64,000 nt of DNA, from the NCBI GenBank assembly GCA_001749745.1, contig JWTM01000101.1:1-64000 (forward strand). The letters run 5' to 3'. Below the pieces are notes generated by a model. That model did no database searches. It had not been told where the DNA came from and saw only the letters and a list, made by a program, of their open reading frames with translations. The position numbers were made by a program, and so were the translations under genes. The stretch comes from Candidatus Marispirochaeta associata. Lineage in GTDB: Bacteria; Spirochaetota; Spirochaetia; JC444; Marispirochaetaceae. Within the stretch, counting starts at the first letter, position 1, and the number at the start of each line of letters is the position of its first letter. This document shows, piece by piece, positions 1-64,000 of this stretch.

Positions 1-262
1 GAGAACGGCGCTGGTACAGGCGGTGCTGGGTATGGTGAGGTTGAAACGGGTGACAGGGACCTGGCGCATCATGACCAGGTATGACCGGATGAAGCGAGAG
101 AAAGGATCAGGACGGAGCATCATCGCGACCGCTCGGCTTTTGAGTGAGATCATCTGGCATATGCTGACCAAAAGCGAACCGTTTGATCCGCTTCGGATGA
201 CTGATTCAGAGATGCGCCGCAAGGCGCGGGAAATGCGTGCGGCAGCATTCAATGCCGCTTAG
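1..262 (+). mobile_element. IS110/IS116-type transposase, C-terminal fragment (runs off window start)
   Basis: The frame is open from base 2 to a TAG at 260-262, so only the last 86 residues are seen. The readable part has the look of the C-terminal domain of IS110/IS116/IS902 transposases: an R-T-A-L-V-Q-A-V run, then a basic segment YDRMKREKGSGRSIIATARL and I-I-W-H-M-L. In this family that helix-rich tail follows the serine motif, which would lie upstream of the window. A GTG at 23 could be read as a start but is internal to the homologous stretch. Just downstream, GTGAG (268-272) and CTCAC (281-285) form a small hairpin that might belong to the element end. The element sits directly upstream of the purine cluster and may have separated it from earlier genes. 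Whether the complete transposase is intact cannot be seen. Confidence 0.75.
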
Positions 263-309
263 ACAGTGTGAGTCTTACGGCTCACGGTTGACTTTTTATA
301 GGAGAGTCT

Positions 310-1104
310 ATGATTACTGAATATAGAAAGGCAGCGTCGGTAGACGAAGCGGTGAAGCTGCAGCGGGAGGGATTTGTTCTCCTTGCCGGCGGGACCCAGG
401 TCAACAACGGCGCGTCGAAACAATACGGTGTAGCCGCTGATAAGGTGGTCAGCATCGACGGTCTGGGGCTGACGGAAATCGAACAGGAGGGCGAGGGCTG
501 GAAGATCGGCGCGCGGGTTACCCTGCAGGAGCTGGCCGAACATACAGCTATTCCTGAGGCGCTGGTCAAGGCGGCGGGCTTTATTCCGACGCGGAGCGTA
601 CGCAATATCGCCACCGTCGGCGGAAACGTAGGCGCCAAGCGGCCCGACTCCTACATCATCCCGGCGCTGATCGCGTTGGGAGCCGTCGCAGAAACAGCGG
701 ACGGCGATGTGAGCGTGGAGGAATATGTGGGCGGTGAAAACCGCAACCTGATTCTGCGCTTTAGGATTCCGGCGGTAGGAGGGATCTGCAAGGCGGTGAA
801 GGAGTCCCGCTCTCAGCTGGCCCTGCCGGTGGTAAGCGCCGCGGCCCGGATTGCGGTCGAGGGCGGTAAGATCACTGAAGCGGTCGTCGCCGCCGGATGC
901 GTGGCGGGGCGCACAGTGAGACTCGCGTCGGTAGAGAAGGGGCTTCTCTCCGGGGAGCTCCTGGAGGGCGAGAAGCTCGAAGCGGCTATCGCTAAGGCCG
1001 TGATTCCCAAGGCGGACTTCCTCGGAAGCGTCGAGTTCAAGCGCTATGAGAACTCGGTGGTTATCGCCGATCTGATCCGCGCCTGCTACAAGGAGGCGAA
1101 ATAA
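310..1104 (+). CDS. FAD-binding subunit of a molybdenum hydroxylase (YgfM/XdhB-like)
   Basis: A 264-residue protein of the FAD-binding, molybdopterin-dehydrogenase (CoxM/XdhB) type. It passes electrons from the Mo and Fe-S centres of the partner to NAD or another acceptor via FAD, in the cytoplasm. Visible family motifs are LAGGTQ at about residues 25-30 and RNIATVGGN at 98-106, both FAD pyrophosphate-binding signatures; the length is that of E. coli YgfM. The ATG at 310 has AGGAG about 7 bases upstream (base 300 onward). The stop overlaps the next ATG by one base (TAATG at 1102-1106), so it is translationally coupled to the Mo subunit. The pairing with an XdhD-like and a YgeW-like gene mirrors the E. 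coli ygf/yge purine region. Substrate is not shown by sequence; a purine or a related heterocycle is inferred from context. Confidence 0.85.
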   Translation: MITEYRKAASVDEAVKLQREGFVLLAGGTQVNNGASKQYGVAADKVVSIDGLGLTEIEQEGEGWKIGARVTLQELAEHTAIPEALVKAAGFIPTRSVRNIATVGGNVGAKRPDSYIIPALIALGAVAETADGDVSVEEYVGGENRNLILRFRIPAVGGICKAVKESRSQLALPVVSAAARIAVEGGKITEAVVAAGCVAGRTVRLASVEKGLLSGELLEGEKLEAAIAKAVIPKADFLGSVEFKRYENSVVIADLIRACYKEAK

Positions 1105-4016
1105 TGAAGATGAATGGTAAGCGGTCGGGAACGATCGAAGAGATGAAGATAAGCTTCACCTTAAACGGCCGGAAGGTCAGCTACTACGGCGCCCCGGGCG
1201 AGAGCGCCCAGCGTTTTCTGCAGCGCCACGGGATCCCCTCGGTCCGGAACTCCGACGACAGCTACGGCTTCGCCGGATCGGACACGATCCTCTTAGACGG
1301 GAAGATCGTCGGCGCCAATATCCTTTTGGCTCCCCAGCTGGAGGGGCGGGAGGTGAAGACTATCGAGTCCTTAAGAGAGGGACGAAGCCTAGGCGTGGTG
1401 CAGCAGGCTTTGTTGGAGTGCGGCTGCGTACAGTCGGGCTACAACTCCCCGGCGGCGGCGCTGATGATTCACGAACTCCTGCAGCGGAATCCCGCTCCTG
1501 ACAAGGCGGCGGTCAAGGATGCCCTTTCGCCCCTTTTCAACCGGGCCACCGGCTACCGCCAGTTCTTCGACGCGGTGGATCTGGCCGCCGCCCGGCTGAA
1601 GGATCCGAACTATAAACCCCCTGAGAATATCCCTAGTTTCGGGGAGAAGTATGAGATCGTCGGCAAGCCGGGGCCCAAGAAGGATTCGGCCCGGATGGTG
1701 GCCGGGGAAAAGGTCTTTGTGGAGGACCGGATCGAGCAGGATAGCTGCTACCTGAAGGTCCTGCGCAGCCCTCACGCCCACGCCTGGATCAGGTCCATCG
1801 ACGCCTCCAAAGCTGAGGCCCTTGAAGGGGTGGTGGCGGTCTTTACCTATAAGGATGTGCCCCAGAAGACCTACAGCCAGGCGGGACAAGGGTTCCCTGA
1901 GCCCTCGCCCTACGACCGGATGCTCCTCTCCAAGAAGGTGCGCCATATCGGCGACCGGGTGGCCGCGGTGGTGGCTGAGAGCGAGGAGATCGCCGCGGAG
2001 GCCTGCGAGTTGATAGAGGTCGAGTACGAGAAGCTCCCGGTTGCGGTGGACTGGGACGATGCGATCGGCGACGACGCCCCCGTAATTCACAACGGGAAGA
2101 TCCTCTACGTGGACGGGGCGCCCGACGACATCGTCGAGTTGAACCGGGATATCGACGCCAACGAAGAGCCGGTGCTCTACCAATTCCCCATCGGCGGGAA
2201 TCCGCGGAAGAACATCGCCGCCTCGGTCTCCGGCGGAATCGGCGACATCGAGAAGGGCTTCGCCGAGGCCGACACGATAATCGAACGAACCTACACCACT
2301 ACACAGATTCAGTGCACTCCTCTGGAGAAGCACACCTGCTATGCAAAACCCGAAGGGGATCGGCTGGTGATCCACGCCTCGACCCAGGTTCCCTACCATG
2401 TGCGCCGCATCGTCTCCACGCTGCTCGATCTGCCCGAGAACAAGGTGCGGGTCATAAAGGAGCGGGTCGGCGGCGGCTATGGTTCAAAGCAGGACATAAA
2501 TCTCGAGGACTTGGTTGCCTTCTGCGCCTGGAAGACGGGACGACCGGTCTTTCAGCAGTACAGCCGGGAGGAGGAGTTTATCGGCAACTCCACCCGGAAG
2601 CCCATGCGGGTGACGGTGAAGCTGGGCGCCAAGAAGGACGGCAGCTTTACCGCCATGTATATGAAGGTCGAGTCGAATCAGGGAGCATACGGCGCCCATG
2701 CGCTGACGGTCCCCATGAACGGGGTCTCCAAGAGTCTGCCCCTCTTTCTCTGCGACAACGCCGCCTTCGATGTGGTGGCCTACTATTCGAACCGGCCCCC
2801 CACGGGAGCCTACCAGGGCTACGGAGCGCCGAAGGCCAACTATGCGCTGCAGATGGCGGTCAAGGAGCTGGCCGAGGAGCTCAAGATGGATCACCTGGAT
2901 CTGGTAGAGAAGAACCGGGTTACCGAAGGGGCGATGCTCGAGATCCTCAAGTGCCTGGGTGAGGGGCGCGAAGGCGCCGCGGCCCCGGCCATGAGCTGCG
3001 GTCTGGGACCGGCCTTGGAGCAGGGCGCCAAGATGATCAACTGGGGTGTCAAGGAGAATTCCGATGATCCCGACGTGGTAATCGGCAAGGGCTTCGCGAC
3101 GATCCAGCAGGGGTCGGGGCTTCCCGGACTCGATATGGCCAATGCGACGGTCAAGATGCTCGGGGACGGCACCTTCCTGGTTCAGTCCGGCGGTGCCGAC
3201 CTAGGCACCGGTCTGGATCTGGTCAGCGCCAAGATGGCCGCCGAGGTCTTGAAATGCGACATGGATCTGATTACGGTACAGTCCGGGGATACCGATATGG
3301 CCCCCTTCGATACCGGCGCCTATGCCTCCTCAGGGACCTATTTCTCCGGCGGAGCGACCCGTAATGCCGCCCTGAAGATGGCCGAGAAGATCAAACGGGA
3401 ATCGGCGGCTATCCTGGAAGAGAGCCCTGAGGATATCGAGCTGGTCGCCCCGGGCGTAGCCAAGGGAAAGAAGGGCGAACTCAGCTACAGTAAGCTCGCC
3501 TGGCATACCCAGTCCGGCGAGGGGACCGGGCAGATTATCGCCTCGGCCTCCTTTACGACCGAGTACTTCAGCTTTCCTTACGGGGCTCACTTTGCTGAAG
3601 TTGCGGTGAACACCCGCACCGGCAAGGTGACGGTTACTAAGTTCTTCGCCCTTGAGGATTGCGGTACACCGATTAATCCGGAGTACGCCTTAGGTCAGGT
3701 CTACGGGGCGGTGGTGAAGTCCATCGGCCATGCGATCTACGAGGAGATGATCTTCGACGAGGAGGGACGCTGCCTGAACCCGGACCTCCGGAGCTACGGG
3801 GTGCCGATGATTGGGGATATCCCCGAGGAGTTCGAGGCGGTACTGATCGAGACCGACGACCCCTACGGACCCTTCGGGGCCAAGTCGATCTCCGAGATTA
3901 GCGTCAACGGCGCGGCCCCGGCCATCGCCAACGCGATCTACGATGCGGCGGGGATCTGGCTTCGAGGATGGCCCTTCAGCCCGGAAAAGGTCTTGAAGGC
4001 CCTGGGAAAAATCTAA
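1104..4016 (+). CDS. xdhD: XdhD-like molybdenum hydroxylase with fused, degenerate 2Fe-2S domain
   Basis: A 970-residue fusion of an N-terminal ferredoxin/2Fe-2S module (about 15-165) and the large Mo-cofactor-binding part (about 195-970). GGGYGSKQD (about 453) and the C-terminal stretch GAKSISEISVNG, whose Glu matches the catalytic Glu of xanthine dehydrogenase, mark it as a Mo hydroxylase. The Fe-S module has lost its ligands: where family members have the first Cys cluster this protein reads VRNSDDSYGFAGSD (47-60), and in the second cluster only C106 aligns with a ligand, with CxC-TG replaced by NRATG (146-150). From memory E. coli XdhD shares the VRNSDD-GFAGSD form, so this is probably a family trait. 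RBS AAGGAGG lies before the ATG at 1104; a second possible start is the Met at 1143 (MKISFTLNG). Coupled to the FAD subunit. Likely a purine or purine-like hydroxylase. Confidence 0.85.
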   Translation: MKMNGKRSGTIEEMKISFTLNGRKVSYYGAPGESAQRFLQRHGIPSVRNSDDSYGFAGSDTILLDGKIVGANILLAPQLEGREVKTIESLREGRSLGVVQQALLECGCVQSGYNSPAAALMIHELLQRNPAPDKAAVKDALSPLFNRATGYRQFFDAVDLAAARLKDPNYKPPENIPSFGEKYEIVGKPGPKKDSARMVAGEKVFVEDRIEQDSCYLKVLRSPHAHAWIRSIDASKAEALEGVVAVFTYKDVPQKTYSQAGQGFPEPSPYDRMLLSKKVRHIGDRVAAVVAESEEIAAEACELIEVEYEKLPVAVDWDDAIGDDAPVIHNGKILYVDGAPDDIVELNRDIDANEEPVLYQFPIGGNPRKNIAASVSGGIGDIEKGFAEADTIIERTYTTTQIQCTPLEKHTCYAKPEGDRLVIHASTQVPYHVRRIVSTLLDLPENKVRVIKERVGGGYGSKQDINLEDLVAFCAWKTGRPVFQQYSREEEFIGNSTRKPMRVTVKLGAKKDGSFTAMYMKVESNQGAYGAHALTVPMNGVSKSLPLFLCDNAAFDVVAYYSNRPPTGAYQGYGAPKANYALQMAVKELAEELKMDHLDLVEKNRVTEGAMLEILKCLGEGREGAAAPAMSCGLGPALEQGAKMINWGVKENSDDPDVVIGKGFATIQQGSGLPGLDMANATVKMLGDGTFLVQSGGADLGTGLDLVSAKMAAEVLKCDMDLITVQSGDTDMAPFDTGAYASSGTYFSGGATRNAALKMAEKIKRESAAILEESPEDIELVAPGVAKGKKGELSYSKLAWHTQSGEGTGQIIASASFTTEYFSFPYGAHFAEVAVNTRTGKVTVTKFFALEDCGTPINPEYALGQVYGAVVKSIGHAIYEEMIFDEEGRCLNPDLRSYGVPMIGDIPEEFEAVLIETDDPYGPFGAKSISEISVNGAAPAIANAIYDAAGIWLRGWPFSPEKVLKALGKI

Positions 4017-4090
4017 ACGCTAAAATGCGCCAGGGATAGAAGCGGAAATCCCGGCCGTCGGCCGGATTGCAGCGGATAGCCCGGTCCGGG

Positions 4091-4110
4091 CCCTCTCGTA
4101 TAAGAGAGGG
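4091..4110 (+). other. Hairpin between xdhD-like and ygeW-like genes
   Basis: CCCTCTC (4091-4097) pairs perfectly with GAGAGGG (4104-4110) around a 6-base loop GTATAA, with further partial pairing of the flanking G/C bases. No T-run follows, so it is a weak terminator candidate; an mRNA processing or stability hairpin separating the two cistrons is equally possible. Confidence 0.4.
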
Positions 4111-4164
4111 GCCGGAGGCGCCCGGATAAATAACCACACTAGACGAACGGGAGAATTGAGAGAG

Positions 4165-5361
4165 ATGAAAATGGACGAGGTGAGAAGCGCGATTAGCAAA
4201 CTGGGGAGCCTTGCGACGGACAAGATGTTCCTGAACGACTTCCTGTTGACCTGGGAGAAGGACGACGACGAGATTAACGCGACCTTCCTGGTGGCCGACA
4301 TTTTACGGGGCATGCGGGAGGCGAATGTCTCGAGCAAGGTTTTCGATTCGGGACTGGGGATCAGTCTCTTTCGGGACAACTCGACTAGGACGCGCTTTTC
4401 TTATGCGTCGGCTTGTAACCTGCTGGGCCTTGAGGTTCAGGACCTGGACGAGGGGAAGAGTCAGATCGCCCACGGCGAGACGGTGCGGGAGACGGCCAAC
4501 ATGATTAGCTTCATGGCCGACGTGATCGGGATTCGGGACGATATGTACATCGGCAAGGGGAACGCCTACATGCGCGAGGTGGCCAAGGCGGTGGAAGAGG
4601 GGCACAAGGACGGCGTACTGGAGCAGCGGCCGACTTTGGTGAACCTGCAGTGCGATATTGATCATCCGACTCAGTCGATGTCCGATGCGCTGCACCTGAT
4701 CAACCACTTCGGCGGCGTGGATCAGCTGAAGGGCAAGAAGATTGCCATGACCTGGGCCTATAGCCCGAGTTACGGGAAGCCCCTCTCGGTACCCCAGGGG
4801 ATCATCGGCCTGATGACCCGCTTCGGGGCCGAGGTGAGCCTGGCCCATCCCGAAGGCTACGAGGTAATGCCCGAGGTGGAAGAGGTGGCCAAGAAGAACG
4901 CTGCCGCGTCCGGCGGAAGTTTTAGCAAGGTGAACAGCATGGCCGAGGCCTTCAAGGGTGCCGACGTGGTCTACCCCAAGAGCTGGGCCCCCTTTGCGGC
5001 GATGGAGAAGCGGACCGAGCTCTACGGCAACCGCGACGAGGCCGGGATCAAGGCCCTGGAGAAGGAGCTTTTGGCCCAGAACGCGAAGCACACCGATTGG
5101 GAGTGCACCGAAGAGCTGATGGCATCCACGAAAGACGGGAAGGCGATGTATATGCACTGTCTGCCGGCGGATATTACCGACGTGAGCTGCAAGCAGGGCG
5201 AGGTCGCGGCGAGCGTCTTTGATCGCTACCGGGTGCCCCTCTACAAGGAGGCGAGCTACAAACCTTACATTATCGCGGCGATGATCTTCTTGAGCAAGTT
5301 CGATAATCCGGCGGCGAAGCTGGATGAACTTCTTAAGGCGGGGACGAAGCGGATTAAGTAG
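4165..5361 (+). CDS. ygeW: YgeW-type knotted carbamoyltransferase
   Basis: A 398-residue protein of the aspartate/ornithine carbamoyltransferase superfamily. The carbamoyl-phosphate motif appears as FRDNSTRTRFS (about residues 69-79), with DIDHPTQSMSD (about 167) and HCLPADI (about 331) in the order expected. Length and the wording around these motifs fit YgeW rather than ArgF or PyrB. YgeW-type enzymes belong to the knotted carbamoyltransferases; their physiological substrate is not settled, and the gene is known as part of a conserved anaerobic purine/urate breakdown cluster with xdhD, ygfK, ssnA and ygeXY. Only xdhD, ygfM and ygeW are in view here. The ATG at 4165 is preferred over TTG at 4156; a GGGAG at 4149-4153 precedes it. 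A clear terminator follows. Confidence 0.88.
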   Translation: MKMDEVRSAISKLGSLATDKMFLNDFLLTWEKDDDEINATFLVADILRGMREANVSSKVFDSGLGISLFRDNSTRTRFSYASACNLLGLEVQDLDEGKSQIAHGETVRETANMISFMADVIGIRDDMYIGKGNAYMREVAKAVEEGHKDGVLEQRPTLVNLQCDIDHPTQSMSDALHLINHFGGVDQLKGKKIAMTWAYSPSYGKPLSVPQGIIGLMTRFGAEVSLAHPEGYEVMPEVEEVAKKNAAASGGSFSKVNSMAEAFKGADVVYPKSWAPFAAMEKRTELYGNRDEAGIKALEKELLAQNAKHTDWECTEELMASTKDGKAMYMHCLPADITDVSCKQGEVAASVFDRYRVPLYKEASYKPYIIAAMIFLSKFDNPAAKLDELLKAGTKRIK

Positions 5362-5400
5362 GACCGTAGAAGACCGACCACGGAAACACGGAAAACTGAG

Positions 5401-5445
5401 AACAGGATGGGGAGGATGTTAGTATCCGCTCTGTCCTGTTTTTTT
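5401..5445 (+). terminator. Rho-independent terminator after ygeW
   Basis: AACAGGA (5401-5407) pairs with TCCTGTT (5434-5440), with an inner GGAT/ATCC helix (5414-5417 with 5424-5427), followed by a T-run to 5445. The left arm has the same wording (AACAGGATGGGGAGGAT) as the minisatellite that begins a few bases later, so the array may have grown out of this arm. Confidence 0.75.
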
Positions 5446-5458
5446 GTGCCTGAAAGTA

Positions 5459-5967
5459 AGGGAACAGGATGGGAAGGATAGGAACAGGATGGGGAGGATG
5501 GGTAGGATAGGAACAGGATGGGGAGGATGGGAAGGATGGGGAGGATGGGGAGGGTTGGAACGGGATGGGAAGGATGGGAAGGATGGGAAGGATGGGGAGG
5601 ATGGGGAGGATGCGGGAGGATGCGGGAACAGGATGGGGAAGATGGGAAGGATGGGAAGGATGGGGAAGATGGGAAGGATGGGAAGGATGGGAAGGATGGG
5701 AAGGATGGGAAGGATGGGGAGGATGGGGAGGATGGGAAGGATGGGGAGGATGGGAACAGGATGGGGAAGATGGGAACAGGATGGGAAGGATGGGGAGGAT
5801 GGGAACAGGATGGGAACAGGATGGGGAGGATTGGGAAGGGTTGGAACAGGATGGGGAGGATGGGAAGGATGGGGAAGATGCGGTACAAGATGGGGAGGAT
5901 GGGAAGGATGGGGAGGATGGGGAGGATGGGAACAGGATGAGGAGGATAGGAAGGATGGGAAGGATGA
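5459..5967. repeat. Purine-rich 9-bp minisatellite, left block
   Basis: About 510 bases built from units of GGGAAGGAT and GGGGAGGAT (9 bp), interrupted irregularly by AACAGGATGGG variants and a few odd units (GCGGGAGGAT, GGGTTGGAAC). Because 9 is a multiple of three the array stays open in several frames on both strands (MGRMGR, WEGWEGWGG, KDGEDG; and PSHPPHP, ILPILPI on the other strand); these look like consequences of the repeat, not genes. G-tracts of three to four with 5-6-base loops recur dozens of times, matching the usual G-quadruplex pattern on the + strand. The block ends exactly where the GxxExxY gene stops. Confidence 0.93.
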
Positions 5968-6351
5968 TTAGGATTGGGTATTGTATTGATCAAGATAGAG
6001 GCGTCTGATTTCAAGCCTCGGGTTTCCAAAATTGATTAGAAGTCCTGTAGGACAATGGGTTGCTTTCAAGTAGTTAATCACTTGGGCGGAGTGTACCGAG
6101 ATCAATGCACTCACTGCCTTCAGTTCAACTACTACTATATCTTCAACAAGAAGATCAGCAATATAGAATCCAACTTCTGATTCTTTATAGGAAACTGTTA
6201 TGGGAAATTGCTGTTCAACGTGCAAGCCCCTTAAGTTCAATTCTGCCCTGAGGGAATTCTCATAAACTTTTTCTAGAAAACCGAAGCCTATGGTATTGAT
6301 TACCTCGAATGCGGAACCGATGATAACCTCGGTTATTTCTTGGTGCTCCAT
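5968..6351 (-). CDS. GxxExxY protein (PDDEXK nuclease-like fold)
   Basis: A 127-residue protein whose namesake motif is GFLEKVY at residues 24-30 (G24, E27, Y30). Downstream it has D66 in IADLLV, E76-L-K78 in VVVELKA and Q90-x3-Y94, the D...ExK...QxxxY layout of PD-(D/E)XK nuclease-like domains, so the catalytic residues appear to be present. No biological role has been settled for the family to my knowledge. The gene is bracketed by two blocks of the same purine-rich minisatellite in the same orientation, and its stop codon lies at the edge of the left block. Its A+T content and codon choice (many A/T-ending codons) differ from neighbouring genes, suggesting transfer. No good RBS precedes the ATG at 6351; a TATACC lies 5 bases upstream on its strand. 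Confidence 0.85.
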   Translation of the reverse strand: MEHQEITEVIIGSAFEVINTIGFGFLEKVYENSLRAELNLRGLHVEQQFPITVSYKESEVGFYIADLLVEDIVVVELKAVSALISVHSAQVINYLKATHCPTGLLINFGNPRLEIRRLYLDQYNTQS

Positions 6352-6418
6352 GAATGGTATAGCAGTCTAAGAACCGTCTTGCTTCATGCTTTGATAAAAA
6401 AATGAGAATAGAAGAAAC

Positions 6419-6587
6419 AAGATGGGGAGGATGAGGAACAGGATGGGGAGGATGGGAAGGATGGGAAGGATGGGGAAGGATGGGAAGGATGGGGTACAAG
6501 ATGGGGAGGGTGGGAAGGATGGTGAGGATGCGGAACAGGATGGGAACAGGATGGGAACAGGATGGGAACAGGATGGGGAGGATGGGG
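6419..6587. repeat. Purine-rich 9-bp minisatellite, right block
   Basis: About 170 bases of the same GGGAAGGAT/GGGGAGGAT units, ending in four tandem AACAGGATGGG units (about 6534-6575). It has the same strand orientation as the left block, so the GxxExxY gene sits between direct repeats. It lies upstream of that gene and downstream of the stop of the large lipoprotein gene (6612). Confidence 0.92.
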
Positions 6588-6611
6588 CCTGAAGCTATTG
6601 TCCGTTTGCGT

Positions 6612-9600
6612 CTATGGCGCCGTAATAATCAGGCTGTAGGGTTCTCCCGGTGAGTTATTTTTAGCCGGTGCTGTGTCGTTGTTAAGATATGCATAGACCT
6701 CAATGTAATAGGTCGAATTAGGTACCACGGCTACGCTGAGCACAGGCTCCATATTGATGCTAGTTGTAATTGAAAAATCAAGCAGATCCGTATTCTCATC
6801 GTAGACATAGAGATCCAAATCATCAAATCCGGCAGCCCAGGTCAGGTCTATTTCGAAGGTTGTCAATCCTGGATCAGCACCTGTCCGGACCACGAACATG
6901 TCCCGCTTGGCGAACTCGTCAATCTCACCGGTAATGTTGATACCGTCGCCGCTGTTGAATTTCAGGTAGTACTCAGACGCTGATCCAAAGGAGTTGTCTA
7001 TAGCGGTAGTTCCGGGAGTTTCAGTTTTGGGAGCGGGGTCCCAATAATAGAGGGCCGGAGTTACGAGCACGTTGTTTCCGGTATCTTTATCGTCTGGAGC
7101 TGATACTTGAATGATATAGTAGTGCATCCCAGGGGCTCCGGGAAGGGTGTCGTCGAAGTTGATGGGCGCGCTGCTGGCCCCGGCGTTCAGTGCCGGCAAG
7201 GTTCCTTGGGAGAGGACGGTGGTGTCTCCGGCGTCAAGATACTCATCGGCGGAGATATAGATTTTCCACGAGAGGGTAAAGATCCCGTCCTGTCCGTTCG
7301 CCTCACGGATCGTGAAGTTAGGAGTCCCGCCTCCCAGCGCGGATAGGGTTTCGCCGAGATTTCCGCCGTAGCGGATCGCGTCCAGGTCGGGAGAGTCGAT
7401 CACATAGTCCGGCGGAAGCCTGACTTCGATGGTAGCGGCGGAGACCCCGACGTCGTTGCGATTGGTTTCGTCGGTGGCGTCAACCTCGACGATAATGTAA
7501 AAGTTCCCGCTTAAGTTCGGCCAGAAGCCGTTAATCGGAATATCGACCGCACTTCCCCCGGCCGGGAGGCCTCCGGAAACTGTGCCGCTGCCGATGACCG
7601 TGTCGCCGCCGAGGCTGGTGTCGGTCGAGGCATAGGCTGTCCAGGTAATATCGACCCCGCCGGCGCCGCCGACATTGGCGATGGAAAAGGTCTCGGAAAC
7701 AGCGCTCTCTGCGGTAACCAGGGGGATTTCGGTGCTGATACTGCTGACGACATAGTCCGGCGTCGGGGCAATAGGATCGGTAATCGAGAAGCTCCCGCCG
7801 ATGCCGAAGTTGTTGGTGGTATCGGTCTCATCGGCGGCCTGCACCCTGGCGATCAGATAGTAGGTTCCGGCGGCGGTCCAGTTACCGCCGACCAGGTCGC
7901 CGTCGATGGTGATGGCGCCGCTGTTTCCCCCAGCGGCGAGACCGCCGACGATACTGCCGGCGTCGATCAGGGTGTCGCCGTTGTCGTAGACTGCGTTGGT
8001 GGAACGGTAGATGTACCAGTTTAGGGTGCTGCTGCCGGCATCGCCTCCCTGGTTGCTGATGATAAAGCTGTCATTAATCGGGTCGCCGACCTGAGCCGCA
8101 CCGCCCGCCGGAACTGTCGTCACAAGGTAGTCGATGTCGAGGGAGACAGACTGAACTGCAAATGCGGCGCTGGCCAGCCACTCATCCGCTGTAGTTTCGT
8201 CGTCGGCACTCTCCCGCACGATCAGGTAGCGGGTGCCGGCTGTTTCGGGCCATGTGGCGGTGATTGCAATCGTCGTCTCGTCAGGACCGCCGGCAGCCGC
8301 ATCGTCCCCGTCGAGCCCGCCGGCGACGGATCCGCTGTCTATGAGGAGGTCCACACCCGGATCGTAGACATTATCCGTCGAAAGATAGACATACCAATTC
8401 AGGGATGCGCTTCCGGCGTCGGCACCGCTGTTGTGGAGGGTAAAGCTCTCGCTGATTGCGCTGCCCGCGTTGGGCGTCGGATCGCCTGCGGTAATCGAGG
8501 AAACCCCGTATTCGATATTGGGAAGGGAGATCGTATGGGGACCGCTCTGTTGTTGGTCGTTGACGCCGTTGACATCGTCACCAGAGTAGAGGCGAACTAG
8601 CACATAGTAGCTGCCCGGGCTCGTCGGCCAATTGCCGCTTATGGTTTGTGGTGTGGAGAAGGCGCCGCCGGCGATGTCGGCAGTGATTACCCCGGAGGCC
8701 AGTACGGGGTCGGAGCCTGAATTGATGACCGTATCGAGAGAGGCGTAGGCGGTCCAGTAGATTGTATCGGTACCGGGATCGGAGGAGATGTTTTCGATTT
8801 GAAAGTCGGCGCTCACCGCCGACCCAACTAAGGCCGGCGTCCCGGTTACATTGATGGCCGGAATGCGGTAATCCACCGCCGGGTCGGCTACGGTCACGGC
8901 CGCGCTGACGCCTATATCTCCGGCGGTCTGTTCATCCGAAGCTGTCTCCGTAACGATAAGGTACCAGGTGCCAGCGGTCGTCGGCCAGCTGCCGGATACG
9001 GCGATACCGGTATTGCTCGCACCACCACCCAAGCCCGGCTCGATGCCTGAGTCGATCGGCGTATCCAAATTGGTATCGAGGGTCATGTCGGCCGAAAGGT
9101 AGGCGGTCCAGTAGACGTCTGCTGTCCCGGCGTCGGTGCCTGAGTTCTGCAGATCGAAGCTCTCATTCAGGGTGCTGCCGGTAAGTACGGCGGCTCCCGG
9201 ATCGGATACCGCCGGTATAACGTATTCGATGTCGAGTGGTCCGCTGCCGGAAACAGTCGTCTGGCTTGCGGTTGTACTCCGGTTGTTTCCGGTCGTATTG
9301 TCGTCCAGGGTTTCGATCTCGATAATCAGATAATAGTCTCCCGCGGCAGCGGGCCAGGTTCCGGAGAATATTACGCTGGTGCCGCTCGAGGCGGTGAGTT
9401 GCGGCTCGCTTCCGGAATCGATGACGAAATCCTGAGGTCCTAGAATGGTGTTGGCCGAGGCATAGACGCTCCATGCGACAGGGTATCCTCCGTCTGCGGT
9501 CCCGATATTGTCGAGGGTGAAGTCCCCGTCTATAGTGCTGCTGGACAGGTTGGTGCTGACCAGGTTGCTGGCCGTGCCTACCACATAGTCTACCGTGGTC

Positions 9601-11045
9601 GAGAGCGGTGTGGTCGAGACATTGACGGTAGCTGTGTCGGTGATCGAGTAGACTGTATCCGTTACTGTGACGATGTCAGTTCCGGCGTTATCTCCGGCGG
9701 TGTAGATATTACCGGCCATTCCGGGATTGCTGCTGCCAGTGGTTGTGATCGCATAGGTGTAGGTGCCCGAGCCGCCGGAGGTATCGAAGGTGATCTGCTG
9801 TCCGGCATAGAGATCGATTAACGGCGGTGTCATCGTCAGCGGCGTGTAGACGTCGACCTGAGCCGCCGATTGGCTCTGATTGTCGGCGGTCGCCAGATCG
9901 TCGGCGGCGGCTACATCGGCGAGGAGGTAGTAGTCTCCCGCCACCGAAGGCCAGGTGCCGCTGATCGCCACCGGTGTCGAAGAGCCGGCGCCGGTGCCGC
10001 CTAGGATGGTACCGAAGTCGACGATGAAGTCGCTCCCGCCGATGTTTGTATCCGTGGAAGCGTAGATCCGCCAGGTAAGGTCCTCGCTTCCTGCGGCACT
10101 TCCGTTATTATCGATATTGAAATCGGCGGTGAAGGCCGTGCTAATTTGAGCGGTGGCCGCCGGGGCGACATTGATGATCGCCGTTGGAGCATAGTCGACG
10201 TTGGTTACCACCGGCGCGGCGACGACAGTTACCACTGCCGGGGCTGGGGATCGGCCGTCGTAGCCGTCGGTAAGGGTAATCTGGTCTGTTCCGGGATTGG
10301 GGCCGGCGGTGTAGCTATAACTTGCCCCGCCTCCGATACCGGTTAGACTGCCGGAACCGTTGGTCGTTACCGCATAAGAGAAGGGCCCGTCGCCGCCCAC
10401 CGCGGCGAACTCGACTGTTTGGCCGGTATAGACCGTGATTGTCTGGGGATTGAGACTCAAGGGTTTAGCGACGACCGTGACAGTAGTCGTTGCCGTATCG
10501 AGGGCACTGTCGGTAACCCGTACCGTGTCGGTTCCGGCCAGGTTTCCGGCGGTGTAGTTTGCTCCCGTAAACGATCCGCCGCTGTTGTTTGTAGGAATGT
10601 CGTAGGTGTAGCCGGCTGTGCCGCCGATACCGCTGAAGGTGAGACTTCCGCCGGTATAGACGGTTTGTGCCGTCGGGCTGATTCCTAGTCCGAGCGTGCC
10701 GGAGTCGATGGTGTAAACCGCCTCCACCTTGTTCCCGGCGTCGTCGCTGATTCGAATCCGTGTGGTTTCGGCGCTAGTTGGGGCCGTGTAGATATTTCCA
10801 ATGATGGATCCGGTACCTGAAACTACAGTATACGTGTATGGAGGAATGCCGCCGGAGACATCCAAGGTAAGCGAAGAATTGATCAATAGTACTGTCGAGG
10901 AAGGTGAAACAGTCAGAGCCTTCCCGTCCGGGCCGTCGACAATATCCTCGAGGGTGAAGGGGTCCTGGCAAGCAGAGAACAGAATCAACGCGCTTAGAAG
11001 GAGAATAGAGAATAAACGCCCTGTATTCTGTCTATTATCAGTCAT
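6612..11045 (-). CDS. Giant surface lipoprotein: Ig-like repeats, eight CARDB-like repeats, C-terminal PPC-like domain
   Basis: A 1477-residue predicted lipoprotein: hydrophobic leader and lipobox LFSAC with C26. Four Ig-like units sharing L-x-P-x6-VYTG...GG...YTA...GTD...VTD occupy about residues 43-275 plus one more after the first CARDB unit. Eight CARDB-like units of about 110-120 residues follow, each with WxxYxSxD, an I-xSG turn, GxWPxxAGxYYLI and a DE/DDxxxxN end. The last 120 residues resemble a bacterial pre-peptidase C-terminal (PPC) domain (DDLDLYVYDEN, YYIEVYAY). CARDB and PPC domains are usually extracellular adhesion or glycan-contact modules, so a cell-surface adhesin or scaffold is inferred. 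It follows the beta-barrel gene by only 9 bases on the same strand, suggesting export or anchoring as a pair. No enzymatic domain is recognised. Confidence 0.85.
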   Translation of the reverse strand: MTDNRQNTGRLFSILLLSALILFSACQDPFTLEDIVDGPDGKALTVSPSSTVLLINSSLTLDVSGGIPPYTYTVVSGTGSIIGNIYTAPTSAETTRIRISDDAGNKVEAVYTIDSGTLGLGISPTAQTVYTGGSLTFSGIGGTAGYTYDIPTNNSGGSFTGANYTAGNLAGTDTVRVTDSALDTATTTVTVVAKPLSLNPQTITVYTGQTVEFAAVGGDGPFSYAVTTNGSGSLTGIGGGASYSYTAGPNPGTDQITLTDGYDGRSPAPAVVTVVAAPVVTNVDYAPTAIINVAPAATAQISTAFTADFNIDNNGSAAGSEDLTWRIYASTDTNIGGSDFIVDFGTILGGTGAGSSTPVAISGTWPSVAGDYYLLADVAAADDLATADNQSQSAAQVDVYTPLTMTPPLIDLYAGQQITFDTSGGSGTYTYAITTTGSSNPGMAGNIYTAGDNAGTDIVTVTDTVYSITDTATVNVSTTPLSTTVDYVVGTASNLVSTNLSSSTIDGDFTLDNIGTADGGYPVAWSVYASANTILGPQDFVIDSGSEPQLTASSGTSVIFSGTWPAAAGDYYLIIEIETLDDNTTGNNRSTTASQTTVSGSGPLDIEYVIPAVSDPGAAVLTGSTLNESFDLQNSGTDAGTADVYWTAYLSADMTLDTNLDTPIDSGIEPGLGGGASNTGIAVSGSWPTTAGTWYLIVTETASDEQTAGDIGVSAAVTVADPAVDYRIPAINVTGTPALVGSAVSADFQIENISSDPGTDTIYWTAYASLDTVINSGSDPVLASGVITADIAGGAFSTPQTISGNWPTSPGSYYVLVRLYSGDDVNGVNDQQQSGPHTISLPNIEYGVSSITAGDPTPNAGSAISESFTLHNSGADAGSASLNWYVYLSTDNVYDPGVDLLIDSGSVAGGLDGDDAAAGGPDETTIAITATWPETAGTRYLIVRESADDETTADEWLASAAFAVQSVSLDIDYLVTTVPAGGAAQVGDPINDSFIISNQGGDAGSSTLNWYIYRSTNAVYDNGDTLIDAGSIVGGLAAGGNSGAITIDGDLVGGNWTAAGTYYLIARVQAADETDTTNNFGIGGSFSITDPIAPTPDYVVSSISTEIPLVTAESAVSETFSIANVGGAGGVDITWTAYASTDTSLGGDTVIGSGTVSGGLPAGGSAVDIPINGFWPNLSGNFYIIVEVDATDETNRNDVGVSAATIEVRLPPDYVIDSPDLDAIRYGGNLGETLSALGGGTPNFTIREANGQDGIFTLSWKIYISADEYLDAGDTTVLSQGTLPALNAGASSAPINFDDTLPGAPGMHYYIIQVSAPDDKDTGNNVLVTPALYYWDPAPKTETPGTTAIDNSFGSASEYYLKFNSGDGINITGEIDEFAKRDMFVVRTGADPGLTTFEIDLTWAAGFDDLDLYVYDENTDLLDFSITTSINMEPVLSVAVVPNSTYYIEVYAYLNNDTAPAKNNSPGEPYSLIITAP

Positions 11046-11054
11046 ATTCAGCCT

Positions 11055-12107
11055 TTAAAATGATACCCCGATTCTTGGAGAAAAACCGTAGATCAGCGAT
11101 AATCCGTCGACAAAGAGGACGGCGTCAAATAATAGCTGGAGGGTATAGCGGGAGAAATGCAGATCCGCTCCCATTCCGGCGGCAGCGGCCGGGATCGGTT
11201 TGTACTGCAGTTCCCTACCGTCGGGCAATACCGCCAGTAGGCCTCCGCCGAGTCCCAGTTTCAACTTCGGCTGGACGAACCCGCTTGTCGAAGCCTGATA
11301 GCGATATTCCGGTATAAGACTTAAGAGGAATCCATGGGTTCCGGCGGCGAAGCCCTCGGCCCTGAAGTACATCACGCCCAGGGAGGCTCCCAAGACAGAT
11401 TCTGGACTGCGCTGGTAGCCGACAAAAAGTGAGGGCCAGATACCGAACTTAAAATAGCGGCCGGCTTCTCCGGCGGCGAGAAAGAGTCCCAGATCCGCCG
11501 CGTAAACCATGCCCGTCTCAGGCATATCGGTTACAGTCTCATCGGCCTCTTCCGATTCAATTATCTCCACCGCTTCAGCAGCTGCTGTATCTTCATCGGC
11601 CTTTTCCTCCTCGACTGATGCTTCAGTTTCAATCGGTTCTTCCTTCTCCGGAGGTTCCTCCCGGGGCAGCACGAGCTCTTCCCTCGCTTCGGCATAGTCC
11701 AGCACCGCCGCCGCCAGTGCTTCCGCCTGGCCCAGCAGAATGGTGTCGAAAGCCAGGGCCAGCTGTTCGCGAGCTTCAGTCTCGTAAATGAGTGTCGAAT
11801 CGACGCTTGCGGTAGCTGCGAGGCGATAGCGGATGTCTCCATCCTGTGCATTGTACTCTACCCGTATCAATACATCCGGGGACGAACTCGATCCTAGCAT
11901 CAGACCGGCGAGGTTGAGCTCCAAGATGATGCTTTCCCGAAAGAGCTGGGCCAGAGCCGGATCATCTTCTCCCGCGGAGACAATCTCCAACCCAATTTCC
12001 AAAGGTCGCCGATCCTCATTTCCGTCTTGAGCAGTTAGTCGGTCCGCGACCGACAAAAAGCACAATGAGGCTACAATAACTAGCAATCGATGCGGTCCCG
12101 GCTTCAT
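11055..12107 (-). CDS. Signal-peptide protein with C-terminal outer-membrane beta-barrel
   Basis: A 350-residue protein with an N-terminal signal peptide (ends near ADRLTAQD), a mixed domain of about 130 residues, a strongly acidic Glu/Pro-rich linker (about 148-195: EEPPEKEEPIETEA and similar), then a C-terminal region of alternating hydrophobic strands ending in GVSF. A terminal Phe after strands is typical of outer-membrane barrels recognised by BamA. The N-terminal part vaguely recalls the periplasmic FlgO/TolB-like nucleotide-independent folds seen in other spirochaete envelope proteins, but I do not recognise a family. It is the first gene of a two-gene operon with the giant lipoprotein (gap 9 bases). 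A TATAAT on the minus strand (plus 12165-12170) may be its promoter. Confidence 0.75.
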   Translation of the reverse strand: MKPGPHRLLVIVASLCFLSVADRLTAQDGNEDRRPLEIGLEIVSAGEDDPALAQLFRESIILELNLAGLMLGSSSSPDVLIRVEYNAQDGDIRYRLAATASVDSTLIYETEAREQLALAFDTILLGQAEALAAAVLDYAEAREELVLPREEPPEKEEPIETEASVEEEKADEDTAAAEAVEIIESEEADETVTDMPETGMVYAADLGLFLAAGEAGRYFKFGIWPSLFVGYQRSPESVLGASLGVMYFRAEGFAAGTHGFLLSLIPEYRYQASTSGFVQPKLKLGLGGGLLAVLPDGRELQYKPIPAAAAGMGADLHFSRYTLQLLFDAVLFVDGLSLIYGFSPRIGVSF

Positions 12108-12164
12108 CCAATCCTTTAGGTTCCCATAATATATCGTCGATTTTGGGTATAAATCAGGGAAACT

Positions 12165-12193
12165 ATTATATTTTCGGCTATTAGGGCCAAAAA
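12165..12193 (-). promoter_or_regulatory. Possible promoter of the barrel/lipoprotein operon
   Basis: On the minus strand a consensus TATAAT (plus 12165-12170) lies about 60 bases upstream of the ATG at 12107, 17 bases from a poor -35 (TTTTTG). The surrounding 12108-12292 intergenic region is A+T-rich here and otherwise shows nothing recognised. Confidence 0.35.
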
Positions 12194-12292
12194 TACCACT
12201 GATAAAGGGAGGAAACGTGGATTTGGTTTTTCAATGGGGTAAGGCGAGAAGAGGTAATGATGACCGAGAAAGAAATGCTTCTCAGCAAAGCC

Positions 12293-14239
12293 TCACTTCT
12301 TCTTGCGCTTCTTCTCCGTATCGTCGTGCAGCCGGGAGATCAGACTGTGGTACTTGTCCTGGATGTATTGGCGTTTGACCTTTAGGGTTTGGGTCAGTTC
12401 CTTGCCGATGGCGAAGTCGTTCTTGACCGGCATGATCTTTTTCACGAACTCGAAGGGCTTGAATCCCTGTTCCTTAGAGATCAGCCGGTTCACCTCTTTC
12501 AACAGCACCTCGTAGATCTTGTCCTGCTCGATGGAATCTTCCCCTTCGGTGGCGATGGTGAAATCGGTCAGCTTGAGCTCGGCGGCCAGCTTCATCAGCT
12601 CCTCCTCGTTGACTGCGACAATGGCCGAGAGCTGTTTCTGATCCTGCCCCAGCACAACCGCGTGGTCGATGTAGAGGCTCTCCTTCATCTTATCCTCGAT
12701 CGGTTCGGGTTCGACGTTCTCGCCGCCCATCAAGACGATGGTATCCTTCAGCCTGCCGACGATAATCACCTCGCCGTTCTCCGAACGCACCGCTAAGTCC
12801 CCCGTGTTCATCCAGCCTTCGTCGTCGAGCACGGCTTTCGTGGCCTCGGGGTTCTTGTAGTAGCCGAGCATAACCTGGGGGCCGCGGGCGAAGATGACGC
12901 CCTTCTCGCCGATATCGGTCTCGGTCCCGTCCTCCCTTCGAATCTGTACCTCCGTATTGTCGAAAGGGATGCCGGTGGATCCGAAGGTGTTGCGCGCAAA
13001 GGTGCGCGAGAGAATCCCCGGGGCGCATTCGGTCATGCCGTAGGCGTTGACGATCTTGATCCCTAAGGCGTTGAAGATCTCGTCCAGGTACTTGGGTAAG
13101 GATCCCGCCGCCGAAGTCGCTCCCCGTAAACGCCCCCCGACCTTCTCCCGGAATGGTGTGAAGAGTTTATGGGCCGCCAGATGTCCGGGGAAGAGGAGGA
13201 TCATCCGCAAGAGATGGTAGATCCAGGTAATTCCCTTTATTAAGGGATTGCGTTTGTGGAGCGAGATATAGCAGCCTTTGAGGTACTGGGTTGAACTTAG
13301 GTATTGTTGATTGAGCTTTATAAAGAAGAATATCAGGTGCCGTTTGAAGGCGGGCATCTGGCTCAAGGCTTTGATCATCTTCTGGTAAATCGACTCCCAA
13401 ACCCGGGGTACGGATATTATGATTTCCGGTTTGACTTCCAAGAGGTCGGCGGCGAAGCGCTTGGCCGAGGAGTAGACCAGGGTGAGCGCCGATGAGATCG
13501 CGCAGTATTCGAAGGCCCGCTCATAGACATGCCAGGAGGGGAGCATGACCACCGTTCTTTCCGCCTTGGTGGGATCTATCTCTAAACGCGGTGTATTGGC
13601 CACGACGTTCTGTAAGAAGTTGGCGTGGGTGAGCATCACCCCTTTCGGATTTCCCGTCGTGCCCGAGGTATAGACGATAGTAATCATATCTTGAGGATCA
13701 ATCTGCTTGGAGAGGTTCGCGATCAGATCCGGCGTATCCTCGAGGTATTTCTCTCCGGCCTCGCAGAGGTCGTTGTAGCACACGATCTTCTTGGCCAGAG
13801 ACCTCGGGAGGTCGGAATCGTTGGATTCCAGAATAAAGATGCTTCGGCAGCGTTTCCAATCCTCATTCGTGAAAACCGGCAGCAGCTCCGATAATTGCGC
13901 CTGAGTTTCTAAAATAAGATAGACCGAGTCGGAGTGGTGATAGATGAACTGCACCTCCCGCGGGGTGGTGTCCGATCCCCGGGGTACGGAGACCGCCCCG
14001 ATGGCCATCAGCGCGAAGTCGGTGGCGATCCACTCGAAGCGGTTATTCATGAAGAAGCCCACGTGATCCTTGCGGTCGATGCCGTAGGCCTTGAAGCCGG
14101 CGCTCAGTACCTCAATCAGGCGAGCGAACTCCTTGAATGTGCGCGTCTCGGTGGTTGTTCCGTTAATAAATTGATGGGAGATCCGATCGGGATACTCCTC
14201 TGCAGTCTGAAAAGGAATATCTAAGAGGGATTGGTACAT
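12293..14239 (-). CDS. Long-chain acyl-CoA synthetase (AMP-forming)
   Basis: A 648-residue member of the ANL superfamily that activates fatty acids to acyl-CoA through an acyl-adenylate. The P-loop signature YTSGTTGNPKGVMLTHANF lies near residues 191-209, NAYGMTECAP near 400, and GWMNTGDLA with the following GRLKDTIVL near 470-490, all in the canonical order. The N-terminus (YQSLLDIPFQTAEEYPDRIS) and an insertion of about 60 residues before the AYGMTE motif fit the long bacterial FACL type. The C-terminus is unusually basic (TEKKRKKK). ATG at 14239 is preceded on its strand by AAGGAT. It appears to be transcribed alone. Membrane association is expected for the family. Confidence 0.92.
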   Translation of the reverse strand: MYQSLLDIPFQTAEEYPDRISHQFINGTTTETRTFKEFARLIEVLSAGFKAYGIDRKDHVGFFMNNRFEWIATDFALMAIGAVSVPRGSDTTPREVQFIYHHSDSVYLILETQAQLSELLPVFTNEDWKRCRSIFILESNDSDLPRSLAKKIVCYNDLCEAGEKYLEDTPDLIANLSKQIDPQDMITIVYTSGTTGNPKGVMLTHANFLQNVVANTPRLEIDPTKAERTVVMLPSWHVYERAFEYCAISSALTLVYSSAKRFAADLLEVKPEIIISVPRVWESIYQKMIKALSQMPAFKRHLIFFFIKLNQQYLSSTQYLKGCYISLHKRNPLIKGITWIYHLLRMILLFPGHLAAHKLFTPFREKVGGRLRGATSAAGSLPKYLDEIFNALGIKIVNAYGMTECAPGILSRTFARNTFGSTGIPFDNTEVQIRREDGTETDIGEKGVIFARGPQVMLGYYKNPEATKAVLDDEGWMNTGDLAVRSENGEVIIVGRLKDTIVLMGGENVEPEPIEDKMKESLYIDHAVVLGQDQKQLSAIVAVNEEELMKLAAELKLTDFTIATEGEDSIEQDKIYEVLLKEVNRLISKEQGFKPFEFVKKIMPVKNDFAIGKELTQTLKVKRQYIQDKYHSLISRLHDDTEKKRKKK

Positions 14240-14413
14240 CGCTTCTATCCTTATTGCGTGCTTCGGAGATCAGGTCTCTCGACGAGTCTGTTCTTACTAT
14301 ACCCTTTAATCGACGATAGAGATAGTTGGAACAGGGCATTAGTTGAGCTGTTTTGGCAGGATTAGATGCTGCGATTAGTTACTTGTTGGGTTTTCGGCTG
14401 GTGAGAGAGATAG

Positions 14414-14442
14414 ACCGACGGCGCCGGAACGGAACCGTCGGT
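14414..14442. other. Hairpin in the 14240-14468 intergenic region
   Basis: ACCGACGG (14414-14421) pairs with CCGTCGGT (14435-14442). It lies just downstream of the small membrane-protein gene read on the minus strand, but no T-run follows on either strand, so a terminator role is only possible. Confidence 0.3.
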
Positions 14443-14468
14443 GTGTCTATTATAGCTAGGATCTCTAA

Positions 14469-14678
14469 TTATGCCGCGCTGTGGACGCGGGTGATTTCGG
14501 TAGCATTGACCATGGATGCTTCGGCGCCTTCCTCTTTCTGCGCGCCGACGCGGACAATGGCGGCCGCAGCTGCAAGGCCGGCAATCCCGGGCAGCAGAGT
14601 AATCGTCGGCAGGGAGAGTCCAATGCTGGCTCCCAGGGTTATCACACTAATCAGAATAAGCACGTAGGCATCTCGCAT
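14469..14678 (-). CDS. Small two-helix membrane protein, unknown function
   Basis: A 69-residue protein, MRDAYVLILISVITLG at its start, with two hydrophobic segments (about 5-21 and 25-44, AGLAAAAAIVRVG) and a polar tail. I do not recognise a family. The ATG at 14678 is chosen over an upstream in-frame start because GGAGG lies 7 bases before it. A textbook promoter (TTGACA, 17 bases, TATTAT) sits on the same strand just upstream, overlapped by a perfect 12-bp palindrome, which argues that this is a real, strongly and possibly regulated small gene. Opposite-strand frames overlap it but lack such signals. Confidence 0.65.
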   Translation of the reverse strand: MRDAYVLILISVITLGASIGLSLPTITLLPGIAGLAAAAAIVRVGAQKEEGAEASMVNATEITRVHSAA

Positions 14679-14701
14679 AACGAACCTCCATTCGTTCAAT
14701 T

Positions 14702-14739
14702 TATATCGATATAATAATAACGAATTGGGAGGCTGTCAA
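14702..14739 (-). promoter_or_regulatory. Strong sigma-70-type promoter with palindromic operator
   Basis: Read on the minus strand: TTGACA (plus 14734-14739), a 17-base spacer, TATTAT (plus 14711-14716). A perfect palindrome TATATCGATATA (plus 14702-14713) covers the downstream half of the -10 box and the start-point region, a classic repressor position. It drives the small membrane-protein gene starting at 14678. Confidence 0.7.
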
Positions 14740-14851
14740 GTGTAATCGGTAAAAAATTATCTAATTGGGCAAGAATAGTGCCGATAGAGGGAGGTTAGGC
14801 TACGGAGAGCCCGCAAAGGGACCCTCCGCAGAATGGAACGCTATAAGAGGT

Positions 14852-16315
14852 TTAGGCCTTTACCACCAAGTTCTGACTCTCGTCGAACTTGGCCAGGGTC
14901 TCCTCGGAGGGAGCCTTGGTGAAGAGGCTTACCGCCACAACGGCGATAAAGGCGAGGAGAAAGCCGGGGAGGAGTTCGTAGAAGTACTCCCCTTCGATGG
15001 AGATGTAGTTCTTGACGATGAAGATCGTCGCCGAGCCGACCAGCATCCCGGCCAGGGCGCCCCATTTGGTGGTTTTCCGCCACAGCAGCGAGAGGATGAC
15101 CACCGGACCGAAAGCCGCGCCGAAGCCGCCCCAGGCATAGCCCACCATGGCGAGGATTGTTCCCCCGTCTCGAGAGGCGATTATGTAGGCCAAAAGGGCG
15201 AATCCTGCGACCCCGAGACGGCTGATCCACTCCTTATGCTTGTCGTCCAGCTTGGCGATGGCGGGAATGTCCTCGGTTAAGGAGGATGTCAGTACCAGAA
15301 GCTGAGAGTCTGCGGTGGACATGACCGCCGCGAGAACCGCCGCCAGTACGAAACCGCCGAAGATGGGATGGAAGAGGGTGCTCGTCAGGGCCAGGAAGAT
15401 CCGCTCGCTGTTGCCGCCCTCGCCGGAAACGCCTTCCAGGGGGAAAACCGAGTTGTAGCCGATGCCGATCAGGCCGATCATGGTGGCCAGTACCAGACAG
15501 ATCACCATCCAGGAGATGCCGATGCGCCGCGCCCGGGGCACCGACTCGACATCCTTGATCCCGATAAAGCGCGCCAGAATGTGGGGCTGTCCGAAGTAAC
15601 CGAATCCCCAGGCCATCAGCGATGCGCCGGTGATCCAGCTGGTAGCAACGGTGAATGCTCCGGGATTGGCGGCGGTGATGTTCGCTCCCGAGCTTGCGAA
15701 GGCGATAAATCCTAAGAGGGCGCAGAAGACGAGGGCCGTCAGCATCAAGAGTCCCTGAATCAGGTCGGTCCAGCAGACCGCCACATAGCCGCCCAGGAAG
15801 GTATAAGAGACCACCACCAGGGTGGTGACGATCAAGGCCACCTGCTCGCTGGCGCCGAAGGTGTGGGCGAAGAGCAGGGTGCCGCCCTTCAAGCCCGAGG
15901 CGACATAGAGGGTAAAGAAGACCAGAATTACAATGGTTGAAACAATCTTCAGGATGCCCCGGGTGTCGTCGAAGCGGTTGGAGAAGTAAGACGGCAGGGT
16001 CACAGCCTTGAGCTTCTCGGTAAGGCCCCGCAGGCGTCCGGCAACGATGAGCCAGTTGAGATAGGCGCCCAAGGAGAGCCCGAGGGAGATCCAGACTCCT
16101 TCTACCAGGCCGCCGGCGAATACGGCGCCGGGCAATCCCAGCAACAACCAGCTGGACATGTCGGAGGCGCCGGCGCTGATGGCGCTGGTGGCGGCGCCGA
16201 TGGTGCGGCTTCCAATGAGGAAATCCTCATTTGTCGCGGTACGCTTCAACGAAATGTAGCCTATAGCCAGCATCATCACCAGATAGAGGGCAAACTGCAC
16301 ATACAAGATTGTCAT
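14852..16315 (-). CDS. putP: Sodium/proline symporter
   Basis: A 487-residue SSS-family transporter with about 13 predicted membrane helices. The PutP-type hallmarks are visible: DFLIGSRTIG near residue 30, SDMSSWLLLGLPGA near 51-64, and the family signature FGYFGQPHILARF near 238-250, with VMSTADSQLLV near 345. It would import L-proline with Na+ across the cytoplasmic membrane. Length is typical (E. coli PutP is about 500 residues). On its strand AAAGGA precedes the ATG at 16315. The gene is not obviously part of an operon; the small membrane protein lies downstream with its own promoter. Confidence 0.93.
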   Translation of the reverse strand: MTILYVQFALYLVMMLAIGYISLKRTATNEDFLIGSRTIGAATSAISAGASDMSSWLLLGLPGAVFAGGLVEGVWISLGLSLGAYLNWLIVAGRLRGLTEKLKAVTLPSYFSNRFDDTRGILKIVSTIVILVFFTLYVASGLKGGTLLFAHTFGASEQVALIVTTLVVVSYTFLGGYVAVCWTDLIQGLLMLTALVFCALLGFIAFASSGANITAANPGAFTVATSWITGASLMAWGFGYFGQPHILARFIGIKDVESVPRARRIGISWMVICLVLATMIGLIGIGYNSVFPLEGVSGEGGNSERIFLALTSTLFHPIFGGFVLAAVLAAVMSTADSQLLVLTSSLTEDIPAIAKLDDKHKEWISRLGVAGFALLAYIIASRDGGTILAMVGYAWGGFGAAFGPVVILSLLWRKTTKWGALAGMLVGSATIFIVKNYISIEGEYFYELLPGFLLAFIAVVAVSLFTKAPSEETLAKFDESQNLVVKA

Positions 16316-16453
16316 TAGATAATCCTTTTTGAAGAGAGATTGGAGACGATTATATCAGAATATTGAAATATTTAAAGGGAAGAGTGGAGAATATTGTAAA
16401 TCTTGCTGTCATTTTGTCCGTAGGGAGATTTGGAGGCGTCCAGCAGGGGCTGT

Positions 16454-17626
16454 CTATGCCTGCCGCGACTTCGATCGGCGCCGGAGAAAGGCGATCGATT
16501 CCCGCTCCAGGGGAAAGGTTTCCCGGGGGAGTTCCTGAATGAGAGCATCCGGCTTATCGAGTTCCTCCGAGGGGACCACAATCCTGAGGCCGAAGGGCGT
16601 CTCGATCTCCACGGCAGTCTCATCCGCCCGGACATGACGGCCGTCGAGGGTCAGTGCGGCGGTGCCGGAGGTATGAATCGCCTTCCGGTTATCGATGCGC
16701 TCCTCTCTATCGTGAGCGCAGACGCTGCGGCAGAATCCGCAGACGGTGTAGTAGAGCCAGTCGGGATCGAAGACGGCCCGGCGATAGTCGTCGAAGCTGC
16801 TGTCGTCGGCCTGCATCTGGGGATCCGCTTTCTGCAGGCTGATGCAGAGCCGGTCCAGCTCCGGCTTGGAATCGGGGAGGGGCCGGCCTAATCGAAAGGG
16901 GCTCCAATTAGACCAGCTGCCGTTCCGGGAGAGCCCCTCGTAGCCTGTGCAGCCGATCCAGCAGCAGGTATTGGGCTCTTTGCGGGCGATGGTTTCTCGG
17001 ATTCCCGCGACCTCCAGGGCCATAGACTCCCGGGGCGGGATCATCCCCACCGGGCAGACGGCGGTGCAGATCCGGCAGCCGTCGCAGGGGTGCTCGTCGT
17101 CCGGGATCGGATCGTCGGGAATCAGTTCGGCCGCGGTAAGGACGCTTCCCAGCTCCACCAGGGCGCCGTACTCCCGGGTCATCAGGTTGCCGCTCCACCC
17201 GAGTCGCCCGATGCCGGCGGCCAAGGCGGCGTAGCGGTGGGAGAAGGCCGGATGAAACTCGGTCATCTCGGTCACGTCCGCCGCCCCCTCCTCGGGACGG
17301 TAGTTGTTGTTGATATCCACGTTTACGGCGGCATAACCTTCTCTCCGGAGTGTTTCGGCGACCATATCGCCGATAGAGTAGAGTCGCTGAACGGTCTCCT
17401 TGCGGTCGTCGCAGTGGGGACGCCAGGATCTCTTGGCAATGAAGTCGTTCACCTTTCTCCGGTCCAGTACGAGGGCGAAGCTGAGCACCGAGCGTGCTTC
17501 GGGCAGCAGATAGCGGGGATCGGCCGAAGGCGGTCCTTGGCTAAGAGTATCCGCAGAGGCAATCCCGACCAAGGGTGCTCCCTGCGCGCGAATGAGAGAT
17601 TTGATGCTGCGTGAAAGTGCTTCCAT
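16454..17626 (-). CDS. QueG/reductive-dehalogenase-like 4Fe-4S protein
   Basis: A 390-residue iron-sulfur protein. A ferredoxin-type cluster CDGCRICTAVCP lies near residues 179-190 and a second Cys group CGFCRSVC near 306-313; TCCWIGC lies between. The N-terminal region (residues 1-175), with AAGIGRLGWSGN near 139 and YGALVELGSVLT near 154, resembles the cobalamin-associated N-domain shared by epoxyqueuosine reductase and reductive dehalogenases. True QueG proteins end in HEAT-like repeats not seen here, so tRNA modification is unlikely; it fits the broad group of uncharacterised QueG-like reductases. It is divergent from the second Fe-S gene, whose promoter lies between them, so both may share control. 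The physiological substrate is unknown. Confidence 0.7.
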   Translation of the reverse strand: MEALSRSIKSLIRAQGAPLVGIASADTLSQGPPSADPRYLLPEARSVLSFALVLDRRKVNDFIAKRSWRPHCDDRKETVQRLYSIGDMVAETLRREGYAAVNVDINNNYRPEEGAADVTEMTEFHPAFSHRYAALAAGIGRLGWSGNLMTREYGALVELGSVLTAAELIPDDPIPDDEHPCDGCRICTAVCPVGMIPPRESMALEVAGIRETIARKEPNTCCWIGCTGYEGLSRNGSWSNWSPFRLGRPLPDSKPELDRLCISLQKADPQMQADDSSFDDYRRAVFDPDWLYYTVCGFCRSVCAHDREERIDNRKAIHTSGTAALTLDGRHVRADETAVEIETPFGLRIVVPSEELDKPDALIQELPRETFPLERESIAFLRRRSKSRQA

Positions 17627-17671
17627 TGATTACCGCCGGATAATCTTACCAGCTGAGACAGCATTTAACAA

Positions 17672-17699
17672 TTGCGTTCTGCCGGTCATGCTTTATACT
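17672..17699 (+). promoter_or_regulatory. Promoter for the ferredoxin-like gene (leaderless layout)
   Basis: TTGCGT (17672-17677), 16-base spacer, TATACT (17694-17699). The ATG at 17709 begins 10 bases after the -10 box, close to where transcription would start, and there is no Shine-Dalgarno, so the mRNA is probably leaderless or nearly so. Confidence 0.6.
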
Positions 17700-17708
17700 G
17701 AATGGACT

Positions 17709-18983
17709 ATGGCACATCGCACATTAAAGAGCGGCTACACAAGCTTCAGCGAACGCTTGAACCGGTTTCCCCAGGGGGCGCCGCCATCGGAGCTGTTGTT
17801 TCAAATTCTAAAGATTCTGATCACCGAGAAGGAGGCGGAGCTCCTCTCGACCCTGCCGATCAAGCCGTTCACGGCTAAGAAGGCGGCCAAGATCTGGAAA
17901 ATGAGCGAGAGCGAGGCCCGGAAGGTGCTGGACGAGCTCGCTTCCCGGGCGGTGCTGGTGGATCTGCCCCAGAACGGGGAGATTAAATATGCCCTGCCGC
18001 CGCCGATGGCCGGTTTCTTCGAGTTCTCCATGATGCGCTACCGGAAGGATGTGGATCAGAAGCGGCTGGCCGAGCTCTTCTATCAATATATGAACGTGGA
18101 AGAGGACTTTATCCGTGAGCTCTTCACCAACGGAGAGACGCAGTTGGGGCGCACCTTCGTGAATGAGCCGGCCCTGCCGGAAAACGACGCGTTGCATGTC
18201 CTCGAGTACGAACGGGCCTCGGAGGTGATCAGGAGCGCCTCCCATATGGGCGTCGGCGTCTGCTACTGCCGCCATAAGATGGAGCATATGGACCGGGCCT
18301 GCGAGGCGCCCATGGATATCTGCATGACCTTCAACTCCTCCGCCGCCTCCCTGATCAAGGCCGGATATGCCCGCTCGGTGGATACGGCGGAGGGACTCGA
18401 GCTCCTGCACGAGGCCTACGAGAACAACCTGGTACAGTTCGGCGAGAATGTGCAGGAGCGGGTCAACTTTATCTGCAACTGCTGCGGCTGCTGCTGCGAG
18501 GCGATGATCGCTCAGCGAAAGTTCTCGGCTCTGAATCCGATCCACACCACCAACTATCTGCCGGCGGTCGACGAGACTGCCTGTACCGGTTGCGGCAAAT
18601 GTGTAAATGTCTGCCCGGTCGAAGCGATGACGATGGTCTCCGCCAACGACCCGCACAACATCAAGCGCAAAGTCGCCAAGCTGAATGAGGATATCTGCCT
18701 GGGCTGCGGGGTCTGCGTACGGGCCTGTCCGGCCGAGGCGCTGACCCTCGAATCCCGAGCGGAACGGGTCATCACCCCGATAAACTCTGCCATGCGGGTG
18801 GTAATGATGGCCCTGGAGCGGGGGAACCTACAGGAGCTGATCTTCGACAACAAGCTCCTCTACAGCCACCGAGCGCTGGGGGCCTTCTTCGGGGTGATCT
18901 TCAAACTGCCGCCGGTAAAGCAGGTTCTGGCGAAGAAGCTCTTGAAATCACGCTATCTGGAAGCGATGCTGCGGAGGATCTAA
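17709..18983 (+). CDS. Winged-helix N-domain fused to a multi-cluster 4Fe-4S ferredoxin
   Basis: A 424-residue protein. Residues about 25-110 read like a winged-helix/MarR-like fold (FTAKKAAKIWKMSESEARK), and the C-terminal half has many Cys: GVCYCRHK and DICMTF, CNCCGCCCEAM, then two ferredoxin clusters CTGCGKCVNVCP and CLGCGVCVRACP. Such proteins occur in anaerobes as putative electron carriers or redox sensors; which of these it is cannot be told. The C-terminal 60 residues are basic and hydrophobic. The upstream in-frame starts at 17592 and 17688 are rejected because they would lie within or ahead of the promoter at 17672-17699; 17709 is the first ATG after it. Divergent neighbour is another Fe-S protein. 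Confidence 0.75.
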   Translation: MAHRTLKSGYTSFSERLNRFPQGAPPSELLFQILKILITEKEAELLSTLPIKPFTAKKAAKIWKMSESEARKVLDELASRAVLVDLPQNGEIKYALPPPMAGFFEFSMMRYRKDVDQKRLAELFYQYMNVEEDFIRELFTNGETQLGRTFVNEPALPENDALHVLEYERASEVIRSASHMGVGVCYCRHKMEHMDRACEAPMDICMTFNSSAASLIKAGYARSVDTAEGLELLHEAYENNLVQFGENVQERVNFICNCCGCCCEAMIAQRKFSALNPIHTTNYLPAVDETACTGCGKCVNVCPVEAMTMVSANDPHNIKRKVAKLNEDICLGCGVCVRACPAEALTLESRAERVITPINSAMRVVMMALERGNLQELIFDNKLLYSHRALGAFFGVIFKLPPVKQVLAKKLLKSRYLEAMLRRI

Positions 18984-19011
18984 CGCATACCCGTGCTGAT
19001 AAAACCGGTGT

Positions 19012-19365
19012 TCAGGCCATTACATCCAGCCGGCGCCCCTTCCACGACTCCAGTGGGGCCTGTCGGTTTCCGTCGGTCCTGGCGGCGGATTCAGGCTGAA
19101 GCGGGCGCCAGGCTTGATTTGGATCAACCGGTCCCGGTGAGTAGATAAAGCCCGGCCCGGTCCCTAAGTCGCGGGTTTCGCTGGTGGAGAGCCGATAACG
19201 GGGGATCACTCGTTGGAAGGCGACCGGAAACACGGGGCTGATGCTGTCGACCTGATCGTTTGCACCGTCGTAGCCGGGGTAGAAGTTGGTGAGTACCGGT
19301 CTGTAAGCGATCACGGTACTTCTGTTTGATCCCACAAAGCCTTGCATTCCCCCTAATTTACTCAA
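19012..19365 (-). CDS. Possible hypothetical protein or gene remnant
   Basis: A 117-codon open frame in the otherwise empty 18984-19411 interval. Codons are strongly G/C-ending, like real genes here, and the readable part (VLTNFYPGYDGANDQ and following) looks protein-like, but I recognise no family. The only start options are a TTG at 19365 or an ATG at 19347 with a purine run too close for a normal RBS, so it could be a fragment of a decayed gene. No second candidate exists in this interval. Confidence 0.3.
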   Translation of the reverse strand: MSKLGGMQGFVGSNRSTVIAYRPVLTNFYPGYDGANDQVDSISPVFPVAFQRVIPRYRLSTSETRDLGTGPGFIYSPGPVDPNQAWRPLQPESAARTDGNRQAPLESWKGRRLDVMA

Positions 19366-19417
19366 TTTCTGGCCTGCTGTGGTGTAGCGAAGCGAGGGAA
19401 TAGGGTAGGATATGGGG

Positions 19418-20470
19418 ATGAGATTCTACTCCTCCGGACGAACCATCCTGTTACTCATGTTGTTGAATCTCCTCTCCGGCTGCTACCTCCTGAATCAAGG
19501 TAGTTACCTCTTGCGCTACAATCTCGGTGCCGAGGATATTGAGGGGGCGCTCTCCCGGGATGATCTTGAACCGGATGTCCGCCGCATGCTCGAGGAGGTA
19601 GTCGAGATTCGACGCTTCGCCCGGGAGGAACTGGGCCTCGCGGAGAACCGCAACTATACTAAATATTCCCAAACCGGGGAGGAGTATCTGGTCAATGTGG
19701 TAACCGCCTGCAAGGACGACAGTTTTACCCCGCGGACCTGGAGTTTTCCCATCGTCGGAACGGTTCCCTACAAGGGTTTCTACCAGCGGGAGGATGCTTT
19801 GCGTCTTGCCCGGCGGCTGAAGGAGAGGGATTACGACGTAATCGTACGGCCGGTGGACGCCTTCTCGACCCTCGGCTTCTTCTCGGATCCAATCTATGAT
19901 TTTATGCGCGATTACTCGGTCTTCGAACTGGCCGATCTGATTATCCATGAACAGACCCACGCAACCCTCTTCGTAAAGAGCGAGATTCAGTTCAACGAGG
20001 AGTTGGCCACCTTCGTGGGCTATGAGGGGGCTATCCGCTATATGGCAAGCCGCGGGGAGTCCGGCGAGTCCCTGCGCCGGGAGCTCGAGGAGGGCGCGGC
20101 GGATAGGGCGGTCTTCCTGGAGCTGATGCGCGAACTCTATACTGAGCTGGACGAGGCCTACCGCACCTTAGCCTCCCGGGAGGCACGTCTAGAGGCGAAG
20201 GAGGAGATTATCGGCCGTTTTCAGGGACGGATCGAGGCTGAGTACGAACGCTACTTCATGAGCGAGCGTTTCCGCTTCCTGATCAGCACCGAGCTGAACA
20301 ACGCCTATATCCTGAGCTGGAATATCTACGCCCGGGATCTCTCCCTCTTCGAAGAGCTTTTCAAAGTATACAACGAAGATCTTCCCTCTTTCATGGCGGC
20401 TTTGAAGCCGATTGAAGAGTACAAAGGGGATCCCAAGAAGTTTGTGAGTCGGCTGTTGGCCGAAAAATAA
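19418..20470 (+). CDS. Predicted zinc aminopeptidase lipoprotein (Aminopep family)
   Basis: A 350-residue lipoprotein: the leader ends in LLSGC (C22). The core matches the 'predicted aminopeptidase' family (COG4324/PF10023): HEQTHATLF near residues 178-186 supplies an HExxH-like zinc site (H-E-Q-T-H), followed by the conserved NEELATFVG near 194-202 whose Glu would complete metal binding. YSVFELADLIIHE leads into the site. It probably acts on short peptides in the periplasm or at the inner face of the outer membrane. An ATG at 19412 is also in frame, but TAGGAT at 19406-19411 could be a -10 box, placing the start point at the 19418 ATG. No RBS. The -35 is weak. Separated from the next lipoprotein genes by their own promoter. 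Confidence 0.8.
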   Translation: MRFYSSGRTILLLMLLNLLSGCYLLNQGSYLLRYNLGAEDIEGALSRDDLEPDVRRMLEEVVEIRRFAREELGLAENRNYTKYSQTGEEYLVNVVTACKDDSFTPRTWSFPIVGTVPYKGFYQREDALRLARRLKERDYDVIVRPVDAFSTLGFFSDPIYDFMRDYSVFELADLIIHEQTHATLFVKSEIQFNEELATFVGYEGAIRYMASRGESGESLRRELEEGAADRAVFLELMRELYTELDEAYRTLASREARLEAKEEIIGRFQGRIEAEYERYFMSERFRFLISTELNNAYILSWNIYARDLSLFEELFKVYNEDLPSFMAALKPIEEYKGDPKKFVSRLLAEK

Positions 20471-20499
20471 TTGCGCTATTCGATTCTTAGATTTATACT
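20471..20499 (+). promoter_or_regulatory. Promoter of the small lipoprotein pair
   Basis: TTGCGC (20471-20476), 17-base spacer, TATACT (20494-20499). It begins one base after the stop of the aminopeptidase gene and leaves a leader of about 90 bases before the ATG at 20596. The same TTGC/TATACT wording recurs in front of the ferredoxin-like gene. Confidence 0.6.
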
Positions 20500-20595
20500 G
20501 ATAATAGTTATTAATATACGGGGACTTGAAGGATCTTGCCCCACATGTATCGCTCCTTGGTTGATTTCAGGTCTCCCCGCAATCAAGGAGAGTGT

Positions 20596-21015
20596 ATGAG
20601 AAACTTTGTAAAGATCGGACTTGCAGTTCTCTGTCTGCTCCTGCTGACCGCCTGTGTCACGCCGGATTATCGCAGCTTCTACTACATGGATCTACGCTCC
20701 TACCCGATTCCGGTAATGGTGAATCAGGATCCCGATGCGGCGGCCGGGCGTCCCTTCCGGGCGATTGTCTCGTCCGAATCGAGCGTGCAGACCTCGACCT
20801 ACAGCGGCTATGACTATACGGTCACCACAACCACTACCAAGTCTTCCGAGACGACCTTGAGTCTCGATACCCAGCTCCTGATGCGGGCCACTCCCAACGA
20901 CAATCTTATCCGAATCCAGCGTATATCCTTTTTTACCCATTTTATGGGCATGCCCTACTACTCGGAAACCTACCAGGATATGGCGGTGGATATCAGCTAT
21001 CACATGGACAATTAG
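20596..21015 (+). CDS. Small lipoprotein, unknown function
   Basis: A 139-residue predicted lipoprotein with a clean leader and lipobox LLTAC (C20). The mature part contains a Thr-rich run (YTVTTTTTKSSETTLSLD) and a hydrophobic-polar pattern compatible with beta structure. No family recognised. The ATG at 20596 has AAGGAGAG about 6 bases upstream, clearly better than in-frame Mets upstream. It is 10 bases before the next lipoprotein gene on the same strand; the shared C-V-T start of both mature proteins (CVTPDYR and CVTQDHR) suggests they are related or co-sorted. Confidence 0.75.
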   Translation: MRNFVKIGLAVLCLLLLTACVTPDYRSFYYMDLRSYPIPVMVNQDPDAAAGRPFRAIVSSESSVQTSTYSGYDYTVTTTTTKSSETTLSLDTQLLMRATPNDNLIRIQRISFFTHFMGMPYYSETYQDMAVDISYHMDN

Positions 21016-21025
21016 GAGGTGAATC

Positions 21026-21595
21026 ATGAATAGCGTTAATAAGATTGTCTCTCTCATTGTCTGTTTCTCCCTCCTGTGGATCACCTCCTGCGTTACCCAG
21101 GACCATCGGGTTGTTTGGGAAGCTCCGGCCACCGAGACCCCCGTATCGGCCTCGCCCTATTTTCTGACCCCGGAGAATGACTTCGTCTCCCCCGAGGAGT
21201 ACCGGGTAATCGAGCACTTCGCCTTTACCAAGGCGGCGGTGGGGAAGGTCGAGGGGAAAACGGAATCGGAGATATTTATCGACGAGGATTTATCTGAACT
21301 GATCGGCCGTACCGATGCGACAGCGGTGGTCAACTTCGAGGTCTACGCCCAGAGTCATGATCCTGGAAATCTCTTCGCTACCACCTTTACCCGCATATTC
21401 GGCAGCATGATGTTGGGATTCGGCGTGATGTTCTTACCCTGGGGAGACCCGACCCTGACGGAGATCGGGGCCTGGTTTTCCGGCATCGGCGGATTGAGTC
21501 TGGGGGCATCCTATGTCCTTCCGAGGACGAGTGAGAGTCGCTGGGAGATCGGCTTCGAAGGGGATCTGGTGCGGCCTGTGGCGCCGTCGCCCTAA
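21026..21595 (+). CDS. Second small lipoprotein of the pair
   Basis: A 189-residue predicted lipoprotein with lipobox ITSC (C22) and TAGGAGGTG as RBS before the ATG. After a domain of about 110 residues (SPEEYRVIEHFAFTK; GRTDATAVVNFEVYAQ) come two hydrophobic stretches (GSMMLGFGVMFLPWG and IGGLSLGASYVLP), which could be a membrane hairpin, odd for a lipoprotein. I do not recognise a family. It starts 10 bases after the preceding lipoprotein gene and probably shares its promoter. The following genes are convergent. Confidence 0.72.
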   Translation: MNSVNKIVSLIVCFSLLWITSCVTQDHRVVWEAPATETPVSASPYFLTPENDFVSPEEYRVIEHFAFTKAAVGKVEGKTESEIFIDEDLSELIGRTDATAVVNFEVYAQSHDPGNLFATTFTRIFGSMMLGFGVMFLPWGDPTLTEIGAWFSGIGGLSLGASYVLPRTSESRWEIGFEGDLVRPVAPSP

Positions 21596-21610
21596 GGTAG
21601 GTCGCCCTGA

Positions 21611-22186
21611 CTAACGACGCCGGTTCAGCCGTTTGCGCTCTTTGCGGTTCATGGTGCGGATCTCCGTGCCGCCGAAGAGCATAAGGCCGCTGATTCTAAT
21701 CAGCGGTCCCCGGTGGTCCCGGCCGTCGCTCTTGTTCTCGACTCCGCCGAAGATGGGTATACAGTTGACCTCGACCCGGGCGTTATCGGGCACCACGATC
21801 TCCAAGCCGCCGAAGACGCAGGTGGCGTTGATTTCAGTTTCCCCGGTCAACTCGCATTGACTGAGGTCGAGGTCTACGCCGCCGAACACGGCGTAGACGT
21901 TTATCTCTTCCGGTACCGCCCAGACCCCGCGACGCTCGCTGCCGCCGAATACGGCGAATAGGGTGTCCGATTCGGGGCGGTAGGGTTTCTGCGCGGCGGA
22001 GGGAGCGCCCTGGGGGGCTACCTTCTGTTCCACAGGAATAAGGGCGGCGGTTGAATCGGCGTTCAACGCGCTTTCCAGCAGGCGTTCGAACTCCTGCTCG
22101 TTGAGCTTGCCTAAGGCGTACTCTTCCTGCAGGAGTTCAATCAGCTCGTTCCGGTATTTCTCTAAATCTCCGTTATTCCTGGACAT
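21611..22186 (-). CDS. LiaF-like (cell-wall-active antibiotics response domain) protein
   Basis: A 191-residue protein. Residues about 5-35 form a short acidic helical segment (LQEEYALGKLNEQEFERLL) like the SHOCT/DUF1707 module found ahead of such domains. The C-terminal half carries three to four repeats of hydrophobic-FGG (AVFGGSERRG, AVFGGVDLDL, CVFGGLEIVV, PIFGGVENKS, MLFGGTEIRT), typical of the LiaF C-terminal beta-helix that senses envelope stress. Unlike LiaF itself it lacks N-terminal membrane helices. The ATG at 22186 with GAGGG about 10 bases upstream is chosen over 22240. It lies 64 bases behind the CsgG-like lipoprotein gene on the same strand, possibly an operon. Confidence 0.75.
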   Translation of the reverse strand: MSRNNGDLEKYRNELIELLQEEYALGKLNEQEFERLLESALNADSTAALIPVEQKVAPQGAPSAAQKPYRPESDTLFAVFGGSERRGVWAVPEEINVYAVFGGVDLDLSQCELTGETEINATCVFGGLEIVVPDNARVEVNCIPIFGGVENKSDGRDHRGPLIRISGLMLFGGTEIRTMNRKERKRLNRRR

Positions 22187-22249
22187 GGATGTAACCCTCA
22201 CTACACCATATACCGAGTTGTAAGCTAAATCAATCTCCACCGAAGGGGC

Positions 22250-23866
22250 CTAACGGCCGATCTGTTCCACCGCCTCGTTACACATTCGCAGGTACTCCTC
22301 CTCCACGGTGGAGGAGGACATACTCGAAGCGACGATCTCGCCGGTCTCCACCTCGATCAGCTTGATGTTGAGGTAGTCGATGGTCCCCACCTGATAGAGG
22401 GAGCCGACGGCGATAATATCGGCCCCCAGGAGTTTCCCGATCTCCACGGCCGTGGACTCGTCGGTGATGGCCGAGGCCTGGAAGTTGTACTCGCTGATAA
22501 TCTGCTCCACGTCGCTCCGTTCCACGATGCGCCCGATATTCATGTTGACCAGGGCGTTGGTTACGAAGCTCGCCAGGGCGGCGCTGAGCTGCGCCTGCTC
22601 GGTCTTGATTCCCACCACCGCGATCCGCCGGCTGCCGAAATCGCTCTGTCCCAAGGGTTTGAGCCGCTGCGGTTCAGCACTTGCCTTGATTTCGGCCGCT
22701 GCGACGGCCTCGTTCCGGGGCAGCTCGGCGATAATCAGGTCGTCCATCTGCATCTGCGATTCGTGGGCCAGCGGAAAGAACCAGGCCCTTTCGGGAAGGC
22801 CCTCGGGAATCGGCGCTTCTATATAGCGGCGGCCGTCGAGCCACAGGCGAGTAACCCCCTGCCGCAGTTCGATACGTACGCTGTGCCATTTCCCGGGCAT
22901 GACGGGAGTCTGAGCCTCGTCGTGATAGACATGCTCATCGGAGACAGTGATACCGAGGCTTATATTCCCGTTTTCGATTATATAGTTCATACGCATCCCG
23001 TCGTCGGGCGCCCAGAGCAGGCTGATATGGGCCGAATCTTGCGGGCTGGGCAGGCGCAGTCGGAACTGGGTAACTGAATCCTGGCCGTAGGCGTCTACAT
23101 AATTGCAGCCGGGGCTATCCTCGACGAAGTCGAGAATCCCGTCGTGAATCTTCATTCCCCGGTGATATTCAAAGCGACCCTCATCCCGGTCGAAACTGGT
23201 TTGATAGATGATCTCCCCGTCGATCGGCGGCAGCTCCAAGGGTTCCGGCCCCTTTTGGCCGAGGCTGATGATGCGCAGGTCGTCGATCTCCATCTGGGAT
23301 TGGTATGCGGCCGGCATCAGGTTGCCGAATCTGGACATACGCTTGTCGATAGGAGCAGTTATCACCATTTCGCCGTCGATGAGGAGGATGGACTCACCTT
23401 TCTTCAGTTCCATTCGGATCGAGTGCCATTCGCCGTGGCGAACCGGAAATGCTGCTCTACGCTCAAGCAGCTTTTCGCCGCCGAGGCTCATCTGCATATA
23501 TGTCTCTTCTTCCCCAAAGTGGTAGTAGATGTAGGATCCGGCATCATGGTCGTGCATAAGATGGATTTCGGCATTCGTCTCCGGGGTATAGCGCAGCAGC
23601 CGCAGTTCGGTGATCGAATCCTGTCCATAGGATAAATTGAAGGGGCAATGGGGCTCCTCCCCCAGAAACTTCAAGGTACCGCCGCTTAGTTCGAGTTCGG
23701 GATTAAGTCCTATAATCTCATCTGCCGCCGAGAAATCAGTCTCGTAGAGCAGGGTCCCCTCGTGATCGCCATTGCCGGTCGGGGCGGTCGTACAGCCTAA
23801 GATTAGGAATGTGAAAAGAAGGGGATAGAGAATTGGTCTGGTGAGCCATTGCAGTTGGTTCTTCAT
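22250..23866 (-). CDS. Lipoprotein with two jelly-roll domains and a CsgG-like C-terminal domain
   Basis: A 538-residue lipoprotein, lipobox LILGC (C25). Two homologous modules of about 170 residues follow, each with YGQDS-T-x-RL, W/E-H-SIR-EL, LLIDGxx/WLDGRR and an SQM-DDL end, resembling LamG/DUF1080-type concanavalin-like domains that often bind sugars. The last 130 residues match the CsgG/FlgO-like fold: RIAVVGI, NIGRIVERSDVEQIISE, IGKLLGADIIAVGSLYQVG. CsgG domains form or gate outer-membrane secretion channels, while FlgO-like proteins are flagella-associated lipoproteins. The combination with carbohydrate-type domains is unusual. ATG at 23866 has AAGGAGT upstream; the longer frame to 23974 is rejected because it places the leader internally. 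Confidence 0.75.
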   Translation of the reverse strand: MKNQLQWLTRPILYPLLFTFLILGCTTAPTGNGDHEGTLLYETDFSAADEIIGLNPELELSGGTLKFLGEEPHCPFNLSYGQDSITELRLLRYTPETNAEIHLMHDHDAGSYIYYHFGEEETYMQMSLGGEKLLERRAAFPVRHGEWHSIRMELKKGESILLIDGEMVITAPIDKRMSRFGNLMPAAYQSQMEIDDLRIISLGQKGPEPLELPPIDGEIIYQTSFDRDEGRFEYHRGMKIHDGILDFVEDSPGCNYVDAYGQDSVTQFRLRLPSPQDSAHISLLWAPDDGMRMNYIIENGNISLGITVSDEHVYHDEAQTPVMPGKWHSVRIELRQGVTRLWLDGRRYIEAPIPEGLPERAWFFPLAHESQMQMDDLIIAELPRNEAVAAAEIKASAEPQRLKPLGQSDFGSRRIAVVGIKTEQAQLSAALASFVTNALVNMNIGRIVERSDVEQIISEYNFQASAITDESTAVEIGKLLGADIIAVGSLYQVGTIDYLNIKLIEVETGEIVASSMSSSTVEEEYLRMCNEAVEQIGR

Positions 23867-24000
23867 TTTATACTCCTTGTGTGATCTATCTGAAGGAGTA
23901 GGTACTGAAGCGGTTAAGTCTAAGAGTAAGAACTGGTGCGAATACTTAATTACCTTAATGGTACCAGACAACATAAAAGGCTGCCACCCTTTTTTCTGCT

Positions 24001-24029
24001 TTGCATAGTCGGCAAATACTAAGTATGCT
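24001..24029 (+). promoter_or_regulatory. Promoter of the ketopantoate reductase gene (leaderless layout)
   Basis: TTGCAT (24001-24006), 17-base spacer, TATGCT (24024-24029), then 7 bases to the ATG at 24037. No Shine-Dalgarno is present. Confidence 0.5.
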
Positions 24030-24036
24030 GATGTTT

Positions 24037-24957
24037 ATGGAATTAGAAATCGAATCAGTCGCGGTTGTCGGGGCCGGCGCCTTGGGACTTATGTACGCCG
24101 AGTTTCTTCAGCGGGCGGGAGTGAATCCCTACTTTGTGGCCGACGGAGAACGGGCCGCGCGAATAGAAGCTGCAGAATATGGGGTGAACGGCCGGGGCTG
24201 CCGTTTCCCGGTTCGCCGTCCGGAGGAAATTGATGAGCCAGCGGAACTTATAATCGTGGCCGTCAAGAATCATCACCTGGAAGCAGTCGTTCCGCTGCTC
24301 ACGGCTGCGGCCGGCGAGGGGACGATCCTGATTTCGGTGCTGAACGGGATCTCCAGCGAGGCGTTCCTGCGCGGTCATTTTCCGGGCTGTCTAGTCCCCG
24401 ACTGTGTCGCCGTCGGCATGGATGCGGTCAAGGAGGGGAACCTCCTCAGCTATAGCTCCCCGGGAAAGCTGATCCTCGGTTTTTCCGACGGCCCAGGGGA
24501 TGCTTCAAGCCTCTCCCGGGTCGGGCGCCTTTTGGGGCGGGCCGGACTGCCCTATGAGCTGCCTGAAGATCCCCGACGCTCCCTCTGGTGGAAGTGGATG
24601 ATCAACATCGGGGTCAATCAGGTATCGGCCGTCACCGGCGCTCGCTACCGACTCTTTCAGGAGGACGCGGAGCTCCAGTCCCTGATGGACGAGGCCATGC
24701 ATGAGGTTGTGGCGGTAGCCGGGGCGGAGGGGATCGACCTGCACGAGGGCGACATTGAGCGCTGGTATGGCGTGCTCAGAACCCTGGGTCCGGACGGCAA
24801 GACCTCGATGCTGCAGGATATCGAGGCGGGACGGAAGACCGAGGTCGAAGCCTTTAGCGGCGAGCTTATTCGCCTTGCGGAGGCTCACGGCCTGGCTGCT
24901 CCGGTGAATAAAGCCCTCTTCCGGATTATCCGGGCCTTGGAGAAGCGTATCAATTAG
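24037..24957 (+). CDS. panE: 2-dehydropantoate 2-reductase (ketopantoate reductase family)
   Basis: A 306-residue NADPH-dependent reductase of the ApbA/PanE family, which makes pantoate for coenzyme A synthesis. Evidence: the Rossmann motif VAVVGAGALGLMYAEF at residues 8-23, VAVKNHHLEA near 76 (the conserved K of VKN), LLGRAGLPYE near 168 and the C-terminal WWKWMINIGVNQVSAVTG that carries the catalytic Lys. Length is usual. ATG 24037 is preferred to the TTG at 24001 or ATGs at 24025/24031 because a promoter ends at 24029 and the fold begins right after it. Its stop overlaps the convergent regulator gene's stop by 4 bases. PanE-like proteins include paralogues with other substrates, so the exact reaction is inferred. 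Confidence 0.85.
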   Translation: MELEIESVAVVGAGALGLMYAEFLQRAGVNPYFVADGERAARIEAAEYGVNGRGCRFPVRRPEEIDEPAELIIVAVKNHHLEAVVPLLTAAAGEGTILISVLNGISSEAFLRGHFPGCLVPDCVAVGMDAVKEGNLLSYSSPGKLILGFSDGPGDASSLSRVGRLLGRAGLPYELPEDPRRSLWWKWMINIGVNQVSAVTGARYRLFQEDAELQSLMDEAMHEVVAVAGAEGIDLHEGDIERWYGVLRTLGPDGKTSMLQDIEAGRKTEVEAFSGELIRLAEAHGLAAPVNKALFRIIRALEKRIN

Positions 24958-26084
24958 CCGCCTGAGGCCTCGTCGATGCGGCGGGTTGTCTCGCCGGGAA
25001 TAAGGTCTACCTCCACCTCGTGGCGGAACTCAACCTCCTCTCCCTGGAGCATGTGCCGGATCAGGTCGAAGGCGCGGGATGCTATCTCGTGCTCGTTCTG
25101 TTTCAGATGGGTCACCGGGTTGATCTGCTGTATCAGCGGACCCGGCGAGTCGAAGCAGAGGAGGCTGAGGTCCTCGGGGATTCTCAAGCCCATCTCGGCC
25201 GCCACCGCCTCGACAACCGGGACGACGGCGTATTTCAGGCCGAAGATGGCCGTTAGTTCTCTATGCTCCTCCAGAAACTGCCGAATCTGCTCCTTCGCCG
25301 CATGGAAGGCCGCCTCGCTCTTACCGTCGATATCCTCCAAATTGGTTAGCCACCATTCCTGGTTGAAGCGATGGCCGCTCTCGATAATGGCATGCATGAT
25401 ACCCTTCTCCCGCTCTGTCAGGGTCGTGGTCGTGCCGATCGGCCGGGAGAGAATGCCGATGTTCCGGTGTCCGAGGGAGTAGAGGTAGTTCATCCCCTCG
25501 AAGGCGGCCTGATAGTTTTTGGAGATTACGTTGGGGCAGGAGACATCCTGCAGATAGCGGTCGATCAGGACTACGGGAAAGCCGTCGATGATGAGCTTCA
25601 GGATCTCGTTATTAAAGGTCTCGTTGTGCAGGGGGGAGACGATGAAGCCGTCCACGCCGTAGTCGCAGAAGTTGGCGATAAGCTGCTTTTCGGTCTCGAT
25701 ATCGTTGTTGGAGAAGCCCGCCAGAATCAGCATCCCCGCTTCCTGGGCCAGTTTCTCGATAGTCTGGAAGAGCTCGAGGCCGAAGGTGTCCGATAGGTCG
25801 TGCTGGATTACGCCGATCAGACAGCGTTTACTATTGCGGTTACGACCGAGCATCTTCTTCGAGTCTTCGGCGATGAATGAGCCGACGCCGGGACGGCGGG
25901 TAATTATATGGTTCTCCGCCGCCAGGTCGAGTGCCTTCTTGGAGGTAATCCGGCTTACTCCATAGGATTCGGCCCATTGGGCCTCGGTCGGTATGCGTTC
26001 GCCCGGGGAGAACTCCCCCGATTCGATCTTGGCGAGAATATCGTTGTAAATGACCCTGTACAAGGGCGTTTTCTTGGTATCCAT
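24954..26084 (-). CDS. GntR-type HTH fused to LacI-like sugar-binding domain, transcriptional regulator
   Basis: A 376-residue regulator. Residues 8-70 are a GntR winged helix (IPTEAQWAESYGVSRITSKKAL), and about 88-370 a periplasmic-binding-protein-like effector domain of LacI type (CLIGVIQHDLSDTFGLELF; GVDGFIVSP; FPVVLIDRYL; YLYSLGHRNIGILS; PEDLSLLCFDSPG). The architecture is that of AraR-type repressors that bind DNA in the absence of sugar. It is divergent from the sugar importer and alpha-mannosidase operon and most likely controls it. ATG at 26084 is taken over the TTG at 26090. Inverted ATATCAAA/TTTGATAT boxes in the 26091-26234 gap are candidate operators. Confidence 0.88.
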   Translation of the reverse strand: MDTKKTPLYRVIYNDILAKIESGEFSPGERIPTEAQWAESYGVSRITSKKALDLAAENHIITRRPGVGSFIAEDSKKMLGRNRNSKRCLIGVIQHDLSDTFGLELFQTIEKLAQEAGMLILAGFSNNDIETEKQLIANFCDYGVDGFIVSPLHNETFNNEILKLIIDGFPVVLIDRYLQDVSCPNVISKNYQAAFEGMNYLYSLGHRNIGILSRPIGTTTTLTEREKGIMHAIIESGHRFNQEWWLTNLEDIDGKSEAAFHAAKEQIRQFLEEHRELTAIFGLKYAVVPVVEAVAAEMGLRIPEDLSLLCFDSPGPLIQQINPVTHLKQNEHEIASRAFDLIRHMLQGEEVEFRHEVEVDLIPGETTRRIDEASGG

Positions 26085-26102
26085 AGGCAATCCCCAAATG
26101 TT

Positions 26103-26195
26103 ATATCAAATATAATAGTCAATAAGTTGTTTAAATGTAAATATATAATTATAAAAAAAGATTTTGTTGATGAACTTTGATATGAAAAATATACT
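26103..26195 (+). promoter_or_regulatory. Promoter and candidate operators of the mannoside operon
   Basis: TTGATG (26167-26172), 17-base spacer, TATACT (26190-26195) in a very A+T-rich gap, followed by an AGGAGG RBS before the ATG at 26235. The 8-mer ATATCAAA at 26103-26110 recurs inverted as TTTGATAT at 26176-26183, the latter inside the -35/-10 spacer; these could be the two boxes bound by the divergent GntR/LacI-type regulator. Confidence 0.55.
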
Positions 26196-26234
26196 ATCTA
26201 TAATCAACTAAACTCTTCAGGAGGAATTAATCGT

Positions 26235-27551
26235 ATGAAAAAGACACTTCTCTGCCTGCTTGTTCTGTTGGTCGGTTTTGGTATGCTCTTTGCCGGCGGA
26301 CAGCAGGAGGGCGCTAAGGGCGAGCCCGTTTCCGCACCCACCGAAGCGGGAACTCCCGGCGCTCCTGTAAAACTGCGGGCCCTGATCGGATTCTGGAACA
26401 CCATGGCTTCCACCAACGAAGCGGTAATCGACTTCTATGAACGGCGTCAGATGGCGTGGGCCAAGAATCACCCCGACGTCTATGTCGAGATCGAGGCTAT
26501 CCCCGGCGGACAGACCGCTCAGGCGATGACCAAGCTGATTACCGCCGCCCTGGCCGGCAATCCCCACGATTTCGCCAATGTCGACTCCCAGTGGGTAGGT
26601 AACTTCCACGAAGCAGGGGTTCTGCAGCCTATCGACGCTTACCTCTCTGATGCCGAGAAGAACCAGTTCTTCGACTTCACCAAGATGGTAACCATGCGCG
26701 ACGGCAAGCAGTACTCCATCTGGGCCGAAACCGGTTGTCTCCTCTACTACTACAACAAGAATCTGGTTCCCGAAGCACCCCGGACTTGGGACGATGTCTT
26801 CGCTCTCAACGACCAGTTGAGCGGTAAAGAGGCTGCCTTCCTAACCCAGGGTAAGGGCGCCGCCGCGGCCTTCAACTTCCTGCCCATGTTCTGGGCCCAG
26901 GGCGGTATCCTGGTCGATCCCAACGACGACTTCAAGCCTGTATTTGGGGAAGGCAAGAACCGCGAAGCCATGATCGCTACCTTCAAATTCTACCAGGATC
27001 TGATTGCCGAGGGCGCCATGCCTCCCGAGATCGTCGGTTGGGAACATAACGACCTGGCCGCTGAAGCCGCCGCCGGAAAGGCCGCCAGCCTGATCGCCGG
27101 TACCTGGAAGTGGGGACAGCTGGACGCCATCGAAGGCGCCGACTGGGCCTACACCTCCCTGCCTATGCGTCGAGCAGACCAGTACTCCAACATCTACGGC
27201 GGTTGGACCTTCTCCTTCTTCTCCAAGGACGAGCAGAAGCGCGAAGAGTCGGTTAACTACATCAAAGAGGTTTACACCAACCAGGATGCGATGGCCGAAC
27301 GTCTGCCCCTGCACGGCTACATTCCCGTACGGAAGGATGTATTCGACACCGACGCATTCAGCTCTCCCTTCTATCAGGATATCAAGAAGGAACTCGAGGT
27401 CGGCCGCGCCCGTCCTGCTACCTCTCTCTATCCCGAAATCGAGAGCCTGATCGAAGAGTCGGTCGGCAAGCTTGTAGCCGGTAATGCAAACGTCGAGAAG
27501 ATTGTCGACGAGATGTATGCTAAGGTTATGGCTAAGTACGAGAATATGTAA
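26235..27551 (+). CDS. Sugar ABC transporter, extracellular solute-binding protein
   Basis: A 438-residue family 1 solute-binding protein. The leader MKKTLLCLLVLLVGFGMLF followed by AGGQQEG is the spirochaete-style export signal; no lipobox Cys follows, so it should be a secreted or loosely anchored protein in the periplasm. Inside, GLTKLIT-like TKLITAALAGNPHDFANVD, GCLLYYYNKNLV and GGWTFSFFSKDEQ are typical of sugar-binding members. It is the first gene of an operon with two MalF/MalG-type permeases, a URO-D enzyme and GH38 alpha-mannosidase, so the ligand is probably a mannose-containing oligosaccharide. No ATPase gene is present; a shared MsmK/UgpC-type ATPase elsewhere is expected. A terminator follows the gene. 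Confidence 0.9.
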   Translation: MKKTLLCLLVLLVGFGMLFAGGQQEGAKGEPVSAPTEAGTPGAPVKLRALIGFWNTMASTNEAVIDFYERRQMAWAKNHPDVYVEIEAIPGGQTAQAMTKLITAALAGNPHDFANVDSQWVGNFHEAGVLQPIDAYLSDAEKNQFFDFTKMVTMRDGKQYSIWAETGCLLYYYNKNLVPEAPRTWDDVFALNDQLSGKEAAFLTQGKGAAAAFNFLPMFWAQGGILVDPNDDFKPVFGEGKNREAMIATFKFYQDLIAEGAMPPEIVGWEHNDLAAEAAAGKAASLIAGTWKWGQLDAIEGADWAYTSLPMRRADQYSNIYGGWTFSFFSKDEQKREESVNYIKEVYTNQDAMAERLPLHGYIPVRKDVFDTDAFSSPFYQDIKKELEVGRARPATSLYPEIESLIEESVGKLVAGNANVEKIVDEMYAKVMAKYENM

Positions 27552-27578
27552 AACGGTATCCCTCTAAGGATACAGCCG

Positions 27579-27616
27579 GCGTGCGGGGGATCTCTCCGCA
27601 CGCCTCCTATTTTTCC
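27579..27616 (+). terminator. Intra-operon terminator/attenuator after the binding-protein gene
   Basis: GGCGTGCGG (27579-27587) pairs perfectly with CCGCACGCC (27597-27605), followed by TCCTATTTTT. It lies in the 89-base gap between the binding protein and the first permease. Partial read-through would give more binding protein than permease, as in mal-type operons. Confidence 0.8.
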
Positions 27617-27640
27617 TAATTTTGCTAAGGATGGTTCTCT

Positions 27641-28510
27641 ATGTCTGATAGCAGTAAACGCTGGATCCTCGTCTGGTTTTTGCCTGTGGCGATAATTCTT
27701 GCGCTCTTTTACCTCTTCCCGCTGCTCGATGCGATACGACTAAGCTTTACCAATGCGAGAATAGGTTCCGCCAATGTTGAGTACGGATTATACTCATATC
27801 TTCAGGTCCTGAAGGATCCTGATCTTCTGATCGTACTGCGGAACACCTTTTTCTTTGTTGTTTTTACCGTAATTTTCCAACTCTTGTTGGGACTATTAGT
27901 AGGCTTGTTGCTTGAGACGGCGCTCCCGGGAATGGAGCTTCTGAAGGTCGCAATGATTACCGCCTGGGTCGTACCGGGAGTCATCGCCGGTATCACCTGG
28001 AATCTGCTCTACAGCACTGCCGCATGGGGAGTGATCAACAACACCTTCGAACTGGTCGGCATGGACCGTATCTCCTTCATGACCAAACCGGCCTGGGCCC
28101 TGGCCGCGACTACGGTAGCCAATATCTGGAGAGGCACCGGTTTCTCCGGGATCATGCAGTACGGCGCGCTGCGAGGCATCGATCCGCAGCTCTACGAGGC
28201 CGCCTCGATCGACGGCGCGTCTCCTATGCAGCGCTTCTTCAAGATTACCCTGCCCCAGCTGAAACCGATGCTGATGATCAACCTGGTACTCATCACCATC
28301 GCTACGGTCAATACCTACGACACCATCTGGGCCCTGACCCAGGGCGGTCCCGGAATCTCCACCACGGTCCTCTCCCTGCAGACCTATAAATCGACCTTCC
28401 TGCGACTGAACATGGGACAGGGTGCGGTTTATGCGGTGATCATGATTCTCTCCTCGCTGCTCTTTACCTCTATCTATCTTCAACTCATGAGGGGGCAGAA
28501 CGATGCGTGA
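27641..28510 (+). CDS. Sugar ABC transporter permease (MalF/UgpA type)
   Basis: A 289-residue inner-membrane permease with six predicted helices. The cytoplasmic EAA loop that contacts the ATPase is visible as YEAASIDGASPMQRFFKITL near residues 186-205. The N-terminal helix (WILVWFLPVAIILALFYLF) and P-x-L-D-x-IRLSFT opening are typical. It overlaps the next permease by 8 bases, so the two are coupled and should form a heterodimer. It imports the sugar delivered by the upstream binding protein. Confidence 0.92.
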   Translation: MSDSSKRWILVWFLPVAIILALFYLFPLLDAIRLSFTNARIGSANVEYGLYSYLQVLKDPDLLIVLRNTFFFVVFTVIFQLLLGLLVGLLLETALPGMELLKVAMITAWVVPGVIAGITWNLLYSTAAWGVINNTFELVGMDRISFMTKPAWALAATTVANIWRGTGFSGIMQYGALRGIDPQLYEAASIDGASPMQRFFKITLPQLKPMLMINLVLITIATVNTYDTIWALTQGGPGISTTVLSLQTYKSTFLRLNMGQGAVYAVIMILSSLLFTSIYLQLMRGQNDA

Positions 28511-29345
28511 TTACAGCCTGCCCGCCAAGATCGCCTTGTACGCCTGTTTCGTAGTGCTCCTGATCTTCTTTCTTCTGCCGGTGCTCTACATTATCGCCCT
28601 CTCCCTGAAGGATGAAAAGGCGATCATGGATTCGGTGCACCTCTTCAACTTTTTCCCCCGCCGGCCGACCTTGGCCAACTACGGGACGGTCATCAAGCGG
28701 GTGCGGATGGATATCTACCTGATGAACTCCGCCAAGCTGGTCGTCTCGACGGCGGTCGGGGTGCTTCTGGCCGCCTTCTTCTCGGCCTTCGCTCTCTCCC
28801 GGGGGAGGTTCAAGAATAAGAATGCGGTTATGATAGGCATCCTCTTCTTCCAGATGATCTCGCCCATCATCATTAGCATCCCGATCTACTGGTACTACTC
28901 CCGCTTGGGGCTCTTGAATACCTACTTCGGCATCGCTTTTATCTACATCGCCATCCATCTGCCCTTTACCACCTTCTTGATGAAGGGGGTCTTCGATGCA
29001 ATTCCCCGGGAGCTGGACGAGGCGGCCTCGATCGACGGCTGTTCCCGAGTGGGGACGATGTTTCGAATAATCATTCCGCCGGCCCTGCCCGGAGTGGCTA
29101 CGGCGACGATCTTCAACAGTATCAACGCCTGGTCTCAGTTCATCATTCCCTTCTTCCTGATCAGCGATAACAAGCTCTATCCGGTGTCGGTGGGAATCCT
29201 GCTGGCCCAGGGCTCCTATCAGGATGTATCGACTCACTTCCTGGCGGCGGCCGGCGTAATCGGACTCTTGCCGGCGGTTATCCTGGTGCTGTTTCTGCAA
29301 CGTTTTATTATACGCGCCCTGGTGGCCGGGGCCGTGAAAGGTTAG
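28503..29345 (+). CDS. Sugar ABC transporter permease (MalG/UgpE type)
   Basis: A 280-residue permease, six predicted helices, with the EAA motif DEAASIDGCSRVGTMFRII near residues 175-193. Start: ATG 28503, lying inside the end of the preceding permease gene. Its stop is only 4 bases before the next ATG (29350), so the URO-D enzyme is in the same transcript. Together with the MalF-type partner it forms the membrane channel of the importer. Confidence 0.92.
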   Translation: MRDYSLPAKIALYACFVVLLIFFLLPVLYIIALSLKDEKAIMDSVHLFNFFPRRPTLANYGTVIKRVRMDIYLMNSAKLVVSTAVGVLLAAFFSAFALSRGRFKNKNAVMIGILFFQMISPIIISIPIYWYYSRLGLLNTYFGIAFIYIAIHLPFTTFLMKGVFDAIPRELDEAASIDGCSRVGTMFRIIIPPALPGVATATIFNSINAWSQFIIPFFLISDNKLYPVSVGILLAQGSYQDVSTHFLAAAGVIGLLPAVILVLFLQRFIIRALVAGAVKG

Positions 29346-29349
29346 GACA

Positions 29350-30495
29350 ATGACATCCCGCGAACGTCTACTCACAGCAATTGCAAACGGGAAGCCGGAC
29401 CGGCTTCCCGCCACTACCCATACCATTCAGAAATACTATCTTGATAAGTACGAGGGGGGAATTTCGATTAGTGAGTTCTTCCATCGCCATAAACTGGATC
29501 GGATCGACTGGATCTATCCCTTCATGCCGGATAGGGCAGCGGGTCAGTACTGGTCCGATCCCTCCGAGACCGGCTATGAGGGGATCGTATCCGATAACTG
29601 GCGAATCACTACCGCTCCGGTCGACGGGGAAGAGTATCCCACCACTCGCTTTACTATCAGCACGCCCGACGGCGAGCTCAGCATGGTAAAGCAGAAGAAT
29701 GAGTATACCCAGTGGGTGACCGAGAATCTGATTAAAGAGAAAACGGATCTGGATGTTATCGCCAAGCACGCGCCCCACTTTATCTGCGACCAACAGATGG
29801 TGAAGGAGCATGCCGATGCGATCGGCGACGAGGGTATCGTCCGGACCTACATCCCTGTCTTCGATATCTACGGCCAGCCTGGCTGCTGGCAGGACGCCTC
29901 GGTCCTCTACGGCATCGAGCGGCTGATCATGGAGACCTTCGACGATCCCGACTGGGTCAAGGAGCTCCTGGGGGTTTTGCAGCAGCGCAAGCTGACCTAC
30001 ATCCGCTCCATGGCCGGCGCGCCGATCGATCTCAACGAACTCGGCGGCGGGGATGCATCGACGACGGTTATCTCCCCGGACATGTTCAACGAGTTCGTGG
30101 CTCCCTTCGATGCGCCGCTGATCGAGGCGGCCCATGAGGCGGGGCAAAGAATAGTCTATCACACCTGCGGCGGTATGATGCCGATCCTGGAGGATATCGC
30201 AGGTATGGGGCCCGATGCGATGGAGACCTTTACCCCGCCGGGCATGGGCGCCGATGTGGATCTGGCCGCCGCCTACGAGCGGATTGCCGATAAGGTCTGC
30301 TTCATCGGCGGCTTCGATCAGGGATACTACCTGCAGAAGGCCTCTGTCGAAGAGACTAAGGCCGAGGTTCGCCGCTGTTTTGATGCGGCCGGGAAGGATG
30401 GGGGCTTTATCATCTCTCCGTCGGACCACTTCTTCGATGCCAAGCCGGAACTGCTTACCGCCTTTGCGGAGGCTGCCGCCGGGTGCATCTATTAG
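29350..30495 (+). CDS. Uroporphyrinogen decarboxylase (URO-D) superfamily protein, methyltransferase-like
   Basis: A 381-residue protein of the URO-D/MtaA fold, starting MTSRERLLTAIANGKPDRLP, a standard opening for the superfamily. YHTCGGMMPILEDIAGMGPD (near 272) supplies the His and Cys that bind zinc in corrinoid-dependent methyltransferases of the MtaA/CmuA kind; the third ligand region reads FIISPSDHFFD rather than a Cys motif. True HemE is unlikely because the enzyme lies inside a sugar import and GH38 operon with no haem genes. Many such orphan URO-D proteins lie in carbohydrate loci of spirochaetes and other anaerobes without known activity. A role on methylated sugars is a guess. Expressed with the permeases (gap 4 bases) and mannosidase (gap 22). 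Confidence 0.8.
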   Translation: MTSRERLLTAIANGKPDRLPATTHTIQKYYLDKYEGGISISEFFHRHKLDRIDWIYPFMPDRAAGQYWSDPSETGYEGIVSDNWRITTAPVDGEEYPTTRFTISTPDGELSMVKQKNEYTQWVTENLIKEKTDLDVIAKHAPHFICDQQMVKEHADAIGDEGIVRTYIPVFDIYGQPGCWQDASVLYGIERLIMETFDDPDWVKELLGVLQQRKLTYIRSMAGAPIDLNELGGGDASTTVISPDMFNEFVAPFDAPLIEAAHEAGQRIVYHTCGGMMPILEDIAGMGPDAMETFTPPGMGADVDLAAAYERIADKVCFIGGFDQGYYLQKASVEETKAEVRRCFDAAGKDGGFIISPSDHFFDAKPELLTAFAEAAAGCIY

Positions 30496-30517
30496 TGCTT
30501 GAGGAAAAGGAAACGTA

Positions 30518-33500
30518 ATGCCGAAACGGAAACCGAAAGACCCGGAGCGCAGTCCCGACTTGCCCCACAACTGGATAAGTCGGCGCATCGCCTCGCTTTC
30601 ATCCATGATCTACAGCGATCCGTACGACATACCTGAATGGCGCTACCGGAGCGCCCGCCTTGCGGGACCCGGAACCTACGAGGGGCTCGAAGCCGACTGG
30701 GGAAGTATCAGTCTCGGCGAGTACTGGGGCGGGGAGGATGCAACCGCCTTCTTCGAGACCGAGCTGACCGTCCCGGAGAGCCATGCCGGCGACGATATAG
30801 TGCTCGATCTCTTCCTCGACGGAGGGGAGGCGCAGCTCTCGGTCGACGGGCGGCCCTACCAGGGCCTCGACTGGCACCGGAGTATCATCCCTTTTGGTGA
30901 GTTTGCCCAAGCCGGCCGGAAGCTGAAGCTCGAGATCGAGGCCTTTATTATCAACTACCCCTACGACGACCGGCGAAAGGACGCCCGGGAGCTCCACCGC
31001 TTCGAACGGGCTCGCTTGCTGCGTCGGGACGCCGCGCTCGAGGCGGCCTACTACGATCTCGCCTTTCTCTTCGACGCCTATATGGACTGCTGGGAGAACG
31101 ACGGCGATCCGGAGCTCGAAGCCTTCTATCTCCGCCACCTGGAGCGGGTCTGCCGCATGCTGCCGCCGGAAATCTCCTCACGGGAGGAGATGCGCCGCGC
31201 CGCCGCTGAGGTTCGTAGCTCTCTGGCCGATGAGCTTTTTGCAAACCCGGCTTACCGCCGGGACGGGACGATCAGCATCTGCGGTCATTCTCATCTCGAT
31301 ATTGTCTATCTCTGGCCCATTAAAGAGACCTTTCGTAAAAACGTCCGCACGGCGACCAATATGCTCAGCCTGATGCGGGAGTATCCGGACTATAAATTCA
31401 GCTGTAGCCAGCCCTATCTCTACGAGAAACTGAAGGAGATGTATCCCTCGGTCTATGAAGAGATTAAAGAACGCATTGCCGAAGGTCGCTGGGAGGCGAT
31501 CGGCGGAATGTACGTCGAACCCGACGGCAACCTGTTGGGGCCGGAGAGCCTGGTGCGCCAGATCCTCTTCGGGAAGCGCTTCTTTAGGCGTGAGTTCGGC
31601 GTCGAGACCGAGACCTGCTGGCTGCCGGATGTCTTCGGGGTTATGTACACCTTGCCCCAGATCTTAAAGAAAAGCGGTATCAAGTACTTCTGCACCAATA
31701 AACTCAATATCTGGAACGACGTCAACGAGTTCCCCCACGATACCTTCCGCTGGCGCGGTCCCGACGGCAGCGAGGTGCTGGTCCATTTCCCGACCACCCA
31801 CTTCGGTCAGGACTACAGGGTTGCCAACCTGCAGCGGAGTTGGAGCGACTTTCGTGAGAAGCAGACCGTGGGGGAGAATCTCTTTATCTACGGCTGGGCC
31901 GACGGGGGCGGCGGACCGACCCGGGAGATGGTCGAAGGAAGCATCCGGACCGACAAGCTCCCCGGACTGCCGGGGGCCAAAATCGAGTTTGCCGAGGAGT
32001 ACTTTCGCCGGGCCGAAACAAAATGGGAACAGCTTGCCGTCTGGGATGATGAGCTCTACCTCGAGGCCCATCGCGGTACTATTACCACCAAGGCCGATCT
32101 AAAGCGGCAGAACCGGCAGGCGGAGCTCCTCTACCGGGACGCCGAGATCCTGAGCTCCCTGGCTCTTCTTTTCGGCGGTGAGCGGGAGCAAGAGCGCCTG
32201 AACGAGGGCTGGAAGCGGGTCATGCTGAACCAGTTCCACGACACCCTTCCCGGCACCCACGCGCCGGCCGGTGTTCCGGACATCAAGCGGGATTACGAGG
32301 AGGCTTTTAAGATCGGCTATGACGTGCGGGATAGGGCGCTGGCCTGTCTCGCGTCTCGAAGCGGCGCCAAGCCGGGACTGGTGGCGGCCAACACCCTCTC
32401 CTGGGAGCGGGCGGATCTTCTGCTTCTCCCAGGAGATTTCGACGGCGAAGCCCTCGTCGACGACGACGAAGCGCCGATCCCGGTGCAGCGTTACGGGGAA
32501 GAGGCCTATGCCCGGATTCCGGCGTTGCCCTCCCTCGGGTGGCGTACGCTACATGCCCAAACAACGGCCCCGGATACCGAGCGGTCGACGGCAAGCTTCG
32601 ATGGGACCTTGATCGAAACACCCTTCTATCGCATCGAACTGAACAGTGCGGGCGAGTTCGGCCGGCTCTATGATAAGGAAGAGGAGCGAGAGGTACTTTC
32701 CGGACCGGGAAACCAGTTCCAGATCTTCGAAGACGACCCGGGCTATAAGTTCAGCGCCTGGGATGTGGCCTATCATCTAGAGGAGTTCCGCTATACCCCG
32801 GAGCTGACATCCCCCTGGAGCCTCGCGGCCAACGGCCCCCACTTCGCGGTCCTTAAGGCCTCTTGGAAGGTGCTCGACTCGACCATCGAGCAGGAGATAT
32901 GGCTCTACTCCGAGGATAGGCGTATCGATTTCAGGACTCGGGCCGACTGGCATAACCACCGCAAGATGTGGAAGGTCGCCTTCCCCCTGAATGTACGTAC
33001 CAAGACGGCGGTCTACGACCTCCCCTTCGGCCATATCGAACGGCCGACCACCCGCAATACCAGCTGGGAGCAGGCGAAGTTCGAAGTCTGCGGTCATAAG
33101 TGGGCCGATCTCTCCGAGGGGGATTACGGTGTGGCCCTGATGAACGACTGCAAGTACGGCTATGATGCCAGGGAGAACCTCCTGCGCCTCTCGCTGCTCC
33201 GCAGTCCGGTGCGTCCCGATCCGGGAAGCGACGAGGGTGAACATCTCTTTACCTATTCCCTGCTTCCCCACCGGGGAGGCTGGCGGGATGCTCAGGTGAC
33301 CCGCCGGGCCTACGAACTCAACAGCCCCGTCCTTGCGGCGAGCCTACGAGAAGAGGGCGGCTGCAGCGTGCCGGAGAGCTTCTCTCTGGCTCGACCAGAA
33401 TCCGGAAGCCTCATTGTAGAGGCGGTGAAACAGCCGGAGGAGGGAGAGGGGCTGATCCTCCGCAGCTTCGACAGCCTCGGAACCCGGGGCAGGATTCGCT

Positions 33501-33649
33501 TTACCACCGGCAGTGATCTCGAAGAAGTGAAGAGTACGGATTTATTAGAGGAGAATGAGTCATCGGTTCCCGTCTGTGAGACCCGGGCCTTTGGCGACGA
33601 CTATACTCCCTACGAGATAAAGACCCACCGTTTGTTGATTTCTCATTGA
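30518..33649 (+). CDS. Alpha-mannosidase, glycoside hydrolase family 38
   Basis: A 1043-residue GH38 enzyme releasing mannose from alpha-mannosides, retaining mechanism with Zn. Evidence: CGHSHLDIVYLWPIKET (near 252-268), whose H-x-D begins the zinc site; WLPDVFGVMYTLPQ (near 368) with the nucleophile Asp; NQFHDTLPGTHAP (near 571) completing the metal and acid/base region; then a beta-rich C-terminal half. The length fits class II mannosidases of bacteria. No signal peptide, so the enzyme is cytoplasmic and works on imported oligosaccharides. Start ATG at 30518 has GAGGAAAAGGAAA just upstream. Last gene of the operon; a strong terminator follows. Confidence 0.95.
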   Translation: MPKRKPKDPERSPDLPHNWISRRIASLSSMIYSDPYDIPEWRYRSARLAGPGTYEGLEADWGSISLGEYWGGEDATAFFETELTVPESHAGDDIVLDLFLDGGEAQLSVDGRPYQGLDWHRSIIPFGEFAQAGRKLKLEIEAFIINYPYDDRRKDARELHRFERARLLRRDAALEAAYYDLAFLFDAYMDCWENDGDPELEAFYLRHLERVCRMLPPEISSREEMRRAAAEVRSSLADELFANPAYRRDGTISICGHSHLDIVYLWPIKETFRKNVRTATNMLSLMREYPDYKFSCSQPYLYEKLKEMYPSVYEEIKERIAEGRWEAIGGMYVEPDGNLLGPESLVRQILFGKRFFRREFGVETETCWLPDVFGVMYTLPQILKKSGIKYFCTNKLNIWNDVNEFPHDTFRWRGPDGSEVLVHFPTTHFGQDYRVANLQRSWSDFREKQTVGENLFIYGWADGGGGPTREMVEGSIRTDKLPGLPGAKIEFAEEYFRRAETKWEQLAVWDDELYLEAHRGTITTKADLKRQNRQAELLYRDAEILSSLALLFGGEREQERLNEGWKRVMLNQFHDTLPGTHAPAGVPDIKRDYEEAFKIGYDVRDRALACLASRSGAKPGLVAANTLSWERADLLLLPGDFDGEALVDDDEAPIPVQRYGEEAYARIPALPSLGWRTLHAQTTAPDTERSTASFDGTLIETPFYRIELNSAGEFGRLYDKEEEREVLSGPGNQFQIFEDDPGYKFSAWDVAYHLEEFRYTPELTSPWSLAANGPHFAVLKASWKVLDSTIEQEIWLYSEDRRIDFRTRADWHNHRKMWKVAFPLNVRTKTAVYDLPFGHIERPTTRNTSWEQAKFEVCGHKWADLSEGDYGVALMNDCKYGYDARENLLRLSLLRSPVRPDPGSDEGEHLFTYSLLPHRGGWRDAQVTRRAYELNSPVLAASLREEGGCSVPESFSLARPESGSLIVEAVKQPEEGEGLILRSFDSLGTRGRIRFTTGSDLEEVKSTDLLEENESSVPVCETRAFGDDYTPYEIKTHRLLISH

Positions 33650-33670
33650 CGATGCACCCTCCGCATCGTG

Positions 33671-33713
33671 GCCCCGCCCGTTTCAGACAGTACGCGGCGG
33701 GGCTTTTATATTT
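33671..33713 (+). terminator. Rho-independent terminator after the mannosidase gene
   Basis: GCCCCGCC (33671-33678) pairs with GGCGGGGC (33696-33703), followed by TTTTATATTTT. The right arm overlaps the last codons of the convergent MBL gene, whose tail A-P-P-R-T-V is encoded by it. No T-run on the minus strand, so it acts on the + transcript only. Confidence 0.85.
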
Positions 33714-34378
33714 TGGGCTTCAAGAATGCGAATCTGCGGAGTCGGCGAAAGGGCCTTCACATCCGTCGCATCCAAAGAGATACTCTCCGACCCAACCCGG
33801 GTAACCTGTTCCGCTGGAAAACGGCCGACGAACTCATCAACCGGCAGCATGAAGAACTCAGGTCCCGGGACCCGGAAGTGCATGGGGATAACCATTTTGG
33901 GATGGACCTTCTCGATCACCCGCTCCAGGTCGTCCAGTTCGATCGTCGGATGCCCCCCGGCCAGGGCGAAAAGCAGGTCGGTCCCGCTCAAGAACTCGAG
34001 CTGCTCCTCGTCCAAGGAGTTTCCCACATCCCCCATATGGGCGATCTCTACCCCGTCCAGGCGAAAGCGGTAGAGGGCGTTGTCCCGGTAGCCGCCTTTG
34101 CGATAGAGACTCTCCAGCGCTCCGATGGCCTTGAACTCGATACCCTTGGCGGTCGCCGAAGAGCCGGCGAAATCGGTAGCGGTCAGGAGCTCGAAACCCG
34201 GGGGAATGGAGTCCACGTAGGCATGGGCGATATCGTCGGGCGAGCTCCGGATGACGATATCCGCTGCCGTCTCGACGGGCGCCAGCTTCAAATCCTCCGG
34301 GTCGTAGGGGTCGGTAATTATGCGTAGAGTCTCGGTTTCCAGTAAAAAGGAGGCGTGTCCCAGCCAGGTAATCTTCAT
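33683..34378 (-). CDS. MBL-fold metal-dependent hydrolase (UlaG-like)
   Basis: A 231-residue metallo-beta-lactamase superfamily protein, short form. It opens MKITWLGHASFLLET, has TDPYDPEDLKL near 22, HMGDVGN near 117 (HxGD metal motif) and PMHFRVPGPEFF near 164. The canonical HxHxDH motif is replaced: SSPDDIAHAY near 45 has D-D-x-x-H, as in UlaG-like and other small MBL proteins. Substrate unknown. Cytoplasmic. The C-terminus is encoded across the mannosidase terminator arm. On its strand GCAGGAGT precedes the ATG at 34378. Confidence 0.82.
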   Translation of the reverse strand: MKITWLGHASFLLETETLRIITDPYDPEDLKLAPVETAADIVIRSSPDDIAHAYVDSIPPGFELLTATDFAGSSATAKGIEFKAIGALESLYRKGGYRDNALYRFRLDGVEIAHMGDVGNSLDEEQLEFLSGTDLLFALAGGHPTIELDDLERVIEKVHPKMVIPMHFRVPGPEFFMLPVDEFVGRFPAEQVTRVGSESISLDATDVKALSPTPQIRILEAQNIKAPPRTV

Positions 34379-34454
34379 ATAAACTCCTGCAGAAATAATA
34401 CTGCCCTAAGCCGAAATCGGCAAAGGGGGATACGGCAAAAATACTGCGGAAGCA

Positions 34455-34484
34455 TTGCAGTCCAATTCTCTATTCCCGTAGAAT
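34455..34484 (+). promoter_or_regulatory. Promoter of the nucleoside hydrolase gene (leaderless layout)
   Basis: TTGCAG (34455-34460), 18-base spacer, TAGAAT (34479-34484), then 7 bases to ATG 34492. No Shine-Dalgarno precedes the start, so a leaderless mRNA is predicted. Confidence 0.6.
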
Positions 34485-34491
34485 ACGACCC

Positions 34492-35409
34492 ATGCCCGAA
34501 CACGTAATCATTGATACGGACCCCGGCATCGACGATGCCATGGCTATTCTCTTCGCCCTCGCCTCTCCCGAATTGGAGCTGCTGGGCTTGAGCGCAATAT
34601 ACGGCAATGTGCATACCCCCCTGGCGACGGCGAACGCCCTGCGTCTGCTGGAGTTCGCCGGGCGGGAGGATATCCCCGTTGTCGCCGGAGTAGAGGCGCC
34701 CCTGATCTATCCCCTCGATAGGGTAGCCGAAGCGGTTCACGGTAGGGACGGCTTCGGTAATGTCTCCCTTCCCGAAGCGATCGCTCGCCCCGCAGCAGAG
34801 GATGCGGTCGATTTTATGGCTGAACAGGTTCTCGCCCGTCCCGGGAAGATCACCATTGCGGCCCTGGGCCCCTTAACCAATCTGGCTGTTATGGCCGAGC
34901 GCTATCCGGCTGCCGTATCCGCGCTTAAACAGGTTGTACTGATGGGGGGTGCGGTTCAGTCTGCCGGGAACATCACTCCTTATGCCGAGGCTAACATCCA
35001 CCACGATCCCCACGCCGCAGCGCGGGTGTTCAATGCCGGCTGGCGGGTCGTAATGCTCGGGCTGGATGTTACCCATCAGACGATTATGAGCGGCGCTTAT
35101 TTCGACTCACTGAAGAGGAGTAGAACAGGCGAGCTGATCCACCGTATGAGCCGTTTCTATACCGATTTCTATAAGCGAAGCACAGGCATCGACGGCGCCT
35201 ACACTCACGACCCCTCGGTGGCCGCCTATCTTATCGATGATACAATCTTCCGGACCCGGTCGGGACGGATCGAGGTGGATCTCGACGGTCTTTACCGGGG
35301 CAGGACCCGTTTCACGCCGGATGAGGACGGAGCGGTAGAGGTCGCGACCGGCGTTAAGAGCGAAGGCTTGTTGCGGATCTTTCGCGAGCGGATCCTCAAT
35401 CAGCCCTGA
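34492..35409 (+). CDS. Nucleoside hydrolase (inosine/uridine-preferring family)
   Basis: A 305-residue enzyme that cleaves ribonucleosides to base and ribose. The calcium-binding signature HVIIDTDPGIDDAMAI is at residues 4-19, and NVHTPLATANALRLLE, AVHGRDGFGN (83-92), GPLTNLA (near 125), VVLMGGAV (near 147) and N-x-HHDPHAAARVF (near 165) follow in family order. The catalytic Asp and His-containing loop appear intact. Cytoplasmic. It could supply bases to the purine pathway seen at the window start. Leaderless promoter; next gene 66 bases downstream has its own RBS. Confidence 0.93.
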   Translation: MPEHVIIDTDPGIDDAMAILFALASPELELLGLSAIYGNVHTPLATANALRLLEFAGREDIPVVAGVEAPLIYPLDRVAEAVHGRDGFGNVSLPEAIARPAAEDAVDFMAEQVLARPGKITIAALGPLTNLAVMAERYPAAVSALKQVVLMGGAVQSAGNITPYAEANIHHDPHAAARVFNAGWRVVMLGLDVTHQTIMSGAYFDSLKRSRTGELIHRMSRFYTDFYKRSTGIDGAYTHDPSVAAYLIDDTIFRTRSGRIEVDLDGLYRGRTRFTPDEDGAVEVATGVKSEGLLRIFRERILNQP

Positions 35410-35475
35410 GGGCTGTGCCATCATCGCTGGATTTTATCCCTCTCTCTACCTATCTTACAGAGGCGGAGGTACCCC

Positions 35476-36120
35476 ATGTTCGACCGATCCATGCGCCGGG
35501 TAAAAGAGCTACTCTTAAAACCGTTGAACCGGCCGCCGTTTTCCCTGGTTCATCCCAACTTAATCACCCTGATCGCCTTCGGCTTCGGGGTCGCTTCAGG
35601 GCTAGTCGTCTTGTGGGGAGACCTTCGCCTGGGGCTCATCTTCTGGCTCCTGAACCGGGTTTTCGACGGTCTCGACGGAGCCGTCGCTCGGGCAACCGGG
35701 AGGCAAACCGACTTCGGCGGGTATCTCGACATCCTCACCGATTTTGCCGTCTACGCCTGGATTCCGATCGCATTCGCCCTCAGACCCCTCTATGTGGAGG
35801 GCTTCCTGCCTGATAAATGGGTCTTGATCTCCTCCCTCGCGCTACTGGGGGCTTTTTACCTTAATGCGGCGAGCTGGATGTATCTCTCGGCCATCCTGGA
35901 AAAGCGGAACGCCGGAGCCGCGAGCAGGGGCGAGGATACCTCAGTCGCGATGCCGACCGGACTCGTCGAGGGCTTCGAAACCATCCTCCTCTATACCATG
36001 TTCTTTATCCGCCCTTATCAGGTCCATATCCTCTTCGGCGGAATGGCCGCCTTGGTACTGATCGGCGTAGTGCAGCGTTTTATCTGGGCCCTCCGGGTAC
36101 TTCGGTCCTCCTCAAGGTAG
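35476..36120 (+). CDS. CDP-alcohol phosphatidyltransferase
   Basis: A 214-residue integral membrane enzyme that couples CDP-diacylglycerol or a related CDP-alcohol to an acceptor in phospholipid synthesis. The complete signature D-G-x2-A-R-x8-G-x3-D-x3-D is visible as DGAVARATGRQTDFGGYLD plus ILTD (about residues 63-85). Around it are five to six membrane segments. Which alcohol is used (glycerol phosphate, inositol phosphate, serine) cannot be told from the motif. GGAGG precedes the ATG at 35476. A 58-base gap separates it from uspA. Confidence 0.87.
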   Translation: MFDRSMRRVKELLLKPLNRPPFSLVHPNLITLIAFGFGVASGLVVLWGDLRLGLIFWLLNRVFDGLDGAVARATGRQTDFGGYLDILTDFAVYAWIPIAFALRPLYVEGFLPDKWVLISSLALLGAFYLNAASWMYLSAILEKRNAGAASRGEDTSVAMPTGLVEGFETILLYTMFFIRPYQVHILFGGMAALVLIGVVQRFIWALRVLRSSSR

Positions 36121-36178
36121 TAAGCCGTTTTTGCTTGCATTAGCCGGCTCCCGTGGGTAGGTTTGAAAGGAGGAGCTT

Positions 36179-36658
36179 ATGAGCGAGAGAATCCTTGTAC
36201 CCCTGGACGGGTCCGGCCTGGGGGAGGTGGCCCTCGAATATCTGAGCACCCTGCTGTCCCGCCTTGCCCCGGAGAAGAAGACAATCATCCATCTGATGCA
36301 CGTAATCACCAACCTTACCCACGAGGTCAATCTTCCCGGCGACGGCGCCGGATCGATTCGAGTGAGCAATTCGCCCGAAGAGATGAAGGCCATCGAGACG
36401 GAGAGCAGACGTTATCTGGAGCAGGCCGCTTCCCGTCTCAAGTCGGCGAGTGTGGAGGCGGAACTGGTGATCCGTTCCGGCACCAACCCGGCGGAGGAGA
36501 TCATCCGCGTCGAGGAGGAGCGGGAGTGCGATCTGGTGGTTATGTCGACCCATGGCCGTTCGGGGATCAGCCGCTGGGCCTTCGGGAGCGTGACCGATAA
36601 GGTCTTGCGGGCCGGTAAAGTGCCGGTGCTGCTGGTCCGGGCCGATAAGGCCGCCTGA
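36179..36658 (+). CDS. Universal stress protein, UspA family
   Basis: A 159-residue single-domain Usp: opening ERILVPLDGSGLGEVALEYL and the ATP-binding signature G-x2-G-x9-G-(S/T) seen near the end as THGRSGISRWAFGSVTDK followed by VPVLLVRA. The intact motif suggests an ATP-binding type Usp. Cytoplasmic stress tolerance role is known for the family. AAAGGAGG lies 6 bases before the ATG. Flanked by phospholipid and ClpB genes, no evident operon. Confidence 0.9.
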   Translation: MSERILVPLDGSGLGEVALEYLSTLLSRLAPEKKTIIHLMHVITNLTHEVNLPGDGAGSIRVSNSPEEMKAIETESRRYLEQAASRLKSASVEAELVIRSGTNPAEEIIRVEEERECDLVVMSTHGRSGISRWAFGSVTDKVLRAGKVPVLLVRADKAA

Positions 36659-36757
36659 ACCGTCCGAGGCTTAAATCATCGTCTATCTCGGTTATTTGAT
36701 GATATAGTAGGGCCAGAGTATATTCAGAGGAACAGTAACTAGATAAAGAGGTACCCT

Positions 36758-37006
36758 ATGTCAGAGAAACTAATTATGCTCCACGGATTCAGCCAGGAAG
36801 AGGCGCTGGGACTGTTACGGATGATCAAGGCCAACCAGCAGGATCCCCGGGAGATCGCTTTCTGCATGACCACCGAGACCAACATGGAATGGAAGATTAA
36901 GGATCTTATCGCGGATGTAACCGAGGAGCATGCCTATATGATGAAGATGGAGGACGAGCGGGCGGCCCAGGCGAAAGACGAAAAAGATTCTTCAAATCAG
37001 GAATAG
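36758..37006 (+). CDS. DUF3783 family protein
   Basis: An 82-residue protein, MSEKLIMLHGFSQEEALGLL, matching the DUF3783 family (small proteins with MHGF near the start and a W near residue 48: NMEWKIKDLI). No function is known. The C-terminal 20 residues are highly charged. It stands alone ahead of clpB with a 139-base gap and an RBS-like AAAGAGG 6 bases before its ATG. Confidence 0.7.
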   Translation: MSEKLIMLHGFSQEEALGLLRMIKANQQDPREIAFCMTTETNMEWKIKDLIADVTEEHAYMMKMEDERAAQAKDEKDSSNQE

Positions 37007-37038
37007 AATCACAAATATATCCTATTTTGCGAAAATAT

Positions 37039-37067
37039 TTGCCCCATTCCACCCCCGGCGCTATATT
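37039..37067 (+). promoter_or_regulatory. Promoter of clpB
   Basis: TTGCCC (37039-37044), 17-base spacer, TATATT (37062-37067), leaving a leader of about 70 bases. A CCCCAT at 37042-37047 resembles a sigma-32 -10, but no matching CTTGAAA lies at the needed distance, so a housekeeping-type promoter is preferred. No CIRCE element seen. Confidence 0.45.
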
Positions 37068-37145
37068 ATAGGTATCCAGATACGGATTGGAATACTCGAA
37101 TCGGGCTCCCTCACCAGATACACCGGGAGCGAAGGATAGAAGGAT

Positions 37146-39746
37146 ATGCAATATAACAAGATGACCCTCAAGGCGCAGGACGCGATTCAGGCGGCCCACT
37201 CCGCCGCCAATGAGGCCGGCCACGCCCAGATCGATGTGGACCATCTGCTGATAGCCCTGCTTGCGCAGGAAGACGGGGTAGTCCCGCCCTTGATGGATGC
37301 CTTGGGGGTCGATTCCCGGGGCTTGGAGGCCGAACTCGAGGAGCAGATTTCGAGCAAGCCCTCGGTGCACGGCGAGAGCGCTCAGGTCTCGATCTCTCCC
37401 GAACTCTCCCGGGTATTGAGTCGTGCCGAGAAGGAGGCCTCGTCCTTAAAGGACGAGTATGTCTCCACCGAGCATATCCTCCTCAGTATGAGCGGGGCCG
37501 AGAATCGTACGGCGGACCTCCTGCGGCGGCATGGGGTCAACAAGGATCGGATCATGGAGGCCCTGAAGAGCATCCGGGGCAATCAGCGGGTAACCGATCA
37601 GGATCCCGAAGGGCGCTATCAGGTATTGGAGAAGTACTGTAAGGATCTGACCGCCCTGGCTCGGAAGGAGAAGCTCGATCCGGTTATCGGCCGGGATGAG
37701 GAGATCCGACGGGTCATGCAGGTCTTGAGCCGGCGGACGAAGAACAATCCGGTATTGATCGGCGAACCGGGAGTCGGAAAGACCGCCATCGCCGAAGGCC
37801 TGGCTCGGCGGATCGTCTCCGGCGACGTCCCTGACTCCCTCAAGAATAAACGCCTTCTCGCCCTCGATCTGGGCGCGCTCATCGCGGGCGCCAAGTTCAG
37901 GGGGGAGTTCGAGGAGCGCCTGAAGGCGGTCATCAACGAGGTCGCCGCCTCGGACGGTCAAATTATTCTCTTTATCGACGAGCTTCACAGCCTGGTAGGA
38001 GCCGGCGCGGCGGAGGGCTCGACCGATGCATCCAACCTCTTGAAGCCGGCCCTGGCCCGGGGCGAGCTGCGCGCAATCGGCGCGACGACCCTGGACGAGT
38101 ACCGCCAGCACATCGAGAAGGACGCCGCCCTGGAGCGACGCTTCCAGCAGGTCTACACCGCCGAGCCCTCGGTGGAGGATACCGTGGCCATATTACGGGG
38201 AATCCAGGAGCGCTACGAGGTGCACCACGGAGTCCGGATTCGGGACGACGCGCTGATCGCCGCGGCGACCCTCTCGGACCGCTATATTACCAGCCGTTTC
38301 CTGCCCGATAAGGCGATCGACCTGGTGGACGAGGCGGCCAGCCGCTTGAAGATGGAGATCGAGAGCCAGCCCACGGAGCTGGACAAGATCGAGCGGCGCA
38401 TCCTGCAGCTGAACATCGAGAAGCAGGCTCTCTCCCGGGAGGAGGATGCGGCCAGCAAGGATCGCTTGACCAAGCTGCAGGATGAACTCAACGACCTGAC
38501 CCACAAGCGGGATGCGATGCAGCTCCAGTGGAAGAACGAGAAGCGCATTATCGACGAGATCCGCTCTCTGAAGGCGAACCTCGAGGAGTACAAGCTCCAG
38601 GAGACCCGCTTCGAACGGGAGGGGAACCTGGCCAAGGCGGCGGAGATCAAGCACGGTTTGATTCCCGAGACCGGCGCCAAGATCTCAGCTCTCGGCAAGG
38701 AGCTCGAGGAGCTGAAAGGGGACCACCGGCTCCTGCGGGAGGAGGTATCCGAAGAGGATATCGCCCGGGTGGTCTCTACCTGGACCGGGATTCCGGTATC
38801 GAAGATGCTCGCCTCGGAGATGGCCAAGTTCCTGGAGCTGGAGAAGATCCTCGAAGAGCGCGTGGTGGGACAGGATGCGGCTATCGAAGCCGTGAGCGAC
38901 GCGATCCGCCGCAACAAGACCGGTCTCTCCGATACCGCTCGTCCCTTGGGCTCCTTCCTCTTCTTAGGGCCTACCGGGGTCGGCAAGACGGAGCTCGCGA
39001 AGACCCTGGCGGATTTCCTCTTCAGCGACGAGAAGGCCCTGACCCGGATCGATATGAGCGAATATATGGAGAAGCATTCGGTCAGCCGCTTGATCGGCGC
39101 CCCTCCCGGCTATGTCGGTTACGACCAGGGCGGGCAGTTGACCGAAGCCGTACGTCGGCGTCCCTACTCGGTTATCCTCTTCGACGAGGTGGAGAAGGCC
39201 CATCCCGACGTCTTCAACGTGCTTCTGCAGCTATTAGACGACGGCCGTTTGACCGACGGACAGGGGAGGGTGGTCGATTTCAGGAACGCCATCGTGATCC
39301 TGACCAGTAATCTCGGAAGCGATCTGATCCTGCAGGTGGAGGACCCCGCCGAGGTGAAGGAGAAGATCGAGCTCCTGGTGAAAGGGAACTTCAAGCCCGA
39401 GTTCATCAACCGTCTGGACGAGACTATTATCTTCAGCCGGCTCGGAAAGGAGCAGATCCTGAAGATCGTCGACATTCAGCTCGAACGCTTGGCCAAACGC
39501 CTGAGGGAGCGCAAGCTGGGACTCAAGGTCGATAAAGCGGCCCGGGAGCTGATCGGGGCGGAGGGCTACGATCCCGCCTTCGGCGCTCGGCCGGTCAAAC
39601 GGACCATCCAGAGCCTGGTGGAGAATCCCCTGGCCAAGAACATCCTGGCCGGGAAGATTCCCGAAGGCTCCGAGGTGAGGGTAGGCGTTAAAGAGGGCGA
39701 ACTCAAGTTCAGCGCCAAAGCCGGCGCCGCGCTTGAAGAGAGCTGA
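37146..39746 (+). CDS. clpB: ATP-dependent chaperone ClpB
   Basis: An 866-residue Hsp100 disaggregase that works with DnaK to rescue aggregated proteins. In order: N-domain (1-150), first AAA+ module with Walker A GEPGVGKT near residue 208 and Walker B ILFIDELH near 277, the middle coiled-coil region (about 405-530) that distinguishes ClpB from ClpA/C, second AAA+ module with GPTGVGKT near 608, pore loop GYVGYDQGG near 656 and [16 protein letters not shown] near 678, then the sensor-2 region. Length is typical. RBS AAGGATAG before the ATG at 37146. The stop is one base from the convergent DJ-1 gene. Confidence 0.97.
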
Positions 39747-39747
39747 C

Positions 39748-40260
39748 TTAGTCGAACTGCGCCAGAAAGAGGCGCATATAGTCGGGCAGGTCCGGCGGCC
39801 TGCGGGCGGAGACGATGTTTCTGTCCGCCACCGCCGGCTTATCCACCCACTCGGCTCCGGCGTTGATCAGGTCGTCCTTGATCCCCGGCGTCGAGGTCAT
39901 GGTTAATCCTTTTACGATATCGGCCGATGCCAGGACCCAGCCGGCGTGGCAGATATGGCCGATCGGTTTTCCCGCTGTAAAGATCTCCCTGGTTATTCGA
40001 AGAACACTCTCGTAGCGTCTGAGCTTGTCCGGGGCCCAACCTCCGGGAACGAGGAGGCCGTCGTACTCCTCGGCCGAGACCGTTTCAAAGGAGATATCCG
40101 CCGCCGCCGGCACGCCGTATTTCCCGGTGTAGCTCATTCCCGCCTCCTTGCCGGCGATGTCCACCTGAAAACCCGCCTCCCGGCAGCGCAGCACGGGGTA
40201 CCAGTGCTCGAGATCCTCAAACTGTTCGTCGATGAATGCTAAAATTTTATTTGTACTCAT
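39748..40260 (-). CDS. DJ-1/PfpI family protein
   Basis: A 170-residue class I amidotransferase-like protein: KILAFIDEQFEDLEHWYPV at the start, GLLVPGGWAPDKLR near 70 and the nucleophile elbow IGHICHAGWVLA near 99-110 with C103 and H104. DJ-1/PfpI members include glyoxalases/deglycases, proteases and stress chaperones; the specific activity is unknown. AAGGAG precedes the ATG on its strand. It is divergent from the TetR gene at 40411 and convergent with clpB, whose stop is one base away. Confidence 0.88.
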   Translation of the reverse strand: MSTNKILAFIDEQFEDLEHWYPVLRCREAGFQVDIAGKEAGMSYTGKYGVPAAADISFETVSAEEYDGLLVPGGWAPDKLRRYESVLRITREIFTAGKPIGHICHAGWVLASADIVKGLTMTSTPGIKDDLINAGAEWVDKPAVADRNIVSARRPPDLPDYMRLFLAQFD

Positions 40261-40347
40261 GTTGTATGCTCCTTATTCCAGCCATTTTGTTCTTCAATGC
40301 CAAAAATAGTCATATATCGGTATGGTTTCAATTTTTGCTCATTTCAC

Positions 40348-40389
40348 TTGACATATGCTTTGTGATAAATTATGTTAGTAATCGATAAC
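40348..40389 (+). promoter_or_regulatory. Promoter and operator of the tetR-RND operon, site 1
   Basis: TTGACA (40348-40353), 17-base spacer, TATGTT (40371-40376), with AGGAG before the ATG at 40411. The operator candidate GTTAGTAATCGATAAC (40374-40389) overlaps the -10 box; its outer GTTA...TAAC arms are inverted. A near-identical copy is at 41010-41025, so autoregulation by the TetR protein is likely. Confidence 0.72.
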
Positions 40390-40410
40390 AAACACTTTGA
40401 GGAGAATTGA

Positions 40411-40989
40411 ATGCGTACCGAACGGCAGCAGGAGATTTTGGATGCTGCAGTAGAACTGGTGGCGCGGGAGGGTTTCAGTCGCCTTACCATCCGTAAAGTA
40501 GCCGCTTCGGTGGGGGTGAGTGAGCCGGCTGTCTACCGCCACTTTCCCCACAAGCTGGCCCTTCTGGAGGAGATTCTCGAGGACTTACAGGCTGGGGTTC
40601 AGCCCCATTTTCGCAACCTGGCGAAGGCGGGTGCAGACCCGGGAGAGCTTTTTTCGGAATTCATCAAGGGGCTCTTCTCTGAAATCAAGGCCAAGCCGGC
40701 TTTTGCGTCGCTGGTTTTCTCCGAAGAAGCCTTTCACTCCGAACCACAGCTTCGTCCTAGGCTCTTCCGTATGATGCGAGAGAATCTGGCGGTTTTAGCT
40801 GCTGCCTTCGGCTCATTGCAGAGGGAAGGAGTATTGCGGGAGGATATCTCTCCGGAGAGGATTGCGATGCTTGTGATGGGGAGTATAAGGTTGACTATAA
40901 CCCGCACACATATGAGTGACGGTGCTATTCGGCTTTTCGATCAAGCGGATGACCTGGCTGGGACTTTTGTGCTGCTCTTTGGAGTATAG
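40411..40989 (+). CDS. TetR/AcrR family transcriptional regulator
   Basis: A 192-residue regulator. The N-terminal 50 residues form the TetR DNA-binding domain (ILDAAVELVAREGFSRLTIR, then VGVSEPAVYRHFPHKLALLE). The C-terminal effector domain is divergent, as usual. The gene begins the operon containing the RND transporter and is preceded by and followed by matching 16-bp operators, which supports it as the local repressor, possibly responding to an envelope-active lipid or drug. RBS GAGGAG 6 bases before the ATG. Confidence 0.9.
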   Translation: MRTERQQEILDAAVELVAREGFSRLTIRKVAASVGVSEPAVYRHFPHKLALLEEILEDLQAGVQPHFRNLAKAGADPGELFSEFIKGLFSEIKAKPAFASLVFSEEAFHSEPQLRPRLFRMMRENLAVLAAAFGSLQREGVLREDISPERIAMLVMGSIRLTITRTHMSDGAIRLFDQADDLAGTFVLLFGV

Positions 40990-41009
40990 GATTGAGTTTT
41001 GTCGCAAAG

Positions 41010-41025
41010 GTTAGTTAACGATAAC
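41010..41025. promoter_or_regulatory. TetR operator, site 2
   Basis: GTTAGTTAACGATAAC, differing from site 1 (40374-40389) at two of 16 positions. It sits in the 55-base gap between tetR and the RND gene, 20 bases upstream of the ATG at 41045, with GGGAGG RBS in between. It could block an internal promoter or elongation. Confidence 0.68.
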
Positions 41026-41044
41026 TATTATTCCGGGAGGAATC

Positions 41045-43384
41045 ATGAATAAACTATTAGATCAGGCAGCTCGCAGGCCCTTTTTACTGCTCGGGTTGAT
41101 TATTGCTTTGACCGCACTCTTTATTTTCGGCATGTGGCGCAACGCGGAGCTGGAGACCGATCTGGACGAATATATGCCTAAGGATCATCCGGCTTTCGTC
41201 TTCAGCGACGAGGCGGAGGAGATGTTCGGCATAGCCGACGCGGTGCTTTTCGTCCTGGAGCACCAAGACTCGATTTACAACAGCGGCACACTACAAAAGA
41301 TCCGCGACCTGACCGAAGCTCTTCCTGAGACCTTCGATGAACTAGAGCCCGCCGACATAACCTCCCTCTATACCGCGGAGAATATTACCGCCGACGAATG
41401 GGGTCTCACGGTGGAGGCCTTCTATGGCGAGGTGCCGGAAAGTGAATCCGAGCTTGCGGCCCTTCGACGGTCGGTGGAAGAGAACGACATGGTTCACGGA
41501 CGAATCGTCAGTCTCGACGCCAGATCGACCCTGATTATTGCCGAGATCCCCGACGATGCCTTCACTAAGGAGTTTTACGCAGGACTTCTCGAGTTTGCCG
41601 CCCAGTGGGAGGGACCTGAGATCATTCATATCGCCGGACGCCCAGTGGTCGAAGGGGAGATGACCCGGCTCGGGCCAAAGGATATGGCCCGCATGGCGCC
41701 GCTTGTCTTCCTGTTGATGACCATGATCCTGCTCTATCTCTTAAGGAATCTGCGGCATACCGTGCTCAACCTGCTGATTGTCCTCTTCGGCACGTTGAGC
41801 GCCTTCGGTCTAATGACCCTTTTTCACATACCGGTCTATACCGTCAGTACCATGATCCCGGTCATGCTTATCGCGATCGGGGTGGCCGACGGGATTCATA
41901 TGCATAACACTATCCGTCATCTGCTGGAAGAGACTCCAGGCATCAGTCGGGATAAGCTGGTACGAAAAACCATGCAGGCGATGACGCGTCCGGTAATCAT
42001 GACCTCGATTACCACAGCGGTGGGTTTTCTCTCCCTGATGACCAGCCAGGTGTTGCCGGTTCGCTACTTCGGTCTTTTTACTGCCGTTGGAGTTTTGGCT
42101 GAGATGTTGATGGCCCTGCTTCTTTTTCCGGCTTCGATCTACCTTCTGGGCCCCCCAAGTCTGCGAACAGGGAAAACTATCGAAAGCGATCATGCAGAAG
42201 CCTCCGGCATTTTCAGTCGACGGGCCGGAGAGTTGCTTATGACCCATCCCTGGAGAGTGGTGCTGGCCGGCATAGCAATCTTCTCGCTCGCGGGTTTGGG
42301 AACCTCCCGGGTCTGGATCGACACCAGCTTTCTGGCCAACTTCGAGGAGGAGAGCGCAGTCGTAGAAACCGATACCTTTGTAAACCAGAATTTCGGCGGG
42401 ACCTCCACCCTGAATGTCATACTCAGCGCGAATGAGGACGATACCTTTAAAAAGCCGCAGGTTCTCGAACTGATCGACTCCCTCCAACGGGAGGTTGAAC
42501 AGGATCCGGTGGTCGGCGATAGTTTCGCCCTGAGCGATTACATACGGCGTATGCACCGGGTGATGCACGAGGATAATCCGGCTTACGACGCAATCCCCGA
42601 AACGAGCGACATGGTAGCCCAGTATCTGCTCCTCTACGAGATGTCGGGCGATCCGGACAATCTAAACCAGGTTGTCGATTATGATTACCGCGAGGCCAAC
42701 CTGACTTTCCAGCTGAAGAGCGACAGTTCGGCTTTTATAGAGGAGATTATCAAAGTAATCGACAACTATGGCGGAGAGTTTGAAGACCTGGGTATAAGGA
42801 TGCGCTATGCCGGAAGCGGCTACAAGTCGCTCGTCTTTGCCAACCTGCTGCTGGAGGGCCAACTCTTCAGCCTGCTCCTCTCATTCGGCATCGTAGCTAT
42901 TCTGTTGAGCTTCATGTTCAAAAACATTTTAATCGGCCTGGCCGGCACCATTCCTATCACCATTACGGCCATGGTCAATTTCGGCACCATGGGGCTCTTG
43001 GGGATTCCCTTGAGCGCCTCCACCGCTATTATTTCCGGTATTGCCATCGGTATCGGTGTCGATTACGCCATCCACTTTATCGAGCACTTTCGTACCGCCC
43101 GCTCATCCGGACTTCCCGGATATGCGGCTGCTCTTTCGACCCTCTCCCAGACCGGCCGGGCGGTAATCTATAACGCCGTGGCGGTCATGGGAGGATTTGC
43201 AGTGCTGCTGGTTAGCGTCTTCCCTCCGAACCGTCAGGTCGGCGGTCTGGTGGCTTTGAACATGGCCGCCTCCGCAGTCGGTACCCTCACTGTTCTGCTG
43301 GTCGTGCTGGTACTTCTGGATCGAAAAGGGAAGATTACAGCTCCCGTTCCGGAGAGTCGTCCGGATATAGACACATCAAATTAG
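41045..43384 (+). CDS. RND/MMPL-superfamily transporter (HAE3-type)
   Basis: A 779-residue inner-membrane protein with the two-fold RND layout: one N-terminal helix (FLLLGLIIALTALFIFGMW), a periplasmic loop of about 180 residues, five or six helices (about 215-375), a second helix (about 395), another periplasmic loop and a last bundle (about 600-770). GVADGIHMHNTIRHLLE (near 278) and GIGVDYAIHFIEHFR (near 664) are the paired helix-4 motifs with Asp thought to relay protons. HAE3 members move hydrophobic molecules such as hopanoids or lipids rather than drugs. The following LolA-like and beta-barrel genes point to lipid transfer to the outer membrane. Confidence 0.88.
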   Translation: MNKLLDQAARRPFLLLGLIIALTALFIFGMWRNAELETDLDEYMPKDHPAFVFSDEAEEMFGIADAVLFVLEHQDSIYNSGTLQKIRDLTEALPETFDELEPADITSLYTAENITADEWGLTVEAFYGEVPESESELAALRRSVEENDMVHGRIVSLDARSTLIIAEIPDDAFTKEFYAGLLEFAAQWEGPEIIHIAGRPVVEGEMTRLGPKDMARMAPLVFLLMTMILLYLLRNLRHTVLNLLIVLFGTLSAFGLMTLFHIPVYTVSTMIPVMLIAIGVADGIHMHNTIRHLLEETPGISRDKLVRKTMQAMTRPVIMTSITTAVGFLSLMTSQVLPVRYFGLFTAVGVLAEMLMALLLFPASIYLLGPPSLRTGKTIESDHAEASGIFSRRAGELLMTHPWRVVLAGIAIFSLAGLGTSRVWIDTSFLANFEEESAVVETDTFVNQNFGGTSTLNVILSANEDDTFKKPQVLELIDSLQREVEQDPVVGDSFALSDYIRRMHRVMHEDNPAYDAIPETSDMVAQYLLLYEMSGDPDNLNQVVDYDYREANLTFQLKSDSSAFIEEIIKVIDNYGGEFEDLGIRMRYAGSGYKSLVFANLLLEGQLFSLLLSFGIVAILLSFMFKNILIGLAGTIPITITAMVNFGTMGLLGIPLSASTAIISGIAIGIGVDYAIHFIEHFRTARSSGLPGYAAALSTLSQTGRAVIYNAVAVMGGFAVLLVSVFPPNRQVGGLVALNMAASAVGTLTVLLVVLVLLDRKGKITAPVPESRPDIDTSN

Positions 43385-43401
43385 ATAGATGGAGGATTGC
43401 T

Positions 43402-44187
43402 ATGAGAAAATCAGACACATTCATGATTGCGATTATGCTCTTTCTTACCGCGCCCCTCGTCGGGTTGGCTGCTGAAACGACCGGCCTCGAGGTCATGGAG
43501 AATGTTTATAACCGGACTGTTGGGCCGAGGATGAGCGCCGAGCTGGTGATGACTATTACCAACTCCCGAGGAGCAACCAGAGAGAGAAGTATCGTGCAGT
43601 ACAGCCTCGAAGGGGCCGAATCGGACAAAAAGATTATGTTCTTCACCGCTCCGGCGGATGTACGAGATACCAGCTTCATGACCTGGTCCTGGGACGACGG
43701 AAGGGACGACGATCAGTGGATCTATCTACCGGCTCTACGAAGGGTTAAACGGATTAGCTCGGACAGTAAAAACGACTCCTTCATGGGATCCGATTTTACC
43801 TATGACGACCTGGGCGAACGGCACCCTTCCGAGGACAGGCACACGATCATACGAGAAGAGACGGTAGACGGAAAGGCGGCTTATGTAGTCGAGAGTATAC
43901 CGGTCTCTCCGGGAGATGCCTTTTCGCGGACCGTCACTTGGATCAACAAAGAGAACTGGGTGGGACTGAAGAAGGAGTACTATGACGGGAAAAACAGGTT
44001 GTTCAAAACCTTGATCATCGATAATTATGAAAAGATAGAGGGCTACTGGGTGGTTACCGATATGACCATGAAGGATCTTGATCGCGAGAGTTCAACCCGC
44101 CTTGCAATGAACGACGTTAGTTTTTCAGTCGATCTCGAAGAAGATTTCTTTTCCGAACGGCAGATGAAAATAGGTTTACGGCGGTGA
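43402..44187 (+). CDS. LolA-like outer-membrane lipoprotein-sorting protein
   Basis: A 261-residue secreted protein: signal peptide ending near VGLAAETT, then a LolA/LolB-like half-barrel of the type annotated 'outer membrane lipoprotein-sorting protein' (YNRTVGPRMSAELVMTIT; DDQWIYLPALRRVKRISS; FMGSDFTYDDLGER; YWVVTDMTMKDL). Such proteins are regularly encoded beside HAE3 RND transporters and probably take up the hydrophobic cargo in the periplasm. ATGGAGGATTG before the ATG contains a good RBS. The stop overlaps a GTG of the next frame (GTGA at 44184-44187), showing coupling. Confidence 0.85.
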   Translation: MRKSDTFMIAIMLFLTAPLVGLAAETTGLEVMENVYNRTVGPRMSAELVMTITNSRGATRERSIVQYSLEGAESDKKIMFFTAPADVRDTSFMTWSWDDGRDDDQWIYLPALRRVKRISSDSKNDSFMGSDFTYDDLGERHPSEDRHTIIREETVDGKAAYVVESIPVSPGDAFSRTVTWINKENWVGLKKEYYDGKNRLFKTLIIDNYEKIEGYWVVTDMTMKDLDRESSTRLAMNDVSFSVDLEEDFFSERQMKIGLRR

Positions 44188-44192
44188 CGGCC

Positions 44193-45395
44193 ATGAAGAC
44201 GAGAAAACCAACGGTCAAGATTATCGCCACGGCCTCTCTTCTGATCCTGTTTGTATCTTCTGCGGTCGCCAAGGATATTGAGATGACCGGGATGCTGCGC
44301 AGCTATACCGGAGCCCGTCCAGGCGAGGGTGATATCCCACTGACCGAGCAGACGGTCGATTTCAGCCTGCGGGGTTGGGGCGACATGAGCCAGATAACCG
44401 TCAATCCCTACGTCTATCTCGATGAAGAGGGGACGCCGGAAATCGGCATACGGGAAGCCTATATGGACCTCTTTCTGACTTCGCTGGATATTCGGGTTGG
44501 TCAACAAGCGATTGTATGGGGCGAGGCCGAAGGAGCCTTCATAACCGATATCGTCAGCCCTCAGGACCTGCGCTCATTTATCCTGGCTGATTTCAGCGAG
44601 GTCCGCATGGGGGTTCCCGCACTGAAGGCTGATTATTATGCGGGGCCGTTTACCTTCGAGGCGGTATGGCTGCCGCGCTTTGTCGCCAATAGATTGCCTG
44701 AAACAGACTCGATATGGTACGCCGACGAGATGACGAACTTGAGCGCCGCGAACCTTCCCGGAGACAGCCTCGAAAATAGCGAGATTTTCGGCAAGGTCAG
44801 TTATTTCGGCGCCGCTCTCAATGCCGAACTCATGGCGGGTTATGCCTGGGACGATCAGCCGGTTCTAAGCGGCGCAGCCCCTTCCCCGGATGCGCTTCAT
44901 AAGCGCTACACCGTCGTCGGCGGTAGCTTCAGCACCACTGTAGGTTCCGCGGTACTGCGCTCGGAGGCTGCGGCATACCTGCAGAAGGATTTTACAGGTG
45001 TGGCGGGACCGGGGACTCTCGCTCTTTACGAGCACCACCAACTCAATGGGTTGATAGGGATTGACTGGAGCCTTATTGGTATCGACATGTCGGTTCAATA
45101 TATTGCCGATTTTATTTACGACTATAACGACACCCTTCTGACGGATGAGTTCAGCCAAACCGGGACCTTCCGCTTACGCGACAGCTATCTTGCCGATACC
45201 CTGACTATGGAGCTATTTGGTTATCTAGGATTCGATCCCTATGATTCTCTTTTACGGCCCTCGGTAACCTACAGTATCGAGGACGGGGTCGAAATTCAGA
45301 CGGGGGCTGAGATATTTCTTGGTGACGATGATGGCAAGTTTGGTCGCTACAGCGACAACTCATTGGTCTATGTTTCCCTGCGCTGGTATTTTTAG
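44193..45395 (+). CDS. Outer-membrane beta-barrel protein of the RND/LolA-like operon
   Basis: A 400-residue protein with a signal peptide (IIATASLLILFVSSAVAKD) and a body of alternating strands: FSLRGWGDMSQITVNPYVYL, IREAYMDLFLTSLDIRVGQQ, VWGEAEGAFITDIVSPQDLR, ending YVSLRWYF with the C-terminal aromatic expected for BamA substrates. The GQQAIVWGEA-like region resembles DUF1302-type barrels that accompany LolA-like/RND pairs, an assignment made from memory. It is probably the outer-membrane part of the system. Start: ATG 44193; an upstream GTG at 44184, overlapping the previous stop, is the alternative. Confidence 0.7.
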   Translation: MKTRKPTVKIIATASLLILFVSSAVAKDIEMTGMLRSYTGARPGEGDIPLTEQTVDFSLRGWGDMSQITVNPYVYLDEEGTPEIGIREAYMDLFLTSLDIRVGQQAIVWGEAEGAFITDIVSPQDLRSFILADFSEVRMGVPALKADYYAGPFTFEAVWLPRFVANRLPETDSIWYADEMTNLSAANLPGDSLENSEIFGKVSYFGAALNAELMAGYAWDDQPVLSGAAPSPDALHKRYTVVGGSFSTTVGSAVLRSEAAAYLQKDFTGVAGPGTLALYEHHQLNGLIGIDWSLIGIDMSVQYIADFIYDYNDTLLTDEFSQTGTFRLRDSYLADTLTMELFGYLGFDPYDSLLRPSVTYSIEDGVEIQTGAEIFLGDDDGKFGRYSDNSLVYVSLRWYF

Positions 45396-45418
45396 GAATT
45401 GCGAATAGAGGAGTAATC

Positions 45419-45739
45419 ATGAATATTGTACATCTCGAAGATGGAACAGAGGCCCTGAAAAACGATTCTGTTTCCGCTCAAAGACTGCTGTTGAAGGATG
45501 AAGTAGAAACCGTGCACCTGGAGATCGCCCCGGGCGGATCTCTGCCTGTACACACGACTCCGGTAGAAGTCTTCTTCTATGTGCTCGAAGGAAGAGGCGA
45601 GATAGAGATCGGTGATGAACGGCAGTCGGTGGAAGCCGACATGCTGATTGAGAGTCCGAAGGCGATACGCCATGGTCTTCACAATACCGGGAACGCTACC
45701 TTTCGTGTTTTGGTAGTAAAAACCCCGAGGCCTCGATGA
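45419..45739 (+). CDS. Cupin-domain protein
   Basis: A 106-residue single cupin: PGGSLPVHTTPVEVFFYVLE then GRGEIEIGDE form the first motif and IRHGLHNTGN the second, with His residues positioned for a metal. The usual first-motif H-x-H is reduced to one His plus Glu, so metal binding is probable but not certain. Its role with the split permease (which it overlaps by 4 bases) is unknown; sensing or scavenging of a small ligand is a guess. Separated from the barrel gene by 23 bases with an RBS (GAGGAG). Confidence 0.85.
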   Translation: MNIVHLEDGTEALKNDSVSAQRLLLKDEVETVHLEIAPGGSLPVHTTPVEVFFYVLEGRGEIEIGDERQSVEADMLIESPKAIRHGLHNTGNATFRVLVVKTPRPR

Positions 45740-46218
45740 GCCTCACCGCGCTGCTGATCAATGCATTAGCCGCCGCCGCTTTGGCGGCGGCTTTCATAAA
45801 AAACAGGCGGAGCGCCGTCAAGGCGTTGAAGATTGCCGGGAAGATGTTTGTCTCGCTGCTTCCAATGCTGCTGATAATCATTCTACTTATCGGGCTGCTA
45901 TTCGCATTTATTTCTACCGAAAGCCTTGAGGCCTTTCTCGGGGAGCAGTCGGGACCCATCGGGCTCATTTCAGCCGCCCTCCTTGGATCGATACTTCATA
46001 TTCCCGCACTGCTCGCCTTTCCCCTGGCGTCCTCGCTCATGGAGAAGGGGGCTGCGGTCGGGGTAATCGCCGCATTCATTACCACTCTAACGATGATCGG
46101 TATGGTAACTCTGCCCCTCGAGATATCGAGTATGGGGCGACGCTTTGCATTGATGCGGAATGGTCTCAGTTTCGCTGCGGCACTGATAATCTCAATTTTA
46201 ATCGGATGGTTCGTATGA
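45736..46218 (+). CDS. Split permease, N-half (COG0701/DUF318-like)
   Basis: A 160-residue integral membrane protein with about four helices (VKALKIAGKMFVSLLPMLLI; IGLISAALLGSILHIPALLAFP; GVIAAFITTLTMIGMVTLPL; AALIISILIGWFV). The pattern GxIxxxPxLxAFPLA...G is that of predicted permeases of the ArsP/DUF318 group, which normally are a single chain of about 300 residues with two such halves. Here the halves are separate genes. The start ATG overlaps the cupin stop (ATGA) and the end overlaps the next gene's ATGA. Substrate unknown. Confidence 0.75.
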   Translation: MSLTALLINALAAAALAAAFIKNRRSAVKALKIAGKMFVSLLPMLLIIILLIGLLFAFISTESLEAFLGEQSGPIGLISAALLGSILHIPALLAFPLASSLMEKGAAVGVIAAFITTLTMIGMVTLPLEISSMGRRFALMRNGLSFAAALIISILIGWFV

Positions 46219-46769
46219 AGAAATCTATAGAGAATTCCGTATACAAGAAAAGCCTAGGCCGCTGGATCCTGTCCATTCTGATTGTAGGCGTTACCGCGGT
46301 GCTGCTGTCCCTCCACCCGGGTGCCCGCGTACCCTTCGGTGAAACTATAGGCTCATACATAATGGAAATGGCGAGCATCTTCCCCGCTGTGCTGATCCTG
46401 ATGGGCCTTTTAACGGTATTTGTCTCCTCCGATTTTATCAGCCGTCACATGGGCCAAAATTCTGGGCTCCGTGGCTTTGCGGTTTCCCTGCTCCTCGGCA
46501 CCCTGCCTACGGGCCCCCTCTACGTAGCCTTTCCCCTAGCTGCGACCTTCCGGAAAAAAGGCGCGAGAATAGCCAACCTGGTGATTTTTCTTTCAGCTTG
46601 GGCTTGTATAAAGTTTCCTCAAGAGCTTGTAGAGCTACGCTTTTTAGGGCCCCGGTTTATGTTGAGCAGACTGATTCTAACTGTCGTCCTCGTGCTAGTG
46701 ATAGCGCTAGTCGTTGAGAAGTTCGATAAGAGAAGTCTACTGGGTTCTGAATCTGTGACAATTCCATAA
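46215..46769 (+). CDS. Split permease, C-half (COG0701/DUF318-like)
   Basis: A 184-residue membrane protein with the second half of the permease pattern: GLRGFAVSLLLGTLPTGPLY, VAFPLAATFRKKGARIANLV, then VIFLSAWACIKFPQELVELR. A Cys in SAWACIKFP recalls the conserved Cys of ArsP-like permeases, though not in an identical context. The ATG at 46215 shares the ATGA overlap with the N-half; another ATG at 46206 is in frame. It ends the seven-gene operon that begins with tetR (40411). Confidence 0.75.
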   Translation: MKKSIENSVYKKSLGRWILSILIVGVTAVLLSLHPGARVPFGETIGSYIMEMASIFPAVLILMGLLTVFVSSDFISRHMGQNSGLRGFAVSLLLGTLPTGPLYVAFPLAATFRKKGARIANLVIFLSAWACIKFPQELVELRFLGPRFMLSRLILTVVLVLVIALVVEKFDKRSLLGSESVTIP

Positions 46770-46800
46770 ACTGCAAGGCATAAGAGCACTTGTTCAGAGG

Positions 46801-47790
46801 ATGGCAGAACAGTACCATGCAAGTATGCAAAATGAGTACCGGCAGCGCCTAAATCGGGTAGTCGATTACATCGATACCCACCTGGAAGAGGAGCTCTCTC
46901 TGGCTCGATTGGCAGACGAGGCGAATTTCTCCAAGTATCATTTCCACCGCATCTTCTCCTCATCCATCGGCGAAACCCTCGGTGCCTACATTCAGCGGCT
47001 ACGGCTGGAACGGGCGGCCGGCTATTTAGGATCCGATCGGAACCGGACGGTTACCGAGATTGCCCTGGATCTCGGTTTTTCCAGTCCGGCGGTCTTCTCC
47101 CGGGCATTCCGGGACTATTTCGGGATGAGCCCCTCCCGGTGGCGCGACGGGGGCCATGCTGAGCATAGCAAGAATTGCAAACTCCAGAGCAACCGCTATC
47201 AACCACTGAGCAGCTATCGTCAAGCGACGCAGGTTAAATCCTCCTACACTCAACTCAAGAATCATGAATGGAGGATTTTTATGAAAACAGCACAGAACCA
47301 GTTGGAGTACACTGTTGCAGTGTCGGAGCAGCCCGAGAAGACCGTGGCCTACGTGCGGCACACCGGTCCTTATGCGGGGGACGAAGGTCTCTTCGAAGAG
47401 CTCTTCGGGCGCTTAATGCGCTGGGCCGGGCCGCGAAATCTCTTTGATCCCGAGAAGAGCGAGATGATCACCATCTACCACGACTCCCCGGAGATCACCG
47501 AAGAGGAGAAGCTCAGGATCAGCGTCTGTCTGACTGTACCGCCGAAGACGGAGGTCACAGGCGAGATAGGCAAGATGACCATGCCCGCCGGACGCTACGC
47601 CCGGGCCGAGTTCCTCTTAAGCCCTGAGCAGTACGGCGACGCCTGGAACAGCCTCTTCGCCGGCTGGCTCCCCGAGAGCGGCTACCAGTGCGCGGAAGGA
47701 CCCTGCTACGAGGTCTACCTCAATGATCCCAATGAACATCCCGAGGGTAAGCATCAGGTGGCGATCTGTCTGCCCGTGAAGCCGCTGTAG
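46801..47790 (+). CDS. AraC-family regulator fused to GyrI-like effector domain
   Basis: A 329-residue regulator. Residues 10-118 hold the two HTH units of the AraC/XylS family (LARLADEANFSKYHFHRIF and TEIALDLGFSSPAVFSRAFR, then FGMSPSRWR). Residues about 165-329 form the SoxS/Rob-type GyrI-like domain (EQPEKTVAYVRHTGPYAG; YEVYLNDPNEHPEGKHQVAI), which binds small hydrophobic or cationic molecules, so this is a Rob/MerR-like ligand-responsive activator. A 40-residue linker joins them. An alternative ATG is at 46828. It could control the operon upstream or the beta-barrel gene next; no binding site is evident. Confidence 0.9.
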   Translation: MAEQYHASMQNEYRQRLNRVVDYIDTHLEEELSLARLADEANFSKYHFHRIFSSSIGETLGAYIQRLRLERAAGYLGSDRNRTVTEIALDLGFSSPAVFSRAFRDYFGMSPSRWRDGGHAEHSKNCKLQSNRYQPLSSYRQATQVKSSYTQLKNHEWRIFMKTAQNQLEYTVAVSEQPEKTVAYVRHTGPYAGDEGLFEELFGRLMRWAGPRNLFDPEKSEMITIYHDSPEITEEEKLRISVCLTVPPKTEVTGEIGKMTMPAGRYARAEFLLSPEQYGDAWNSLFAGWLPESGYQCAEGPCYEVYLNDPNEHPEGKHQVAICLPVKPL

Positions 47791-47794
47791 GGTA

Positions 47795-47825
47795 TTCGCC
47801 GAGAGCGTAATCCCGGAAGTATACT
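47795..47825 (+). promoter_or_regulatory. Possible promoter of the 47832 barrel gene
   Basis: A TATACT (47820-47825) lies 6 bases before ATG 47832, with a weak -35 (TTCGCC, 47795-47800, 19-base spacer). It fits the leaderless layout seen elsewhere, though a GGAAG further upstream could serve as a poor RBS. Confidence 0.35.
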
Positions 47826-47831
47826 GTGATC

Positions 47832-48707
47832 ATGAATGCGTTCCGATTCAGGGCGGTAGCATTCCTTGCTTGTCTGTTGATGCTTCCGTTAGAAAGGGCT
47901 GCCGCCGTCGACTATCCGGACCCGCCGCGGGTGGTCGACCCTTACAATTCGGCGTCGGCCGAATCTCTGTCGACCGGTTTTCTGCCGGAGGTCGGCGGAC
48001 GTTTCAGCTATAACCATGCCCTGATACACCACTCTCCCGACGAGCTCTTCTATCTGCTCCTCGATACATGGGCTCTCTTGTATAACAGCGGACGCTATAC
48101 TATCGGCTATCGCTTCGGGTCCGTGCTAATGGCGGGTCCTGTGGCAGCTGAGGAGAGCGCCGCTTCCGTGGCTCGATTTTGGCTTAACGCCGTACAGTTC
48201 GAGTACGGGATCCATGCTGCCTTTCTCTTCGGAGATTCATGGAGTCTTCTCGGCGAGTATTCGCGACTCAGTCTGCATCCCCTGCGGAGTGCGTTCGGCG
48301 AGACCGCATACGACATCCTGAAGATGGGCGCGTCGCTGCCCGAGCTCCCCCTGGAGTGGGGCGGCGTCAACACCAGCTTTCGCGTCGGTTATCATACCCT
48401 GTTCCCCTTCTGGGAGAGCGTACTTCCCGAATATCGGGTGCGCTACAGCATGACCCCTCGAATCCGTTACGAAGGCCGGAGAGGGGCGCCGTTCTACCTC
48501 GAAATTGAGCCTAATCTGCTACTATTGGCCGACAATGGTGTCGGCTACGAGGTGTTCGGCGAGAGCGGACTTTCGCTAAAGGGTATAGACGGCAACATTG
48601 AACTCTACCTGTGGCTGCAGTTCAATGACGAGGCTGAGCTGCTCGATTCTGCGGGAAGCGCGAGCCGGCAGGTCGGGCTAGGGATCCGGATCGGATCCAA
48701 CTCTTAG
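47832..48707 (+). CDS. Signal-peptide beta-barrel protein, unknown family
   Basis: A 291-residue secreted protein with signal peptide (FRAVAFLACLLMLPLERAAA) and a body of alternating hydrophobic/aromatic strands (VGGRFSYNHALIHHSPDELF; YTIGYRFGSVLMAGP; RVGYHTLFPFWESVLPEYRV; GNIELYLWLQFNDEAEL). It may be an outer-membrane barrel, but its end (RIGSNS) lacks the terminal aromatic. No family recognised. It is preceded by a TATACT and followed by an efflux operon with its own promoter, so it is probably monocistronic. Confidence 0.6.
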   Translation: MNAFRFRAVAFLACLLMLPLERAAAVDYPDPPRVVDPYNSASAESLSTGFLPEVGGRFSYNHALIHHSPDELFYLLLDTWALLYNSGRYTIGYRFGSVLMAGPVAAEESAASVARFWLNAVQFEYGIHAAFLFGDSWSLLGEYSRLSLHPLRSAFGETAYDILKMGASLPELPLEWGGVNTSFRVGYHTLFPFWESVLPEYRVRYSMTPRIRYEGRRGAPFYLEIEPNLLLLADNGVGYEVFGESGLSLKGIDGNIELYLWLQFNDEAELLDSAGSASRQVGLGIRIGSNS

Positions 48708-48767
48708 ATCCTTAGTCTAGGCGGCTCCTCCTTCCTTTGCATATTCGTCCGGTATTTTAGATTCTTG

Positions 48768-48796
48768 TTGACAACTAATCGGTTAAACCTTATAGT
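48768..48796 (+). promoter_or_regulatory. Consensus promoter of the ABC exporter operon
   Basis: TTGACA (48768-48773), 17-base spacer, TATAGT (48791-48796). It is the best sigma-70-type match in the window. The 13-bp repeat array starts inside its spacer and runs past the start codon of tetR, so the regulator presumably blocks its own transcription. Confidence 0.8.
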
Positions 48797-48858
48797 TTAC
48801 CCAAGTGGTTAAATTGAATGGTTAACTAAAAGGGTTAAACCGTATGGTTAAAGAGCTT
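48781..48858. repeat. Phased 13-bp GGTTAA repeat array (operator of the exporter operon)
   Basis: GGTTAA occurs at 48781, 48807, 48820, 48833 and 48846, i.e. at exact multiples of 13 bp; the missing 48794 position reads AGTTTA. GGTTAAACC at 48781 and 48833 is a near-palindrome. The array covers the -10 box (48791-48796), RBS area and the first codons of tetR (ATG 48844). Six direct repeats at slightly over one helical turn suggest cooperative binding of several repressor dimers spiralling round the DNA. Confidence 0.82.
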
Positions 48859-49482
48859 GATCAACAGACCCAGCAGAAGATCCTCAGCGCGGCTCGGACA
48901 GTGATTATCCGGCATGGGAAGTCCGGGGCCAGGATGCAGGATATCGCCGACGAGGCGGGGGTTAACAAGGCCCTCCTCCACTACTATTTTCGGTCGAAGG
49001 ACAAGATCTATCGGGCGGTGCTGGATGAAGTCGTTCAGGATCTCTTCAGTACCCTGCTGGAGTCGATCGATCTGGAGGACCCTTTCGAGCGCATGCTCAA
49101 GAATTTTATCCGCGAGCATATCGGTGCAATCCAGAAGCATCAGGCTCTCTTTCAGTTCTTCTTTGCGGAGGTCTGGACCAATAAGGAGGAACTTGTGCCC
49201 CTTATTCGCGAGATGATGCAGACCAATCGCGGCCTCATCCCCGAACTCTTCTTCGCTCGCATCAATAAAGCCGTCTACCAGAAAGAGATCCGTGCCGTCG
49301 ATCCCTTCCACTTTCTGATGAACCTCCTCAGTCTGGATATCTTCTTCTTTATCTTCTCGCCGATGTTTTTCGACCTGGTTCAGATGCCCGAGGAGCAGCA
49401 GCAGAAAGTTACCGATGAGCGGGCGGGTCAGGTCTTCGATTTTATCTGGAACTCGATCCGTCCCGAGGAGGCGCCTCAATGA
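48844..49482 (+). CDS. TetR/AcrR (CecR-like) regulator of the exporter operon
   Basis: A 212-residue TetR family protein: KILSAARTVIIRHGKSGARM then IADEAGVNKALLHYYFRSKD give the HTH. Its C-terminal domain is of the type seen beside YbhGFSR-like exporters (CecR group), an inference from gene order. Start ATG 48844; an AAAAGGG about 9 bases upstream may act as RBS. It overlaps the outer-membrane protein gene by 4 bases (ATGA), so the regulator is made in step with the pump and likely represses it through the GGTTAA array. Confidence 0.9.
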   Translation: MVKELDQQTQQKILSAARTVIIRHGKSGARMQDIADEAGVNKALLHYYFRSKDKIYRAVLDEVVQDLFSTLLESIDLEDPFERMLKNFIREHIGAIQKHQALFQFFFAEVWTNKEELVPLIREMMQTNRGLIPELFFARINKAVYQKEIRAVDPFHFLMNLLSLDIFFFIFSPMFFDLVQMPEEQQQKVTDERAGQVFDFIWNSIRPEEAPQ

Positions 49483-50786
49483 AGCGTGTCGCTCTCATCC
49501 TGCTCCTTCTGGGAGTCGTTGCGTGTCTCTCGGCGGAGAGCTACACGGTGGAGGAGCTCTTCACCCGGGCGCTGCAGAACGACAGCGAACTTACCCGGCT
49601 TGAAGCCTTGAGCACCCAGGCTCTGACACGTATCCGCGATGCCCGGGGAAGCTTCCTGCCTCGACTGAAGACCGGTTTTACCGCCGCCTACACCTCCGAA
49701 CTGCCCGAGATGGAGCAGTCTACTCCCATGGGAACCCAGACAATCGAGGCGGGGGTAAAGGATACCTATGCCGCCTCCCTCTCCGCCAGCCAGCTCATCT
49801 TCGCCGGGTTCGCCCGCAGCGAGGCCCTGGCTCTAGCGGAGAATAACAGGGCGGCCTCCATCTACCGCAAAGAGCTCAGAGGGGAAGCCCTCCGTTTCGC
49901 GATCCTGCAAGCCTCATACGCCTATACCCTCTCGGACCTGGCCGTCGAATCCCTGAAGGCGAGTCTCGCGCGGCTGGAGATCAATCGAACCAGGATCGAA
50001 TCCTTCTTCCGCCAGGGACTCGCGTCCGAACTGGAAGTAGTCGAGGTGGAGGCCTCGATTACCGAGCTTGAGCTCAATCTGCGGGCCCAGGAAGCCGAGA
50101 AAACCGCCGCCCTGATCCGGCTCGAAGAGCTGAGCGGGCTTACCGGAATCCGGGAGGTGAGCATCGACGAGGAGTATCTCAAGGTTCCCGAGGAGCTCGG
50201 CCGTGATGCAGATCCTGCCCTCCTGAGCGCCAACGGCCGCTATCTCCTCTACGATTACCGGCTGAAAGGGCACGAGATCGATCGGCGGCTTGAAACCGGC
50301 GCCTTCTATCCCACGGTTAGAGCCTTCGGCGCCCTCAACTACGGCCGGCCGGGGGCCAACTTCTTCGACGACCAGTGGCAGTTCTACTACACCGGCGGGG
50401 TCGAACTATCCTTAGAACTCTACTCCGGCGGGACGCGACGGAACGCCCTGGACCGGAATGCGGCCGAGAAAGAGGCCACCTTAGCCGAGCGGGAGAAGCT
50501 TTTAAAAGAGCTTGTCTCCGCCGCCCGACGTTCGGAGGAGGCGCTCGTCTCTCTAAGCGATCAGTATCGCACCGCCGAGACCCTCTATCGGCAGAAGGAG
50601 CGGCGCTACCGGCTGGTTCAGCAGCTCTGGCAGGCGGGACAGAAGAGCAGTCTCGACTCCCTCGCTGCCGAGCAGGAGCTTACCGCGGCGGATATAACCC
50701 GCAGCAGCCTGAGGATCAGACTGCTCTCGACCTATCAAGAGTATCTACAGCTCATAAATCAGCCTCTCTGGGACGAGCTGAATTAG
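49479..50786 (+). CDS. TolC-like outer-membrane efflux protein
   Basis: A 435-residue protein: signal peptide (LILLLLGVVACLSAESYT), then the duplicated coiled-coil/strand pattern of outer-membrane factors, with long heptad-rich helices around 155-225 and 330-420 and strand segments such as FLPRLKTGFTAAYTSELP near 58 and FYPTVRAFGALNYG near 274. It is expected to form the trimeric outer-membrane tunnel of a tripartite exporter with the HlyD-like adaptor and ABC-2 pump downstream. ATG overlaps tetR by 4 bases. The gap to the adaptor gene is 17 bases. Confidence 0.88.
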   Translation: MKRVALILLLLGVVACLSAESYTVEELFTRALQNDSELTRLEALSTQALTRIRDARGSFLPRLKTGFTAAYTSELPEMEQSTPMGTQTIEAGVKDTYAASLSASQLIFAGFARSEALALAENNRAASIYRKELRGEALRFAILQASYAYTLSDLAVESLKASLARLEINRTRIESFFRQGLASELEVVEVEASITELELNLRAQEAEKTAALIRLEELSGLTGIREVSIDEEYLKVPEELGRDADPALLSANGRYLLYDYRLKGHEIDRRLETGAFYPTVRAFGALNYGRPGANFFDDQWQFYYTGGVELSLELYSGGTRRNALDRNAAEKEATLAEREKLLKELVSAARRSEEALVSLSDQYRTAETLYRQKERRYRLVQQLWQAGQKSSLDSLAAEQELTAADITRSSLRIRLLSTYQEYLQLINQPLWDELN

Positions 50787-50803
50787 AGAGCGAGGAGAAG
50801 CCC

Positions 50804-51685
50804 ATGAAACGCTCAAGAATAATCACCCGTGCACTAGTTACCATCCCCCTGCTGTTTCTGATCTCATGCGGGGAGTCTGATCAGGGCGGAAGCTTCACCG
50901 GTCTGGTGGAGGGGCGGGTCTACTCCCTCGCATCACCGGTAAGCGACAGGCTTGCCGAGCTCTCCGTAGCGGAGGGCGATGCCGTAGCCGTCGGCGAGAG
51001 CGTCGGCCGGATCGACTCCTCGGCCCTGGAGCTCCAGCGGAAGGCTCTGGGAGCCAAGGCGGCGCAACTCGATCTGCAGCTTCAGGAGCTGAGGCTCAAT
51101 AGCGCTCAGGTGGAGGATACCCGGGACTTCTACCTGGATACCTACCGCAAGAATCTGGAGCTTCTCAAGGTTCAGGCGGTCTCCGACCAGAGCGTTCGGG
51201 ACCTGAAACTGAACGCCGATAAGTGGGAGCGGGAGCTCGCTACCCTCCGGCTCAAACAGGAGTCCCTGCTTCGCCAGCAGGAGGAGATCGGCTACAAACT
51301 GGACGAGATGGATCTGATGATCGACAAGGCGCGCATCACCAGTCCCGTCGCCGGCTATGTGGACCGGGTCTACTTCGAGTTAGGGGAGTACGTTCCCGCC
51401 CTGCGCCCCGTGGTCGAACTCGTCAACCTGGAGAAGGTCTGGTGCTATCTCTATCTCGGGGAGGAGCAGATCGGGGCCCTCTCCCCCGGGCAGGCGCTCG
51501 AGGCCTCATCCGGGGAGCACCGCTTTGCGGCCCGGGTGGAGCATATCAACTCCCGGGCGGAGTTCACCCCCAGCGAGGTTTTAACCGACGAAAACCGGGC
51601 CGCCTTAGCCTATGCGGTGCGGGTGGGCATCGAGAATCCCGACGGAATCCTGAAGATCGGGATGCCCGTCGAAATCAACTGGTAG
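50804..51685 (+). CDS. HlyD-family membrane-fusion adaptor, lipoprotein type
   Basis: A 293-residue adaptor with lipobox LISC (C22), a lipoyl-like half-motif (GRVYSLASPVSDRLAELSVA), a helical hairpin of about 120 residues rich in L/Q/E, and the second lipoyl half ITSPVAGYVDRVYFELGEYV near 181. It bridges the inner-membrane ABC-2 pump and the TolC-like tunnel. The ATG at 50804 (GAGGAGAAG RBS) is chosen over a longer reading starting at 50375, which lies inside the TolC-like gene in another frame. The neighbour ATPase starts 8 bases on. Confidence 0.9.
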   Translation: MKRSRIITRALVTIPLLFLISCGESDQGGSFTGLVEGRVYSLASPVSDRLAELSVAEGDAVAVGESVGRIDSSALELQRKALGAKAAQLDLQLQELRLNSAQVEDTRDFYLDTYRKNLELLKVQAVSDQSVRDLKLNADKWERELATLRLKQESLLRQQEEIGYKLDEMDLMIDKARITSPVAGYVDRVYFELGEYVPALRPVVELVNLEKVWCYLYLGEEQIGALSPGQALEASSGEHRFAARVEHINSRAEFTPSEVLTDENRAALAYAVRVGIENPDGILKIGMPVEINW

Positions 51686-51693
51686 GCATTACC

Positions 51694-52593
51694 ATGGGTT
51701 CCCCGGTTATAGAATCTGCAGAACTGACCAAATCCTACGGATCGACGACCGCCCTGCGGGGCGTCTCCATCCAGGCCCTCCCCGGCGAGATTACCGGCAT
51801 GATCGGTCCCGACGGCGCCGGTAAGTCGAGTTTCATGAAGATCCTCCTGGGACTGCTGCGGCGGGATGACGGGGATCTGAAACTCTTCGGCGGCGATCCG
51901 GGAAGAGACAGGGAGATCGTTCGTAACCGGGTCGGCTACATGCCCGAGATTTTTTCGCTCTACACCGATCTCAGCGTAGAGGAAAACCTGCGCTTCTCCT
52001 TCCGGATCCACCGGGGCGATCCGGCTGCCTTCCAGGCCAAGCGCGACCGGCTCTACCGCTTCAACCGACTACAGGCCTTCAGCGCCGCCCGGGCCGGGAC
52101 CCTCTCCGGCGGGATGAAGCAGAAGCTCGCCCTCTCCTGCGCACTGATGCACGACCCCGAGCTCCTGGTGCTGGACGAACCGACCACCGGGGTCGACCCC
52201 TTGAGCCGGGGGGAGTTCTGGAGCATGCTCAAGGAGCTGAAAGCCTCCGGCATGGCGATTCTCGTCTCCACCCCCTACATGGAGGAGGCCCTGCAGTGCG
52301 ACCGGATCTATCTGATGAACCGCGGCGAGGTCTTAGCCGCGGGGGAGCCCCGGCGCTTGATCGCCGAGTTTCCCGGCACCATCCTCGAGTTTGAGGAACA
52401 GACCGAATCGCCCCAGGACTTAAGGCGCAGACTCCACCGGGAGTATCCCGACTATCCGGTCTACCTGGCCGGGCGTCGGGTCCACCTGAGTCTCCCCGGG
52501 GATCAGCCTCCCGAGGGCTTCGGCGGCCGGACGGTCGAGCCGGACCTGGAGGATCTCTTCCTAAGCCGTATTCTCGCATCGGAGTCCGCATGA
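51694..52593 (+). CDS. ABC exporter ATPase 1
   Basis: A 299-residue ATPase: Walker A GPDGAGKSSFMK near 38 (the usual N replaced by D in GxNGAGK), Q-loop region, signature LSGGMKQKLALSCALM near 135, Walker B LLVLDEPTTGVDP near 156, plus an extra 80-residue C-terminal domain. It matches YbhF-like/drug-type exporters; the two ATPases resemble the two NBDs that YbhF carries in one chain. Its C-terminal end overlaps the ATPase 2 ATG by 4 bases. The ATG at 51694 is preferred; a longer frame from 51223 is out of register with the adaptor. Confidence 0.92.
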   Translation: MGSPVIESAELTKSYGSTTALRGVSIQALPGEITGMIGPDGAGKSSFMKILLGLLRRDDGDLKLFGGDPGRDREIVRNRVGYMPEIFSLYTDLSVEENLRFSFRIHRGDPAAFQAKRDRLYRFNRLQAFSAARAGTLSGGMKQKLALSCALMHDPELLVLDEPTTGVDPLSRGEFWSMLKELKASGMAILVSTPYMEEALQCDRIYLMNRGEVLAAGEPRRLIAEFPGTILEFEEQTESPQDLRRRLHREYPDYPVYLAGRRVHLSLPGDQPPEGFGGRTVEPDLEDLFLSRILASESA

Positions 52594-53324
52594 TCAGCAT
52601 CGAGCATCTTACCAAGCAGTTCGGCCGGTTCACCGCGGTGGATGATCTCTCCTTTAGTGTAGAGCCCGGCGAGGTCTTCGGCTTCCTCGGGGCCAACGGC
52701 GCCGGCAAGACGACCACCATCCGTATGATGTGCGGCCTCCTCAAGCCTACGGCAGGGGAGATCCTGATGGATGGTCTCTCGGTCTCCCGCGTTCCGGAGC
52801 AGGTCAAACGACGCATCGGCTATATGTCTCAACGCTTCTCCCTCTACGGCGACTTGAGTCCCGGGGAGAACATCGACTTCTTCGGGAGCGTCTACGGCGT
52901 CCCTCCGGCCAGGCTGGAAGAGGAGAAGAAGCGGGTTCGTCGTGAGCTGGGGATCGATGCAGGCCGCCGGGGCGGTCCGGCCTCGGAGCTCCCCTTAGGC
53001 TTCAAGCAGCGCCTGGGTCTGGCCTGCGCCCTGCTGCATGCGCCGCCGATTATCGTACTCGATGAACCCACCTCCGGGGTCGATCCCGTCGGCCGGCGGG
53101 AGTTCTGGGAGGAGATCTACGACCTCTCCTCGGCGGGACGCACCGTGCTGGTAACGACCCACTTCATGGACGAGGCCGAATACTGCGACCGGATCGCCAT
53201 CATGAGCGCCGGCCGGCTGATCGAGCTGGATACGCCTGCGGCCGTCAAGGCGAAGTACCGCAGCGAGAGTCTGAACGAAGCCTTTATCGCGGCGGTCGCC
53301 GCCGACAGAGGGGAGGAGGTCTAG
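52590..53324 (+). CDS. ABC exporter ATPase 2 (atypical signature motif)
   Basis: A 244-residue ATPase: Walker A GANGAGKTTTIRM near 36, Walker B IIVLDEPTSGVDP near 153, H-loop VLVTTHFMDEAEYC near 189. The ABC signature, normally LSGGQ, reads LPLGFKQRL near 133, so this half may be catalytically degenerate and pair with the intact signature of ATPase 1. It overlaps ATPase 1 by 4 bases and its stop abuts the first permease ATG. Confidence 0.93.
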   Translation: MISIEHLTKQFGRFTAVDDLSFSVEPGEVFGFLGANGAGKTTTIRMMCGLLKPTAGEILMDGLSVSRVPEQVKRRIGYMSQRFSLYGDLSPGENIDFFGSVYGVPPARLEEEKKRVRRELGIDAGRRGGPASELPLGFKQRLGLACALLHAPPIIVLDEPTSGVDPVGRREFWEEIYDLSSAGRTVLVTTHFMDEAEYCDRIAIMSAGRLIELDTPAAVKAKYRSESLNEAFIAAVAADRGEEV

Positions 53325-54407
53325 ATGGGACTTACCGGCATCATTATCAAGGAGTTCAAACATATCCTCCGGGACTACCGTACCCTGATGATCCTCTTCC
53401 TCCTGCCGGTGCTGATGATCATCCTCTTCGGCCACGCCATGTCCCTGGAGCTGCAGTCGATCACCCTGGCGATGGATGATCGGGACGGCTCCTCCTACTC
53501 CCGGGAGCTGGTGCGTACCTTCGAAGGAAGCGGCTTCTTTACCCTCAAGCAGGAGCGGAATCCCGACTCCCTGCAGCTCTTCCAGCTCCGCAGGGCCGAC
53601 GCCCTCGTGATTATTCCCGACGACTACAGTCGACGCCTCATCCGGGGCGAAACGGCCCGCATCAATATCGACATCGACGCCTCCAACGCTAACCAGGCGC
53701 TGATCATCCGGCAGTACATCAACGCGGCTATTCTAAAAGGAGGCGGCGGCCCCGCTCCCTCGATAAGCATCCTTCCCGCCTATCTCTATAACCGGGAGCT
53801 CTCGAGCGCCTTCTTCTTCGTGCCGGCCCTGACGGCCTTAATCATCATCATGGTAGCCGCCATGCTCACTAGTCTGACCATTACCCGGGAGAAAGAGCAG
53901 GGGACCTTCGACCTGATCAAGCTGAGTCCCGTCCACGCCTACGAGATCATCCTCGGCAAGGTGATTCCCTACCTGCTCTTGTCGCTTTTGATAGCGTCCC
54001 TGATCGTCCTGGCCGGGGCGCTCCTCTTTCAGGTGCCTATTAGAGGCAGCATCCCGGCCCTGGGTTTCTACCTGCTCCTCTACTGCCTGACCGGCCTCTC
54101 CTTCGGCATCCTGATCTCCACCGTCGCCGGGAGTCAGCAGACGGCCATGCTGATCGCTCTGATCGGCACCCTGCTGCCGACCCTCTTCCTCTCGGGCTTC
54201 ATCTTCCAGATCGAGGCCATGCCCAGGGCCCTGCGGTACGCCAGCTGGATCGTCCCGGCCAAATATTTTCTGGTGATCATCCGGGGATTGATGCTCAAGG
54301 GCAACACCCAGGCGGAGCTGATCTTTCCGAGTCTGATGCTGGCAGCCTTCAGCATCTTCTTTCTGGTGGTAGCCATCGGCCGCTTCCGGCGCTACCTCGA
54401 ATCCTAG
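53325..54407 (+). CDS. ABC-2 type permease 1
   Basis: A 360-residue integral membrane subunit of the ABC-2/YbhS-R type: N-terminal helix LMILFLLPVLMIILFGHAMS, a long extracytoplasmic domain of about 140 residues (PDDYSRRLIRGE), five helices in the C-terminal half and the TITREKEQGTFDLIKLSPV loop near 185 that contacts the ATPase. Starts directly after the ATPase 2 stop (no gap). The second permease starts 24 bases after its stop, with AAGGAGG. Confidence 0.9.
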   Translation: MGLTGIIIKEFKHILRDYRTLMILFLLPVLMIILFGHAMSLELQSITLAMDDRDGSSYSRELVRTFEGSGFFTLKQERNPDSLQLFQLRRADALVIIPDDYSRRLIRGETARINIDIDASNANQALIIRQYINAAILKGGGGPAPSISILPAYLYNRELSSAFFFVPALTALIIIMVAAMLTSLTITREKEQGTFDLIKLSPVHAYEIILGKVIPYLLLSLLIASLIVLAGALLFQVPIRGSIPALGFYLLLYCLTGLSFGILISTVAGSQQTAMLIALIGTLLPTLFLSGFIFQIEAMPRALRYASWIVPAKYFLVIIRGLMLKGNTQAELIFPSLMLAAFSIFFLVVAIGRFRRYLES

Positions 54408-54431
54408 CCTGGGTAGATCTAAGGAGGCCCC

Positions 54432-55514
54432 GTGCGCACCCTACTGGCAATGATCAAAAAGGAGCTCCTCCAACTCAAGGGGGATAAGTTCTATCTGCGC
54501 TTCCTGATCCTGGCGCCCTTCCTGCAGCTCATCGTCCTCGGCTACTCCCTCACCATGGAGACCACTAACGTCGCCACCGTCGTCTGCGACCTCGACCGGA
54601 GCGTCGCCAGCCGGGCGCTCGTTCGCAGCCTGGAAGAGAGCGAACACTTCCGCGTCACCGGGCAGGTCGGCACCTACGGGGAGCTGGAGGATGCCATCCG
54701 TCGCTGGGAGGCGACCATCGGACTCTACATCCCCCCCGACTTCTCCTCCCGCCAGGAAGGGGAAGGGAGAGGCGAGATCCTGGCCCTCTTGGATGCGGTG
54801 GACGGCAACAAGGCCCTGACCGCCTACGGTTACCTGCAGCAGATCGCCGCCGCCGAGGAGATCGGAAGCCGTCCTGTTGAGATCATGCACCGCTACCGCT
54901 TCAATCCGGAACTCAAGAACGAGGCCTTCATGGTGCCCGGCATCGTCGTCCTGATCATCACCATCATCACCCTGATGATCGGGGCCATGAGCCTGGTGCG
55001 CGAAAAGGAGACCGGCACCCTGGAGCAGCTGAGCGTCACCCCCATCGCCAAGTGGCAGCTGATCCTGGGCAAACTGATCCCTTTCTTAGTCTACGCCTTC
55101 ATCGAGGTCGCGATTATCCTGCAGGTGGCGGAGCTCGTCTTCGGCCTCACCCTGGCCGGTTCCGTCCTCAATCTCTACCTGGCGGTTCTGATCTATCTCT
55201 TCTCGACCCTCGGTCTCGGCCTCTTCGTCTCCTCCGTCGCCGCCACCCAGCAGCAGGCCCTCTTCATCGCCTGGTTCTTCATGATCTTCATGATCCTGCT
55301 TTCGGGCTTCTTCATCCCCATCGGCAACATGCCAGGCTGGCTGCAGCAGATCACCCGCATCAATCCCCTGCGCTACATGATGACCATCGTGCGGGAGATC
55401 TACCTCAAAGCCACCCCGCTGACCCTCCTGGCCGATCAGCTCCTGCCCATGGGAATCCTCGGGGCGGGAATCTTCTCTTTAAGTATCCTCAAGTTTCAGA
55501 AGAAGAGCGCCTAG
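54432..55514 (+). CDS. ABC-2 type permease 2
   Basis: A 360-residue paralogue of permease 1: same N-terminal helix, large periplasmic loop, loop MSLVREKETGTLEQLSVTPI near 180 and C-terminal helices (GLGLFVSSVAATQQQALFIA; FFMIFMILLSGFFIPIGNMP). The two would form the heterodimeric channel. It starts with GTG at 54432 or a nearby Met and has AAGGAGG 7 bases upstream. Its stop ends the seven-gene operon; only a GC-rich non-coding segment follows before the convergent SDR gene. Confidence 0.9.
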   Translation: MRTLLAMIKKELLQLKGDKFYLRFLILAPFLQLIVLGYSLTMETTNVATVVCDLDRSVASRALVRSLEESEHFRVTGQVGTYGELEDAIRRWEATIGLYIPPDFSSRQEGEGRGEILALLDAVDGNKALTAYGYLQQIAAAEEIGSRPVEIMHRYRFNPELKNEAFMVPGIVVLIITIITLMIGAMSLVREKETGTLEQLSVTPIAKWQLILGKLIPFLVYAFIEVAIILQVAELVFGLTLAGSVLNLYLAVLIYLFSTLGLGLFVSSVAATQQQALFIAWFFMIFMILLSGFFIPIGNMPGWLQQITRINPLRYMMTIVREIYLKATPLTLLADQLLPMGILGAGIFSLSILKFQKKSA

Positions 55515-55677
55515 GGCCCCTCCGCGCGCTCATTCGCGCGCACGGACCGGGCCTGCCTCCGGGGTTCGCGGCCCTCAATCCCGGGCTACACGGTGCGCCC
55601 GGGGGGCCGCTCCGTCCTGCGGACCAAGCCCTCCGCGTCCCTGGGGCGAGGGCGGCGGCAAGCTTCTCAGGCACGGA
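55515..55677. other. GC-rich convergent intergenic segment with hairpin
   Basis: The stretch between the exporter operon and the SDR gene holds no gene. A hairpin CGCGCG (55523-55528) with CGCGCG (55535-55540) lies just after the stop. The 14-mer CGCGTCCCTGGGGC at 55634-55647 recurs at 57869-57882 in another intergenic gap; both are set in short GC-rich runs, possibly remnants of a dispersed extragenic repeat. Confidence 0.4.
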
Positions 55678-56445
55678 TCAGAGATGCTTCCCGCCGTCGA
55701 TCGGCATAACCAGTCCGTTGATGTAGCCGGCCTGGGCCGAGGCCAGATAGGCGGCGAGGCTCCCCAGCTCATCCGGATCGCCCACCCGTCCGCTCGGGAC
55801 CCCCTCTCCCTTCCTATCCAGGATCTCCTTGATCGAGACCCCCTCGGCTTCCGCTTTCGGCCGGGAGAGCTCCTTCAACCGATCGGTGGCGAAGAGCCCC
55901 GGGGCGATGCAGTTGACCGTTACCCCCTCGCGGCCCCACTCGATAGCCTGGCTCTTGGCCAGGCCGGCGATCCCCGCCCGTAGGGCGTTGCTGATGCCGA
56001 GCCGGGGCAGGGGGGTAAGGACGCTGACGGAGGTGATATAGATAATCCGCCCCCACCCGCGGGAGCGCATCCCGGGGCTAAGGCCGCTCGAAAGCAGCAG
56101 CGCACTCTCGAAGATCGCCTCGTACTGCGCGCGCCAATCTTCAGGGCTGAAGGAGTCGAGCTCCCCCGACGGCGGTCCACCGGTGTTGCTGACGAGGATA
56201 TCGACCGCGCCAAGCTCGGCGATTAAAGATTGAAGTGATTCACGATTGCTCAGGTCGGCCGTATGGGCGACTACCTTTCCTCCGGCGGCCTCTAGTTCAG
56301 CCGCCGCCGACTCGATTCGCTTCCGGTCTCTGGATGCTATATAGACTGTTACCCCCTCGGCCGCCAAAGCCTTCGCCGCCGCAAAGCCGAGACCCTTACT
56401 CGCGCCGGTAACCAGCGCCTGTTTGCCTTCAATTCCTAAGTGCAT
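55678..56445 (-). CDS. Short-chain dehydrogenase/reductase with atypical active site
   Basis: A 255-residue SDR: LVTGASKGLGFAAAKALA (residues 11-28) is the TGxxxGxG cofactor motif, VDILVSNTGGPP (near 82) the NNAG-equivalent, and GRVGDPDELGSLAAYLAS near 220 the C-terminal motif. Where classical SDRs have YxxxK this one reads LGISNALRAG (about 155-164), as in a known divergent subgroup, so catalysis by Tyr/Lys is not expected in the usual way. ATG at 56445 has AAAGGAG about 9 bases upstream; the longer frame from 56496 is rejected. It is convergent with the exporter operon and divergent from the ATPase gene. Confidence 0.87.
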   Translation of the reverse strand: MHLGIEGKQALVTGASKGLGFAAAKALAAEGVTVYIASRDRKRIESAAAELEAAGGKVVAHTADLSNRESLQSLIAELGAVDILVSNTGGPPSGELDSFSPEDWRAQYEAIFESALLLSSGLSPGMRSRGWGRIIYITSVSVLTPLPRLGISNALRAGIAGLAKSQAIEWGREGVTVNCIAPGLFATDRLKELSRPKAEAEGVSIKEILDRKGEGVPSGRVGDPDELGSLAAYLASAQAGYINGLVMPIDGGKHL

Positions 56446-56560
56446 ATGACGATACTCCTTTTCGTTAAGGTAAGCAAAAGAGAAGCAGCCGGCCATCGCA
56501 AGCCCTTTTCATGCCCGCCCCGAAAAGGCCCTTCAGCCCCTTCGAATATTGCGATATTAT

Positions 56561-56603
56561 GTAAGTTATAAAAATAGACTAACTTACCTAACTTTGCTAT
56601 AAT
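56561..56603 (+). promoter_or_regulatory. Leaderless-type promoter with inverted-repeat operator for the AAA gene
   Basis: TAGACT (56575-56580), 17-base spacer, TATAAT (56598-56603), then 7 bases to ATG 56611, without RBS. GTAAGTTA (56561-56568) and TAACTTAC (56580-56587) form a perfect 8-bp inverted repeat with an 11-base spacer bracketing the -35 box, a candidate operator. Confidence 0.65.
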
Positions 56604-56610
56604 ACTACGT

Positions 56611-57801
56611 ATGGACCCAATCCAAAACCCGTTTGCACCGGGCGCCGGCAGTCCGCCGCCCGATCTTGCGGGACGCGATACTATCAGGGAATCAGTACGA
56701 ATCGCTTTGGAGCGAATTCGTATCGGCAATGCAGCGAAAAGTGTGCTTATCGTCGGACTCAGGGGGGTTGGTAAAACTGTACTACTCGATAGAATCCGAT
56801 TGGAGGCTGAGGGGCGTGGATTCTTTACCCTCAGAATCGAAGCCCCCGAAGGGAGGAGTCTGCCGGCGATGCTTTGTCCTCAACTGCGGCAAGCTTTGCT
56901 GAAAATCTCACGAATCAAAGCGGCGAAAGATTTGACCAAGCGGGCCCTTACCGCCCTGTCTGGTTTTGTGCAAGCCCTCAAGGTAACATATCGGGATATC
57001 GAAGTGGGGATTGACTACTCGCCGGAACCGGGACTGGCGGATAACGGCGATCTGGAGCTGGACTTGCACACTCTGTTGCTGGTTTCCGGCCGAGCTGCTG
57101 AGAAAGCCGGCAGCGCACTGGTTTTATTTATCGATGAAATGCAGTATGTTCCCGAGGAACAGCTTGCTGCGCTTATCGTCGGGCTACACCGGGCGGCTCA
57201 GGAGAAAATCCCGATTACCATGATCGGAGCAGGTCTACCTCAGCTACGGGGGCGTATGGGACGGGCAAAATCGTATGCGGAGCGCTTATTCTCCTTCCCT
57301 CAAATCGGAGCCCTTTCTCCGATCGAGGCCACTGAAGCATTGGTAAAGCCGATACGGGCGTCCGGTGAAGAGATCGAGTCGGATGCTACTGCCCGGATCG
57401 TGGAACTCACCCAGGGGTTTCCCTATTTCATTCAGGAGTGGGGAAAACAGGTTTGGGACATTGCTCCCTTCTCACCGATAAGCCTGTCGGCTGTCGAGGA
57501 GGCATCAAAGATAGCCGTTGCCAGTCTGGATGAAAGTTTCTTCCAGGTCAGATTCGACCGCTTAACACCGGCTGAAAAACGATATCTGCGTGCGATGGCT
57601 CAACTCGGCTCCGGACCGCATCGGTCTGGCGACATTGCGCAGGTATTGCAGAAAAAAGTATCGTCTCTTGCGCCAACGCGCAGTCAATTGATTGCCAAAG
57701 GGATGATTTGGAGTCCCAACCACGGCGATACAGCCTATACCGTTCCTATGTTCGATGAGTTTATGCGCCGTATACTACCGGGCGATAAGTGGCTTGAGTG
57801 A
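56611..57801 (+). CDS. AAA-type ATP-binding protein (Orc1/Cdc6-like STAND ATPase)
   Basis: A 396-residue protein opening with NPFAPGAGSPPPDLAGRD, a common start for standalone bacterial 'ATP-binding proteins'. Walker A is GLRGVGKTVLLD near residues 49-60, Walker B VLFIDEMQYV near 172, sensor region around LFSFPQIGALSP near 230, and a winged-helix-like C-terminus (RLTPAEKRYLRAMAQ; GDIAQVLQKK). Members resemble archaeal Orc1/Cdc6-type ATPases; their role in bacteria is not settled. It lies alone, in its own leaderless transcript, next to toxin-antitoxin and duplicated DUF89 genes. Confidence 0.8.
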   Translation: MDPIQNPFAPGAGSPPPDLAGRDTIRESVRIALERIRIGNAAKSVLIVGLRGVGKTVLLDRIRLEAEGRGFFTLRIEAPEGRSLPAMLCPQLRQALLKISRIKAAKDLTKRALTALSGFVQALKVTYRDIEVGIDYSPEPGLADNGDLELDLHTLLLVSGRAAEKAGSALVLFIDEMQYVPEEQLAALIVGLHRAAQEKIPITMIGAGLPQLRGRMGRAKSYAERLFSFPQIGALSPIEATEALVKPIRASGEEIESDATARIVELTQGFPYFIQEWGKQVWDIAPFSPISLSAVEEASKIAVASLDESFFQVRFDRLTPAEKRYLRAMAQLGSGPHRSGDIAQVLQKKVSSLAPTRSQLIAKGMIWSPNHGDTAYTVPMFDEFMRRILPGDKWLE

Positions 57802-57893
57802 CTCGGATCCATTCGTAGTCGTATACCTTTAAGCCGGCTGTTCGCAGCCGCTCCCTCGGCTCGCTCTTCGCGTCCCTGGGGCTCGGCTGATAA

Positions 57894-58173
57894 TCAGCTT
57901 CCCTCCGCCTTTAAGCAAACATCTCCTACCGATGCGTTTAGATGCTCGGCGATGACCAGGCATTTTGCCAGCAGCAGAAATAAGACCGGCAGGCCGGTCT
58001 CGGAGAGTGATTCGAAGTTCCCTTGTCCCGTACCGATAATCAGGTCGGCCCGCTCCATTAAATCCATAAACTCATTAGAAACGTAGTAGAACGCCGTCCC
58101 CGGCGTTGTCGCCCAGGTAGAGAATTTCTTTCGCTTCCGCCAGGGCGGAGCGGAAGCGGCCACTTCCACCCCT
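57894..58173 (-). pseudogene. Decayed DUF89 paralogue (C-terminal fragment)
   Basis: Residues after PGTAFYYVSNEFMDLMERAD through LNASVGDVCLKAEGS match the end of the DUF89 protein at 59078-59962 (PGTVLTYASSSFMDCMEDAD ... LNASLGDVCLKAERE). Just upstream, DNA about 58105-58165 matches the earlier SEAKEILYLGDNAG segment but in another frame. In the intact gene these two parts are about 176 bases apart, so the paralogue lost that interval, joined at a shared CCCGG, and was frameshifted. The remaining 5' half is absent; higA lies there instead. A relic of a tandem duplication. Confidence 0.78.
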
Positions 58174-58195
58174 CAGATATGGGGATGCGGTCGGC

Positions 58196-58591
58196 CTAAA
58201 AAAATACGGCCGGTGAAACAGCGTACTTCGCGGCGAGTCGCTCAATCTGCCCCTTATTTAGTTCGCGCTTGCCGTTTAAGATCTCACTGATCACCGACAT
58301 CGGCGCCACATCGGTCAAATCCTTTAGCTTATGGTTATGCTGATCCATCAGAAAGCGGAGAACCGCCTTACCGGAGACCGGCGGGTCCTCTTGCTGATCT
58401 TCGTAGGCGGTGATTCGTTCTATGATATAGTCGTTTAGGCTGGAGAGCTCGCGGTGTCCGTCCTGGATCAGCTCGTTAAGCTGCTCGGCATACTGAGCCA
58501 TCTGTTCGAGATCCTGATCATTGCGAATCTCCAGCTCTTGAAGAAAGCGAGAAATCTGTAGAGCAGTATCCAAATCCGGTGCTGTCACCAT
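58196..58591 (-). CDS. higA: HigA-like HTH antitoxin
   Basis: A 131-residue antitoxin of the HigA type encoded after its toxin. The C-terminal half is an Xre-type HTH: LKDLTDVAPMSVISEILNGK then RELNKGQIERLAAKYAVSPA, which is the wording typical of HigA partners of HigB. The N-terminal half (about 1-75) is acidic and helical. GGAGG lies 9 bases upstream of its ATG. The gap to the toxin stop is 15 bases, so the pair is coupled. Antitoxins of this group also repress their own promoter. Confidence 0.85.
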   Translation of the reverse strand: MVTAPDLDTALQISRFLQELEIRNDQDLEQMAQYAEQLNELIQDGHRELSSLNDYIIERITAYEDQQEDPPVSGKAVLRFLMDQHNHKLKDLTDVAPMSVISEILNGKRELNKGQIERLAAKYAVSPAVFF

Positions 58592-58606
58592 CGGCTATCC
58601 TCCATC

Positions 58607-58903
58607 TTAGCTTGTGCCCCCGTATTTCTTACTGTATTCACGGTGGGGCAGAAACTCTTTCACAAAAACTGATTTCGGAAAGGTGATTCCGACAATCAAG
58701 CGATAGGTATTGTCCTTAATATTAAAGCAATAAAGTCCTCTATCCGGTCCAACTTTATCAACAGTAGGAAAGACCGTACGTAAATCCGGTAAATGATGGA
58801 AGTTTCTGGCGCTAATCAATTTTATCCACGCCTCCAAGGCTTCCTCTGCATCAGGATGCCGGAGATACCAGGAACGAATCCGCTTTTTGGTGATTACATT
58901 CAT
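58607..58903 (-). CDS. higB: HigB-like mRNA interferase toxin
   Basis: A 98-residue toxin of the RelE/HigB group: MNVITKKRIRSWYLRHPDAE, AWIKLISARNFHHLPDLR, then YCFNIKDNTYRLIVGITF with the basic residues expected for ribosome-dependent mRNA cleavage. The ATG at 58903 is chosen because GGAG lies 6 bases upstream and the family starts here; a longer frame to 58993 is rejected. It precedes higA (15-base gap), the inverted higBA gene order. It lies between an intact DUF89 gene and its decayed copy. Confidence 0.85.
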   Translation of the reverse strand: MNVITKKRIRSWYLRHPDAEEALEAWIKLISARNFHHLPDLRTVFPTVDKVGPDRGLYCFNIKDNTYRLIVGITFPKSVFVKEFLPHREYSKKYGGTS

Positions 58904-59077
58904 CCCGTCTCCTAAAGGCAGATTCGTGACGCTATCATAGAAATTTAGCATATTGCGAAATAATAAACAAGGAATAACAGCGGAACCTAGCACCTGTTTA
59001 CCTATAGGGGGAAAGAACGGCTGATTTTATCTTTCGAGAAATTTCGGGAGGAAGGGGTGATTTTACCTCAATCCTTA

Positions 59078-59962
59078 TTACTCCCTCTCCGCCTTCAGGC
59101 ACACATCGCCTAACGAGGCATTCAGGTACTCGGCCACCACCGGGCATTTCAGCCGCAGAAGGTAGAAGATCGGATAACCCGATCCCGAGAGGGCCTCGAA
59201 GTTGCCCTGGCCCTTGCTGATGATCAGGTCCGCATCTTCCATACAATCCATAAATGAAGACGAAGCGTAGGTGAGTACCGTTCCCGGAGTGGGGCAGCCG
59301 GAGGAGATCACCTCGCAGACCTCTTCCATCCCGACCAGACGGGCGTCTTCGAGAGTGGCGTCGTTGATGATCGGTCTGTCCCGCACGGCGAAGCGGATCG
59401 TGATTTCCGGATAGAGTTTGCGGAGGGTGCGGATAAAGGCCTTGTCGAATACGATCTCCCCGGCATTGTCGCCCAGGTAGAGAATCTCCTTCGCTTCCGA
59501 CAGGGCGGTGCGGAGGCGGGCCAGCTCGAAGAGGCGTCCCTCCTCCCGCTGGATGGCCTTATGTTCCTGCTCTAAGAGGAGGCGGACCTCGTGCTTCAGA
59601 TCGAAATGAGCCGCCGTCCCGTGGTCGATGATGTTGCCCGATATGGCCATCTCCACCCCCGTTAGCAGGGGATCCTCGGATGCTTCCAGCTGTTCTATCA
59701 GATAATCGTAGATATCTAAGGCCGCCCGGTTGTCGGCCTCCTTCTCCCCGGCGTAGGGGTCGCGGTTCCCGCTGATCTTGTTGATCAGGCGGTAGATCGG
59801 CAGGGCGTTCTCCGGCGGAGATTGCTCCGAGGGCAGCTCGGGCAGCATTTTCGCGACCTCGTCCATAATCTTCTTCTGCTGCTCCGCACCGGCCCCGGCT
59901 ATCCGGGCGGCGGTCAGGGCCTGAGTCAGCAGGCAGGGGTAACAATCGAGGTAGGTCTTCAT
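59078..59962 (-). CDS. DUF89/ARMT1-like damage-control phosphatase
   Basis: A 294-residue protein of the DUF89 family (AF1104-like), metal-dependent phosphatases acting on damaged phosphometabolites, including Cx-x-C variants. CYPC near residues 7-10 is the N-terminal metal-linked motif of the prokaryotic type, ILYLGDNAGEIVFDK near 162-176 carries the D-N metal site, and IISKGQGNFEALSG near 255 completes the active site. ATG 59962 has AGGAG about 8 bases upstream; the longer frame to 60016 is rejected. A decayed copy follows after the higBA module. Substrate unknown. Confidence 0.85.
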   Translation of the reverse strand: MKTYLDCYPCLLTQALTAARIAGAGAEQQKKIMDEVAKMLPELPSEQSPPENALPIYRLINKISGNRDPYAGEKEADNRAALDIYDYLIEQLEASEDPLLTGVEMAISGNIIDHGTAAHFDLKHEVRLLLEQEHKAIQREEGRLFELARLRTALSEAKEILYLGDNAGEIVFDKAFIRTLRKLYPEITIRFAVRDRPIINDATLEDARLVGMEEVCEVISSGCPTPGTVLTYASSSFMDCMEDADLIISKGQGNFEALSGSGYPIFYLLRLKCPVVAEYLNASLGDVCLKAERE

Positions 59963-60072
59963 GGGTAGTGCTCCTAAGGGGGGTATACTATCGGAATAGG
60001 AGGGGGATGAAAACAACAGAACCGCCCGCTTCGCTCGATTAGCGCGGATCTACACGGATTACTATAAACAAT

Positions 60073-60106
60073 CTATACGTATATATTTCATTAAACTATA
60101 CGTATA
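60073..60106. repeat. Twin palindrome TATACGTATA, two copies 23 bp apart
   Basis: CTATACGTATA occurs at 60073-60083 and 60096-60106; the inner TATACGTATA is a perfect palindrome. They lie in the 59963-60440 gene-free interval, which otherwise shows no gene. Two palindromes about two helical turns apart are operator-like, but no adjacent intact gene is obviously served. Confidence 0.4.
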
Positions 60107-60415
60107 ATCTGAGTCTGGGTTCCTGGTCGTCAGAACTGAGTTGAGCCTCGATCAGACCCAACTCTCCGGAATCTCCGGATAGTTGCTTCAAACCAATCCG
60201 CGCCTTTCCGCGCTTGCCTCTCCTGCTCTGTCCAAACAGCATCGCTGCTCCGACCTCGCCGCAAGATGTAAAATCGGTGAGGTTCAGCAGATATCTTGTC
60301 CGTCTTATTGTTCTAGTGATCGTTCGCGAAGCAATCTTGCGCTAGTAGGCTGCGGTTCTTTTTGAGCCAAAACGGACCCGAACGGGAGTTTCAAGACCAT
60401 TCTTGATGACAGGTC

Positions 60416-60435
60416 TATATCAATATTGATATACT
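60416..60435 (+). promoter_or_regulatory. Palindromic operator and -10 of a dead toxin-antitoxin locus
   Basis: TATATCAATATTGATATA (60416-60433) is a perfect 18-bp palindrome, overlapping a TATACT at 60430-60435, and lies 5 bases before an ATG at 60441. This is the usual position for autoregulation by a toxin-antitoxin pair. Confidence 0.6.
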
Positions 60436-60440
60436 AGGTC

Positions 60441-60740
60441 ATGGCCTAAGAGGTACTGTTGTTGGATTTGGCTGTGGATTCCTTGGGATCAATCGCGTCA
60501 TAAGCTAGAGGCGAAGGCGTTTCGGAACTCCCCTACCGTACGTATAGAAGCTCCCCGGCCAAGACCTTTATGAACTGAGGGTAAAGACTACGCGCAGATA
60601 TTTTTCAGTTGTTCTAATTCAATCATCATGGTTGAATCTACGTGGTTACTTGCGGTTACGAAACGAAGTCTAATAAGACTGATCGACAAGTGATCAACCA
60701 GGCTTTCCGGATGAAGAGCCAATAGGGGAGAATAACCAAC
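60441..60740 (+). pseudogene. Decayed RelE/Gp49-like toxin
   Basis: ATG 60441 is followed by a stop at codon 3 (MA-stop), yet reading on gives EVLLLDLAVDSLGSIAS in the same frame and then, in the frame of base 60518, FGTPLPYV-stop-KLPGQDLYELRVKT followed by RRYFSVVLIQS. The FGTPLPYVKKL and LYELRVK wording is typical of RelE-family toxins of the phage Gp49/HigB-like kind. Two frames and several in-frame stops mean it is dead. It directly precedes a truncated HTH antitoxin, in the order usual for such pairs, and lies behind a perfect palindrome. Confidence 0.72.
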
Positions 60741-60741
60741 A

Positions 60742-60945
60742 ATGAGAGCGTCGGAATACGAGCGATTGCTTTCCCACGAAGCGCAAGATGAAGCCTTCAA
60801 AAGGGAGTACAAAGCATTGGAGACCGAGTTCTCCCTTGTTCGAGAGTTTATCGTATTAAGGAAAGAGTACTATCTAACCGCGAAGGAGCTTGCCGAGCAG
60901 AGCGCGATGTCGAAACCGGCAATAGTCCTACTGGAGTCGGAGTAA
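60742..60945 (+). CDS. Truncated Xre/HigA-type antitoxin
   Basis: A 67-residue frame: MRASEYERLLSHEAQDEAF, then a linker and a short HTH (YLTAKELAEQSAMSKPAIVL) ending in LLESE-stop right after the second helix. Family members continue for another 30 residues or so (the typical sequence after the HTH), so it is shortened and probably non-functional as a complete antitoxin, although it may still bind DNA. A GGGGAG precedes the ATG. It follows the dead toxin directly and is 29 bases upstream of the histidine-kinase start. Confidence 0.6.
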   Translation: MRASEYERLLSHEAQDEAFKREYKALETEFSLVREFIVLRKEYYLTAKELAEQSAMSKPAIVLLESE

Positions 60946-60973
60946 ACGAGTGCATGTGCGTCTCGAAGGGATT

Positions 60974-62818
60974 ATGACCGGAATACGCCGCTACATCACA
61001 CGGCTGCGACACTCATTTTTGACAAAGGTGATCCTCATCCTGTTTTTTGTGTCCTCCCTCGGTGTGTACGTGGGGACCAACCTCGCCACCTTGCAGACTA
61101 TGGACCGGCTGCTTCAGCTGGAAGAAAGCTACAGCCAGTCGGTGCTCCGTGATGACGCACGAAGCATCGGAGGTCTGGTTGATCGAATCCTGTCGGTGTT
61201 CGAGCTGGCTTATACTCCCGATTTTTTCGGGAACTCCCTGGAGACCCTTCTCACGAATCCTTCCTACGCTTCCTTGTCTCGAACTGAGAGTTCCCAGCGA
61301 ATACAAGCAAAGCTCGAGATTCTTGGGCATAACCATCCCATCATTGACGATGTGGCGTTGATCGACAGTGTGAACCGCCGCTTTTTCTTCTACTCCAAAC
61401 AACCTGGACGAGGCGAGGACCTGGGATTCGAGCTTGAGTCAAGCAAGATCTGGCGAGATCTGGCCAGGCTGTCGAATCCCATCACGGTGATTCCTCCCCA
61501 TGTGCCCGACTACGTAGTGTCATTGATCAGCGGAGATGCTTACCCAGTATTTTCTGTGGCACTGCAGATCTACGATATGCGCGGGAGCCCCATGACAAAC
61601 TCCGTAGGCACACTAATTCTGAACCTCAACCCAAATGTCTTTTCGGGGATCATCCAAACTACTCGAACGCTGGGAAGTGGTTACCGGGTCTTGGTTGCAA
61701 TCGAGGATACGAACAAACTTGTCTATGATTCAGCGGTTCCGCAGTACACGGAACTGGGGGAGTTCGTTCGCAGCGATTGGGATGAGAAGGACTATTTTAT
61801 CTCTGAGTTGGCTGTCGACGGGGGCTATTTTCGGCTTATCGGCCTCGCTGAGAAGTCCTCGATTCTCCAAAACTACCGCGGCGCCCGAGCGGTCATGGCG
61901 CAAGTCAGTGTCGTTACCGTTTTTGTACTACTGATCGTAGCACTGATTCTGTCGAATGTGGTGTCCCGCAGGCTGCAGCCCCTCTCCACCATGATGGATC
62001 ACGTCAAACATGGTGACCTTGAGTTCCGCATTGCAGCTTCTCAAGCCGATGAGGTCGGGGAAATCGAAGCCGCCTTCAACGACATGTGTCAGCGGCTCGA
62101 TGACCACATAAAGACAGTCTATTTGGGCAAACTCCGCTACAGGACGGCCCAGCTGCGGGTTCTTCAGCAGCAGATGAATCCTCATTTTATGTATAACGCT
62201 CTTCAATCGATCCAGATGAGCGCCTTTGAACATGGCGATTCCACTACTGCGGAGATGATTCGTCTTCTGGCCGAGGTATTCCGATGGGCCTTAGATGACA
62301 GCACCGCAGAGGTAGAACTGAACGAAGAACTGCACTACCTCGAGGTTTTTACAAAGCTCCACTCACTGCGCTTCGAGGAATCCATTTATCTCGAAATCGA
62401 CGTTCCCCGCAAGTTACGGCGCTGCACCGTTGCCAAACTCATCCTTCAGCCGCTTCTGGAGAATGCGATTCACCATGGATTCCGAGACCAGGACCGGGGG
62501 CGGGTTCGCGTGAGTGCAAAGATTGATGAGGACGACATCGTGCTGACTGTAGATGATAACGGGGCCGGAATGGCAGAATCCGACATCGAGAACCTCCTCG
62601 AAGCTCTTCAGTCCGAAGAAATCAAAACCCCGGCCGATGGTCACCAGCAAATTGGTTTACGTAACATCCACTCAAGACTGAGAATGTTCTACGCGGAGAG
62701 TCCGAATGAGCCCAGTCGTTACGGGATTTCTAGCGTGCGGAATCTGGCCACAGGCGGACTCTCCGTATCATTACGGATTCCATCGCGTACGCTGCAAGAT
62801 ACCCTGGGGACTATGTAA
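60974..62818 (+). CDS. YesM/LytS-type sensor histidine kinase
   Basis: A 614-residue membrane kinase. N-terminal helix (FLTKVILILFFVSSLGVYVG), an extracytoplasmic sensor region of about 250 residues resembling a dCache/PAS-like domain, a second helix (SVVTVFVLLIVALILSNVV), a HAMP domain (VSRRLQPLSTMMDHVKHGDL) and a HisKA-like domain with QQQMNPHFMYNALQSI bearing the phospho-accepting His, then an HATPase (LILQPLLENAIHHGF, DNGAGM, IGLRNIHSRL). This is the YesM class, usually paired with an AraC-type regulator and controlling sugar uptake. Start ATG 60974 has AAGGG close by; GTG at 60950 is the alternative. Overlaps the regulator by one base. Confidence 0.92.
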   Translation: MTGIRRYITRLRHSFLTKVILILFFVSSLGVYVGTNLATLQTMDRLLQLEESYSQSVLRDDARSIGGLVDRILSVFELAYTPDFFGNSLETLLTNPSYASLSRTESSQRIQAKLEILGHNHPIIDDVALIDSVNRRFFFYSKQPGRGEDLGFELESSKIWRDLARLSNPITVIPPHVPDYVVSLISGDAYPVFSVALQIYDMRGSPMTNSVGTLILNLNPNVFSGIIQTTRTLGSGYRVLVAIEDTNKLVYDSAVPQYTELGEFVRSDWDEKDYFISELAVDGGYFRLIGLAEKSSILQNYRGARAVMAQVSVVTVFVLLIVALILSNVVSRRLQPLSTMMDHVKHGDLEFRIAASQADEVGEIEAAFNDMCQRLDDHIKTVYLGKLRYRTAQLRVLQQQMNPHFMYNALQSIQMSAFEHGDSTTAEMIRLLAEVFRWALDDSTAEVELNEELHYLEVFTKLHSLRFEESIYLEIDVPRKLRRCTVAKLILQPLLENAIHHGFRDQDRGRVRVSAKIDEDDIVLTVDDNGAGMAESDIENLLEALQSEEIKTPADGHQQIGLRNIHSRLRMFYAESPNEPSRYGISSVRNLATGGLSVSLRIPSRTLQDTLGTM

Positions 62819-64000
62819 TGTGGTCGGTAATCCTAGTTGAAGATGAACCGAAAGTCCGAAACGGTCTTAAGACTGTAATCCCCTGGGAGGACTACGGCTT
62901 CAGCATCCTGGGCGCGTTTGCGGACGGCCAAGAAGCCCTGGACTACCTGAAGGTCAACGAGGTCGATCTTGTTGTTACAGATATCAAGATGCCCCGCATG
63001 AACGGCGTGGAGCTCATTCGTGCACTCAGGGACTCGGAAAAGGATGTCCACGTTCTTATCCTCAGCGGCTACGATGACGTTGAATACTTAAAGAAAGCGA
63101 TCGAACTGAATGTGGATAGCTACATGCAGAAGCCGCTCAATGTCGATGAGCTTCGGTCGCACATTGTCACCATCGCCCGCGAGCTGGAATCCGAACGGCA
63201 AGCTACTCGGCTTGTCTACGAAGGCAAGGATGCGCTTCTCAACAACCTGCTGCATCGTCTGGTGCAGAACGAGGTCTCTTCCCCGGAACTCAGGCAGAAA
63301 CTGATCTTCCTTGAGTTCGATGATTTCCTGTCCTGGGACGAGTACTCCCTCGGCGTAGTCTGCCTCCAGGATCCGGCGACGGGACAGCGCTCCGAAGGTG
63401 ACGCGACTAGCTTTCAGGCGTTTGCAGAAGCACTGCGATCGCAATCTCGCCAGTCCGGGGCAGTTCTGTTCATCGATCGCGAGCGTGTACCGGTGGTGAT
63501 CGCCAGAAGTGAACGTTCGATACGAGAAATCGTTAAAGCCGTCGACCCCAGGGTCTCGAAGCTTACGGATCGAACGCTCGTCTGTTTCGGCGGAGTAACC
63601 GTTGCGGACCTCTTAGAGCTCCATCATGCCTATCGGACTGCATATGAACACATGTTTAAGAGCAGGTTGCCCAGTTCGGTCGCCATCTATATTTCTTACG
63701 CAGACGCCGCGGGACTCGCCGCCGCAAACCATGCCACAGAGATCCCCATTAGAGAAATCGATGAGGCACTGGTACGCTGTGATTCTGGCGCATTGAGACG
63801 AATCCTCGATGCCGCAATTGATGACGACCAGGACCTCGGTGTTGTTTCTCGCCGCTATTTCAGCACCATCATGTACATTGTGAGTGCACTGCAGAAGCGG
63901 TCAAATCGCACTCAATCCCTGTTCGAGGAATTGGATATCTCGCCTAACGACTTCACCGCGTTCAGCTCGCGACGCAGTTTCCGTGAATACTCGGAGTCGA
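62818..64000 (+). CDS. YesN-type response regulator, AraC output domain missing at window end (partial)
   Basis: Frame open from ATG 62818 (TAATG overlap with the kinase stop) to the end of the window. Residues about 3-115 are a receiver: VILVEDEPKVRNGLK, phospho-Asp in VVTDIKMPRMNG, ILSGYDDVEYLKKAI and YMQKPL with the conserved Lys. The region after 125 is the linker/regulatory domain of YesN-like proteins; the AraC HTH expected at the C-terminus lies beyond base 64000. It forms the two-component pair with the YesM-type kinase. Confidence 0.88.
   Translation, partial: MWSVILVEDEPKVRNGLKTVIPWEDYGFSILGAFADGQEALDYLKVNEVDLVVTDIKMPRMNGVELIRALRDSEKDVHVLILSGYDDVEYLKKAIELNVDSYMQKPLNVDELRSHIVTIARELESERQATRLVYEGKDALLNNLLHRLVQNEVSSPELRQKLIFLEFDDFLSWDEYSLGVVCLQDPATGQRSEGDATSFQAFAEALRSQSRQSGAVLFIDRERVPVVIARSERSIREIVKAVDPRVSKLTDRTLVCFGGVTVADLLELHHAYRTAYEHMFKSRLPSSVAIYISYADAAGLAAANHATEIPIREIDEALVRCDSGALRRILDAAIDDDQDLGVVSRRYFSTIMYIVSALQKRSNRTQSLFEELDISPNDFTAFSSRRSFREYSES

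Follow-up and report, generated by a model that had tools for sequence, protein, structure and literature searches.

The locus examined here raises the question of why a small gene for a predicted nuclease of the GxxExxY family should lie between two blocks of one and the same 9-bp repeat. It is found in the window, a stretch of 64,000 nucleotides (positions 1 to 64,000 of contig JWTM01000101.1) from Candidatus Marispirochaeta associata. A first-pass annotation had proposed that gene and repeats form a cassette, in which either the repeats are the target that brought in the gene, or the nuclease acts on them by cutting or protecting G-rich DNA. As argued below, the locus is likely to be a minimal mobile element with a predicted PD-(D/E)XK nuclease, for which the element's own repeat ends would be the sites of recognition and cutting.

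The GxxExxY gene and its minisatellites

The gene occupies positions 5968..6351 on the minus strand and encodes a GxxExxY / PDDEXK_3 protein of 127 amino acids, the element's predicted nuclease, as judged from the open reading frame, profile matches and an AlphaFold model. The protein scores 139.3 bits against Pfam PDDEXK_3 (PF13366; cut-off 22) and 141.6 bits against TIGR04256 GxxExxY (cut-off 35), and residues G24, E27, Y30, D66, E76, K78, Q90 and Y94 are invariant across 20 homologues; the full D...ExK...QxxxY layout originally reported is present. The model has a pLDDT of 92.8, and the top matches in fold searches with it include PD-(D/E)XK nucleases, which does not thereby exclude other folds. 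No sequence relative was found in the PDB at an E-value of 1, no Pfam family other than PDDEXK_3 at 0.001 or better, and no transposase family by the Pfam and TIGR04256 profile searches, while a search with the PADLOC anti-phage defence models gave 0 families. To our knowledge, no catalytic activity has been described for the GxxExxY family.

Two genes neighbour this one. A convergent carbamoyltransferase gene, annotated at 4156..5361 on the plus strand and named ygeW in the first-pass annotation, lies on the gene-downstream side. On the gene-upstream side there is a co-oriented open reading frame of 1477 amino acids (6612..11045, minus strand), in which Pfam detects no family at an E-value of 0.001. 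The window gene is indeed richer in A/T than both: its GC content is 40.6% (third positions 40.6%), as against 59.0% (82.1%) for ygeW and 58.3% (68.1%) for the 6612-11045 frame.

The left minisatellite (5466..5966, plus strand), on the gene-downstream side, consists of GGGRAGGAT mixed with AACAGGAT units and adjoins the stop codon of the gene, and the right minisatellite (6416..6587, plus strand), on the gene-upstream side, has the GGGRAGGAT unit and starts near AACAAGATGGGGAGGATG. Tandem Repeats Finder (TRF) reports 52.7 copies of period 9 at 5466-5966 and 16.8 copies of period 9 at 6421-6587, its remaining row across the 64 kb being a single 1.9-copy repeat at 32112. There are 32 copies of GGGRAGGAT in 5401-5967 and 8 in 6416-6587, the opposite strand having 0 in these intervals; the rest of the window adds 2 copies and 1 in reverse. 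Since the copies in both blocks lie on one strand only, the blocks are co-oriented, and the description of the gene as enclosed by two such 9-bp arrays, of about 53 and about 17 units, stands. The flanks match each other with a score of 221 in direct and 12 in inverted orientation; of 200 control intervals taken from this window, 0 pass any of the three layout thresholds described below. The left block had also been said to begin in the ygeW terminator, and a terminator-like hairpin predicted by folding (5398..5450, plus strand; -25 kcal/mol, z -5.8, with a U run at its end) does have the repeat (AACAGGATGGGGAGGAT) as one of its arms.

The gene is not tied to the GGGRAGGAT unit

The source genome is a metagenome-assembled genome of 5.25 Mb with a listed contamination of 11%. 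It holds 12 PF13366 matches, including one fragment, one with an internal stop and two that are identical on two contigs. For 11 of the 12, the contig carries no GGGRAGGAT doublet at all, the sole exception being the match on the window contig. Conversely, gene-less doublets occur on two further contigs only, C538 and C549, neither of which has a PF13366 match; C549 ends about 0.5 kb past its array, and the sequence beyond that is missing. Among 60 relatives, the source genome counted in, there is one further doublet, in the genus mate G001, and its contig, too, has no PF13366 match. As 11 of the 12 matches lack the unit and two contigs present the reverse case, the link of the gene is not to GGGRAGGAT specifically, and the cassette idea, taken literally, fails. 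In a phylogenetic tree, in which not all forks are supported, seven other copies from the source genome cluster away from the window gene.

The orthologues of ygeW in G001 and G002 are followed by other short-period repeats of GCAGAGG type, with no GxxExxY gene (L078, 2940-3160; L079, 2716-3040). Inspection by eye also revealed a GGGRAGGAT-type array near a contig end in L029 (3204-3424), with an amidohydrolase-like gene before it and an IS110-like reading frame after it.

Related genes lie between inverted short-period arms

The best 80 of 419 relatives, chosen among GTDB representative genomes by similarity to the window protein, span many phyla as well as archaea; 77 of the 80 loci were testable, three having been dropped for short flanks. 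In the main test, 300-nt flanks were compared by local alignment, with a threshold at the 99th percentile of 1266 controls (intervals and reading frames from the same loci). Because of this definition about 13 of the 1266 controls lie above the threshold by construction, not having been counted singly, and Fisher values that use 13/1266 rest on it. An inverted match above threshold was found at 61 of the 77 loci, and in 521 of 5852 mispairings of flanks from different loci. The median score was 43 with a flank's own partner versus 19 with a partner from a different locus, and of 77 true partners, 27 ranked first and 49 fourth or better. A first version of the test, in which the gene was extended to the next in-frame stop, gave 52/77; the main test starts at the end of the protein match because this extension swallowed the right arm in some loci.

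When the flanks were lengthened to 400 nt and scored for three layouts, at least one layout exceeded its threshold at 67 of 77 loci (63 inverted, 13 direct, 7 hairpin), versus 13 of 456 controls, and ten loci showed no repeat layout above threshold. Co-oriented blocks like those of the window are thus the minority form (direct, 13/77). By eye, the relatives' genes can be seen between repeats such as AACCACGGATGCACACGGATGAACACGGAT and its near-exact reverse complement. Together, these comparisons show that, within the subfamily of the window gene, most members sampled form arm-gene-arm units. The link is one to short-period repeats generally, with a locus-specific sequence, and takes the form of inverted arms in most of this subfamily. 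The cassette proposed at the outset survives in that gene plus repeats recurs as a unit, but not in its tie to GGGRAGGAT.

Copies from the same genus and class, tested after the 80-locus set, fit less well. The genus set comprises 28 of the 35 PF13366 matches in G000-G002, near-duplicates (C47 of G000 and one G002 copy) and short fragments having been omitted; inverted flanks were found for 3, direct flanks for 8 and any layout for 10 of the 28, which exceeds the controls (Fisher 5e-8) and is far from universal. In the class set, made up of 18 loci with strong matches minus L033, L035 and L038 (short flanks), 3 of 15 showed any repeat layout.

Many of these genus and class copies have a structured leader in place of repeat arms. 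A conserved leader, some 150 nt long and with a ribosome site at its end (CTCCTTCAGG ... TCAAGG ... CCTTGA ... CCTGAAGGAGG-ATG), precedes GxxExxY copies other than the window's, namely L019-L025, L027, L083, L084, L086, L092 and L095 in G000-G002, and L034, L039, L056 and L057. Alignment of 18 leader sequences gives a consensus fold with two-sided change in 8 of 12 pairs. By eye, the leader is absent from the window copy. A known RNA family was rejected for the 11 loci scanned with Rfam (L019-L025 and L027 among them), where nothing reached the gathering score except two tRNAs.

Gene-less arms, shared elements and empty sites

Arms also occur without the gene. The pattern CRCRGATNNACRCRGAT has 457 matches in 12 genomes, its reversed control 0, and PF13366 has 43 matches there (fragments included); the genomes were picked from the 80 loci, most of them for their CACAGAT- or CGCAGAT-like arms, and the counts are not a fair sample. 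Adjacent matches 10 nt apart belong to one arm. In G288, all 38 matches fall into 21 clusters, of which 8 are left-right and 0 right-left, the others having right arms only (7) or left arms only (6). For G294, among the 41 listed of 79 matches, 6 of 20 clusters are of mixed strand, and all of these start left-right, so that in the two genomes together all 14 mixed-strand clusters start left then right (for G294, among the matches listed).

This excess of arm matches over genes in the 12 chosen genomes would be expected if the repeats were an independent, dispersed host family of REP-like hairpins and minisatellites, into which the GxxExxY gene inserts or among which it is tolerated without acting on them. 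The other short-period repeats without a gene at the ygeW site in G001 and G002 fit such a family too, as do the GGGRAGGAT doublets on source-genome contigs lacking a PF13366 match. Yet flanks of the same locus match better than flanks of different loci (median 43 vs 19), and arm similarity tracks protein similarity across phyla (Spearman 0.25 for pairs labelled as different phyla, with labels assigned from record titles; permutation p 0.001), although this correlation may reflect common descent rather than recognition.

Arm and gene are, moreover, shared together by an archaeon and a planctomycete, which counts against the host family as well. Methanoperedens L119 and Brocadiaceae L149 have in common 393 bp (81%), comprising the left arm plus the gene, and a 43-bp piece of the right arm; beyond the element, the two loci, of 10.3 and 7.7 kb, match only in two stretches of some 30 bp that contain arm sequence. 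The archaeon and the planctomycete thus have the element in common and its surroundings not. An independent host family is, on this evidence, an unlikely account of the arms.

Orthologous empty sites, the search for which had been suggested earlier, do exist. At the metF site, the gene is present in G001 and G002 with inverted repeats related to the window unit on both sides. With a threshold of 29, the inverted score is 43 for the orthologue L088, which passes, its related repeats GAAACAAAGATGGACAGGATGGGAAGGATA and partner forming an inverted pair, and 26 for L082, where the pair is weaker. In G000, the site has no gene and a lone AATCCTTCCCATCCTGT repeat piece, and in G003 a spacer of about 15 nt only. 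Similarly, at a Treponema/Spirochaetales junction the element is present in L103, L104 and L105, while in G135 the stop and start codons overlap directly; the protein piece downstream of the junction in G135 shares 93% identity with its L105 counterpart. In nine further loci, no element was seen. Comparison of filled with empty sites by eye revealed no target-site duplication or exact ends at the metF and Treponema sites, where intergenic divergence blurs the ends.

In L150 and L154, the matched protein stretches are identical, and the element region is 96% identical, as against 85-86% for the two longest flanking matches. One supported group in the tree, many other forks of which are unresolved, unites Bacteroidota L134, SAR324 L167, Acidobacteriota L133 and Chloroflexota L140, and all four have CAGGATT-like units by eye. 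Taken together, a few cases support the view that the element is mobile.

At certain sites the element is present in two or more related lineages with flanks in common (L111/L121, L122/L137/L153 and L129/L176), for which reason mobility would have to be slow or rare. By eye, elements in different lineages follow the same neighbour in L129, L147 and L176, in L111 and L121, and in L122, L137 and L153, these neighbours being leuS-, carA/carB- and miaB-like; L147 was left out of the flank comparison. Carriage as phage cargo was discarded, as 0 of 50,697 phage records matched the window protein and a pattern-based scan of a viral collection yielded one contig. Among plasmid records, 8 of 72,556 matched.

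Anatomy and setting of the arms

The arms at the 61 loci have a median length of 35 nt, which corresponds to about three units of 9-10 nt, the left arm is purine-rich in 54 of them, and the GxxExxY element as a whole has a median length of 503 nt. Compared with shuffles, 54 sufficiently long arms show periods of 10 (z 19.6), 20 (z 10.4) and 9 (z 6.9). A spacing of about one helical turn would suit a protein that makes recurrent contacts along the same side of the DNA. G accounts for 568 of 2670 letters in the left arms of the 61 loci; a nuclease specific for G-rich or G-quadruplex DNA was accordingly rejected as a general principle, and the earlier idea that the enzyme cuts or protects G-rich DNA fails as a general rule.

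The left arm starts no more than 30 nt past the upstream stop codon in 29 of 50 loci, and the window copy obeys this rule relative to the 6612-11045 frame, some 25 nt separating the stop codon of that frame from the right array. Of 52 upstream neighbours, 47 are co-oriented, against a background of 197/268 (Fisher p 0.005); of 49 downstream neighbours, 40 are, with no difference from background (p 0.15). By eye, the left arm seems to enter the start of the reading frame in L149 and L138, with the ATG inside arm units. In L081, L108, L150 and L154, the element directly follows what we take by eye to be an HsdS-like C-terminus, with an HsdR-like start next in some; this setting spans Spirochaetota, Bacteroidota and Pseudomonadota.

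A sense orientation downstream of co-oriented genes is also what would be expected of an RNA-level element like the intervening sequence (IVS) of 23S rRNA, in which the arms would pair in the transcript with the gene in the loop, and RNase III would trim operon mRNAs. Plan and size resemble those of the Coxiella IVS as far as the available part of its description goes (PMC4990558), and genes of the IVS protein family (PF05635) in Spirochaetota have inverted flanks above the main-test threshold at 14 of 30 loci, with differing unit sequences. RNA pairing should, however, favour G.U, and the arm mismatches on the sense strand number 88 G.T and 88 A.C at the 61 loci; because the two are equal, there is no sign of kept wobble pairing. 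The window copy lacks inverted flanks altogether, and an Rfam scan of L009 (window 4501-7839) detected no rRNA there. The arms thus look like DNA signals rather than an RNA stem, and an RNA-level element is very unlikely.

Growth of repeats beside the gene

At the 80 loci, the share of short tandem repeats is 5.2% within 400 nt of the gene and 1.2% elsewhere. In SAR324 L167 (1-2345), 293 copies of an 8-bp unit lie just upstream of the gene and reach the contig end, and a right-arm piece recurs in several additional copies in L150 and fewer times in L154. The window is therefore an extreme but not a lone case of repeat expansion. In L162 and L182, from NC10 bacteria, the left arm and its spacer were also observed several times in a row before the gene, as diverged tandem copies.

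That the window holds a plain minisatellite, grown by slippage in a purine-rich spacer beside an unrelated, horizontally acquired gene that is there by chance, would suit the low GC of the gene and the occurrence of the repeat unit on contigs that lack PF13366 matches, but this already weakened account is improbable in the face of the tandem-repeat enrichment beside the gene and of the inverted related repeats of the metF-site orthologue L088 (weaker in L082).

A candidate mechanism

The best reading of the locus is that of a REPtron-like minimal element with a predicted PD-(D/E)XK nuclease, the arms of which would have grown into co-oriented minisatellites in the window. Each unit of 9-10 nt would serve as one contact for the nuclease, with the contacts in phase on the same side of the helix. 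If the arms, perhaps extruded as cruciforms, were nicked or cut, excision, copying or insertion could begin, and we infer from sequence comparison both arm cleavage and transposition by the GxxExxY protein. Repair of breaks within short repeats might then let the arms grow, shrink or flip, so that cutting by the element's own nuclease together with repair inside the arms would yield minisatellite growth. Because the window copy has some 53 and 17 units, all pointing one way, it has probably been rearranged, and it has perhaps lost its mobility.

Tentatively, GxxExxY elements might represent the single-gene members of an undescribed class of bacterial and archaeal mobile elements. The stand-alone PD-(D/E)XK nuclease of such an element would recognise helically phased arms of 9-10 bp units, spread gene-less hairpins through operon spacers and drive minisatellite growth, with the four-helix IVS family as a second, unrelated gene on the same kind of arms.

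GxxExxY proteins are widespread, with no described function found in the searchable literature, and the matched, 10-nt-phased arms offer a concrete hypothesis as to their substrate. The mobile-element reading would also supply a source for some short-period intergenic repeats of these environmental genomes (CACAGATGAA-, CACGGATT-, CAGGATTAA- and GGGRAGGAT-like), and a route other than slippage for the growth of bacterial minisatellites.

Comparison with known systems

Miniature inverted-repeat transposable elements (MITEs) and insertion sequences have terminal inverted repeats and gene-less derivatives. GxxExxY elements likewise have terminal inverted arms and gene-less forms, but neither a transposase family nor a target-site duplication was seen. 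From the PD-(D/E)XK nucleases Cas4, lambda exonuclease and Hjc, the GxxExxY protein differs in standing alone with 127 amino acids, and a common fold does not show a common function. The first-pass annotation knew of no system built in this way, and in agreement with it, no description of a GxxExxY gene-plus-repeat unit was found among the papers listed from the searchable literature, a body of mainly open-access papers that includes no preprints.

According to the available part of its description, the IVS of Coxiella 23S rRNA is 428 nt long, has terminal inverted repeats and one small reading frame (S23p), and is called selfish (PMC4990558). On that description, the GxxExxY element is alike in size (median 503 vs 428 nt), inverted ends and single small reading frame. 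The window element, however, is intergenic between two reading frames and encodes a PDDEXK_3 protein rather than S23p (PF05635), and the mismatches of GxxExxY arms do not favour an RNA stem. The element resembles the 23S rRNA IVS in plan, and is not an IVS. Genes of PF05635 (23S rRNA IVP, four-helix) in Spirochaetota (L183-L212) were themselves observed by eye to be flanked by short-period repeats of about 7-9 nt.

The closest parallel is offered by REPtrons (TnpA-REP/RAYT) as portrayed in the accessible portion of a published account, in which a small enzyme gene is bordered by inverted REP palindromes, many gene-less copies of the repeat lie in intergenic regions, and local multiplication of repeats near the gene is suggested for two Marinomonas REPtrons (PMC8266576). 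On that portrayal, the GxxExxY subfamily shares the small enzyme gene and the local growth. Inverted arms border the gene at 61/77 loci of the subfamily, the window copy having direct flanks only, and gene-less arms abound in the 12 chosen genomes of relatives, the source genome having just two further contigs with GGGRAGGAT doublets. The subfamily differs from REPtrons in that its enzyme is a predicted PD-(D/E)XK nuclease instead of an HUH Y1 transposase, that its arms are tandem units of 9-10 nt instead of a GTAG-tagged palindrome, and that it is often multi-copy with its arm layout spread across many phyla and archaea. By this comparison, the GxxExxY element would work most like a REPtron, and yet is not one.
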